Shown here one piece after another: positions 1 through 32,928 of a DNA stretch of 32,928 nt (within the stretch, counting starts at the first letter, position 1; each line of letters opens with the position of its first letter). The notes beneath the pieces are model-generated. The model saw only the letters and a program-made list of their open reading frames with translations, ran no database searches and was not told the DNA's origin. The stretch comes from a virus. A program made the translations under genes and the position numbers. The DNA lies in IMG/VR virus record IMGVR_UViG_3300042987_000873, positions 1-32,928 of that record. One strand, given 5' to 3'.

Positions 1-1289
1 GCCTGCTTCTCGGATACGGGTTCCATGTGCCACTTCATTGTGGCCTCATAGTCGACGACGCTAGAGTCCCCGGTGGCCATTCCCCATTCGACCGGGTTAA
101 TCAGCCGGCCGGCGAACCGCTTCTTCTTGGCCAGCTCCGCGGCCAGCTTGGCCTCGCGTTCCTTGCGTGCCTCATCGGCTGCAGCCTCTGGATCGAACTC
201 ACCTTGGGTGGTGGTGTTCTTGTCGGCGATCTCAGCGACCTCGCCATCAGCGAACAGCGACGTGGGTCGGATGAGCCGGTGCCTACCAGTCATCCACAGA
301 AAATCCAAAATGAGGAGGTTTTGTTTGCCGTCCGACAGCCGGGTTCCGCGACCGACGATCTGGGTGTAGAGCGCACGGCTCCGGGTGGGTCGCAGGCAGA
401 CGATGGTGTCGATGGTGGGCTCGTCGTAGCCTTCGGTGAGCAGCATGGCGTTGCAGAGGACGCCGGAGTCCACCTTGGCGAACCATTCGATGGTCTGTGC
501 CCGGTCGTCCGATGTGCCATCCACATGCCGTGCGTTGAAGCCCCGGGAGGTCAGCATCTCGGTCATCATCTTGGAGGTGCTGATGAGCGGCAGGAACACG
601 AGCACCTTCTTGCCGCCGTACTGCCGGATCTGCTCGATGATCTGGGCGAAGAGCGGCTCGATGGCGTTGGCGCACTCGCTTGCCTCGAAGTCCCCGGCGC
701 GAATGGCGACCTTGGTCAGGTTGATGGACAGGTCGCAGACGCGGACTCGGATGGGTGCCAGGAACCCCTGCTTGATCAGGTCGGCCAGAGTCAGCTCATA
801 GGCAATCTCGTCGAAGTGATCACCGAGGCTGCGTTGGTCAGCACGGTCAGGTGTGGCAGTGACACCCAGCAGCCGGGCACCGCTGAAATGCCGAATGACA
901 GCTTGATAACTGTCAGCGGCGACGTGGTGCGTCTCATCGATGATGATATGGGTGAAGTGATCTGGCGCCCATTGCGTGCAACGGCGCATGAGGGTCTGGA
1001 TGGATCCGACGACCACCTTGGCATCACGATCGCCAACACAGTCTGCACGCTCCAGGGACGCCTTGATGCCGGTGGCGGACTCGAGCTTCAGTATCGCTTG
1101 ATTCAGCAGCTCTTCCCTATGCGCCACGATCAGGACCCTGCCTGGCAGGCGATTGGCGATGTGGGAGAAGATGATGGTCTTGCCTGCCCCGGTGGGGAGG
1201 ACAACGAGGAGCCGGCGGAAATCGTTCCACTTCGTCAGCACTTGACTGACGCACTCCTCTTGATACGGTCTGAGCTGCAGTTGCGACAT
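1..1289 (-). CDS. SF2 DEAD/DEAH-like helicase, C-terminus cut by window edge
   Basis: The minus frame from an ATG at 1289 stays open to base 1 (429 codons, no stop), so the gene is partial. The superfamily-2 motifs are visible in order: a Q-like N-terminus (LRPYQ, residues 6-10), Walker A LPTGAGKT (31-38), a DETH box (118-121), TATP (144-147) and motif VI QIVGRGTR (310-317). This is the layout of UvsW/RadD-type phage helicases, which unwind or anneal branched DNA with ATP during replication and recombination. A charged Ala/Lys/Glu-rich helix follows the helicase core near residues 375-400. It is the last visible gene of an operon that also holds annealing-protein and exonuclease genes, which supports a recombination role. 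A long antisense reading frame over the same bases is a shadow. The helicase call is secure; the precise subfamily is inferred. Confidence 0.93.
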   Translation of the reverse strand, partial: MSQLQLRPYQEECVSQVLTKWNDFRRLLVVLPTGAGKTIIFSHIANRLPGRVLIVAHREELLNQAILKLESATGIKASLERADCVGDRDAKVVVGSIQTLMRRCTQWAPDHFTHIIIDETHHVAADSYQAVIRHFSGARLLGVTATPDRADQRSLGDHFDEIAYELTLADLIKQGFLAPIRVRVCDLSINLTKVAIRAGDFEASECANAIEPLFAQIIEQIRQYGGKKVLVFLPLISTSKMMTEMLTSRGFNARHVDGTSDDRAQTIEWFAKVDSGVLCNAMLLTEGYDEPTIDTIVCLRPTRSRALYTQIVGRGTRLSDGKQNLLILDFLWMTGRHRLIRPTSLFADGEVAEIADKNTTTQGEFDPEAAADEARKEREAKLAAELAKKKRFAGRLINPVEWGMATGDSSVVDYEATMKWHMEPVSEKQ

Positions 1290-1307
1290 TGTTCTTGTGT
1301 AGGTTTA

Positions 1308-1341
1308 CCCCCGAGGAGTTGGTAGCTCCCCGGGGGTTTTT
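1308..1341 (+). terminator. GC-rich hairpin followed by T-tract, reading on the plus strand
   Basis: CCCCCG-A-GGAG and CTCC-C-CGGGGG form a stem with one A/C mismatch around a 7-nt loop. On the plus strand it is followed by five T (1337-1341), the form of an intrinsic terminator. All nearby genes run on the minus strand. There the hairpin lies in the short gap between the 1364-1750 gene and the helicase and is not followed by a T-run. It may stop antisense transcription, or act as an RNA structure in front of the helicase start. Confidence 0.5.
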
Positions 1342-1363
1342 GTTTCCCCACCTTGCCTTTCGG

Positions 1364-1750
1364 CTAGAAAGCCTCCTCTGGCGCCTTGTTGAGGCGCTTG
1401 ACGCGAAGGTAATCACCGTCCTGATCGACAGTGATCGACAGCCGTTGGCCAACCCAATGGGTCAGCAGGTTGGTGAGAGAGCCCGGCTTGGACAGATCGA
1501 ACTCCTGACCATCAGGCAGATCGACGTTGGTAACAGATGCGAGTAGATTGATCCGCCACATCTGGGTCTCCTTCGCGTAGAAGCGGTCGGTGATGGAGCA
1601 GCCATCATCGGAGCGGTAACGCAGCAGGGTTGGGATGTCTCCGTTGCGGTCCAGAGGACCATCCTTCACGGACTGGATGCTGACGGTATAGGTTCCGGGA
1701 CCTGCAAAGGTCTTGGTCTCGGCTTCTTGACGATTCAGGGTGAACTTCAT
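1364..1750 (-). CDS. Small protein of recombination operon, DUF669-like (tentative)
   Basis: 128 residues starting at the ATG at 1750, just after the stop of the exonuclease gene. It is a predicted beta-rich protein with an N-terminal GPGTYTVSIQSV stretch and a charged C-terminus, with no signal peptide or membrane segment. In many phages a small DUF669-type protein, thought to help handle single-stranded DNA, sits between a RecE/RecB-like nuclease and a helicase. Position, size and the early GxYxVxI-type strand fit that, but the sequence is not diagnostic. The reading frame can be extended upstream, but that extension overlaps the exonuclease gene heavily and is rejected. Confidence 0.6.
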   Translation of the reverse strand: MKFTLNRQEAETKTFAGPGTYTVSIQSVKDGPLDRNGDIPTLLRYRSDDGCSITDRFYAKETQMWRINLLASVTNVDLPDGQEFDLSKPGSLTNLLTHWVGQRLSITVDQDGDYLRVKRLNKAPEEAF

Positions 1751-1752
1751 GT

Positions 1753-2553
1753 CTATTCTTGGGTTGTAGGTTTGAACGCCCAGTTGGGCAGGGTCAATTT
1801 CTCGATCGCTGTGCTGTATCCAGGCCATGAGTTGAATTCCTGGCAGGATTTGAAGAACTCGAGCTGCTTGTCGATCTCGGCGTTGCCTTGGTCGATCGCA
1901 GCCTGATCCATCTCGTAGACCGCGCACTCATAGGGTGCTGTCTTCTCGATGGCGATGAACAGGAAGCGCCGCTTGCTTGGGAAGAAGCGCAGATACCATG
2001 CGGCCTGCACATGATACCGAAGCTGGGCGGCAGTCTTGGCGAAGGCAGCCGGGGAGGCGTCCTGGGTCGTCTTGATGTCGGCCAGTGAATCGTATAGCTC
2101 ACGATGATCCGGAAGCAGGTCGATGCGTGCCTTGACCTTGATGGTGTCGAAGGTGTTGAACACGGACACCTCTGTGTCACCGGCGTAGAGGGCCTTCCCA
2201 GCGGCCGGATGGGCCATCAAAGACAGTTTCATGGCCTCGATGGTATCAGCGGTCTCCCGCGTGATGATCGTGGCTCCTGACGCCTGCAGGGCCTCGTAGG
2301 CTTCCTTGCCGGCCTTGGTGCGACGATCACCCTCGAAGATGACGTACCGCTTGGCGTACTCATCCCGCTCGAGGACCGCGCAGTGGAAGGCGGAACCGAA
2401 GACCATGGCAGGAGTTGGCTCCTCCTTGGCTCCTTCCAGCCATGCCTTGTAATGGGCAGGCGAACGCTGGAACTGATCCAGCCCGGACTTCGAGAGGGCC
2501 ACAGTGGCGTGGTACTGCTCGGCCGGCATGTGATAGACCAGATCGGCGCTCAT
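1753..2553 (-). CDS. RecE-like PD-(D/E)XK exonuclease
   Basis: 266 residues. The start ATG overlaps the stop of the upstream annealing-protein gene by four bases (ATGA), so the pair is translationally coupled. The nuclease signature is visible: GSAFH (53-57), KARID with Asp145, ADIKT with Asp159 and Lys161 (the D-x-K pair), and a downstream YHVQ (180-183). This is the order seen in RecE C-terminal / exodeoxyribonuclease VIII-type enzymes, which resect double-stranded DNA from ends to give single strands for the partner annealing protein. The length matches the free-standing phage nuclease domain rather than full-length E. coli RecE. Together with the RecT-like gene upstream and helicase downstream it forms a complete phage recombination module. 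Confidence 0.85.
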   Translation of the reverse strand: MSADLVYHMPAEQYHATVALSKSGLDQFQRSPAHYKAWLEGAKEEPTPAMVFGSAFHCAVLERDEYAKRYVIFEGDRRTKAGKEAYEALQASGATIITRETADTIEAMKLSLMAHPAAGKALYAGDTEVSVFNTFDTIKVKARIDLLPDHRELYDSLADIKTTQDASPAAFAKTAAQLRYHVQAAWYLRFFPSKRRFLFIAIEKTAPYECAVYEMDQAAIDQGNAEIDKQLEFFKSCQEFNSWPGYSTAIEKLTLPNWAFKPTTQE

Positions 2554-3320
2554 CCGACCACCTCCGCAGTCTCGATCTTGGGCAGTTTGGAGAGGATCAG
2601 GTCAGGCTTGCTGATGACCTTGCTGGCCACATCAGTCGGGAGGTCGCGGAAGTTCTGGCCTTCCTTGATCTTTCCGGTGCTGATGAGGAACGCATTGACC
2701 TCTTCCTCACGGGACTCGAACAGGGCCTCGAGCTTGCCGATGACAGCAGAGTCGTCGGCCTTCGTCACAGTGACCCTGGGCGCTTCAGCACCGAAGTCCT
2801 GAGCCTCTTCCGGGGTGTAGATGCCCATGACGACCTCGGGAGCGATCATGCGGATCGCCTTTGAGATCAGTCGGGCGCGGAGCATGGCGGCAGGATCCTT
2901 CTGCCAACCGGAACCCGGCTTCCCGGGATACAGGCCAGCAGCCTTGGCATCGTCGAGCGAGTAGCTGATGTCGATCTCGTTGCCATCGTACTTCCATGTG
3001 GCAGCAGCGATCTTGGCATCGAACTGCTTCCAGATGACCTTGCCCCCCCGGGCACGGTAACCGGCGAGCATGGCGTCAGCCCGCATGGTGGGCTGGCCGT
3101 TGACGAGGTGGTAGGTGCGCTTGATGTCGAAGGGCGACTTCTTCTCCGCCAGGCATTGCATGGCGATGATGTGACCTTGCTCGACCTTGGTGCATCCGAA
3201 CATCCCAGATGAGGAGATCCACTCTCCGAGCTGGGCGATGGCGCTGATGGGTTCAGCGATACGGTCGTAGACCTCATTGGCCGCCGAAGGGGCAGCCACT
3301 GCGAGTTGCATGTTGTTCAT
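2550..3320 (-). CDS. RecT-family-like single-strand annealing protein
   Basis: 256 residues, starting at the ATG at 3320, which overlaps the stop of the HTH gene by four bases. The central region carries features I associate with RecT/Bet-like annealing proteins: a MRADAMLAGYRARGG segment (about 78-92), then MLRARLISKAIR (147-158) followed by PEVVMGIYTPEE (160-171). The C-terminal third is acidic and Lys-rich. Such proteins bind single-stranded DNA and pair it with complementary strands, working with the exonuclease encoded immediately downstream. No catalytic residues are expected. The role is well supported by the pairing with the nuclease; the exact subfamily needs a profile search. Confidence 0.8.
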   Translation of the reverse strand: MNNMQLAVAAPSAANEVYDRIAEPISAIAQLGEWISSSGMFGCTKVEQGHIIAMQCLAEKKSPFDIKRTYHLVNGQPTMRADAMLAGYRARGGKVIWKQFDAKIAAATWKYDGNEIDISYSLDDAKAAGLYPGKPGSGWQKDPAAMLRARLISKAIRMIAPEVVMGIYTPEEAQDFGAEAPRVTVTKADDSAVIGKLEALFESREEEVNAFLISTGKIKEGQNFRDLPTDVASKVISKPDLILSKLPKIETAEVVG

Positions 3321-3502
3321 TTGTGTTTCGGTGCCGATTTGGTTGCCTGAGTCATCAAGGACTCAAGGACTTCACTGCGGACTCGGATGGTGCGTGCAGT
3401 GGCCTTGATGGCCGGCACTTTACCACTTCGTATCCACCGTCGCACCGTCTCGGGGTGAACCCCGAGTGCATCCGCCACTTGGCGGGGAGACAGCAGCTTC
3501 AT
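3317..3502 (-). CDS. Helix-turn-helix DNA-binding protein (MerR/excisionase-like)
   Basis: 61 residues from the ATG at 3502. A GTG at 3539-3541 in the same frame could add 13 residues, but that stretch carries repeated promoter- or operator-like DNA (see 3510-3541) and the domain begins right at the ATG. LLSPRQVADALGVHPETVRRWIRSGKVPAIK is the classic HTH_17/excisionase-like winged-helix layout: helix, turn, recognition helix with TVRRWI, then a wing with Lys/Arg residues. It is the first gene of the recombination operon and overlaps the next start by four bases. It could autoregulate the operon, or act as a small excisionase-type or replication regulator. No integrase is in the window, so an Xis role is unsupported. 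Confidence 0.8.
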   Translation of the reverse strand: MKLLSPRQVADALGVHPETVRRWIRSGKVPAIKATARTIRVRSEVLESLMTQATKSAPKHK

Positions 3503-3509
3503 CGGGGAC

Positions 3510-3541
3510 AGGTTGCAACAGTTTGCAACACTTGTCAACAC
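3510..3541 (-). promoter_or_regulatory. Candidate promoter/operator of recombination operon
   Basis: On the minus strand a perfect TTGACA (3538-3533) is followed by 17 bases and then CAACCT. Two near-identical TGTTGCAA(C/A) words lie inside. A TTGACA with a 17-base spacer and GTGCAAC/GTTGCAAC at the same place also occurs at 31035-31007. The -10 region is a poor match to TATAAT. The block may be a repressor site, a non-canonical promoter, or both. It lies just before the ATG at 3502. Confidence 0.45.
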
Positions 3542-3547
3542 CGATGA

Positions 3548-6181
3548 TCAGGGATTTTTGGATTCACCTTGTTTATCCATGCCACGAACGGTCTCGCCAA
3601 TGATTCCTGTATCAGCGTAATCGCTTAGGACTTTCAACGCTTCAGCTCTGGAGAGCCCTGAAAGGCTTCTTGAAAGCAGCTCCAGTTGTCGGCTTGAGTC
3701 CCTGAGTCCGGTGGCACCGCCTGCTTGGGCGAAGACCCTAGAAAGTATCTGATAGCCGGCCAGATCTTTTACATCGTTGAGGAACGAAACGAATGCAGAA
3801 GCCCACCTCCCGCCTGCAATGCTTGCGGGAAGATTTCCAGCGGATCGGACAGGATTTTCAAACGCAGTTCCGCCTACCGTGGCTCCAGCTTGACCTGCTG
3901 CTCTTCGAGCCCTTTGCAGAGCCGCAAAACCTGGTATGATGTCCCGTTGAATCCGATTCAGAAGAGGCGCACCGATTGTGGTTCGATATCGGTTAAGCAT
4001 GTCTGGATCTGTCAATTCTTGGACAGATTCAAGACGCCCAGTTCTGGTCGCAGCAGATGTTCCCGGCCTTATTGCTCCAGTTTCTGAGAGTTGAACAAGC
4101 AGATCGTTGATTTCATTGGCTCTCACATCAATCAACGCCTGTCTGGCTGCCTGTCTTGTTGCTCTCGGACCATTGACTGCATTTCTGCGTAAAGAATCCA
4201 TCAAAGGGCCGATATCCTGAGCGCCCCGGATCTGGGCGATTATAGCCGGTGCAAGAAGGGCTCCAGCAGGCTGATTCTGTCCGAGAAGCGTGATCAACTG
4301 CTCAGTTCCAGCTTGCCTTGGATTGGCTCTCTGAAAATTGATAAGTCGATTGATGTCATCTCGATTTCCTAATCCGAGTCTAGCCAATGATCCCGGACTC
4401 TGGTTTTCAAGGTTGTTGGCCAACCTGGATAGCGATTCAAAGTCTATCACCGGATTATCACCAACACGATCAATGACAGTGTTCAGCAGGCCAGTCCTAA
4501 TGATGTTGATCGCTCTTGCGGTTGTTGGAGTTCCTGGGACACGGTCAGCAGCCATGTCATCCAACAGAGAGATATAGTTCCGGAATGAAGATGTATCTAA
4601 ACCTTCACCAGCAGCCTGGGAAACCATCTGCTTGGACATTTGGCCTTGGCGTTTCTCAAGAGATGCGAATGCATTTTGGACACCATATTGATCGAACCTC
4701 GGCCTGTATTTTGAATAGAATGAATTTGCATCAGCAAGTTCTCTTGCCGGACCGGCCCCCATCACTGCTGGTGCCTGATCATCGATAGCTTGAGTGATCT
4801 TGTTCGCGATGTTCTGAAGACTTCTTTGCTGAGACTTTCCGAATGCGCTTCCAGCATGATCAGCGGCATCGTAAAGGTTGTCCCTAATAGTTCTCAACTC
4901 ACCAAGTGTCGCAGGTGTTTGAGATTGCAGAAGTGAGTTTAGTCTCGAGAAATATTGCGTGAATGCAGGGATAACTTGTCCATTTGCATCCACTGGAGCA
5001 TCACGAAATGCCCTCTGAACTTCATCACCAATGCTTGTTGCAGCACCGCCAGCTCGAGGAGCAACTGGAGCATTAAGATCGAATCCACGAACATTTACAT
5101 ATGGCTCGATTGGAGCATACCTACGGCTGGATTCCTGTGAGAACACATTGCGAGCCTGCTGCATGTCAGCAGCCAATTCGCCTCCTTCCTGAACAAATCT
5201 AGATGGTCCAGGCATTCCACCCATGAACTGATTGACTATCCTGTTTTGAAGCTGTTGTTCAGTCTGAACGATTGAATCCTGTATGATTTGACGACGAACA
5301 GGATCCTGAGTTCTTTGAAGTGCTTGGTATGCGCTGTTGACTTGTCCGATCTGAGCAACGAGATCTCCTCGTTCCCTGACATTCATTCCAGCAAGGATGT
5401 TGTCGACAACCTGCCTATTTGTAACAGGTCCTCCTGCAATGTTTTCAATCGCTTGCGCTATACTCTCTCCTTGACGAGTCAGGAATTGATCAAGCGCCTC
5501 GCGACCAACTTTTGCAGATGCTCTTTGCTCGTATGAAGCAAATCTCGGGATTGCTTGACCAAGCGTAGCTCGGACATTAGGCCCAATGCGCTCTATCGCT
5601 TCAGCAACCCGTGATCCTTCACCTGTGAGCTGCGAAAGACCACGCATACCGCTTGAAAGACCTCCGGCAACCGCACTCGGGGCAAATGGAAGACCCCCAA
5701 GAAGCGCAGCCTCTCCTTTTCCAATATCCTCGCCTCTTGCGATCATTTCTCCACCAAGATTTCCTGCACCGGCCATAAGTGCAGAATAGAATGGAGCATT
5801 CCTGATTGCAGGAACCATCCCAATAGCCGTTGAACCCGCCATCCTGCGAAGATTTTTTGTAGATGTGAGATCTTTACCCTCGGCGGCCAATGCGCCTCCC
5901 TCGCCAATCAGGGATGAGATTGCGCCAGCTCCCATCTGGACAGGTATTGAGGCCCCGCCAGTAGCAAGAGCAGTGGCCAATGGGATTCCATATCTTGAGA
6001 GGGTAGCCCTTGATTCTGATGGAATTTCCATTCCCATGGTTGTTGACGTGGGAATAGCTGCACCGCCACCCACTGGAGACGCCCCCGGAGTGTATCTGGT
6101 TGGAGCAGGACCAATCTGATCCTCAGCCAGCAACGCCCTGAGATCCTGAAGTTCCTGAAGCTCTTCTGGGGTAAGTTCCAT
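3548..6181 (-). CDS. Large probable internal virion / ejection protein
   Basis: 877 residues, last of the structural block. No enzymatic motif is recognised. The first 180 residues are Gly/Ala-rich with several weakly hydrophobic stretches (about 64-95, 130-148 and 158-181). The remainder is Gln/Arg/Ala-rich and predicted largely helical. Length, composition and position after the nozzle and two similar proteins match the long ejected proteins of podoviruses (T7 gp15/gp16-like position), which build a DNA-translocating conduit across the host envelope. No lytic transglycosylase signature is seen. The gene is visibly richer in A and T than the head and tail genes. Its start is two bases after the stop of the neighbouring gene, with no SD. 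The role is inferred from context. Confidence 0.65.
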   Translation of the reverse strand: MELTPEELQELQDLRALLAEDQIGPAPTRYTPGASPVGGGAAIPTSTTMGMEIPSESRATLSRYGIPLATALATGGASIPVQMGAGAISSLIGEGGALAAEGKDLTSTKNLRRMAGSTAIGMVPAIRNAPFYSALMAGAGNLGGEMIARGEDIGKGEAALLGGLPFAPSAVAGGLSSGMRGLSQLTGEGSRVAEAIERIGPNVRATLGQAIPRFASYEQRASAKVGREALDQFLTRQGESIAQAIENIAGGPVTNRQVVDNILAGMNVRERGDLVAQIGQVNSAYQALQRTQDPVRRQIIQDSIVQTEQQLQNRIVNQFMGGMPGPSRFVQEGGELAADMQQARNVFSQESSRRYAPIEPYVNVRGFDLNAPVAPRAGGAATSIGDEVQRAFRDAPVDANGQVIPAFTQYFSRLNSLLQSQTPATLGELRTIRDNLYDAADHAGSAFGKSQQRSLQNIANKITQAIDDQAPAVMGAGPARELADANSFYSKYRPRFDQYGVQNAFASLEKRQGQMSKQMVSQAAGEGLDTSSFRNYISLLDDMAADRVPGTPTTARAINIIRTGLLNTVIDRVGDNPVIDFESLSRLANNLENQSPGSLARLGLGNRDDINRLINFQRANPRQAGTEQLITLLGQNQPAGALLAPAIIAQIRGAQDIGPLMDSLRRNAVNGPRATRQAARQALIDVRANEINDLLVQLSETGAIRPGTSAATRTGRLESVQELTDPDMLNRYRTTIGAPLLNRIQRDIIPGFAALQRARRAAGQAGATVGGTAFENPVRSAGNLPASIAGGRWASAFVSFLNDVKDLAGYQILSRVFAQAGGATGLRDSSRQLELLSRSLSGLSRAEALKVLSDYADTGIIGETVRGMDKQGESKNP

Positions 6182-6183
6182 GT

Positions 6184-7578
6184 TTATGGCTTTTGTTGCT
6201 TTTGTTGCTTTTGCAAGAGTTCGTTGACTCGACGTTCAGCCGCAGCTCGTTGCTCAGGTGTCAAACCTCCACGACTTGAGCCAGCAGGTCTAGCAGGTTG
6301 AGGTGCAGGCGCCGCCGGAGCAGCAGGCTTTTCCAATGATGGAGCGGATAGAGTTGACCTAATCTTCAAATACTCATTCCGTTTATTCTGAACAGACTTC
6401 TTGAGGGCATCAGGAACAAATAACCCAAGATCTTCGTAATCCTCCTTGATGCTATCTTTTGCAAATTGACGATCAAGAATTCCAATCAAAGTCGGCAGGA
6501 AGTTTGCCGAGTTTTTATTTCCGTAGAGATTTTTTGCGCTTTCGAGTTCAGTTCCAGTCAACGAAGCTCCGAAAAGATTCTTACGACGACCAGCCATATA
6601 ATCCTCAAATTCCTGAGTTATTTCATTGATCTGATTCCATTCAGGAGATTGCTGAAATAGAGCCTGCCCTTGATTCCTTCTCCAGGATTCAAGCGAGTTG
6701 AAGCTCATTGCGGAAACTTGGTTGTAATCTTTTTCTCCAACCAGCTTCTGAATTGATCCAATCAGCTGAACACCCTTTGAATAACCGCTAGTCAGCTCTC
6801 TTAGGTTCTTCCTCTCATCTGTACTGATTGTATTCAGAAGTCCAACCTGAGACCTGATTGCTGGGTCTTTCTGATAGGTATCAGGAAGACGTGGGAATAT
6901 CTCCATGAGCTTCTTCTGGTCTGGAACATCAGTTTCCGTCTCTTTTCTCCAAGCATCAATAGCAGCTACTTCTCTCAATTCCTGCCTCTGGCTTGCATCG
7001 GTCCTTATCGACTCCCTGTATTGAGGCTCATAAACCTCGACCTGAGCCTTCGCAGCTTCAGGAGAAAGCCTTGATACATCTACAGGAGATGGAATAACGC
7101 CTCTTCCTTGAAGGGCTTTAAGAAGCTCAATGTCGCGTTTTCCTTGGATTTCTTGAGCAACCCTTTGTGGTATTTCGCTTCTAACTCTGGACAGACGACC
7201 TGTCATTTCTCCGATTGAAAGATCAGGTGCAGGATCTTCTCCAGTGAACCCGCGCAATTCCTCTCGAAGCCGCTTGATGCGATTCTGCTGAATCAAAGCA
7301 TCCAGATCTTCTTTCCTCGCACCTTCAGGGATCTGCAAACCCTCCTCGAGGGCTGTCTGCATCTTGTTTCGGAACAAGGCCCGTTCCATACCGCGTTCCT
7401 GAGCCCGCTCCTGAAGCAGGACTTGTCGTGCGGCAGCCGCCTCCATGGCCTTCTGACTCTTGCCAGTGACGCCTCCATAGATTCCGCCCGTAAGCAGGTT
7501 CAAGATATTGGCGCCAACACTAGGCCGATATGCAGCAGCCTGCTCAAGCTCGTCTACGTTTGGAAATTGAGTAGCCAT
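6184..7578 (-). CDS. Probable internal virion protein with NLLTGGI motif
   Basis: 464 residues. The N-terminus (residues 10-40: AAAYRPSVGAN..NLLTGGIYGGVTGKS) is clearly related to the middle of the adjacent 138-residue protein, which suggests a tandem duplication. The body is charged, Gln/Arg/Glu-rich and predicted helical. A proline/alanine-rich hinge (about 403-435) leads to a short Lys/Gln-rich C-terminal helix. No catalytic motif or signal peptide is seen. The gene sits between two other candidate ejection proteins and has the same A/T-richer composition as the 3548-6181 gene. The function is unknown; internal virion protein is the best contextual guess. Confidence 0.65.
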   Translation of the reverse strand: MATQFPNVDELEQAAAYRPSVGANILNLLTGGIYGGVTGKSQKAMEAAAARQVLLQERAQERGMERALFRNKMQTALEEGLQIPEGARKEDLDALIQQNRIKRLREELRGFTGEDPAPDLSIGEMTGRLSRVRSEIPQRVAQEIQGKRDIELLKALQGRGVIPSPVDVSRLSPEAAKAQVEVYEPQYRESIRTDASQRQELREVAAIDAWRKETETDVPDQKKLMEIFPRLPDTYQKDPAIRSQVGLLNTISTDERKNLRELTSGYSKGVQLIGSIQKLVGEKDYNQVSAMSFNSLESWRRNQGQALFQQSPEWNQINEITQEFEDYMAGRRKNLFGASLTGTELESAKNLYGNKNSANFLPTLIGILDRQFAKDSIKEDYEDLGLFVPDALKKSVQNKRNEYLKIRSTLSAPSLEKPAAPAAPAPQPARPAGSSRGGLTPEQRAAAERRVNELLQKQQKQQKP

Positions 7579-7579
7579 A

Positions 7580-7996
7580 TCAGAACATGTTCTGGCTCAC
7601 CGGAGCCATGTTGTTTTGCTGGAAAGCGCCCGTCTGCATGGATTCTGGAGATGTGAACGGTTGAGGAGATTGAGCCGCGATGAGACGACGCATGCGATCC
7701 ATCAGACGCTTGTTCATCTCCTCTTCGCGGATCATTTCAGCGGCCGATCCAGCACGATCCATCTTGGAGTTCATGCCGGTAGCCTCACCGAGGATGCCTC
7801 CAGTCAGAAGGTTACCAAGACGACCAAGGACGCCGGGATCATAGGCGGCGATCTTCTTCAGATCGTCTGTCTTCATGTTGGCCAGATCCGCATTCGGATC
7901 TTCAGGCGTTTCTCCAGGCTTCTTGGTCAGTGCGTTCAGGATCCCACCAGTGGCGAGATTGCCGAGCCCCTGTGCGATTCCAGCGAAACTAGCCAT
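7580..7996 (-). CDS. Small Gly-rich virion-associated protein, two NLxTGGI repeats
   Basis: 138 residues with a strong SD (GGAGGTGACC) just before the ATG. It contains LGNLATGGIL at residues 11-20 and GNLLTGGILG at 61-70. The second copy sits in a longer block (DLKKIAAYDPGV..GNLLTGGILGEATG) that matches the N-terminus of the next gene product. The C-terminal half is Met/Arg/Gln-rich. The short Gly-rich hydrophobic repeats look able to contact membrane or pack helix to helix. It overlaps the upstream gene by eight bases. No family is recognised; an accessory ejection or tail role is inferred from its neighbours. Confidence 0.6.
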   Translation of the reverse strand: MASFAGIAQGLGNLATGGILNALTKKPGETPEDPNADLANMKTDDLKKIAAYDPGVLGRLGNLLTGGILGEATGMNSKMDRAGSAAEMIREEEMNKRLMDRMRRLIAAQSPQPFTSPESMQTGAFQQNNMAPVSQNMF

Positions 7997-9425
7997 GGGT
8001 CACCTCCGAGATCTTTGAGCGCATCCACTTGGCCACCAGCTTCTGCAGCGTCGGCTTGTTGGCCAGCCAACCAGCGACAGCCTTGGAATGCGTGTTGTAC
8101 AAATTGCGGAACCAGTCAGGAGCGAGCAGCTCTTTCCAGAAGTAGAACGCTTCCCATTCGTCAGGAACGCAGAGTCGAGCGACGTGGCAGCCAGCAAGAC
8201 CTCCAGCGCCTTTGCCGAGGTTTCCGATCGCATTCGTGATCGCACCAAGATAGGCGAACCCACTGTTGGCCTGCGACGCCTGAAACTCGTTCTGCGCGTT
8301 CTGCATGGCGAACTGCGAACCCATGCCGAGAAGCTGTCCGGGACCAGCCTGCTGCATGCCTTGGACGTACTGTCCTTGGGTAAATGGTGAAGCGCCCTGC
8401 TGCAGACCACCCAACTGAGCAGCCTGCGAGACGATCGGCTGCAACCCGAGTGCAGATTGGATGTTGGCGATGTTCTGCTGCTGACCAGCCGTGCGCTGCT
8501 GCTGTGCAGCCATTTGACCCGCGAACGTCTGCTGCGCTGCGGTATTCCGTTGGCCAGTAGCTGCCAAGATGTTCTGGAACGACTGCTGGGCCATACGGTT
8601 GGCCGTATCGCTGGTCGACTGACCAGATTGCAGTAGTCCAAGCGCCTGTGCCCGGCGTCGTTCGTCGGAGGCTTGAATGGCCTGCGAAACGCCAAGTGCC
8701 TCACGCAGAGCCGCCGCATTTCCAAGAATGTTGCCAGTGGCAGCTCCTCGAGCCCGCAGAGCCTGCTCAGTGGCCCTCTGGAGCCCCGGAGGCAGCGATC
8801 CGGCCTGAGCCAGCTCACCCGCGACCTGCTTCTCCAAGTCAGCCCGCATGGACGCCGTCATGCCGGTGTCCCGCATCTCAGGAGGAGCTTCTACTCGCTC
8901 ATACTCAGGAACTTCAGGAGAGCCAGTCTCAACTGTGGCTTTGCCAGACTGAAGATCACGCAGGAATTGATCGTAGAGCTTGTAACGCTCTGGATCCGCA
9001 GTCTCGAGTTCTCTGCGGCGCTGAGCTGCAAACTCAGTTCCGAACTGCTTGGATACATCGAGCTGTTTCTGTGTCAGCTCAGGAGCCATGTCCGCCATGG
9101 CTCTGGCGATCTCACGAGACACGTCCACATCAGACATGCCACGAAAGTCCTGCGTGACCTTCTTGCCGGTACGAGGATCTGTGTATGTGATCTCTCGTCC
9201 TAGACGAGAAGCAGCCTCGATCTGTCGCAGCAAAGGAAACGTCTCGGCCTGAGCCAAGACCGCTTCACGGTTCGCTGCCGCCATGTCTGGAGCCTCCCAT
9301 CTAGGACCACACATCTGCGGGCAACCCCATTCAATGGACGGGTAACTCTTCTGCCAATCATGCTTGGCAAACAGCATGACGCTGTGAGCCAGAACGCTCG
9401 CCAGATTGGTCTCTATGGTCATCAT
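7989..9425 (-). CDS. Gln/Ala-rich probable internal virion protein with Cys/Trp-rich C-terminal module
   Basis: 478 residues. GGAGGAAT precedes two consecutive ATG codons (9425 and 9422); the second has the better SD spacing. The first ATG overlaps the stop of the GNAT-like gene. Residues about 50-200 are charged and helical; 230-390 are extremely Gln/Ala/Gly-rich and low in complexity. The last ~65 residues change abruptly to a compact Trp/Phe/Cys-containing module (GCHVARLCVPDEWEAF, then WFRNLYNTHSKAVAGWL, then KWM). I recall similar C-terminal modules at the ends of unrelated phage structural proteins. Composition and position suggest a virion-internal or tail-associated protein that is ejected or lines the tail. 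No enzyme motif is seen. Confidence 0.65.
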   Translation of the reverse strand: MMTIETNLASVLAHSVMLFAKHDWQKSYPSIEWGCPQMCGPRWEAPDMAAANREAVLAQAETFPLLRQIEAASRLGREITYTDPRTGKKVTQDFRGMSDVDVSREIARAMADMAPELTQKQLDVSKQFGTEFAAQRRRELETADPERYKLYDQFLRDLQSGKATVETGSPEVPEYERVEAPPEMRDTGMTASMRADLEKQVAGELAQAGSLPPGLQRATEQALRARGAATGNILGNAAALREALGVSQAIQASDERRRAQALGLLQSGQSTSDTANRMAQQSFQNILAATGQRNTAAQQTFAGQMAAQQQRTAGQQQNIANIQSALGLQPIVSQAAQLGGLQQGASPFTQGQYVQGMQQAGPGQLLGMGSQFAMQNAQNEFQASQANSGFAYLGAITNAIGNLGKGAGGLAGCHVARLCVPDEWEAFYFWKELLAPDWFRNLYNTHSKAVAGWLANKPTLQKLVAKWMRSKISEVTHG

Positions 9426-9778
9426 ATTCCTCCTTCAAAGAGTTCAGTCTTCCAAATTGGGTTGTACCCGAATTTCTTCATGTACGAGTTGTATGGAGAG
9501 TGTTCGTTACAGGCTATGATGTAACGCGGAAAACCTTTGGTCTCCATGATTGAGTCGTACACTAGCTTCAGGTGGAACGAATCCCTCGCCGTGATGCTCT
9601 TGGTGTGATGCCACACCATCATCAAAGGAACCCTCTGAAGTGATGCAGCTCCTACGATTTTCCCGTCTCTTTCGACGACATGAGTAGGATACTTGATGCA
9701 GTCGTTGTCAGAGATTGCAGCAGAAAGAACTGATGCTTCTTCTTCGAGCGATACTATTTGTCGTACCTTTGGGAACAT
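9422..9778 (-). CDS. GNAT-fold-like protein beside tail genes
   Basis: 118 residues. The segment VVERDGKIVGAASLQ (about 34-48) looks like GNAT beta strands 2-4. The C-terminal part (IIACNEHSPYNSYMKKFGYNP) resembles the end of GNAT domains, where N..A...Y.K.GF is typical. The acetyl-CoA-binding Q/RxxGxG/A loop is not convincing, so it may be a non-catalytic relative. T7-like phages carry a small GNAT-like protein at this same position (gp13, needed for assembly of the internal core), which makes a virion-assembly role attractive. The gene is A/T-richer than its neighbours, lies two bases after the nozzle gene stop and overlaps the next start (ATGA). Confidence 0.6.
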   Translation of the reverse strand: MFPKVRQIVSLEEEASVLSAAISDNDCIKYPTHVVERDGKIVGAASLQRVPLMMVWHHTKSITARDSFHLKLVYDSIMETKGFPRYIIACNEHSPYNSYMKKFGYNPIWKTELFEGGI

Positions 9779-9780
9779 GA

Positions 9781-11745
9781 TTACTGCTGCGGTTTGATAT
9801 TCTGCGGGAAGCCAGTGACGATGATCGATTGCACCGTCATCTTGCCATCAGTGCAACGCTGCTTGAACTGGATCGAGTTCCAACGGCCCTTCGAGATCAG
9901 GTTGTAGGACTTCTGATACTTGTAGGTGTTGTACGGAACGACAACCTTGTTGTCCAAGCTGGTGAAGGACCCGCTCATGTTGAGCGAGTAGCTCCATGAG
10001 ATCTCAGGAGACCAATCAGAATACGGGTTGTCGGTACTGAACTGAACGTTGTACCCAATCTTGTCGACCATCGGCTCGTTGAAGGCATACGCCTTGGTGA
10101 CGACGGCAGAGTTGTAGGATTGGCCTGCGTCCCGGAAGTTCGAGATCTTGGACGGATTGAACCGAGTTTCCGGGATGTAATCGTTGAAGATGTAAATCTG
10201 TCCCGGAGCGTTCTCCACGTTGGATATGGCTCCAGAGAACATGAGGATCTGCCCCATGTTCGAGAACGAGGTGGGAATGAAATCGGTCACCTGCCAGTTG
10301 TCCCATTCACCCAGCCATGCCTTGGCCAACAGGTGGTACACATACACCGTGTTGTTGTGCAGGATGTTGGTGACGAGATTGTTGTCGTTCTCTGCTGCCA
10401 GGTTGTTGCCGTTCTCCAGCAGGATGTCGTAGTTGCTGTTCTGGACCTGATCCAGGTTCTTTGGAACAGCCAGCATGTACCGGTTGTTCCAGTAGACAGC
10501 ATCGCAGTACTGATACTTGGACCTGTCGATCTGCGACATGATGTCGCCGATGGGTGCGGAGATAGGAAGGCCAACGTCAGTCTGGGTTCCGGCCTGGATC
10601 TGAGCCAGTGAGCGGACACCGTCTCGAGCCAGGAACATCACGTCAGCGCCGACAGCGGCGATCGATCGGTGCGAGATGCAACCCACGTTTCCGCTGATGA
10701 GCGACACGACCCAATCAGCAGGATCTTCCTGCGGGTTGGCGTCTACAGCCCAGATGGACCGCTCCTTGAAGACGAGCAGCTTGTTACCGAACCACGAGTA
10801 GAGCCCCGTGATCGGATCGCCATCACCACCGACGCGAACGGAGCCTGCAGGGTCCCAAGACTCACCATCGAGGATGTCCGAGAAGAAGAGCGTGTCCGGA
10901 TAGTTGGTGGTGTTGGCTGACGCGCAGAAGAGCCGCTGCGTATGCGTCGTCAGGAAGATCGGCTGACTGGGCGGAGTCAGAGAGACATAGGCAACAGCAT
11001 GTGACTGGTTGGCGTTCGTGATTGTTACCGCAGGTGCCGTTGTGTAACCGCTTCCCGGGTTGGTTATGTTGATGGCCACCAAGTTGCCGGCACCGCTGAT
11101 GACAGCTGTGGCTGTTGCGGTGACCCCGGATGGAGGCGCAGCTATCGTGATGGTCGGGACCGAAGAGTGACCTTCACCTTGGTTGATGACATCGATGCGG
11201 CTGATCTTGCCGGCTGTGATCGAACTGTTGGCATTCGCAGCAGTGATGTAGGCCAACGATCCGAAGCCATCGCAATAGTACAGCTTGTCGTTGAGCTGCG
11301 CGAAGTAGATGTACTTGGCTGAGTCCGAGAACGAACTGCCTGCAATCAACGTGTAGAGGTTGTTCGATCCAGAGTAGTACAGCCTCTGGACGTTGTTGTT
11401 CGACACCGCAACGACCAACCTCTCGGCCGCAGCCGTGTCGAAGTAGAACCCAGAAACGATGTTGGCCGTGATCGGAAGATTGGAGCCCCAGTACTCAGTG
11501 ACAGACTCCCAGTTCGTCAGGATCTCTTCCCAGAGCTGGTTGATCGTATCCAGCCCCTTGAAGACGGTGCATCCAGGCCGGGTTACCAGATTGCCGAAGT
11601 CATCGTAATCGAGGTTCAGCCCATCGGAGTACGACGTGTTGGCGATGTTGTCTGGACGAGTTGCGCTGACCTGACCTGTCGTGAAGCCGTTCGTGCCATC
11701 CAACAGAATCTCGTCGTCCAGGCTGTCGTTGGCTTTGAAAGGCAT
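9781..11745 (-). CDS. Tail nozzle / tail tubular protein B-like (beta-propeller)
   Basis: 654 residues, the typical size for podovirus nozzle or stabilisation proteins. The N-terminus (YSDGLNLDYDDFGNLVTRPGCTVFKGLD, residues 38-65) is the usual opening, with conserved RPG. Repeated blade-like strands follow: LVVAVSNNNVQRLYY, KLYYCDGFG, LFCASAN, LLVFKERSIWAV, VMFLARDGVRSLA and YMLAVP. The SIWAV..P..DP and GVRSL motifs recur in this family. Residues about 185-248 form an inserted pair of repeats ending in G(E)GxxxxP(T/A)(I/V)TI, a module often seen in bacterial surface proteins. The protein would form the distal tube of the short tail, attached to the adaptor encoded next to it. Confidence 0.82.
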   Translation of the reverse strand: MPFKANDSLDDEILLDGTNGFTTGQVSATRPDNIANTSYSDGLNLDYDDFGNLVTRPGCTVFKGLDTINQLWEEILTNWESVTEYWGSNLPITANIVSGFYFDTAAAERLVVAVSNNNVQRLYYSGSNNLYTLIAGSSFSDSAKYIYFAQLNDKLYYCDGFGSLAYITAANANSSITAGKISRIDVINQGEGHSSVPTITIAAPPSGVTATATAVISGAGNLVAINITNPGSGYTTAPAVTITNANQSHAVAYVSLTPPSQPIFLTTHTQRLFCASANTTNYPDTLFFSDILDGESWDPAGSVRVGGDGDPITGLYSWFGNKLLVFKERSIWAVDANPQEDPADWVVSLISGNVGCISHRSIAAVGADVMFLARDGVRSLAQIQAGTQTDVGLPISAPIGDIMSQIDRSKYQYCDAVYWNNRYMLAVPKNLDQVQNSNYDILLENGNNLAAENDNNLVTNILHNNTVYVYHLLAKAWLGEWDNWQVTDFIPTSFSNMGQILMFSGAISNVENAPGQIYIFNDYIPETRFNPSKISNFRDAGQSYNSAVVTKAYAFNEPMVDKIGYNVQFSTDNPYSDWSPEISWSYSLNMSGSFTSLDNKVVVPYNTYKYQKSYNLISKGRWNSIQFKQRCTDGKMTVQSIIVTGFPQNIKPQQ

Positions 11746-11747
11746 GG

Positions 11748-12518
11748 TTAGGCGATGTCGTCGAAGGTCCAGTCGTAGAGCGAATCAGGAATGATGCGCG
11801 AGATCTGCTGCTGTTGGCCACGCTCCATGTCCTTCATGGTCCCGACATGTGCAGCGGCTTCACCAAACTTGGCCTGCGCTTTCCCGTACTGACGCGAATA
11901 CTCGAGCAGATCGCCCTCGGTGAATGCCATCAGCGCGTTCTCGATGCCCCGGATCTCGAAGATCTGGTTATTGGCGATCGTGGCGTCCTCGCCGAATTGC
12001 CGCATGGGCGACTGACGCTTGCCGAGGATGAACAGCGTTCCGTTCTGGTCAGGCGTAGGAACCAGCTTGATCTGAGGGATCCCAGAGTCCCCGTAGGTCG
12101 TTACGCCATCATTGATCAACCGGGACAGGTTGATGAAGTTGCCTGGCGTGGAACGGCGGGACTCAACGTTGTTCCAGGTGTTGGGATCGAGCTGGAAGAA
12201 GGACTGCCATTCGGCCGCAGGAAGCTCGATGCCGTCACTGTTGCCAGTCACCGTGAACCGGATAGCCACAGGCATATCTAGGTACATGGAGTTGTTGATG
12301 AAGGCGCTGTATGTGGACGTGACGTAGGTGTCCAGCTTGATGATCTCAGTCTGGGCATCGACCGACTTGGAAGCGACTCCGAGGGTGTCGTTCCACAGAC
12401 AGGAATCCCAGATCATGGAATACCTGCGGATGCAGAACTTCTTGGCCAACGCGAGCGTCGCGGAGTCCGAGAACGACAGCTTGTCGCAAGCAGCTTGGGC
12501 GATCTGGGAAGGAGTCAT
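11748..12518 (-). CDS. Tail adaptor / tail tubular protein A-like
   Basis: 256 residues, immediately upstream of the nozzle gene with a two-base gap. The size, an early helical region with a conserved Trp-rich WDSCLWNDTLG (about 37-47), and a C-terminal helical half with ENALMAFTEGDLLEYSRQYGKAQAKFGEAAAH followed by a Gln-rich tail, match gp11/gp4-like adaptor proteins of podoviruses. These form the dodecameric ring between portal and nozzle. No catalytic role is expected. The pairing with the nozzle gene is the strongest argument, since the A-B order is nearly universal in T7-like phages. Confidence 0.78.
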   Translation of the reverse strand: MTPSQIAQAACDKLSFSDSATLALAKKFCIRRYSMIWDSCLWNDTLGVASKSVDAQTEIIKLDTYVTSTYSAFINNSMYLDMPVAIRFTVTGNSDGIELPAAEWQSFFQLDPNTWNNVESRRSTPGNFINLSRLINDGVTTYGDSGIPQIKLVPTPDQNGTLFILGKRQSPMRQFGEDATIANNQIFEIRGIENALMAFTEGDLLEYSRQYGKAQAKFGEAAAHVGTMKDMERGQQQQISRIIPDSLYDWTFDDIA

Positions 12519-12521
12519 GGC

Positions 12522-13727
12522 TTAATTAAATTTAATTGCCACAACGCGAGCTTTCCAATGCTCTGGATACAAATCTATTCTAACTTCAGTTGGATCGCCT
12601 CCAGGAATGTTTCTCCATGTAACCAGAAGCCCGGAAACAGTCATTCTATTCAAATAAATGTTTGAAGAGTTGAATCCAAAACTAAAAGCAGGAGAATACT
12701 GGCCTCCGGCGCAATCATATGTATTTATGATATCGCCAACTTCATATCCATTATTTGCAACCTGACATACCAACTGCGCCATTGCGATGTCCGGTCTTCC
12801 TCCAAGTCCATGAGCCACATTCAATATGTTATCTGAATTTCCAGTGGGCAAAGCAAACTCTGCGCTCACATATTTTGTGGCAAATTGAAGCGAAGACGTT
12901 GTTGCCTTCTTGATCTTGTTGGAGTCGGAGACGTCCTGAATCAGAACGAAGTCTCCAGCAGCGATCGTCTCTGTCGCTGGGTTGAACGCCGCATTGATTG
13001 AAAGGGTGTCGGTCGCGTCGCTTCCGATCGTGACGTTGCCGTTGAACGTAGCAGCACCAGCAAACGTCGCCGGAGCACTGAACGTCGGCGTGGCAGCCAC
13101 CGTGAGCGTGTCCGTAGACGAATCACCAAGAGTGATGTTGCCGTTGAGAGCAGCCACGCTGTTGAGCGTTGTGGTGCCGTTGACGGTCAGGTTGTTGGCC
13201 AGCGTGACGTTCGAGTTGAACGCGATGCCGCCGCTGAAAGTCGCCAGGTTGGTGAAGTTGCAGGGGCCAGCAAAGTTGTTGGTGCCACCAGCAGAGTTTT
13301 GCTGAATGCCGTAGGCGCCATTCAGGATGACGAACCCATTGGTCGTTACGTTGCCGACGATCGAGGCGCTGCTGGCAACGTTGAGTGCACCAGTGGACGT
13401 CAGGGTTCCAGCGCATGCGGTGTTACCGCTGCTCGCAGCCACCGTGAACTTGTTGGTGTTGATCGCGAAGTTGCCGGTGGCAGACAGGGTTCCAGCGACA
13501 GCCGTGTTGCCGCTTGCACCAGCGACAGTCAGCTTGTCGGTCGCGATCGTGAAGTTGCCGGAAGCAGCAGCGATGTTGACGCTGGTGGTGGAGAGCTGAA
13601 GCGCGGAATCGTTTCCAGAGCCATCCGAGATGGTCTTGAGCGTGGAATTGATGGCGCCTGTGTCGCTCGTCTTGAGCAGGCCAGTGTAGGTGCTGGCGAC
13701 TGTTGAACCTGTCAGTGTGGAACCCAT
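12522..13727 (-). CDS. Tail fibre/spike-like protein with beta-repeat shaft
   Basis: 401 residues. The first 260 are low-complexity, Thr/Ser/Asn/Ala/Gly-rich, with repeating units of the type GNFTIATDKLTVAGASGNTA, GNVTTNG and GNITLGDSSTDTLTVAA, expected to form a trimeric beta-helix or shaft. The last ~120 residues form a separate globular-looking domain (LNVAHGLGGRPDIAMAQLVCQVAN onward). The DNA encoding it (12522-12890) is conspicuously A/T-rich compared with the G/C-rich shaft. That pattern is usual for a swapped receptor-binding tip. The gene lies directly before the lysis-like cluster in coding order reversed, and just upstream of the tail adaptor gene in transcription. Confidence 0.72.
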   Translation of the reverse strand: MGSTLTGSTVASTYTGLLKTSDTGAINSTLKTISDGSGNDSALQLSTTSVNIAAASGNFTIATDKLTVAGASGNTAVAGTLSATGNFAINTNKFTVAASSGNTACAGTLTSTGALNVASSASIVGNVTTNGFVILNGAYGIQQNSAGGTNNFAGPCNFTNLATFSGGIAFNSNVTLANNLTVNGTTTLNSVAALNGNITLGDSSTDTLTVAATPTFSAPATFAGAATFNGNVTIGSDATDTLSINAAFNPATETIAAGDFVLIQDVSDSNKIKKATTSSLQFATKYVSAEFALPTGNSDNILNVAHGLGGRPDIAMAQLVCQVANNGYEVGDIINTYDCAGGQYSPAFSFGFNSSNIYLNRMTVSGLLVTWRNIPGGDPTEVRIDLYPEHWKARVVAIKFN

Positions 13728-13728
13728 A

Positions 13729-13959
13729 TCAGTCTTTTGGAAGTGCGTACCAGCCGGCTGGAATTGTCACGCGGTTTTGAGATCTGATGCTGTTGCCCTG
13801 CGAGTCCAGCACCCAGACTCTGGCCTTGATCGGCTCGGCGATGCGAACGGGCTCGCCTTCAGGAACGAGGATCACCCGCGTCGCGCACCCGCTGCTCATG
13901 TTCAGCAATGCGACGACGCAGGCGATCCTTGAGATCTGGCTGCTTCTTTGCGTCCTCAC
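13729..13959 (-). CDS. Small lipoprotein, candidate outer-membrane spanin
   Basis: 76 residues from a GTG at 13959. A basic N-terminus and a short hydrophobic stretch (IACVVALLN) lead to SSGC, an acceptable though not ideal lipobox, with Cys25 the expected lipidated residue. The mature part is about 52 residues and contains PEGEPVRIAEPIKARVWV and NRVTIPAGWYALP, a pattern I recall from small phage lipoproteins. Its 5' end overlaps the 3' end of the upstream micro-gene by 101 bases in another frame, recalling nested Rz/Rz1 spanin genes. It lies next to holin-like genes. Outer-membrane attachment assumes a Gram-negative host. Confidence 0.62.
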   Translation of the reverse strand: MRTQRSSQISRIACVVALLNMSSGCATRVILVPEGEPVRIAEPIKARVWVLDSQGNSIRSQNRVTIPAGWYALPKD

Positions 13960-14029
13960 TGGTCTGGTCCTTTCTCAGAAGCGACTCAACAAACTTGAGG
14001 ATCGCGGTGAGGATCTGCTCGATGATCAC
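13859..14029 (-). CDS. Micro-protein of lysis-like cluster, possible i-spanin-like
   Basis: 56 residues from a GTG at 14029 that overlaps the stop of the holin-like gene by two bases (GTGA). The first ~19 residues (MIIEQILTAILKFVESLLR) are a hydrophobic/amphipathic helix; the rest is highly charged (Asp/Glu/Lys/Arg) and helical. This could be a very short inner-membrane spanin with a periplasmic coiled coil, paired with the overlapping lipoprotein. The helix is more amphipathic than a typical transmembrane segment and the protein is far shorter than Rz, so this is a hypothesis. Coding status is supported by tight stop/start overlap and continuous frame. Confidence 0.5.
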   Translation of the reverse strand: MIIEQILTAILKFVESLLRKDQTSEDAKKQPDLKDRLRRRIAEHEQRVRDAGDPRS

Positions 14030-14205
14030 TGAGCAGGAGGAGTGGCCTTCTTCTTGGACAGGATGCCCCAGGCAGCGGCAACGAGCGTGATCACAGCACC
14101 GACAACCTCGGGAAGCTGATCAGCGGAAACGAGGCCCTTGGCGACAAGGAACCCACCAGCAGCGGAGAGGATGTGGCGAACGAGAGATTTGATGGAGTCA
14201 TTCAT
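14026..14205 (-). CDS. Holin-like small membrane protein
   Basis: 59 residues. The sequence has an N-terminal amphipathic helix (SIKSLVRHILSAAGGFLVAKG), a short polar turn (SADQ), a second hydrophobic helix (VVGAVITLVAAAWGIL) and a basic Lys-rich C-terminus (SKKK). This layout is typical of small class II phage holins and resembles the Pam3-gp28-like group. It would accumulate in the cytoplasmic membrane and open it at the end of infection. The start overlaps the previous gene by eight bases and the stop overlaps the next GTG. No endolysin gene is found beside it, so the muralytic partner must be elsewhere or unrecognised. Confidence 0.68.
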   Translation of the reverse strand: MNDSIKSLVRHILSAAGGFLVAKGLVSADQLPEVVGAVITLVAAAWGILSKKKATPPAQ

Positions 14206-14395
14206 TGGAATCCTTCTTGTTGAATTTCTTGATGGTCCGATAGGCGCCCCAGAGCATGAGTATTAGACCGATGACCGCGGTTACGAACTGGATCCACATG
14301 GTCAGCGCGGGAATCAGGGATGCGATAGTTACCGCTCCCGCTGCTGCCAAAATCCCGATTGGATGACCGCCGTGATTCTGGGAATCGATGTTCAT
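14198..14395 (-). CDS. Two-helix small membrane protein (second holin-like)
   Basis: 65 residues from the ATG at 14395. Two hydrophobic segments are clear: about 12-30 (PIGILAAAGAVTIASLIPA) and 33-51 (MWIQFVTAVIGLILMLWGA), followed by a basic tail (RTIKKFNKK). The N-terminus is polar. The arrangement is that of a holin or antiholin with the charged tail in the cytoplasm. It abuts the 14026-14205 holin-like gene with an eight-base overlap, so the two may work as a holin/antiholin pair. Longer in-frame starts upstream would overlap the 14401-14730 gene and are rejected. Confidence 0.62.
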   Translation of the reverse strand: MNIDSQNHGGHPIGILAAAGAVTIASLIPALTMWIQFVTAVIGLILMLWGAYRTIKKFNKKDSNE

Positions 14396-14400
14396 GACTA

Positions 14401-14730
14401 TCAGGGCTGAGAGTTCCAAGGCAAAGGCGGAACGATAACCGGAGGGTTGATGGCGTTCGCAATCTGCTGATTCACGCTGGCCTCGGTAGCCGCCTTGTCG
14501 ATACCAGAGTCCCAAACCCACTGCAGAACCTCGGCCTGAGTCAGGTTGCTGTACGGGATGAACTGCGAGGGATCCGGGGCGACGAAGCTGGCAGTGCCGT
14601 AGCAGGTGCCGCTGTAGGTCTTGCCACCACTGACCTGCTCGCCGTTGCAGCGCCACGCAGCGGTGACAACAACGTCGGTGAGACTGCCTTCGCTGGGCTT
14701 AACCCAGAGCTGTTCGATGATCCAATTCAT
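14401..14730 (-). CDS. Conserved small phage protein (DUF7936-like)
   Basis: 109 residues. The N-terminus MNWIIEQLWVKPSEGSLTDVV, followed by AAWRC, FVAPDPSQFIPYSNLTQAEVLQWVW and INPPVIVPPLPW, is a pattern I recall from a widespread family of small phage proteins encoded near tail genes, believed to be DUF7936. Function is not established; the pattern of a Trp-rich N-terminus and a TxxExxxWVW helix is also seen in small tail-assembly proteins. It is soluble, with no signal peptide. It overlaps no neighbour: the upstream gene ends two bases before its start and the next gene begins five bases after its stop. Confidence 0.6.
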   Translation of the reverse strand: MNWIIEQLWVKPSEGSLTDVVVTAAWRCNGEQVSGGKTYSGTCYGTASFVAPDPSQFIPYSNLTQAEVLQWVWDSGIDKAATEASVNQQIANAINPPVIVPPLPWNSQP

Positions 14731-14732
14731 GA

Positions 14733-14900
14733 CTATTCCTTAGGTTCCTTGTTGAGACTTTCCTCCTTGGCGGCTGCCGCAGAGACAAGATCGGTGAAGA
14801 AGACGCCAGCACGAGCTGCTTGGATGCCGCCAGCTTTGACGGCCACGTCGATGAGGTTGATGAGGACTTGAGCCTGTTCTTTGTTCAGTTCGATCGTCAT
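14733..14900 (-). CDS. Small hypothetical protein
   Basis: 55 residues from the ATG at 14900, with no obvious SD. MTIELNKEQAQVLINLIDVAVKAGGIQAA is a predicted amphipathic helix pair of a kind common in small phage proteins, ending in a Lys/Glu-rich tail. It is too polar for a membrane protein. It is translated immediately before the DUF7936-like gene and may be a small assembly factor. No family assignment is justified. Confidence 0.55.
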   Translation of the reverse strand: MTIELNKEQAQVLINLIDVAVKAGGIQAARAGVFFTDLVSAAAAKEESLNKEPKE

Positions 14901-14939
14901 AGGAGCGCGATGGTAGCTAGAGAGTGAGCGCGGGCAAGG

Positions 14940-15503
14940 TTAGTTCCAGAGGGAAAGGGTTAGGCTCTTAACGGTCCAAGTCGCATCTATGTCTTGATTT
15001 CCTGAATCTTTGAGTGTGTTGACATATTTCAGTCTCCAAAAAACAGCAGAAGGAGATCCGGTTATAGACACCGTTGAGTTTGCCCAAACAAATGCACTAG
15101 ACTTTCCTAGTCCATCAGCGGTGCTTCCGCTCACATTCTGCCAGCCGCTGGTTGGTGGACTTGTTGTTGTGTATTGAAGCGCAACTCCAACTACACCACT
15201 TACTGCGGCAGCATTGGTTCCATTTGTACACCAATACCCAATCGTGAAGTTTGTTGGTACGAACTCAGTTCTAAAAACCGAAAAATCTGTTGGGTCTGGG
15301 AATGGATCGTCGTTGTATGACGCCGGTATTCCAGCAGCAGAGCCTTGAAAATCTATTAGGCAGAAATCGGCCCTGTACTTGGATGATGTCAACCCACTCA
15401 CCAGATCCGACGCTGTCCTAGACTTGAGCGTGTTCCCCTCTTGGATGAGCACCTTGGTGCTTCCAGAGGAGGTTGTTGCCGCTGGTACGTTAAGAAGATC
15501 CAT
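14940..15503 (-). CDS. Structural/fibre-associated protein
   Basis: 187 residues. The short N-terminal motif (STKVLIQEGNTLKSRTASDLVSG) is the kind that anchors phage fibre proteins. The body is beta-rich and Ser/Thr/Asn-rich (TIGYWCTNGTNAAAVSGVVGVALQYTTTSPPTSGWQNV and so on). The coding DNA is A/T-richer than the flanking fibre gene, which suggests a horizontally exchanged distal domain. It directly follows the large fibre gene in transcription with a five-base gap. It may be a fibre tip, baseplate-like or decoration protein; no enzymatic motif is seen. Confidence 0.62.
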   Translation of the reverse strand: MDLLNVPAATTSSGSTKVLIQEGNTLKSRTASDLVSGLTSSKYRADFCLIDFQGSAAGIPASYNDDPFPDPTDFSVFRTEFVPTNFTIGYWCTNGTNAAAVSGVVGVALQYTTTSPPTSGWQNVSGSTADGLGKSSAFVWANSTVSITGSPSAVFWRLKYVNTLKDSGNQDIDATWTVKSLTLSLWN

Positions 15504-15508
15504 GAGAC

Positions 15509-18500
15509 TTAGCCGATGACGGTGACGGTGTAGTTGCTGAGCGTTTGGCTGGATGCAAACGTCACGGTCACACTGTTGGTCGCATAGCTCACGTCGGTCA
15601 ACACCTGAGCGTCGGAACTATCCCTGACCTGCACGATCACATCCTTGGTTCCGAAGTTGTGGGTCACCGTGATGGTCGTTCCAGTTCCAGCTCCGGCTGC
15701 GCTATACTTCCTGCTAATCTGCTGGAACGCGCTGTTGTTGTGGTACTGGAGGGTGTTGCTGGTGCTGTTGTAGTACAGGTCACCCACCGCACCTGTGGGA
15801 GCGGAGGCTAGGCCGGTGAGGTTGAGCTGGCCGGTGGACTTGATGCGGAGGCGTTCTAAACCGGCCGTGTCGTCATAGATCGAGAACTCTCCAGCTCCAG
15901 AAACATAATTTGATCCGATTCTGTAGGTTCTTCCATTTGTCGAAGTCGAAACAAACTGCATTGAACAACCGCCAGTACTGGTCGATGACAACCTAGCCAA
16001 CAAGCCTGTGCTGTTGTCGCGGATGTCCAACCTGTAGCCGGGAGTTGTTCCAATTCCAACATTCCTACTGCTGTCAATATACACCGCATCACTCCCGCCC
16101 ACCGCCAGCGCGAGGGTGTCGTTTCCGGTGGGGAAGTAGAGGCCGGTGTTGGGATCTGCAATGCGAGAGAATGAGGGATTTGAAGCAGTCCCATTCACAC
16201 CGGAAAGGGTGCTTCCTGCCGAGGTGATTCTTAATGATTCAAGCCCTCCAGATGATCCTCTTGTAACGAATACCAAATCATTGCTTGGGGTTGCTTGGCT
16301 TACAAACTGACAATTAACTGATCCGCCAAACAGTCCAGCTGAGTTGTAAAACTCCAGAGATGAAAACGCGTTATCTGTATTGCTGGTGTTTCTTACCCTG
16401 ATTGTCGATCCAGAAACTGGAGGGCTTGTTAAAGCCGTCGAGGAACTAGATTTGTTTATTTCCAGCGGCTGAACTGGTGTAGTGGCACCAACGCCCAGAT
16501 TCCCCGAGGCGTCGAGGGTCATCCTTGGTGATCCAGCAGTAGTGAACTGAATCCGTCGATCCGCATTGGACCCTAGCGAGATACCGACATCGTATGCTCC
16601 GGAACTGTTGGCTTTGTAGACCCCTTGATCTCCTCCACCCACCAGAGAGATGACGCCATTGTCAGAAGTTCCACCGTCGAAGCAGGCAATCGCGTTTGAG
16701 GGAGCAGTGTAGCTCGATGCCGCTGTGCCGTGCTGCTGGACGTTGAGCTTGGAGTTGGTTCCGATTACGGAGGTGCGGTTGACGAGCAGGTTGCCGGAGT
16801 CGGTGATCCTAACTGCATCACTTCCGATTGCTGTGCTGTAGATCCGAAACGTGTCTCCATCCAAACCGGCAAAAAACTTTCCGTCGACTGTCGCACTGTT
16901 AAACCAGATTCCGGCTCCGCCATCAGAATGGCCGAGTTTCATCCGACCATTGGTGATCTTGATGGCCTCTTGATAAGTAAGGTTCCCAGCGACGGTCAGT
17001 TTCCCCGAGGCGTCGAGGGTCATCTTTGGGTCGCCCCAACTAATGTTCGCGTCAGCGCCACTGGTGTTGTTTGCTGCCGTTCTCCAGTAGTGGTTGCCTT
17101 GTTTCTGCCAATACTGACTCGCTTGTCCGTTTGCCAGATACTGCCAAGAGGCTCCGGACGCTCCGACGTAAGCGTTGGCTCCGAAAAAGATTTCGCTCTC
17201 GTTGCCAGCAGAAGCGTATCCAGTGATGCAAGGCCCTTGACCGACCTGTATGGATTTGTATCCGCTGTACCAAACCTTAGGCGTCACCCCCAACCCAAGG
17301 TTGCCGGAGGAGTCCAGCGTGGCGCGTAGCGTCGGAGTTCCACCTCCGTCCGACAAAAACTGCAACACCGAGTTGTAAGCGAACTGCACGGTGCCAGATC
17401 CGTCTCGTATTTGTCGCCAAAAACTGCGTACAGCCCCATTGTCCGAAAGCTGAACCTGCGAGTAGTTTGACGCGCTCACTCCAGCATTCTGACTATTAAC
17501 TCGAAGCGAAACAGAGGCGTCTGTGCTGTTTACTTCGGTGTTTACGTTTGGTGATGACGTCCCGATGCCAAGGCGGTTGTTCGAGTTGTCCCAGAACAGA
17601 TTCGAGGAGAAGCCTATGCTGTTCGCGGTAGGGGTGTTTGAGCAGAACGGAATCTGACCCTCTGTGTAGGCGGTCGACTTGGCGAAGTGGAACACCCCAC
17701 CAGACAGCACCATGCCGTTGCCTGCGGTGTAGGAACCGGCTTGGGAGAACTTAACGAATGGAACCGGAGTCGTCCCAAGCGTTCCACCTGCATTGGCCGT
17801 ACAGACCCAGCCAGAATCCGCATTCGCAGTTCCGGTCTCGATGAACGTGAACGCACCAACCAGCTCGTCCCAAGTGTTGGCATCCAGCGAACGGGTCATT
17901 GCCGAAGACGGACCTTGCCAGATATAGATGCCGTTCTGCTGCGACAGGCTCTGATCCTTCACCAAGATGCGGGTGGTGCCGCTGGTGAAGGTTGCCGGAT
18001 CAATGCCGTCGATCAGCCCAGATCCGGGTGCGCTCAGGTTGATGTCCGCCGTGGACGCCACCAAGCAACTCGCCTTGATGTCCAAACCTTGAGCGACAGA
18101 GTCAACATATCCCTTGGTGGCCAGCGTGGAGCCAGACGATCCGGATGTGACGTTTCCGCTGTTGATGATGTTGAACCCAGCGATGTCCAGATCCGCAGTC
18201 AGAGCGCCGAATCCGGTCAGCGAGATCGAGGACTTGGCAGTGGCTGCAGGATTGTTGGACGCATCACCGACATAGAACTGGCCCGTAGCCAACGCCAGAC
18301 GAGCCAACGGCAGCAGACCGCTTGTGATGTTTGCAGCGTTGGTCGTGTCGGTCGTTGCCGAAGCGGCCAGTCCAGAAACAGAGCCAGCAGGAATCGAAGC
18401 GGACCACTTTGGCTTCGTATTAATTCCGTCGTAGGTGAGGATGTATCCATCCGTTCCAACGCCCAGCTTGGCAGTCGTCGCAAGACCGCTCTGGTAGAGA

Positions 18501-18952
18501 AGCTCTCCAGCAGCACCTCCAGCGACATTTGTAGCGGTCGTCGCCGTGGTGGCAGTAGTGGCAGTGGTGGCCGATCCAACACTGAGCGACGATTGGTTGA
18601 CCCACTCAGGAGCGGTTGCCCCAGAGTTGACCTTCAGAACCTGATTCGCAGTGCCAATTCCGAGGAACGTCGTGTCACCAGCCGTGAGCTGATACGGCAG
18701 ACTGCCAGCAGCGCCACCGGAAAGATCCGCAGCGACAATGGTCGTGGAGGAACTGTCGAGGACCGTGCGGACATTGGACCCATCCCACCACTTGAGAACT
18801 CGGGTGGACGCAGAACCAGAGGTGTCGGTCCAGAAGTATCCAATGTCGCCACCAGATGACAGCGTCGGATTCCCTGTGCCGATGTTGAAGACCTTAAAGT
18901 CCTGAACCTCGTTCTTGTTGAGGGTAATCGAATTAAGGAATGGGACTGGCAT
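15509..18952 (-). CDS. Long tail fibre protein
   Basis: 1147 residues. The N-terminal ~200 residues contain repeated GGAAGxLxYQ and SATTATTATTATTAT elements. Then comes TKGYVDSVAQGLDIKASCLVAS (about 280-300), a motif typical of phage fibres. A long repetitive shaft follows, with multiple DASGxLxVxGN and LDSSGNLGLG units (the MTLDASG sequence is nearly identical at DNA level near 16505 and 17005). The last ~70 residues form an Ig-like beta domain with VTHNFGTKDVIVQVRD, similar to the C-terminus of the 18965-19486 product. Some segments are A/T-richer, consistent with mosaic exchange. It should recognise the host surface. No intramolecular chaperone (peptidase S74) domain is seen. Confidence 0.82.
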   Translation of the reverse strand: MPVPFLNSITLNKNEVQDFKVFNIGTGNPTLSSGGDIGYFWTDTSGSASTRVLKWWDGSNVRTVLDSSSTTIVAADLSGGAAGSLPYQLTAGDTTFLGIGTANQVLKVNSGATAPEWVNQSSLSVGSATTATTATTATTATNVAGGAAGELLYQSGLATTAKLGVGTDGYILTYDGINTKPKWSASIPAGSVSGLAASATTDTTNAANITSGLLPLARLALATGQFYVGDASNNPAATAKSSISLTGFGALTADLDIAGFNIINSGNVTSGSSGSTLATKGYVDSVAQGLDIKASCLVASTADINLSAPGSGLIDGIDPATFTSGTTRILVKDQSLSQQNGIYIWQGPSSAMTRSLDANTWDELVGAFTFIETGTANADSGWVCTANAGGTLGTTPVPFVKFSQAGSYTAGNGMVLSGGVFHFAKSTAYTEGQIPFCSNTPTANSIGFSSNLFWDNSNNRLGIGTSSPNVNTEVNSTDASVSLRVNSQNAGVSASNYSQVQLSDNGAVRSFWRQIRDGSGTVQFAYNSVLQFLSDGGGTPTLRATLDSSGNLGLGVTPKVWYSGYKSIQVGQGPCITGYASAGNESEIFFGANAYVGASGASWQYLANGQASQYWQKQGNHYWRTAANNTSGADANISWGDPKMTLDASGKLTVAGNLTYQEAIKITNGRMKLGHSDGGAGIWFNSATVDGKFFAGLDGDTFRIYSTAIGSDAVRITDSGNLLVNRTSVIGTNSKLNVQQHGTAASSYTAPSNAIACFDGGTSDNGVISLVGGGDQGVYKANSSGAYDVGISLGSNADRRIQFTTAGSPRMTLDASGNLGVGATTPVQPLEINKSSSSTALTSPPVSGSTIRVRNTSNTDNAFSSLEFYNSAGLFGGSVNCQFVSQATPSNDLVFVTRGSSGGLESLRITSAGSTLSGVNGTASNPSFSRIADPNTGLYFPTGNDTLALAVGGSDAVYIDSSRNVGIGTTPGYRLDIRDNSTGLLARLSSTSTGGCSMQFVSTSTNGRTYRIGSNYVSGAGEFSIYDDTAGLERLRIKSTGQLNLTGLASAPTGAVGDLYYNSTSNTLQYHNNSAFQQISRKYSAAGAGTGTTITVTHNFGTKDVIVQVRDSSDAQVLTDVSYATNSVTVTFASSQTLSNYTVTVIG

Positions 18953-18964
18953 GATTGGATCTCG

Positions 18965-19486
18965 TTAGAAGTTCAGATAAGCGGTTCCGGTCTGGGCTCC
19001 CGGGAAGTGGACTCGGACAGTATTTGCATTCACATACTCAACCTCGGTCCATCCAGCACGACCCAGAGGATCAATCACCCACACAGTAGGGTAGGCGTTG
19101 AGGTTGTGAGTGATCACCCATGGGTTTGCGGAAACACCCTGCGTATGGGTGTAGGTGGTGGTCTGTAAGGCAGTCCTGGCATCTACAGGCGTCTTTGTCT
19201 GTAGGTACTTACTGCCATCGGCGAAGACCACCTGATTGGCTGTCAGGTCGCCGACCTGAATGCTGCTGCCAATCAACACATCGTTACCAACAGTGATCGT
19301 GTTGGTGACTGTCAGGTTGGTGAACTCGGCATTGGGGTTTGCCGAGAACAACTGAGCGACCGTTACCTTCTTGGTCGTCCCAGTGGGGGACATCGATGTA
19401 TCACTGACATCGACGATTGGCAGAGGATCAACTGCCGGATCCAGTACTGTGATCGGCGCAAGACCTGTGATCTTTACGTCAGCCAC
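18965..19486 (-). CDS. Short fibre/structural protein with HNL-type C-terminal domain
   Basis: 173 residues from a GTG at 19486. The N-terminus (KITGLAPITVLDPAVDPLPIVDVSDTSMSPTGTTKKVTVAQL) is the standard attachment-type opening of phage fibre and tail-appendage proteins. A short beta-repeat segment follows (FTNLTVTNTITVGNDVLIG). The last ~65 residues (TQGVSANPWVITHNLNAYPTVWVIDP..YVNANTVRVHF) form a beta domain related to the end of the long fibre next door. It probably forms an adaptor or short fibre to which the long fibre binds. Confidence 0.66.
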   Translation of the reverse strand: MADVKITGLAPITVLDPAVDPLPIVDVSDTSMSPTGTTKKVTVAQLFSANPNAEFTNLTVTNTITVGNDVLIGSSIQVGDLTANQVVFADGSKYLQTKTPVDARTALQTTTYTHTQGVSANPWVITHNLNAYPTVWVIDPLGRAGWTEVEYVNANTVRVHFPGAQTGTAYLNF

Positions 19487-19497
19487 GAATCAGATCC

Positions 19498-19767
19498 TTA
19501 CGAGTTGATGATGCCGTTGTAGGCAATCACCGCACCAGACGCGAGCTGGAAGCTGGTGATGGGTCCGACGATCTCAGTGCCAAATGGAATCGTCGTTGCT
19601 GACCAGGTTCCACCAATCCCGTTTCCGGAGATGGAAGTGAAGACAGCGTTGGTGACGACCTGCAATTTGCAGAACGGACCGGTCTGGATGGATGTCGCTG
19701 TCACCAGTGAGAAGCCTGCGCTTCCCATGCTCAACTCGGCGGCCAGATTGGCGTTGATTGAACTCAT
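19498..19767 (-). CDS. Small virion-associated structural protein
   Basis: 89 residues, beta-rich, with no charged clusters. The sequence includes SLVTATSIQTGPFCKLQVVTNAVFTSI and TTIPFGTEIVGPITSFQLASGAVIAYNG. The TIPxGxxIxGxIxxIxLxSGxVIAY pattern is common in small phage head-decoration or fibre-base proteins and would fold as a jelly-roll-like sandwich. The ATG at 19767 overlaps the stop of the upstream gene by four bases. Its place between head genes and fibre genes fits a head-tail or decoration protein, but no family name can be given with confidence. Confidence 0.55.
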   Translation of the reverse strand: MSSINANLAAELSMGSAGFSLVTATSIQTGPFCKLQVVTNAVFTSISGNGIGGTWSATTIPFGTEIVGPITSFQLASGAVIAYNGIINS

Positions 19768-20018
19768 ATTTCCCAGATCTTTCTTATTTGGTTCTTCGTG
19801 AAGGTGCTCTCGAAACGACTGCCTTGGCGCTGCTCCATGTTGTAGAAGCCGCGTTTGACTTCGTCCTTAAGCTCCGATTGCTTTGCGAATCCGACTGGGG
19901 AGATCCTGTTGATACAGGACCTCCGCCAAGTCTTGCCTTCCAAAGTGATGGAATCGGTTCCCATCGGAACGATCTGTTCGACGGTCCTTCCATTGTTCTC
20001 GAAGGAGTAGATGGGCAT
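19764..20018 (-). CDS. Conserved small phage protein of head region
   Basis: 84 residues from an ATG at 20018 that shares one base with the upstream stop (TAATG). MPIYSFEN..TVEQIVPMGTDSITLEGKTWRR is followed by a Lys/Arg/Gln-rich tail ending in RKIWEI. I recall similar small proteins near capsid genes of environmental phages, but not their function. The opening resembles FmdB-type regulators, yet the paired zinc-ligand cysteines are absent. It could be a small capsid-binding protein. Confidence 0.5.
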   Translation of the reverse strand: MPIYSFENNGRTVEQIVPMGTDSITLEGKTWRRSCINRISPVGFAKQSELKDEVKRGFYNMEQRQGSRFESTFTKNQIRKIWEI

Positions 20019-20311
20019 TACTCGTTCTCCGAATCGTAGTCCTCGACCATCTTCCGCATGCTCTTCTCGTCCATGGACTGGCCTTCCTCCATGTCGTATT
20101 TCTCGCCTTTCTCCTCGTACTCGGCGGGCATGCCATTGACGCTCTTGATCTCGACGTAGGCTTCGCCGTTGTCGAGTTTCTTGAGGACGCCTTTGACCTC
20201 GTTCAGGGTGACTTCATCACCGACTTCAGGGGTCACATTTTCGCCATTCTCGGAATCAGTGGCGAGCGCCTCGACAGGAATAGAAATCATGGGCGGATTC
20301 TCATCGGCCAT
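20018..20311 (-). CDS. Small acidic protein after capsid gene
   Basis: 97 residues from the ATG at 20311. It is strongly acidic, with a C-terminal half dominated by Glu/Asp/Lys (EEKGEKYDMEEGQ..). The central region (PEVGDEVTLNEVKGVLKKLDNGEAYVEIKSVNG) reads as a small beta-barrel of the VGDxVxL..GxVxxxxxGxAxVxI type, a fold used by small capsid-associated proteins. The in-frame stretch up to 20410 is not used as coding here because it is occupied by a terminator-like hairpin. Position just after the capsid gene suggests a head accessory role. No SD is evident. Confidence 0.6.
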   Translation of the reverse strand: MADENPPMISIPVEALATDSENGENVTPEVGDEVTLNEVKGVLKKLDNGEAYVEIKSVNGMPAEYEEKGEKYDMEEGQSMDEKSMRKMVEDYDSENE

Positions 20312-20331
20312 ATCATGTCCGCAAGCGGAAT

Positions 20332-20368
20332 GAGAAAGGGGGGCACCACCTTGTCGGCGATGCCCCCC
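20332..20368 (-). terminator. Intrinsic terminator-like hairpin downstream of capsid gene
   Basis: On the minus strand GGGGGGCA and TGCCCCCC form a perfect 8-bp stem (20368-20361 with 20345-20338). The stem can be extended by TCGCC/GGTGG with wobble pairs around a GACAA loop. It is followed by TTTCTC. It starts 47 bases after the capsid stop. The T-tract is short, so it may only partly stop transcription and thereby raise capsid mRNA over the genes beyond. Confidence 0.6.
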
Positions 20369-20414
20369 AGGGCCGACAGCGATCACCATGATGGTGGCTG
20401 TCTTCTTCATGTGA

Positions 20415-21572
20415 TTACAGGGTGGTCGAGGTCTTCGTGCGGTGGACGAGATACCAGACGGGGTTACCGGTGTTCGTCGCAGAGGTGTTACCAGCGGCCA
20501 GACGCAGGGCGGTGAAATACAGCTTCACACCGACGGTGACGAGCTGGTTCAACGGGTCGGACTTGTCCGGGGTATCGGTGATCACGATTTTCGGGGAGAG
20601 CGGATCATCACCGGTGAGGTGAGGAATACCGAACGCCTCGTTGCCGAAGAAGAACGACGCGATGATGTCCTTGCTGACGGCGAGACCACCACCAGCAGGA
20701 GTGGCCTGGTAGACAAACTCATCGGCGGCGGTGGCAGAGCCGGTGCTGACGAACGAGTTGGTCTGGGTGACGACGCGGCATCCGTAGATGGAGCCAACCT
20801 CGCCCTTGTAGAAGGGTTGACCCTTGTTGCCGTAGTTCGAGGCATTGAGCCAGTCGCTGTCGCGCATCAGGTCGCGGGCCACACGAGGATCGGTGGCGAG
20901 GACGTAGCCACCATTGATCAGCGGAGCGCGGTTGCGCTTCAGCCGGGTCATGGAGTCGAGGACAGCCGAAGCAGTCATCGTGGCATCAGCAGCGGCCGTC
21001 GCGCTGTTCAACGCAGAGAAGGTCTGCGTGGTGAGCGTGGCGGGATTGCCGTACACCTTGATGCCCGGAGGATTTTGTCCGGCGGTATTGTTGATCGCGT
21101 CTTCGTTTGAAATCGACGATTCAATTCCGGAACCAATGGAGGAACCGCTGGCGGTGAGGTTGGAGCCGATCAAGGTGTTACGGATGACCGAGTCAACCCA
21201 CAGAGCCATATCCAGACCGGAGGTTTTGGTGGCCTGCTGGAGTGAGTTGAACAGGTCCGTAGCACGGAGGATGTCGGTGAGCCCGATGACCTGGCCGTAC
21301 TGGGCGAGGGGCTTCTCAAGCCTGTTGAGCGACAGAGCGCGGTAGTTCGCAGAGCTGATCGCGGTGCCCTCAGACGAGATCGTCTGAACGCCCGAGATGC
21401 TGGGCGACCCGAAACGGAACATGGAGATGGCCTTGTTACCGTTGTTCTTGGGGATCGGCGCCTTCATCGCGAACTGATCGAGGATCGTCTCCTGCTGGAC
21501 GATCGAGAGCAGCTCTTTGCTGAAGTAGTTCTGGAACTGGTTGGTGAGCGTGGTTGAAGTGGTTACTGGCAT
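20415..21572 (-). CDS. Major capsid protein (N4-gp56 family-like)
   Basis: 385 residues, the most conserved-looking head gene. Features shared with the N4-gp56 family include an N-terminal Gln/Phe-rich helix (LTNQFQNYFSKELLSIV), a strand region with GNKAISMFRFGSPS (about 45-58), then EGTAISSANYRALSLNRLEKPLAQYGQVIGLTDIL with the typical QYGxxxxxTD (about 91-100). Later come YVLATDPRVARDLMRDSDW and GEVGSIYGCRVVTQTN, the P-domain end with GxIxGxRxxxT. This HK97-fold protein assembles the shell around the scaffold encoded just upstream in transcription. The start has no recognisable SD. A terminator-like hairpin follows the stop. Confidence 0.85.
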   Translation of the reverse strand: MPVTTSTTLTNQFQNYFSKELLSIVQQETILDQFAMKAPIPKNNGNKAISMFRFGSPSISGVQTISSEGTAISSANYRALSLNRLEKPLAQYGQVIGLTDILRATDLFNSLQQATKTSGLDMALWVDSVIRNTLIGSNLTASGSSIGSGIESSISNEDAINNTAGQNPPGIKVYGNPATLTTQTFSALNSATAAADATMTASAVLDSMTRLKRNRAPLINGGYVLATDPRVARDLMRDSDWLNASNYGNKGQPFYKGEVGSIYGCRVVTQTNSFVSTGSATAADEFVYQATPAGGGLAVSKDIIASFFFGNEAFGIPHLTGDDPLSPKIVITDTPDKSDPLNQLVTVGVKLYFTALRLAAGNTSATNTGNPVWYLVHRTKTSTTL

Positions 21573-21593
21573 AACAAGTTACGGTATGGTGCC

Positions 21594-22535
21594 TCAGTCT
21601 AGTGAGCGGTCGAATTCCCGCGACGCCTTCATCAGACGTTCCCGCTGCTCCTTGAGCGGGAGTTTGGCAAAGTCACTTTCCTCTGCCTTGAGCGGTCCGG
21701 CCGGCACACTCTTACCTATGGCTGTTTTCTTCTGGAGCTTGTCTAGCTGCTCCTTGAGCGCCTTGTTCTCCGATTCAATTGCCTGAGCCCGAGTCGCAGT
21801 GTCATGCAGCTTCACAAGCTCCACGGCGTGAGTCAGCCCATCAGGGATGGTGGTCAGCACCTTGTAGTTGTTCAGAAGGCCAACGACCTTCTTGTACTGC
21901 TCGGAGTTCTGATCCTTCAGCCACGGTTCCTTCTCGCTCAGGCGGGCATATGAATCCTCCCAAGACTTCTGGAACTGTTGCTGCTGGAGTTTGACTTGGT
22001 GTTCACCGGCTGCCTTGCGAGCAGCGTCTGCCTTGGCTCTGGCGGCCTGGGCGAGTTCGCGATCCCCATCTGCATCGAACTCCTTTGCGGCCTGCTCATA
22101 GTCTTCGGCTGTGAACCCCTTATCGTCCCGGAACTGGTTGGTCTGGCTGGTCTCGGCGGTCTGCCGGGACTTCTGCCATTCCTCACGTTCGCGGGCCAAC
22201 GCCTCCTTCTGGGCCTTGATAGCCTCCTTCTCAGCGTTGATTTCCGACCAGGTCTTGGCCTTGCGAGCCTCCTCCTTGGCGAACTTGGACTCCTTCTTCT
22301 GCGGTTCGGACTTGGGCTCCTGTTTCGGAGCTTCGGTCTCTTTCAAGGAACTTGCCTCTGGGGTTTCCTCGGTATTGCTGGACTCGGTGCTGGCGGAATC
22401 CTCCACAGGAGAACTCGCATCGGGGCTCTGCGCCTCGGGTTGAGGCTCAGGGGTTTCCCGATTGTCAATATCGACGCCGGCATCGAAGTCCCTCGCCATC
22501 GAGAGCACTCCATCAGCGGTTAATGCTTCACTCAT
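21594..22535 (-). CDS. Scaffolding-protein-like
   Basis: 313 residues, immediately before the capsid gene. Composition is typical of scaffolds: an acidic Pro/Ser/Glu-rich disordered N-terminus (25-75), a long charged Lys/Glu/Ala/Gln coiled-coil region (about 75-190), a second short coil (ENKALKEQLDKLQKK, near 265-280) and a basic-acidic C-terminal helix (LKEQRERLMKASREFDRSLD) that could bind capsid protein. It has no cysteine and no catalytic motif. Such proteins direct procapsid assembly and leave before DNA packaging. The assignment rests on composition and position. Confidence 0.7.
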   Translation of the reverse strand: MSEALTADGVLSMARDFDAGVDIDNRETPEPQPEAQSPDASSPVEDSASTESSNTEETPEASSLKETEAPKQEPKSEPQKKESKFAKEEARKAKTWSEINAEKEAIKAQKEALAREREEWQKSRQTAETSQTNQFRDDKGFTAEDYEQAAKEFDADGDRELAQAARAKADAARKAAGEHQVKLQQQQFQKSWEDSYARLSEKEPWLKDQNSEQYKKVVGLLNNYKVLTTIPDGLTHAVELVKLHDTATRAQAIESENKALKEQLDKLQKKTAIGKSVPAGPLKAEESDFAKLPLKEQRERLMKASREFDRSLD

Positions 22536-22551
22536 GTGCTATGTAACTCGT

Positions 22552-22575
22552 TAGCCAGACTGCACGCTCTGGCTA
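22552..22575 (-). other. Perfect 8-bp hairpin before scaffold gene
   Basis: TAGCCAGA and TCTGGCTA form a perfect inverted repeat with an 8-base loop in the 56-base gap between 22536 and 22591. There is no T-run after it, so it is not a standard terminator. It could be an mRNA-stabilising or processing hairpin in front of the scaffold-capsid genes. No other element is seen in this gap. Confidence 0.5.
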
Positions 22576-22591
22576 CCGTATTTGTGATACC

Positions 22592-22915
22592 CTAAGTGAT
22601 CGTATCCTGACCGGTATCATTGTCAGAATCCGAGATAGCTGATTCATCGGCCATCATCTCGATGACCTTGACCAAGCTGGCCTGACCCATGGCAAAGCCT
22701 GCTGAGTATTGCAAATGGTTTTTGTCGACCAGCGCCGACGCATTCTGCATGAGGACGGTATTGAGTAATGCGTCCCTGAACTTCTTGCCGGTCTCCGATT
22801 TGAAAAATGCTGCAAGTGCGATGGCGTCTGTCTTTTCCCATGGAAGCGGATTCACCCAGCATTGATGCCGGCTGAATGTCCATGCTGCCTTGAGCTTTGA
22901 GATGAAACGTATCAT
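22592..22915 (-). CDS. Hypothetical protein in head region
   Basis: 107 residues. The N-terminal third is basic and Trp-rich (MIRFISKLKAAWTF..WVNPLPWEKTDAIALAAFFKS). The middle is helical, including KKFRDALLNTVLMQNAS. The last 20 residues are acidic (DESAISDSDNDTGQD). There is no membrane helix or signal. It lies between a conserved small head-region protein and the scaffold gene. The amphipathic helix around LAAFFKSETGKKFRDAL resembles small phage proteins of unknown function in the portal-capsid interval. No function is claimed. Confidence 0.55.
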   Translation of the reverse strand: MIRFISKLKAAWTFSRHQCWVNPLPWEKTDAIALAAFFKSETGKKFRDALLNTVLMQNASALVDKNHLQYSAGFAMGQASLVKVIEMMADESAISDSDNDTGQDTIT

Positions 22916-22920
22916 GCGAT

Positions 22921-23166
22921 TTACCAGGCTTTGCAGCTCCAGTGCCGAGGCGTTGTCTTGTCGGTTGCGTTATCGCAGTTGTGCCTGGCCCTGAAGTTCT
23001 TACGGCGTTCCGGATTGTCGCGTTTGATCTCCATGTTGGGATCACCAAACCGTACCTTGATCACGGTGCCCTTGGGACTGCGGACGTAGACAGCACTCTT
23101 CTTCTTCTCGCCGGGCGTGTAGAACGGCTTGTTGAGAGTGACTTTCTTTCCTTGGTATTCGGCCAT
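22921..23166 (-). CDS. Conserved small phage protein with FGDPNMEIKRD motif
   Basis: 81 residues from the ATG at 23166. The sequence VTLNKPFYTPGEKKKSAVYV is followed by GTVIKVRFGDPNMEIKRDNPE, then RKNFRARHNCDN and HWSCKAW. This is a well-conserved motif set that I recall from many phages in the head-morphogenesis region, sometimes as the tail end of a larger protease or head protein. The Asp/His/Cys residues (RARHNC, HWSC) could bind metal. The reading frame is open further upstream but overlaps two other genes there. Function remains unknown; a head-associated role is suggested by position after the portal. Confidence 0.65.
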   Translation of the reverse strand: MAEYQGKKVTLNKPFYTPGEKKKSAVYVRSPKGTVIKVRFGDPNMEIKRDNPERRKNFRARHNCDNATDKTTPRHWSCKAW

Positions 23167-23167
23167 A

Positions 23168-23428
23168 TTAAAGAATAGATGCCTTTTCTTTCCTAAGCCT
23201 ATTGAGCTTCTCCTGCACACTCTTGGCAGTATCTGAAACCGGCTCGATCGAAACGGAGACTGGAGATTTCGTATTCGTCTCCGCAGTACTCGCATTCACC
23301 GATAGTATCGCGGTGTACTCGCCGCACCATTCTGTTGGAAGGACGGTAGGCCATGCGCTCGGCCTCCCGCTCGGCGGATACCTTCTGCAGGCGTTTTGGA
23401 CGAAATACCGGCATTTGATGCACATCAT
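23168..23428 (-). CDS. Small Cys-rich zinc-finger-like protein
   Basis: 86 residues. The first 38 carry CIKC (3-6), CRRYPP (14-19) and WCGEY (34-38), a pattern I recall from small phage and bacterial proteins (CxxC..C..PP..WCGE) that should bind one zinc ion through four cysteines. The remaining 48 residues are Ser/Thr/Val-rich and then Lys-rich, without motifs. That is where a second cysteine-motif protein is encoded in another frame (23199-23354). The start overlaps the portal stop by four bases. Function is unknown; a small regulatory or assembly role is possible. Confidence 0.65.
   Translation of the reverse strand: MMCIKCRYFVQNACRRYPPSGRPSAWPTVLPTEWCGEYTAILSVNASTAETNTKSPVSVSIEPVSDTAKSVQEKLNRLRKEKASIL
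23199..23354 (-). CDS. Overprinted zinc-ribbon-like micro-protein
   Basis: 51 residues in a different frame, wholly inside 23168-23428. The ATG at 23354 is preceded by GGGAGG at a spacing of eight bases, a good SD in a genome where many genes have none. It contains CEYC (21-24) and CQEC (43-46), a regular CxxC-x18-CxxC zinc-ribbon layout, and an otherwise protein-like charged composition. Alternatives are a frameshift joining it to the N-terminal zinc motif of the other frame, or chance. The matched cysteine pairs plus the SD argue for translation. Confidence 0.5.
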   Translation of the reverse strand: MAYRPSNRMVRRVHRDTIGECEYCGDEYEISSLRFDRAGFRYCQECAGEAQ

Positions 23429-25335
23429 ACGGGCATTGCAGGTTGTTCAGGAGCCGGCTGTGCTGCAGGCTGAGGCGCCTGGATCTGCTGCTGCTGCTTG
23501 GGATTGGGCAGCATGCCGGTGGACTCAAAGTACGTCTGGATGTCCTTGCGGAGCTTACGAGCCTCGTTGGTGGCCACCTGCTCGTAGCCCTGCAGCAGCG
23601 AATCCAGCCGCTGCATGATGGCGTTCATCGCCGCCGGAGTGAATTGCTGACCCTGCTGCTGGGCGCCTTGCAGGTACTGCATGATGACGCCGATGCGGCC
23701 TGCGAAGTTCTGGCCTGGCTTGGCCGGCACCGGGATGCCAACGAGCAGCGTCGGGATGAGTTTGGCCTCGTCCTCGAGTTCGTCCTGAGCCTTCTGTCCG
23801 GGGTCCCGTAGGAGCCGCTTCACCAGAGTCGGGTCGTCCAGCTCCATGATGGACTTGTCCAGCTCGACCTGATCCACCCAGGGGCTCTGCGCGAAGAGTT
23901 GCTTGCGTGCGATCGCCTGATTGACCATGGCCTGACGACTGACCATGTCCATTCCTCCCTTGGGCTCGAGTTCATACTGGTCATGGAGGGCCACAGGATC
24001 GGCTGAGAGCGAATCTTCTGCGAAACGGTACTGCAGGCTCTGCTTGTCGTATTGGATGTAGAGGCTCCATGCCTGGCGATAGAGCTTCCCGAGCGACATG
24101 CGGAAAAGCCGGGCACGCAGATCGCCAGACTGCATGGACTGGGCATTGATCGACTTGATCTCGGTGGCAGTGCGGCGGGAACTCTGGCCTTCCACCATCG
24201 AGTTGATTCCGTAGTCCGGAGTGCCGATGCGTTGCTCGGCAATGGCCCGTGTGTTGTTCATCTCGACATCGAACGAGATGGGCGGCTGGGGCATAGTGAC
24301 CGGCGCTACACCGTAGGGAAGGATCTGGCCGGGCTGAAAACGCAGGTTGATGCTGTTTGGCAGCTCACGCTCGGCGCGGAACAGCGGCCGGTTGTAGAGC
24401 GTCATGGCATCATGCTTGTGATTCCACATCGAGGTCATCGACAGCTCGAACGGAGCGAGGATCTCGCAGATGCCGCGGGGCGAGAACCAACCCTTGTCCT
24501 TGATCTCGTAGGGGAAGTCGATGAAGGGAAGCTGCCCATGGTCATAGGGAAGTTCCATAGGCTCACGCAGGTCGATTGACTTATCTGCGGGGGAATAGGT
24601 GTAGATTTCCCACTTTCCAGCCTCGGTCTTACGGTAGACCTCCCAGACGATGATCATGTCCGGGTTGTTTGTGTAGGTGATGCCTTCCCGGAGGTTCTTG
24701 ACGTCGGACTCGACGTTGGTGCCGGGGATGTTGTCCTCCTGCGGGTTGCCGCGGATCTTGTCGATGGTGGCCTTGTCGGATTTCCAGCCCATCTGACGAG
24801 CCATGCGTTTGTAGGCGGCCACGCTCATGGGCATGACCTGAACAGCCCAGTCTGCGTCCTGCAGATCTACGGTGTAGGCAGGAACCAGGAAGTAGAGAGG
24901 ATCGATGGCGTCGAATCCGACCTTCTTGTCGCCCGGGTTCCAGAAGCACTTGATGACCGCCCGACCCGACATGAGGGTGTAATCGACCCAGGACAGGATC
25001 TCCTCCTGGAAGTTGGTCTTCTCTCGGATCTTATAGTTGAACCAATCCTCGGCGACCTTGGTGTAGGCGTTGAGCTGCTGGCGCATGGGCACGAAGCTGG
25101 CCACCACGTCCATGCCGAGCGCCTGCTGGAGAAAGAGCGGCTTGAGCTTCTCGATCTGGGTATCGATGAGCGGCCAGTGCATGTCGGATGCCTTGAGCCA
25201 CGGCTTGTTCTGGCGACGCAGGCCGTGATGCCGCAGTTCGTACCAGCGAGACTGGCGCAGTTCCCAAGGTTGCCGCTGATCGACAGCCTCTTCGATCTGA
25301 CCATGCAAACCATTCCGCTGACTGGTGTTCATCAT
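23425..25335 (-). CDS. Portal protein
   Basis: 636 residues from the ATG at 25335 (an adjacent ATG at 25332 and a TTG at 25344 are alternatives). The layout is that of large podovirus portals: an N-terminal part with WYELRHHG and LIDTQIEKLKPLFLQQ, then LSWVDYTLMSGRAVIKCFW and FDAIDPLYFLVP (about 140-155). A mid-region has PYDHGQLPFIDFPYEIKDKGWFSPRG, followed by the long crown-side helix with TPDYGIN..EGQSSRRTATEIKSINAQS. The C-terminus is Gln/Pro/Ala-rich. Twelve copies would form the ring through which DNA enters, docking the terminase encoded immediately upstream and the adaptor. Confidence 0.86.
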   Translation of the reverse strand: MMNTSQRNGLHGQIEEAVDQRQPWELRQSRWYELRHHGLRRQNKPWLKASDMHWPLIDTQIEKLKPLFLQQALGMDVVASFVPMRQQLNAYTKVAEDWFNYKIREKTNFQEEILSWVDYTLMSGRAVIKCFWNPGDKKVGFDAIDPLYFLVPAYTVDLQDADWAVQVMPMSVAAYKRMARQMGWKSDKATIDKIRGNPQEDNIPGTNVESDVKNLREGITYTNNPDMIIVWEVYRKTEAGKWEIYTYSPADKSIDLREPMELPYDHGQLPFIDFPYEIKDKGWFSPRGICEILAPFELSMTSMWNHKHDAMTLYNRPLFRAERELPNSINLRFQPGQILPYGVAPVTMPQPPISFDVEMNNTRAIAEQRIGTPDYGINSMVEGQSSRRTATEIKSINAQSMQSGDLRARLFRMSLGKLYRQAWSLYIQYDKQSLQYRFAEDSLSADPVALHDQYELEPKGGMDMVSRQAMVNQAIARKQLFAQSPWVDQVELDKSIMELDDPTLVKRLLRDPGQKAQDELEDEAKLIPTLLVGIPVPAKPGQNFAGRIGVIMQYLQGAQQQGQQFTPAAMNAIMQRLDSLLQGYEQVATNEARKLRKDIQTYFESTGMLPNPKQQQQIQAPQPAAQPAPEQPAMPV

Positions 25336-25347
25336 ATGTGTCAATGC

Positions 25348-26829
25348 TTATCCGCCGACCTCACAACCTACAAGCGCACCCTCATCGCCGCCTTCCAGAG
25401 GGCCAATCTCATCCTCCATGCGTTCCAGGAGGCTACGTCCGTCTTCACCGAGTGCTTTCATGTACTCGTCCATGCGTTTACCGCCTCCACCACAGAACGC
25501 CAGCACCATGGCATCGGCCCGATCTGGTGACGCGATGCCTCTGGCCCTCAATTCATCCTTGGATTCCAGCGCCAACTTGCCTTTTCCGTTGGTCCGGACC
25601 TTCCGGGTGATGAACTGGTTGATCAGGATGTCGTCATTGCCTGCCGGACCCAGATTGATCTCGTTCTTCTCAACGGATCGGCCGAATTCGATCCACATCT
25701 CGGCTCCCCGGGACACAAACTGGTCATCTCGGATGGCTTTCTCGCCGAAATTGACCCGGCGCACGTCCCAACCCTCCTGTTTGAGCGCATCGCACATGAC
25801 AACACCCATGCCGCCGACGTCTGCGTAGATATCCTCGGACTTCAGCCCCCATTTCCGGAACTGATAGATGAATTTCCCAATGGAATTCATGGTATCGCGA
25901 TCCTTCCACGAGATCAGACCCTTCACCGCGTTGCCCTGGCGCACGCAGAGCACGCTTTCGTCGCCACCGGCGGAAAAGTCACAGCCCGCAGTGAGCCGAT
26001 GCGCCTTCTCGTTGCTCTCAGGAGGCTGAGAGACCGATCTCTGCCAGTCCGCAGTCCTGACTGCCGTGAGCGAACCGTCGTCCTCCATGAATTCCGCATA
26101 GATCATGGACCGCACCAGCGGATGGTTCTCGCCCCAACGCTGAAACTGCTCGTCGATCCAGTCCTTCTTGATGTGCGGACAGTCGAATGCGGTGACGGTG
26201 AAGGTCTTCCAGCGGCCGTCGTTGCGTCGGAACACTTCGTAGAAGTAACCCCCGGCGCCTCCCGGGCTGGACATCATCAGAACCCGGCTGGGCTGACAGC
26301 GTTCCATCGACTGGAAGATGCCATCGGGCACCGCCTTGGCCTCGTCGATGATGTAGAGCAGGTTGTTGGATGGTCCTTGGCAGTGCCAGCCTTCTGCCTT
26401 CTCAGGGTTGGACGCCGAGAACCCGATGCAGCGGCTTTCCTCGCCCGGCTTGCAGCCGGCTCTCAAGTAAGTGATCTCACCGTCGATGACCTTGAACCCG
26501 GAATCAGGTCCGCCAAGGCCATTGGTGTACCGCTTGATGTACGGCCAGAGGGCGTCGGCCACCTGACGATAGACGCCGGCGGTGCAGACGCAGAGTGCGC
26601 CCTTGAACATGACCAGGTGCCACACCACAGCTGCTGCTGCGACGATGCTGGTCTTGCCGGAGCCGTTGGCTGCCTTGAGCGCCACCCTGGAATGCTTGGC
26701 GCACAGGGCGTCGAGCACGTTCTCCTGCCATGGATACACCTCGAGGCCCAGCATGAGCTTCGGGAAGTTCCGCAATTCGCTCGCCTCTTCGATGAGCTTC
26801 TTGCGTTTCCATGCCGGCATCTTGCTCAT
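25348..26829 (-). CDS. terL: Terminase large subunit
   Basis: 493 residues, the usual length. The ATPase domain has Walker A AANGSGKT (53-60), Walker B LLYIIDE (157-163) with catalytic Glu163, and coupling motif MMSSPGG (185-191). The nuclease domain shows Asp284 (GCDFSAGGDES), Asp337 (YADVGGMG) and a late PDRADA (Asp436/Asp439), the three metal-binding acids of the RNase H-like headful nuclease. The enzyme cuts concatemeric DNA and pumps it into the procapsid through the portal encoded next. The start ATG overlaps the preceding micro-gene stop (ATGA). Confidence 0.93.
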   Translation of the reverse strand: MSKMPAWKRKKLIEEASELRNFPKLMLGLEVYPWQENVLDALCAKHSRVALKAANGSGKTSIVAAAAVVWHLVMFKGALCVCTAGVYRQVADALWPYIKRYTNGLGGPDSGFKVIDGEITYLRAGCKPGEESRCIGFSASNPEKAEGWHCQGPSNNLLYIIDEAKAVPDGIFQSMERCQPSRVLMMSSPGGAGGYFYEVFRRNDGRWKTFTVTAFDCPHIKKDWIDEQFQRWGENHPLVRSMIYAEFMEDDGSLTAVRTADWQRSVSQPPESNEKAHRLTAGCDFSAGGDESVLCVRQGNAVKGLISWKDRDTMNSIGKFIYQFRKWGLKSEDIYADVGGMGVVMCDALKQEGWDVRRVNFGEKAIRDDQFVSRGAEMWIEFGRSVEKNEINLGPAGNDDILINQFITRKVRTNGKGKLALESKDELRARGIASPDRADAMVLAFCGGGGKRMDEYMKALGEDGRSLLERMEDEIGPLEGGDEGALVGCEVGG

Positions 26830-27002
26830 ATCACAGGCTCAAACTTCGCCAAGAACTCCTTGTACCTGCGAACGCATACCTTGCCTTTGCGCTCGTAGAT
26901 GACGACTCGTTCCTTCATCTCGCCGACCCTGAACTCGGCATTGTCGTTGAGCAGCTCGACAGTCTTTGTCGGCTCAGACCTGATCTTCCATTTTGCACTC
27001 AT
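26826..27002 (-). CDS. Small basic protein before terL
   Basis: 58 residues from the ATG at 27002, which shares one base with the preceding stop. It is short and strongly charged (WKIRSEPTKTVELLNDNAEFRVGEMKERVVIYERKGKVCVRRYKEFLAKF), predicted as a small beta-meander plus helix, with no membrane segment. The stop overlaps the large terminase start by four bases. No family is recognised. It may simply be a coupling gene, or bind terminase or DNA. Confidence 0.6.
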   Translation of the reverse strand: MSAKWKIRSEPTKTVELLNDNAEFRVGEMKERVVIYERKGKVCVRRYKEFLAKFEPVI

Positions 27003-27241
27003 CAATTGTTCCTCGAGATCCTCTTGTCCTGCACCTTGTCGATCAGATCGCTCAGGACATCGACGAACCGTTGCAGGTCTTCCTTGCCGGCCAAAGCCCA
27101 GCGTTCGGTACGCAGCACCACATCCGGACCATCGCCGTGATCAACAATCTCGATCTCCAGCGTGTTGTGTTCCTCTTCGGTGTCAGCACCCGGATCGGTC
27201 GGCTGGATGAACGTGGCATTCATGGAATAGATCTCACTCAT
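27002..27241 (-). CDS. Hypothetical acidic protein
   Basis: 79 residues from the ATG at 27241, slightly overlapping the end of the preceding gene. NTLEIEIVDHGDGPDVVLRTERWALAGKEDLQRFVDVLSDLIDKV is a predicted beta hairpin followed by a long amphipathic helix. This pattern of small phage proteins (xxWxL.. ELxxFxxxL) is usually of unknown function. No signal peptide or cysteine is present. The upstream ATG-less stretch of the same frame overlaps another gene and is excluded. Confidence 0.58.
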   Translation of the reverse strand: MSEIYSMNATFIQPTDPGADTEEEHNTLEIEIVDHGDGPDVVLRTERWALAGKEDLQRFVDVLSDLIDKVQDKRISRNN

Positions 27242-27356
27242 GGATGGATTTGTAATCGCTGAACCAGCGTCTGACGAAAGCCTCGTTGTTGGAGCGGGCC
27301 ACCAGGAACCTGGCCTCCTCACATAGCCGCTTGTAGATGACCTCCCGCAGCTTCAT
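27234..27356 (-). CDS. Short C-terminal helical protein, possible frameshifted continuation
   Basis: 40 residues from the ATG at 27356 (MKLREVIYKRLCEEARFLVARSNNEAF onward). The same frame reads as good coiled coil another ten or more residues upstream (RIEELEDRLHQ), with no start codon there. The preceding gene (27383-27571) is itself a coiled coil that ends just where this begins. Either this is an independent micro-gene, or the two are one coiled-coil protein split by a frameshift at about 27380-27395. Confidence 0.45.
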   Translation of the reverse strand: MKLREVIYKRLCEEARFLVARSNNEAFVRRWFSDYKSIHE

Positions 27357-27382
27357 CTGATGCAGCCTGTCCTCCAGCTCCT

Positions 27383-27571
27383 CTATCCGTTGTTCCTGTC
27401 CCTCTCGACGATCAGATCCTGACGCAGACGCAGATTCTCCCGGACCAGATGCGTGATGACGCGGTCCTGTTCTTGGATGTACGTCAACAGTGCGGGCAGC
27501 CGTTCGCATATCAGCTTGTCGTCCTCGAACCTGGGTTCCCGCTTAAACCTGTCCTTCACGGGCTTTTGCAT
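27383..27571 (-). CDS. Coiled-coil micro-protein
   Basis: 62 residues from the ATG at 27571. It has a basic N-terminus (KPVKDRFKREPRFEDDKLI), then a heptad-like helix (ALLTYIQEQDRVITHLVRENLRLRQDLIVERDRNNG). The stop TAG lies within a stretch where the next frame continues the heptad register (RIEELEDRLHQM). Its start overlaps the end of the 27543-27746 gene by 29 bases. Function is unknown. Small coiled-coil proteins of this sort are common in the early or accessory part of phage genomes. Confidence 0.6.
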   Translation of the reverse strand: MQKPVKDRFKREPRFEDDKLICERLPALLTYIQEQDRVITHLVRENLRLRQDLIVERDRNNG

Positions 27572-27746
27572 CAGATGATGGGTTCCCGGCTGCGGAGGAG
27601 CCCGAATTCAATTTCAGGCCCACCACAGGAGTGCCGCAGCCGGCATCCCCACACTCATGGGAACGCGCAGATGCTTCCTCAGTCTTGCTCTGCTTGTCCA
27701 CAACCTTGTAGGTGATGCTCACCCCTTCTTCCAGCGATAGTGCCAT
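27543..27746 (-). CDS. Hypothetical small protein
   Basis: 67 residues from the ATG at 27746; an alternative GTG at 27722 would overlap the upstream stop in the usual four-base way and give a shorter protein beginning SITYKVVDKQSK. The N-terminal half looks like a beta strand followed by a polar linker; CGDAGCG in the middle gives two cysteines. The C-terminal part is Ser/Ala/Gly-rich and probably unstructured, where it overlaps the next gene. No family is recognised. Confidence 0.5.
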   Translation of the reverse strand: MALSLEEGVSITYKVVDKQSKTEEASARSHECGDAGCGTPVVGLKLNSGSSAAGNPSSDAKAREGQV

Positions 27747-27982
27747 GTCGGATAGACTCCTCTCCGGCCATTCGGAATGCGAAACTTCTTCTGATCAATC
27801 GTGCCCAGATCAATCCCCTTACGGACCAACCTGATTGCCTGAGACACGCTCATGCCCCATTCCTTGGCCAACTGGGCCATCGTCTTCCACTCCTTGGGCA
27901 CGCGCTCCGCCTGACAGCAGATGGCAGCCTTCAGTTCCTTCAGAAGCTGGGCAGAGTCCATGTCTTCTCGTGTTGCGGCCAT
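27719..27982 (-). CDS. Winged-helix-like DNA-binding protein
   Basis: 87 residues from the ATG at 27982 (a second ATG at 27961 is possible). KTMAQLAKEWGMSVSQAIRLVRKGIDLGTIDQKKFRIPNG is a helix-turn-helix with a wing: helix 2 (MAQLAKEWG), turn, recognition helix (SVSQAIRLVRKGI), then a beta hairpin (KFRIPNGRRGVYPTWHYRW). This MarR/ArsR-like small layout is found in many phages as a minimal regulator. It overlaps the end of the phosphoesterase gene by 43 bases in another frame. It may control the accessory operon. Confidence 0.68.
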   Translation of the reverse strand: MAATREDMDSAQLLKELKAAICCQAERVPKEWKTMAQLAKEWGMSVSQAIRLVRKGIDLGTIDQKKFRIPNGRRGVYPTWHYRWKKG

Positions 27983-28683
27983 TGATGCACATAGAGCTGT
28001 GCCTTGTCGTCGGTCACCTCTCCGAAGACGATCCCATGGCTCCACGCCAACGTGCCCCGGCGGCGATGAGCGTACTCCATGGCAGGAACATCGGCCAACG
28101 TTCCGGGGGACAACGCGCACGGACCGTCACTCCGTCGACCCCAAGCTGCACCAGCCCGGTGGGCATGAGCCACGACACAGTTGCCCCAGGTCTCGGCTGA
28201 GTCCCGCAGGAAGTTCTCTGAGTAGAGTGTTCCATGTCCCCATTTGAATCCGCCCAGTTCATACCAGCAATTCGGCAACACGCCGTGATGCTCGATGAAC
28301 ACCTTCGTATGCCTCTTGATCGGCTCGATCATGCGTTGCCATACAGCCTCAGCGAATCCGCGCACAACCGCGTTGTGATGGTTCAAATACATCTTGGCCC
28401 GCTCATCATGGTTCCCGAGCGTGAACACCGTCGGCCGCAATTCGTTCAGGAACTTCCGACCCTGATCGATGTCATCCATGTAGTCATCGGCCGCATCTGC
28501 GTTGTTTGGGTTGGCCAGTGCTCCAGCTCTGAGTGCAGACAGATCGTACGCATCACCCAGGTGAATCACATGCGCCGGCTTGTAGCTGTCGCGGAAACGC
28601 AAGACCGCAGCCAACGCCTGTTTGTTGGCCCGCGACCCATGTGAACAGCCCACCGCCATCACACGTTTCCACTTCCTCACCAC
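27940..28683 (-). CDS. Calcineurin-like metallophosphoesterase
   Basis: About 247 residues if the GTG at 28683 is used; a TTG at 28728 and an ATG at 28659 are alternatives, and the domain's first strand needs the residues just before the ATG. The motifs appear in order: GCSHG (where the family usually has GDxHG), GDAYD, GNHDE, an HG after KWG, and AHAH. The first Asp ligand is therefore replaced by Cys, though the other metal ligands remain. Phages use such enzymes in nucleotide or RNA-end processing or defence evasion; the substrate cannot be read here. Confidence 0.8.
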   Translation of the reverse strand: MVRKWKRVMAVGCSHGSRANKQALAAVLRFRDSYKPAHVIHLGDAYDLSALRAGALANPNNADAADDYMDDIDQGRKFLNELRPTVFTLGNHDERAKMYLNHHNAVVRGFAEAVWQRMIEPIKRHTKVFIEHHGVLPNCWYELGGFKWGHGTLYSENFLRDSAETWGNCVVAHAHRAGAAWGRRSDGPCALSPGTLADVPAMEYAHRRRGTLAWSHGIVFGEVTDDKAQLYVHQWPQHEKTWTLPSF

Positions 28684-28737
28684 ATTCACGATGCCGCATA
28701 TACGCCATGATTCCTGAACACCTTGCAATGCAATGGC

Positions 28738-28959
28738 CTACTCCAGCCCCTCGTTGTCACATTCCATGATCGTGTCGCATACCAGCTTGTACGCATACTC
28801 GAGTGCCTCATCTGCGGTCTTGAACTCATGGCCGTACTTGATCTTGCCGCGCAGATCCTGGCGTATGCCCTCGAGCCCGGCCTTGTAGGCCATCCCCAGC
28901 AATGCAGCCCGATGCTCGCATTTCTCCATCGGCAGTTGGAACTCGAGGGTAGCTTTCAC
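28738..28959 (-). CDS. Hypothetical small helical protein
   Basis: 73 residues from a GTG at 28959 preceded by GGAGGGTGCC, a good SD that lies inside the end of the upstream gene. LEFQLPMEKCEHRAALLGMAYKAGLEGIRQDLRGKIKYG is followed by DEALEYAYKLVCDTIM, a largely helical protein with two cysteines. The pattern resembles small phage proteins of unknown function (LEF.LPEE...A..G). Its stop lies ten bases before the possible TTG start of the phosphoesterase. Confidence 0.6.
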   Translation of the reverse strand: MKATLEFQLPMEKCEHRAALLGMAYKAGLEGIRQDLRGKIKYGHEFKTADEALEYAYKLVCDTIMECDNEGLE

Positions 28960-29486
28960 GGCACCCTCCGCAGCTTCACAGAATCCCCCTCCGGTATCAC
29001 CACCGCAGCACGCAGCATGCAGGCATTGGTGACGAGCACCGGAGTCTTGTAGAGCGCAGACAGGGCTGTGGGTTCCTTGCCGTCTAGCGTGTAACGCACC
29101 GGCAGGTTGCCCAGCGAGCAGACCAGCCGGATCTGACTAGGGCCACGAATGTCCACGGTGTCCCCGCGCACCTCGGTGTTGTTCACGAAGATCCGGATGA
29201 CTCGCTGCCAGCGCACCTTGTAGAGCGCAGAGTGACCACTAGTGCTCTCTACACGATACGTTCCAGCGTCAGCTTCCTGCGCAGACGGGATCTCAAACAC
29301 GCGGTTGGTAGCGCCCGGGATTGGTTGGCCACCCAGAGACCACTGGTAGTCCTCAGCGGTGTGCGGTGCCTCCAGCCGCAGCGGCAGATTCTCCAGCGCG
29401 ATCTGGGCTGATGCGGAGAAGGCAACGCAACTGACGAGCAATCCTCGGAAGTTGATGTAACAAAAACTAATCAGTGTTTGTTTCAT
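28956..29486 (-). CDS. Secreted Ig-like + chitobiase-C-terminal-like protein
   Basis: 176 residues from the ATG at 29486, which has a strong SD (AAGGAGG seven bases before). The first 27 residues are a signal peptide (basic start, hydrophobic FRGLLVSCVAFSASA, likely cut after SASA). Residues about 40-90 look like an immunoglobulin-like domain: Tyr47-Gln-Trp49 and the DAGTY signature (73-77). Residues about 118-170 match the CHB_HEX_C/FN3-associated pattern, with VRYTLDGKEPTALSALYKTPV (130-150). It has no enzymatic motif. It could be exported to the periplasm or cell surface, for example to alter adsorption. It is unusual among the adjacent micro-genes. Confidence 0.72.
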   Translation of the reverse strand: MKQTLISFCYINFRGLLVSCVAFSASAQIALENLPLRLEAPHTAEDYQWSLGGQPIPGATNRVFEIPSAQEADAGTYRVESTSGHSALYKVRWQRVIRIFVNNTEVRGDTVDIRGPSQIRLVCSLGNLPVRYTLDGKEPTALSALYKTPVLVTNACMLRAAVVIPEGDSVKLRRVP

Positions 29487-29719
29487 GGTTTGGCCTCCTT
29501 GGCTACACACCACCTTTCCAAACCAAGACGATCAATTAATGCTTCCAGCCGCTTGATGTGCTCGTTCGCTGCGTTGAGTTCGCGTTCGAGTTTCTTGCAG
29601 AAATCTGATTCCACGAAGTCACCAGATCCGTCCTTGTAATGTTCAACTCCAAGATGTGCGTCTCCGCGTTTCACAATCACATCAAATGTGCATTCATTCG
29701 TCCTCGGAGTGTCACTCAT
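29483..29719 (-). CDS. Coiled-coil micro-protein, tandem family member 1
   Basis: 78 residues. MSDTPRTNE is a start common in phage micro-proteins. The second half is the family coiled coil (FCKKLERELNAANEHIKRLEAL). The protein ends in KEAKP, whose codons carry the SD for the next gene and overlap its ATG. The nucleotide stretch encoding ERELNAA..IKRLE is close to the copies in the next two genes, so these are tandem paralogues. Function is unknown; they may form coiled-coil hetero-oligomers. Confidence 0.65.
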   Translation of the reverse strand: MSDTPRTNECTFDVIVKRGDAHLGVEHYKDGSGDFVESDFCKKLERELNAANEHIKRLEALIDRLGLERWCVAKEAKP

Positions 29720-29976
29720 GGCTTGATCTCCTTGTATTCATCCCATTTATCTGTGGCATCTCTGCAACTTCTGCACGGACCGCTCATTCCGCATCCACAG
29801 GCGACTGTTTCGTACAGTTCGTCCCCAGCCTCCTCCAGCCGCTTGATCCGCTCCTTGGCCGCGTTGAGTTCGCGTTCAAGTTGGCGTGCAAATTGAGACA
29901 TCTCCAACCATGACGTGTAACTGTCTTGATCGAGAAGCTCGTCGTTCTTTTCATCAGTCCTAGGGGTGTACTTCAT
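29716..29976 (-). CDS. Coiled-coil micro-protein, tandem family member 2
   Basis: 86 residues from the ATG at 29976. KYTPRTDEKND matches the MSDTPRTNE start of the neighbour. ARQLERELNAAKERIKRLEEAGDEL is the shared coil, nearly identical to member 1 in protein and DNA. CGCGMSGPCRSC adds a cysteine cluster (CxC...CxxC) absent from member 1. It ends in KEIKP with the coupled ATGA junction. An upstream frame extension overlaps its neighbour and lacks an ATG, so the ATG is chosen. Confidence 0.65.
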   Translation of the reverse strand: MKYTPRTDEKNDELLDQDSYTSWLEMSQFARQLERELNAAKERIKRLEEAGDELYETVACGCGMSGPCRSCRDATDKWDEYKEIKP

Positions 29977-30320
29977 GGCTTGGCATTCTTGACTGCGGTC
30001 CACTGTGCTGTCCGATCAGCAGATGGTGGCGTGAATGCTGCAAGCCTATCCCCAGCCTCCTCCAACCGCTTGATGTGCGCTCTCAGATTCCGGACGTTTG
30101 CAATCAGCGCATCCTCTCCAAAGTAGGCCAGATCCAAGTCGCCTTTGAGCTTCTTGTTCTCGATCTCCACACAGGTCATGCTTCTAGCCCACTGAGGCCG
30201 GAACGTCTCGCAGTAGCTGGAACCGCAGCGGTACCCTTGGATCCCGTTTTGGTTGCGATCCGCAGGTAGGCCGCAGTGAGGGCATCTCATTGAGTTTGTC
30301 TCACCAACATGGTCACTCAT
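29973..30320 (-). CDS. Coiled-coil + zinc-finger-like micro-protein, family member 3
   Basis: 115 residues. The N-terminus has CPHC (13-16) and a downstream C..S..C pair (RCGSSYCETF), a zinc-ribbon-like layout. The middle is a long coil (VEIENKKLKGDLDLAYFGEDALIANVRNLRAHIKRLEEAGDRL), whose end again matches the IKRLEEAGD of member 2. The C-terminus ends in KNAKP over the ATGA junction. Strong SD (GGAGGCCAAG) precedes the ATG at 30320. It looks like a fusion of a zinc finger to the shared coil module. Confidence 0.65.
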   Translation of the reverse strand: MSDHVGETNSMRCPHCGLPADRNQNGIQGYRCGSSYCETFRPQWARSMTCVEIENKKLKGDLDLAYFGEDALIANVRNLRAHIKRLEEAGDRLAAFTPPSADRTAQWTAVKNAKP

Positions 30321-30553
30321 GGCTTGGCCTCCACGATTCGGATCACCTCCGCCAGCGCCTTGGCATCTGCAGCGTGCTCTGGCTGTGCCTCCTTTGGATC
30401 AGTCCAACGCTCTCCAGTCAGCAGCGCCTCCAACTCCTCCACGCGCTCACGCAGTTGGCCAATCTCCTCCTCCAGCTTCCGCGCAAACTCAGAGTCCACC
30501 ACCCACCGCTCCGGACCAATCTGCCACTCGTGATGTGATACTCGATCGCTCAT
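30317..30553 (-). CDS. Coiled-coil micro-protein, family member 4
   Basis: 78 residues from the ATG at 30553. MSDRVSHHEWQIGPERWVVDSEFARKLEEEIGQLRERVEELEALL has the same place and length of coil as members 1-3 but a more diverged sequence. It ends in VEAKP over the ATGA junction with GGAGGCCAAG. It continues the train of tandem micro-genes. No enzyme motif is present. Confidence 0.62.
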   Translation of the reverse strand: MSDRVSHHEWQIGPERWVVDSEFARKLEEEIGQLRERVEELEALLTGERWTDPKEAQPEHAADAKALAEVIRIVEAKP

Positions 30554-30792
30554 AGCCCAGCCTCCACCAGATCCCTGTCCAGGAAACAAGGCGTCCTGTC
30601 ACCCACCCACGCCCCCAACTGGTTGAACTCATACCACTCCAACGCATCCTCACGACTACCCATCTGCTCCTCCAACTTGGCCAGCACCTTGTCCTTGTCG
30701 TAACACACAATCGGCTCAGCACCGCACCGCTCCACCAAGCCAGCAATGCAGTCGTCAAAACCGTCCATCTTCAGTAGGCCATCCACACTCAT
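30550..30792 (-). CDS. Hypothetical small acidic protein
   Basis: 80 residues from the ATG at 30792 with an SD (GGAGG) eight bases before. MSVDGLLKMDGFDDCIAGLVERCGAEPIVCYDKDKVLAKLEEQMGSREDALEWYEFNQLGAWVGDRTP is a mixed alpha/beta protein. The segment with VCYDKDKVLAKLE..GM..EALEWYEFNQLGAWVG is a pattern I recall from small phage-encoded proteins of unknown function. It contains three cysteines. It is coupled on both sides by ATGA overlaps. Confidence 0.65.
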   Translation of the reverse strand: MSVDGLLKMDGFDDCIAGLVERCGAEPIVCYDKDKVLAKLEEQMGSREDALEWYEFNQLGAWVGDRTPCFLDRDLVEAGL

Positions 30793-30995
30793 GCCTTGGC
30801 CCTCCTACCCGCACGCCCACGCTTGAAGTTCAACACCCGACGCTCCTCCAACGCCCTCAGCTCCTCAGCAAACGCCGGATCCGCTAGCCCACGCCGCCGC
30901 AGCCACGCACGATACTTCTCGTTGAAATACTCCTGGCTCATACCCGGATCCGCAGGACCCACGTCGGCCACCCTCTGCACAGTCATCTTGCCCAT
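30789..30995 (-). CDS. Small basic hypothetical protein, first of accessory train
   Basis: 68 residues from the ATG at 30995. The protein is helical and ends in a very basic tail (RRVLNFKRGRAGRRAKA), so it may bind nucleic acid. PGMSQEYFNEKYRAWLRRRGLADPAFAEELRALEERR is a predicted helix pair. It is the first gene after the regulatory island at 30996-31214 and lies just downstream of the promoter/operator-like block at 31007-31045. It is coupled to the next gene by a four-base overlap. Confidence 0.62.
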   Translation of the reverse strand: MGKMTVQRVADVGPADPGMSQEYFNEKYRAWLRRRGLADPAFAEELRALEERRVLNFKRGRAGRRAKA

Positions 30996-31006
30996 AACAA
31001 GACGCA

Positions 31007-31045
31007 GTGTTGCACCGTGTGCGCTATGTTGTCAAGCGTTGCAAC
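31007..31045 (-). promoter_or_regulatory. Candidate promoter/operator of accessory gene train
   Basis: The minus strand reads CTGTTGCAAC, then TTGACA (31035-31030), a 17-base spacer and CAACAC, with GTGCAAC at the same offset as GTTGCAAC in the 3510-3541 block. The ATG at 30995 follows 11 bases later. This shared layout suggests common control of the accessory and recombination operons. The -10 is weak. Confidence 0.42.
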
Positions 31046-31048
31046 AGT

Positions 31049-31125
31049 GGGGAGTGGGGTGGGGTGGGGGAGGGGGGGCTAAATCTAAACCCACCCCCCC
31101 CGTGGGGGTCCCCCATACCCCGTGG
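31049..31125. other. G-quadruplex-prone / C-rich hairpin tract
   Basis: The plus strand has five consecutive runs of four to seven G separated by one to three bases (31049-31078), a textbook G-quadruplex motif. After CTAAATCTAAA a C-run block (about 31090-31101) can pair back to it. GTGGGGGTCCCCC then adds a further small palindrome. The tract sits in the only sizeable gene-free island (30996-31214) beside the small terminase gene and a parS site. Confidence 0.6.
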
Positions 31126-31126
31126 T

Positions 31127-31179
31127 CAGTTAACGATAGCAATGTTCCACGTGGAACAATGGTGCGTTAGCGTTAACTG
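31127..31179. repeat. Inverted repeat CAGTTAACG ... CGTTAACTG flanking parS
   Basis: Two perfect 9-base arms (31127-31135 and 31171-31179) enclose the first parS-like palindrome. The midpoint of the arms is within about three bases of the parS centre. GCGTTA is also directly repeated at 31165-31173. The arrangement looks like a compound protein-binding or replication-related site. Confidence 0.6.
31143..31158. promoter_or_regulatory. Perfect parS-like (ParB-binding) site 1
   Basis: TGTTCCACGTGGAACA is a perfect 16-base palindrome. It matches the chromosomal parS consensus TGTTnCACGTGnAACA, the site where ParB clamps load. It lies in the gene-free island between the small terminase and accessory genes. 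No parA or parB gene is visible in this window. Confidence 0.75.
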
Positions 31180-31214
31180 GTTGCCTTCCTACCCACAAGA
31201 AACGTTATATTGAA

Positions 31215-31688
31215 TCACCGCTCCCGCTCTGCAACCGAGCTAAGTAGCTGGTGCGCAATGGTTAAGGTGCTTCCGCCTTTGCCAACGTGTTCCATGGAAG
31301 CACGGGCGACGTAGCCCCTCGCTCGTTCCAGAAGCCAAGCTGCGCCTTGCCAGCCTTGCGAACCGGTCCGGACGTTGAGCACCAGATCAACCTCCCCCCT
31401 CGATTTGGCCAGTTCAACTTCCTTGGCAAAGTCCGGATGGCGCTGAAGGAATCGAGACCAACCGCCGGACGAAGGCTGGAACCCAACGAGGGGAAGCAAT
31501 CGCTCAACCGGGATCCCGCATTCGATTCCCGCGATCATTCTCTTTTTGTCTTCTTCCTTTAACTGAAGGGCAGGCCTTCCCCTTGGCCTTTTCACCTTCA
31601 CTTCCTTCCCCTCTGTTCCACGTGGAACAACCGCTAGGACATCCGATGTCTGACCCTTCGCCTTGGTGCTCTTCTTCACGCTGCCCAT
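31215..31688 (-). CDS. Terminase small subunit-like protein
   Basis: 157 residues from the ATG at 31688 (an in-frame TTG lies further upstream). The first ~35 residues are Lys-rich and disordered (KKSTKAKG..VKRPRGRP). A helix-turn-helix-like region follows (EEDKKRMIAGIECGIPVERLLPLVG), then HPDFAKEVELAKSRGEVDLVLNVRTGSQGWQGAAWLLERARGYVARASM. That block of a helix, a conserved Trp and a WLLER..R motif is typical of small terminase subunits that recognise the packaging site. It is followed (after a micro-gene train) by the large subunit. A perfect parS-like site lies in the codons of the disordered tail. Confidence 0.75.
   Translation of the reverse strand: MGSVKKSTKAKGQTSDVLAVVPRGTEGKEVKVKRPRGRPALQLKEEDKKRMIAGIECGIPVERLLPLVGFQPSSGGWSRFLQRHPDFAKEVELAKSRGEVDLVLNVRTGSQGWQGAAWLLERARGYVARASMEHVGKGGSTLTIAHQLLSSVAERER
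31614..31629. promoter_or_regulatory. Perfect parS-like (ParB-binding) site 2, inside terS
   Basis: A second exact copy of TGTTCCACGTGGAACA, 471 bases from the first. Here it encodes residues near Val20-Thr25 in the Lys-rich, probably disordered start of the small terminase, where the protein can tolerate it. Two exact 16-base copies in 0.5 kb would not be expected by chance. Confidence 0.72.
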
Positions 31689-31708
31689 GCTGCCCAAAAA
31701 ATTCCCCG

Positions 31709-31737
31709 TTGACAACCCTTCCTTCCTCGCGTAAACC
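31709..31737 (+). promoter_or_regulatory. Candidate sigma-70-like promoter for rightward genes
   Basis: TTGACA (31709-31714), a 17-base spacer and TAAACC (31732-31737) lie upstream of the plus-strand gene starting at 31780. The -35 is perfect; the -10 matches TATAAT only in part. The divergent gap 31689-31779 must also hold the leftward promoter of the terminase operon; no clear match was seen for that. Confidence 0.45.
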
Positions 31738-31779
31738 TATCCCGTCTTAGCTAACTAACCACACTAAACACTCAAAACA

Positions 31780-31983
31780 ATGAACACAACCAACACTGTC
31801 GACGGTAAGCAATGGAAGATTCTCTCCGATAAGCCTGTCCTTCACAAGGTCACCGGCAGACCGCTGGGTGAGCACTGCACCCGCGTCCAAACAATCCAGT
31901 GGGGAGACGAGATTCACGAGTCGTGTTGGTTCCACGATGACAACGGCAAGCTTATCACGGTGACATCGCGCCGAATTTCCTGA
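31780..31983 (+). CDS. Hypothetical small protein, first rightward gene
   Basis: 67 residues from the ATG at 31780, with no SD (AAAACA before the ATG). MNTTNTVDGKQWKILSDKPVLHKVTGRPLGEHCTRVQTIQWGDEIHESCWFHDDNGKLITVTSRRIS is beta-rich, with GDEIHESCWFHDDNGK suggesting two hairpins. It has two cysteines and several histidines. No family is recognised. As the first gene of the divergent operon it is probably expressed early. Confidence 0.6.
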   Translation: MNTTNTVDGKQWKILSDKPVLHKVTGRPLGEHCTRVQTIQWGDEIHESCWFHDDNGKLITVTSRRIS

Positions 31984-32015
31984 CTCCCGGGACCACCCAT
32001 CCACACCACACTACC

Positions 32016-32099
32016 ATGACCACCCTCGAAACCCTCGGCGCAATCCTTGTGATGCTCATCGGAGCGGCCGCTCTATGGCTTGCGTTCGTGATACTGTAA
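32016..32099 (+). CDS. 27-residue single-span membrane micro-protein
   Basis: The ATG at 32016 opens MTTLETLGAILVMLIGAAALWLAFVIL and a stop. After a polar start of six residues, residues 7-27 form one strong transmembrane segment. The start context (ACCATG between A/C-rich spacers) resembles that of its neighbours. It may inhibit or modulate a host membrane protein. Short length makes the call uncertain, but the composition is coherent and the gene fills the gap between two others. Confidence 0.45.
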   Translation: MTTLETLGAILVMLIGAAALWLAFVIL

Positions 32100-32123
32100 C
32101 CACCTACCACCTACCACCACACA

Positions 32124-32822
32124 ATGAACGTCCACCTTACCCTCAAGTCTAGCAACGCAAAGACCGGCCCCATTCCAGTCTCAACGTCCCCAAACTCAAC
32201 CTGCCCTCCGGCTTGCCCATTCCTCGGCGAGGGTTGCTACGCTGACAACGGACCGCTGAAGATTCACTGGACCCAAGTCTCATCAGGGAAGCGCGGTGAA
32301 CCATGGACCGTGTTCCTTAGTCGTGTGCGCTCTTTTCCCGAGTCTCAACTCTGGAGAATGAACCAAGCCGGCGACCTGCCGGGAATCGGAAATCGGATTG
32401 ACGCCAAACAACTAGGCGAGTTGGCCAATTCCAACAAGGGGCGCCGCGGCTTCACCTACACGCACAAGCCTGTGATTTCCACCGCGTCGGTACCGGACAA
32501 AGTCGTCCAGGCTAACTTCCGGACAGTCAAAGCGGCCGTCAAAGCCGGCTTCACCGTAAACCTAAGCGGGAACAACGTTGAGCACGCCGACAGGCTCGCG
32601 AAAACCGGTTTACCCGTTGCCACGGTTGTCCCTCCGGGATCGCCTTCCCGTTTCACCACACCGGCTGGGAACCGCGTCGTCGTCTGTCCCGCTCAACGCA
32701 GCGACACCACAACGTGCGCGACATGCCGACTGTGCTCCAAGCCGGACCGTGGCTTCATTGTTGGATTTTTACCCCATGGAACCAAACACAAGAAAGTTTC
32801 CCAAGTAGCCTGTAGCAAGTGA
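32124..32822 (+). CDS. Cys-rich phage protein (DUF7227-like), possible metal/Fe-S enzyme
   Basis: 232 residues. The N-terminus has KTGPIPVSTSPNSTCPPACPFLGEGCYADNGPL, with Cys27, Cys31 and Cys38. The centre has SQLWRMNQAGDLPG (74-87) and RGFTYTHKP (108-116), then GFTVNLSGN. The C-terminus has VVVCPAQ with Cys188, and CATCRLC (Cys198, Cys201, Cys204), then FIVGFLPHGTKHKK. I recall this motif set from a widespread phage family (believed DUF7227). The CPxxCPF..GCYA opening and YTHK/NQAGD patterns recall radical-SAM-like phage proteins, but the canonical CxxxCxxC is not present. The function is not established. Confidence 0.7.
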   Translation: MNVHLTLKSSNAKTGPIPVSTSPNSTCPPACPFLGEGCYADNGPLKIHWTQVSSGKRGEPWTVFLSRVRSFPESQLWRMNQAGDLPGIGNRIDAKQLGELANSNKGRRGFTYTHKPVISTASVPDKVVQANFRTVKAAVKAGFTVNLSGNNVEHADRLAKTGLPVATVVPPGSPSRFTTPAGNRVVVCPAQRSDTTTCATCRLCSKPDRGFIVGFLPHGTKHKKVSQVACSK

Positions 32823-32842
32823 ACCCCTAACCTGAAAACGCA

Positions 32843-32928
32843 ATGAACACTGAGGAACGCGCAGAATACCTAGACAGCTGGAATTCCTACGGATACCGGG
32901 AATTCATCATCGAACTGGCGCGGAAGTT
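32843..32928 (+). CDS. Rightward gene, cut by window edge
   Basis: The ATG at 32843 opens MNTEERAEYLDSWNSYGYREFIIELARK and remains open to the window end (28 full codons). It is polar and helical; nothing more can be said. The AAAACGCA context before the ATG, without SD, is like the other rightward genes. Confidence 0.5.
   Translation, partial: MNTEERAEYLDSWNSYGYREFIIELARK

Follow-up and report, generated by a model that had tools for sequence, protein, structure and literature searches.

Host-type parS palindromes beside the small-terminase gene of a phage without detected partition genes suggest recruitment of host ParB

Results

Two parS-type palindromes are located at and within terS

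The window, which is the whole stretch of DNA analysed here, is the 32,928-bp IMG/VR virus record IMGVR_UViG_3300042987_000873. Its terminase small-subunit gene, terS (31215-31688, minus strand), encodes 157 amino acids and was recognized by a PHROG 4102 match (E 2.8e-6) that delimits the conserved region at residues 31-139; the homologues in relatives are 84-93% identical. The terminase large-subunit gene, terL (25348-26829, minus strand; 493 aa; PHROG 2, E 2e-34), was used as a query for finding relatives. The two genes are separated by ~4.4 kb in the window clade and adjoin one another in more distant relatives. On the far side of the intergenic region downstream of terS, the first gene is a small conserved one (30789-30995, minus strand) encoding a 68-aa protein beginning MGKMTVQRVADVGP, which was aligned with its homologues in relatives; these are 97-100% identical among themselves. 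Within the intergenic region is an island (31047-31120, no strand assigned) of long G and C runs with G-quadruplex and hairpin potential. Most of the clade shows strong conservation of this island next to the parS site; it could be a terminator, a cos-like site or an origin element.

The palindrome TGTTCCACGTGGAACA occurs exactly twice in the window, and both copies match the chromosomal-type parS consensus TGTTNCACGTGNAACA. Site 1 (31143-31158) is in the intergenic region, 56 bp downstream of the stop codon of terS. A pattern scan showed it to be enclosed by an outer inverted repeat (31129-31177 overall) consisting of GTTAACG at 31129-31135 and GTTAGCGTTAAC at 31166-31177. Site 2 (31614-31629) is located inside terS codons 20-25, where T-GTT-CCA-CGT-GGA-ACA encodes V-V-P-R-G-T ahead of the conserved terminase small-subunit region. 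Neither site was assigned a strand. A preliminary description of this DNA had reported two exact copies of the parS consensus, one inside terS, together with a nearby G-rich island, and all of these features were located again. A scan allowing up to two mismatches to TGTTNCACGTGNAACA detected no further site in the window; one parS-like site with three mismatches is present at 16046. Only ~7e-6 exact copies per window would be expected from the window base composition (hand calculation), and the two observed copies are therefore not attributable to chance.

Partition proteins and tyrosine integrases were not detected in the phage

Profile matches identified an SU10-type portal, RecT and a PD-(D/E)XK exonuclease in the window. 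The two recombination genes are located on the minus strand at 1753-3320, with the exonuclease at 1753-2553 (Pfam DUF3799; PHROG 412, exonuclease VIII) and RecT (Pfam RecT) at 2550-3320. One relative, G008 (38,099 bp), contains a 127-bp terminal direct repeat and was taken on this basis as a complete genome of ~37.97 kb. G008 adds ~4.7 kb that is absent from the window and encodes an AAA_25 protein, a ResIII helicase and a protein that looks RuvC-like by eye and has no Pfam match. In G008 the minimum of the cumulative GC skew is ~2.4 kb away from the parS site, a weak indication, since gene orientation switches at that minimum too.

In domain searches, the window and 23 of 24 relative records were negative for ParB_N, and the window, G000, G006 and G008 were negative for ParA. 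These results agree with the preliminary description, in which no parA or parB gene was visible, and the parA-parB pair expected of a complete ParABS module or a phage-plasmid was not found in the element. One distant relative contains a ParB_N-like domain within a 1692-aa open frame (L199, G017:26406-26642), which was not regarded as a partition ParB because of its size. A tyrosine integrase, as expected of a temperate integrating phage, was found in none of 12 records (the window and 11 relatives, one of them complete) in a search directed at integrases of the tyrosine type. Named control genomes were positive in the ParB_N, ParA and tyrosine integrase searches alike.

Site 1 is conserved between diverging flanks

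Close and more distant relatives were gathered by TerS and TerL searches, and nine records, including the window, were found to cover the gap downstream of terS. Site 1 is present in eight of the nine, which represent five distinct haplotypes, and each relative carrying TGTTCCACGTGGAACA has one site. When the five haplotypes were aligned, all 16 columns of site 1 were invariant, as compared with 24 of 60 columns in the upstream flank and 8 of 30 in the downstream flank. The naive probability of 16 invariant columns at a flank rate of ~0.4 is ~4e-7, a value that is indicative only because the haplotypes, few as well as related, make this a test of modest size. The remaining close relative, L007, has lost site 1 along with its surroundings, indicating that the site is dispensable there; GTTAGCGTTAAC is retained in L007.

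No such conservation was observed for site 2. At this position the relatives encode a different stretch, about LAVGHVVSDGGKEVK in the alignment as compared with LAVVPRGTEGKEVK in the window, and with an unrelated stretch in the relatives the copy looks like a private, recent gain. The preliminary description had asked whether the sites are kept while their surroundings diverge; this holds for the copy at 31143, across five haplotypes, and fails for the private terS copy. The related suggestion that site 2 is under selection at the DNA level in addition to the protein level comes down to a single genome, and a role for the terS-internal copy in the phage family was abandoned given the unrelated codons there in the relatives.

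More distant relatives, in which terS adjoins terL, contain no exact copy of TGTTCCACGTGGAACA, which argues against a tie between parS and the terminase gene as a general feature; several larger relatives with ~75% TerL identity also lack the palindrome. One-mismatch sites, CGTTCCACGTGGAACA, in five of the more distant relatives were considered as additional support. These are located where a protein-coding frame specifies a conserved CSTWND motif, and in one relative that keeps these residues a synonymous change disrupts the palindrome. Because coding for CSTWND explains these matches, and because of the synonymous break, the five were not counted.

The phage site is identical to parS of the probable host phylum

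The closest named phages by TerL (31-33% identity) infect Akkermansia, and a relative with 76% TerL identity is on a contig of a Verrucomicrobiota MAG, so the host is probably a member of the Verrucomicrobiota. Another TerL relative is in a Chloroflexota MAG. Akkermansia phages were also considered as carriers of the site and set aside: Chambord and Chantilly contain none with up to two mismatches, and DTMo-2021a none with up to one.

The sequence GTTNCACGTGNAAC was found in 88 of 145 Verrucomicrobiota genomes. Among the matches listed, the Verrucomicrobiota form is mostly GTTCCACGTGGAAC and is often paired at a distance of 33-135 bp. In 19 of 20 Verrucomicrobiota regions inspected, the 16-mer is inside mnmG, usually as a pair, and an mnmE-like gene is adjacent in several. 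The gene order mnmE-mnmG-rsmG-parA-parB is the classical origin-proximal (oriC) neighbourhood, and the Verrucomicrobiota sites within mnmG were for this reason taken as parS of the phylum. A protein gene in these regions (L305-L324) thus carries the chromosomal centromere within its coding sequence, mostly as close pairs. A parB gene adjoining the host sites was sought by tblastn with a Verrucomicrobiota ParB query, and none was found within ~9 kb, the sites having turned out to be within mnmG. One Verrucomicrobiota ParB contains the canonical motifs, GERRWRA for binding CTP and GKSR...N...G for reading parS, residues whose roles have been described for ParB (PMC7383237). The comparison with host parS that the preliminary description had called for yields a letter-for-letter match over the 16-mer, an identity that is conditional on the probable host phylum.

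parS sites are frequently intergenic in viral contigs

Each of TGTTCCACGTGGAACA and the other common parS form, TGTTTCACGTGAAACA, was found in at least 120 IMG/VR contigs. Control palindromes were found in 0, 54 and 33 contigs, of which the first overstates the contrast and the other two are closer controls. Raw contig counts are a weak comparison because the parS totals are known only as at least 120, and the proportion of sites that are intergenic is more informative. Taking intergenic to mean outside any frame of at least 60 aa, a definition that relies on crude gene calls, 50 of 127 TGTTCCACGTGGAACA sites (39%) and 69 of 145 TGTTTCACGTGAAACA sites (48%) among the matches listed are intergenic, as compared with 1 of 54 (2%) and 0 of 33 (0%) for the two close control palindromes (Fisher p ~1e-8 each versus parS). 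Frames leave ~11% of the DNA uncovered in the first parS set, among the matches listed. Multi-copy loci number 4 and 17 for the two parS forms among the matches listed and 0 for the controls. ParB_N was detected in one of the 47 larger TGTTCCACGTGGAACA records among the matches listed, leaving 46 without, and a clear ParA likewise in one of these 47. A tyrosine integrase was found in 0 of the same 47 records as against 4 of 32 controls, a difference in the direction of depletion from a small comparison unmatched for completeness. The IMG/VR set may include some plasmids or misassigned records.

Genes beside intergenic viral parS sites encode a head protein, terminase, sheath or proteins of unknown function. 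A general link between parS and terminase was considered here also and rejected, since the neighbours are mixed and those that recur seem to come from related contigs. Among 20 named phages examined, Alcaligenes phage vB_Af_QDWS535 contains a perfect parS, located within a single short annotated frame of a gene-poor region; in Pelagibacter phage HTVC027P, an intergenic parS with one mismatch is ~0.6 kb from terS. Several contigs exhibit more elaborate arrangements. One contains five exact TGTTCCACGTGGAACA copies over 6 kb, mostly between genes (L182:4324-10457), and others contain 3-5 exact TGTTTCACGTGAAACA copies within ~1 kb (L373, L400, L409 and L419). In one contig family (L126 at 310-349, L148, L176, L185 and L186) TGTTCCACGTGGAACA and TGTTTCACGTGAAACA are located side by side, and the L126 pair is just upstream of the terminase large-subunit gene.

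Discussion

Site 1 is probably a functional parS of the host-chromosomal type, kept so that host ParB can bind the phage DNA in trans. The exact match to host parS, the conservation of the site while its flanks diverge, the lack of detected parAB and the intergenic excess are together consistent with recruitment of host ParB by a parS on the phage, and they suggest that a phage without its own ParB borrows that of the host. Our confidence differs among the parts of this proposal: host ParB very probably binds the phage site, and selection on the site is likely to be for ParB recruitment, whereas a function in positioning or segregating phage DNA is advanced tentatively, as a possibility that we hold somewhat short of even. 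By extension from ParB biology, host ParB-CTP would load at the phage parS as a sliding clamp and spread along the adjoining phage DNA, to which it would also recruit ParA and SMC condensin. The phage genome could thereby rely on host ParABS/SMC for the organization, positioning or segregation of its DNA, either while replicating or in an episomal carrier state. Counting against recruitment are the loss of the site in L007, its absence from several larger relatives with ~75% TerL identity, the indirectness of the host assignment, with one TerL relative in a Chloroflexota MAG, and the single site of most phage genomes where the host usually has two. As to the broader proposition that many phages without partition genes, mostly non-integrating, carry one or a few host-type parS sites that draw host ParB (and SMC) onto the phage genome, so that the segregation machinery would be a host factor of general use to phages, we regard the case as evenly balanced.

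Other readings of the site were weighed against recruitment. Replicating phage copies might act as a decoy that titrates ParB off the host origin and stalls host segregation or division, favouring the phage. One or two sites per genome multiplied by many copies would outnumber the few host sites (usually a pair), and the parS mimics of SGI1 destabilize its helper plasmid through the plasmid's partition system (PMC10954446); titration might favour arrays, yet most genomes contain one site, and we consider a decoy unlikely. Less probable still is a local role, in which bound or spread ParB would act on neighbouring genes or on terminase through silencing, a roadblock or the timing of packaging. 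Such a role would be consistent with the position of the site between terS and the conserved G/C-rich element in the window clade, with the one-mismatch parS near terS in the Pelagibacter phage and with the pairs upstream of terL in one IMG/VR family, but neighbours across viral contigs are mixed and the recurrent ones seem to derive from related contigs.

We judge it very unlikely that the palindrome is an operator for some other regulator, encoded by the phage or the host, such as a LexA-like repressor. It is a perfect palindrome within the nested inverted repeats GTTAACG and GTTAGCGTTAAC, and the motif read by Verrucomicrobia LexA, TGTTC-N4-GAACA, has the same half sites; however, the half sites here are separated by N6 instead of N4, so the site does not match that LexA box, and the CACGTG core is identical to the one in parS. 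The occurrence of the same 16-mer as pairs in host mnmG, in the classical parAB neighbourhood, and in phages with unrelated flanking DNA also argues against an operator. That the palindromes are chance or hitch-hiking sequences without function, as the private terS copy and the coding explanation of the distant one-mismatch sites might suggest, is highly improbable given the ~7e-6 copies expected per window and the conservation of site 1 while its flanks diverge. Among these readings we prefer recruitment of host ParB for organizing, positioning or segregating phage DNA, followed in order by a decoy, a local role, another operator and no function.

ParB-parS is among the most widespread bacterial chromosome-segregation systems. 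If recruitment occurs as proposed, a 16-bp DNA site would suffice to engage the segregation machinery, and ParB would be a host factor in infection. A cultured phage with parS would then provide a one-site knock-out test of the effects of ParB/SMC on a foreign replicon, and the perfect site in vB_Af_QDWS535 makes the question testable in a culturable pair. A parS match in a contig need not mean that the contig is chromosomal, and phage genomes may be present in ParB ChIP or Hi-C data.

Centromere sites in phage genomes have precedents in phage-plasmids such as P1 and in extrachromosomal prophages. P1 encodes its own ParA and ParB, whereas neither was found in the window phage; mycobacterial extrachromosomal prophages reportedly also have partition systems of their own. 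The chromosomal ParABS system in its Verrucomicrobiota form shares the identical 16-bp palindrome, often in paired copies, but the host copies are inside mnmG and the phage copy is beside terS in a genome without parAB. SGI1 parS mimics were demonstrated by experiment to hijack the ParABS system of IncC plasmids, with Sci as a helper factor (PMC10954446). SGI1 resembles the phage, as proposed here, in that a mobile element carries parS sites and relies on ParB from another replicon, and the window has parS with no partition proteins found. SGI1 differs in being an integrative mobilizable element that mimics plasmid parS (PMC10954446), whereas the phage site is of the chromosomal type and its binding by host ParB is predicted. 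No paper on host-type parS in phages without parAB was found in the literature covered, which included few subscription journals and no preprints. The SGI1 mimics appear to be the closest precedent for a phage-borne parS; parS itself and hijacking of the SGI1 type are already known, and a host-type parS in a phage lacking parAB appears to be new.
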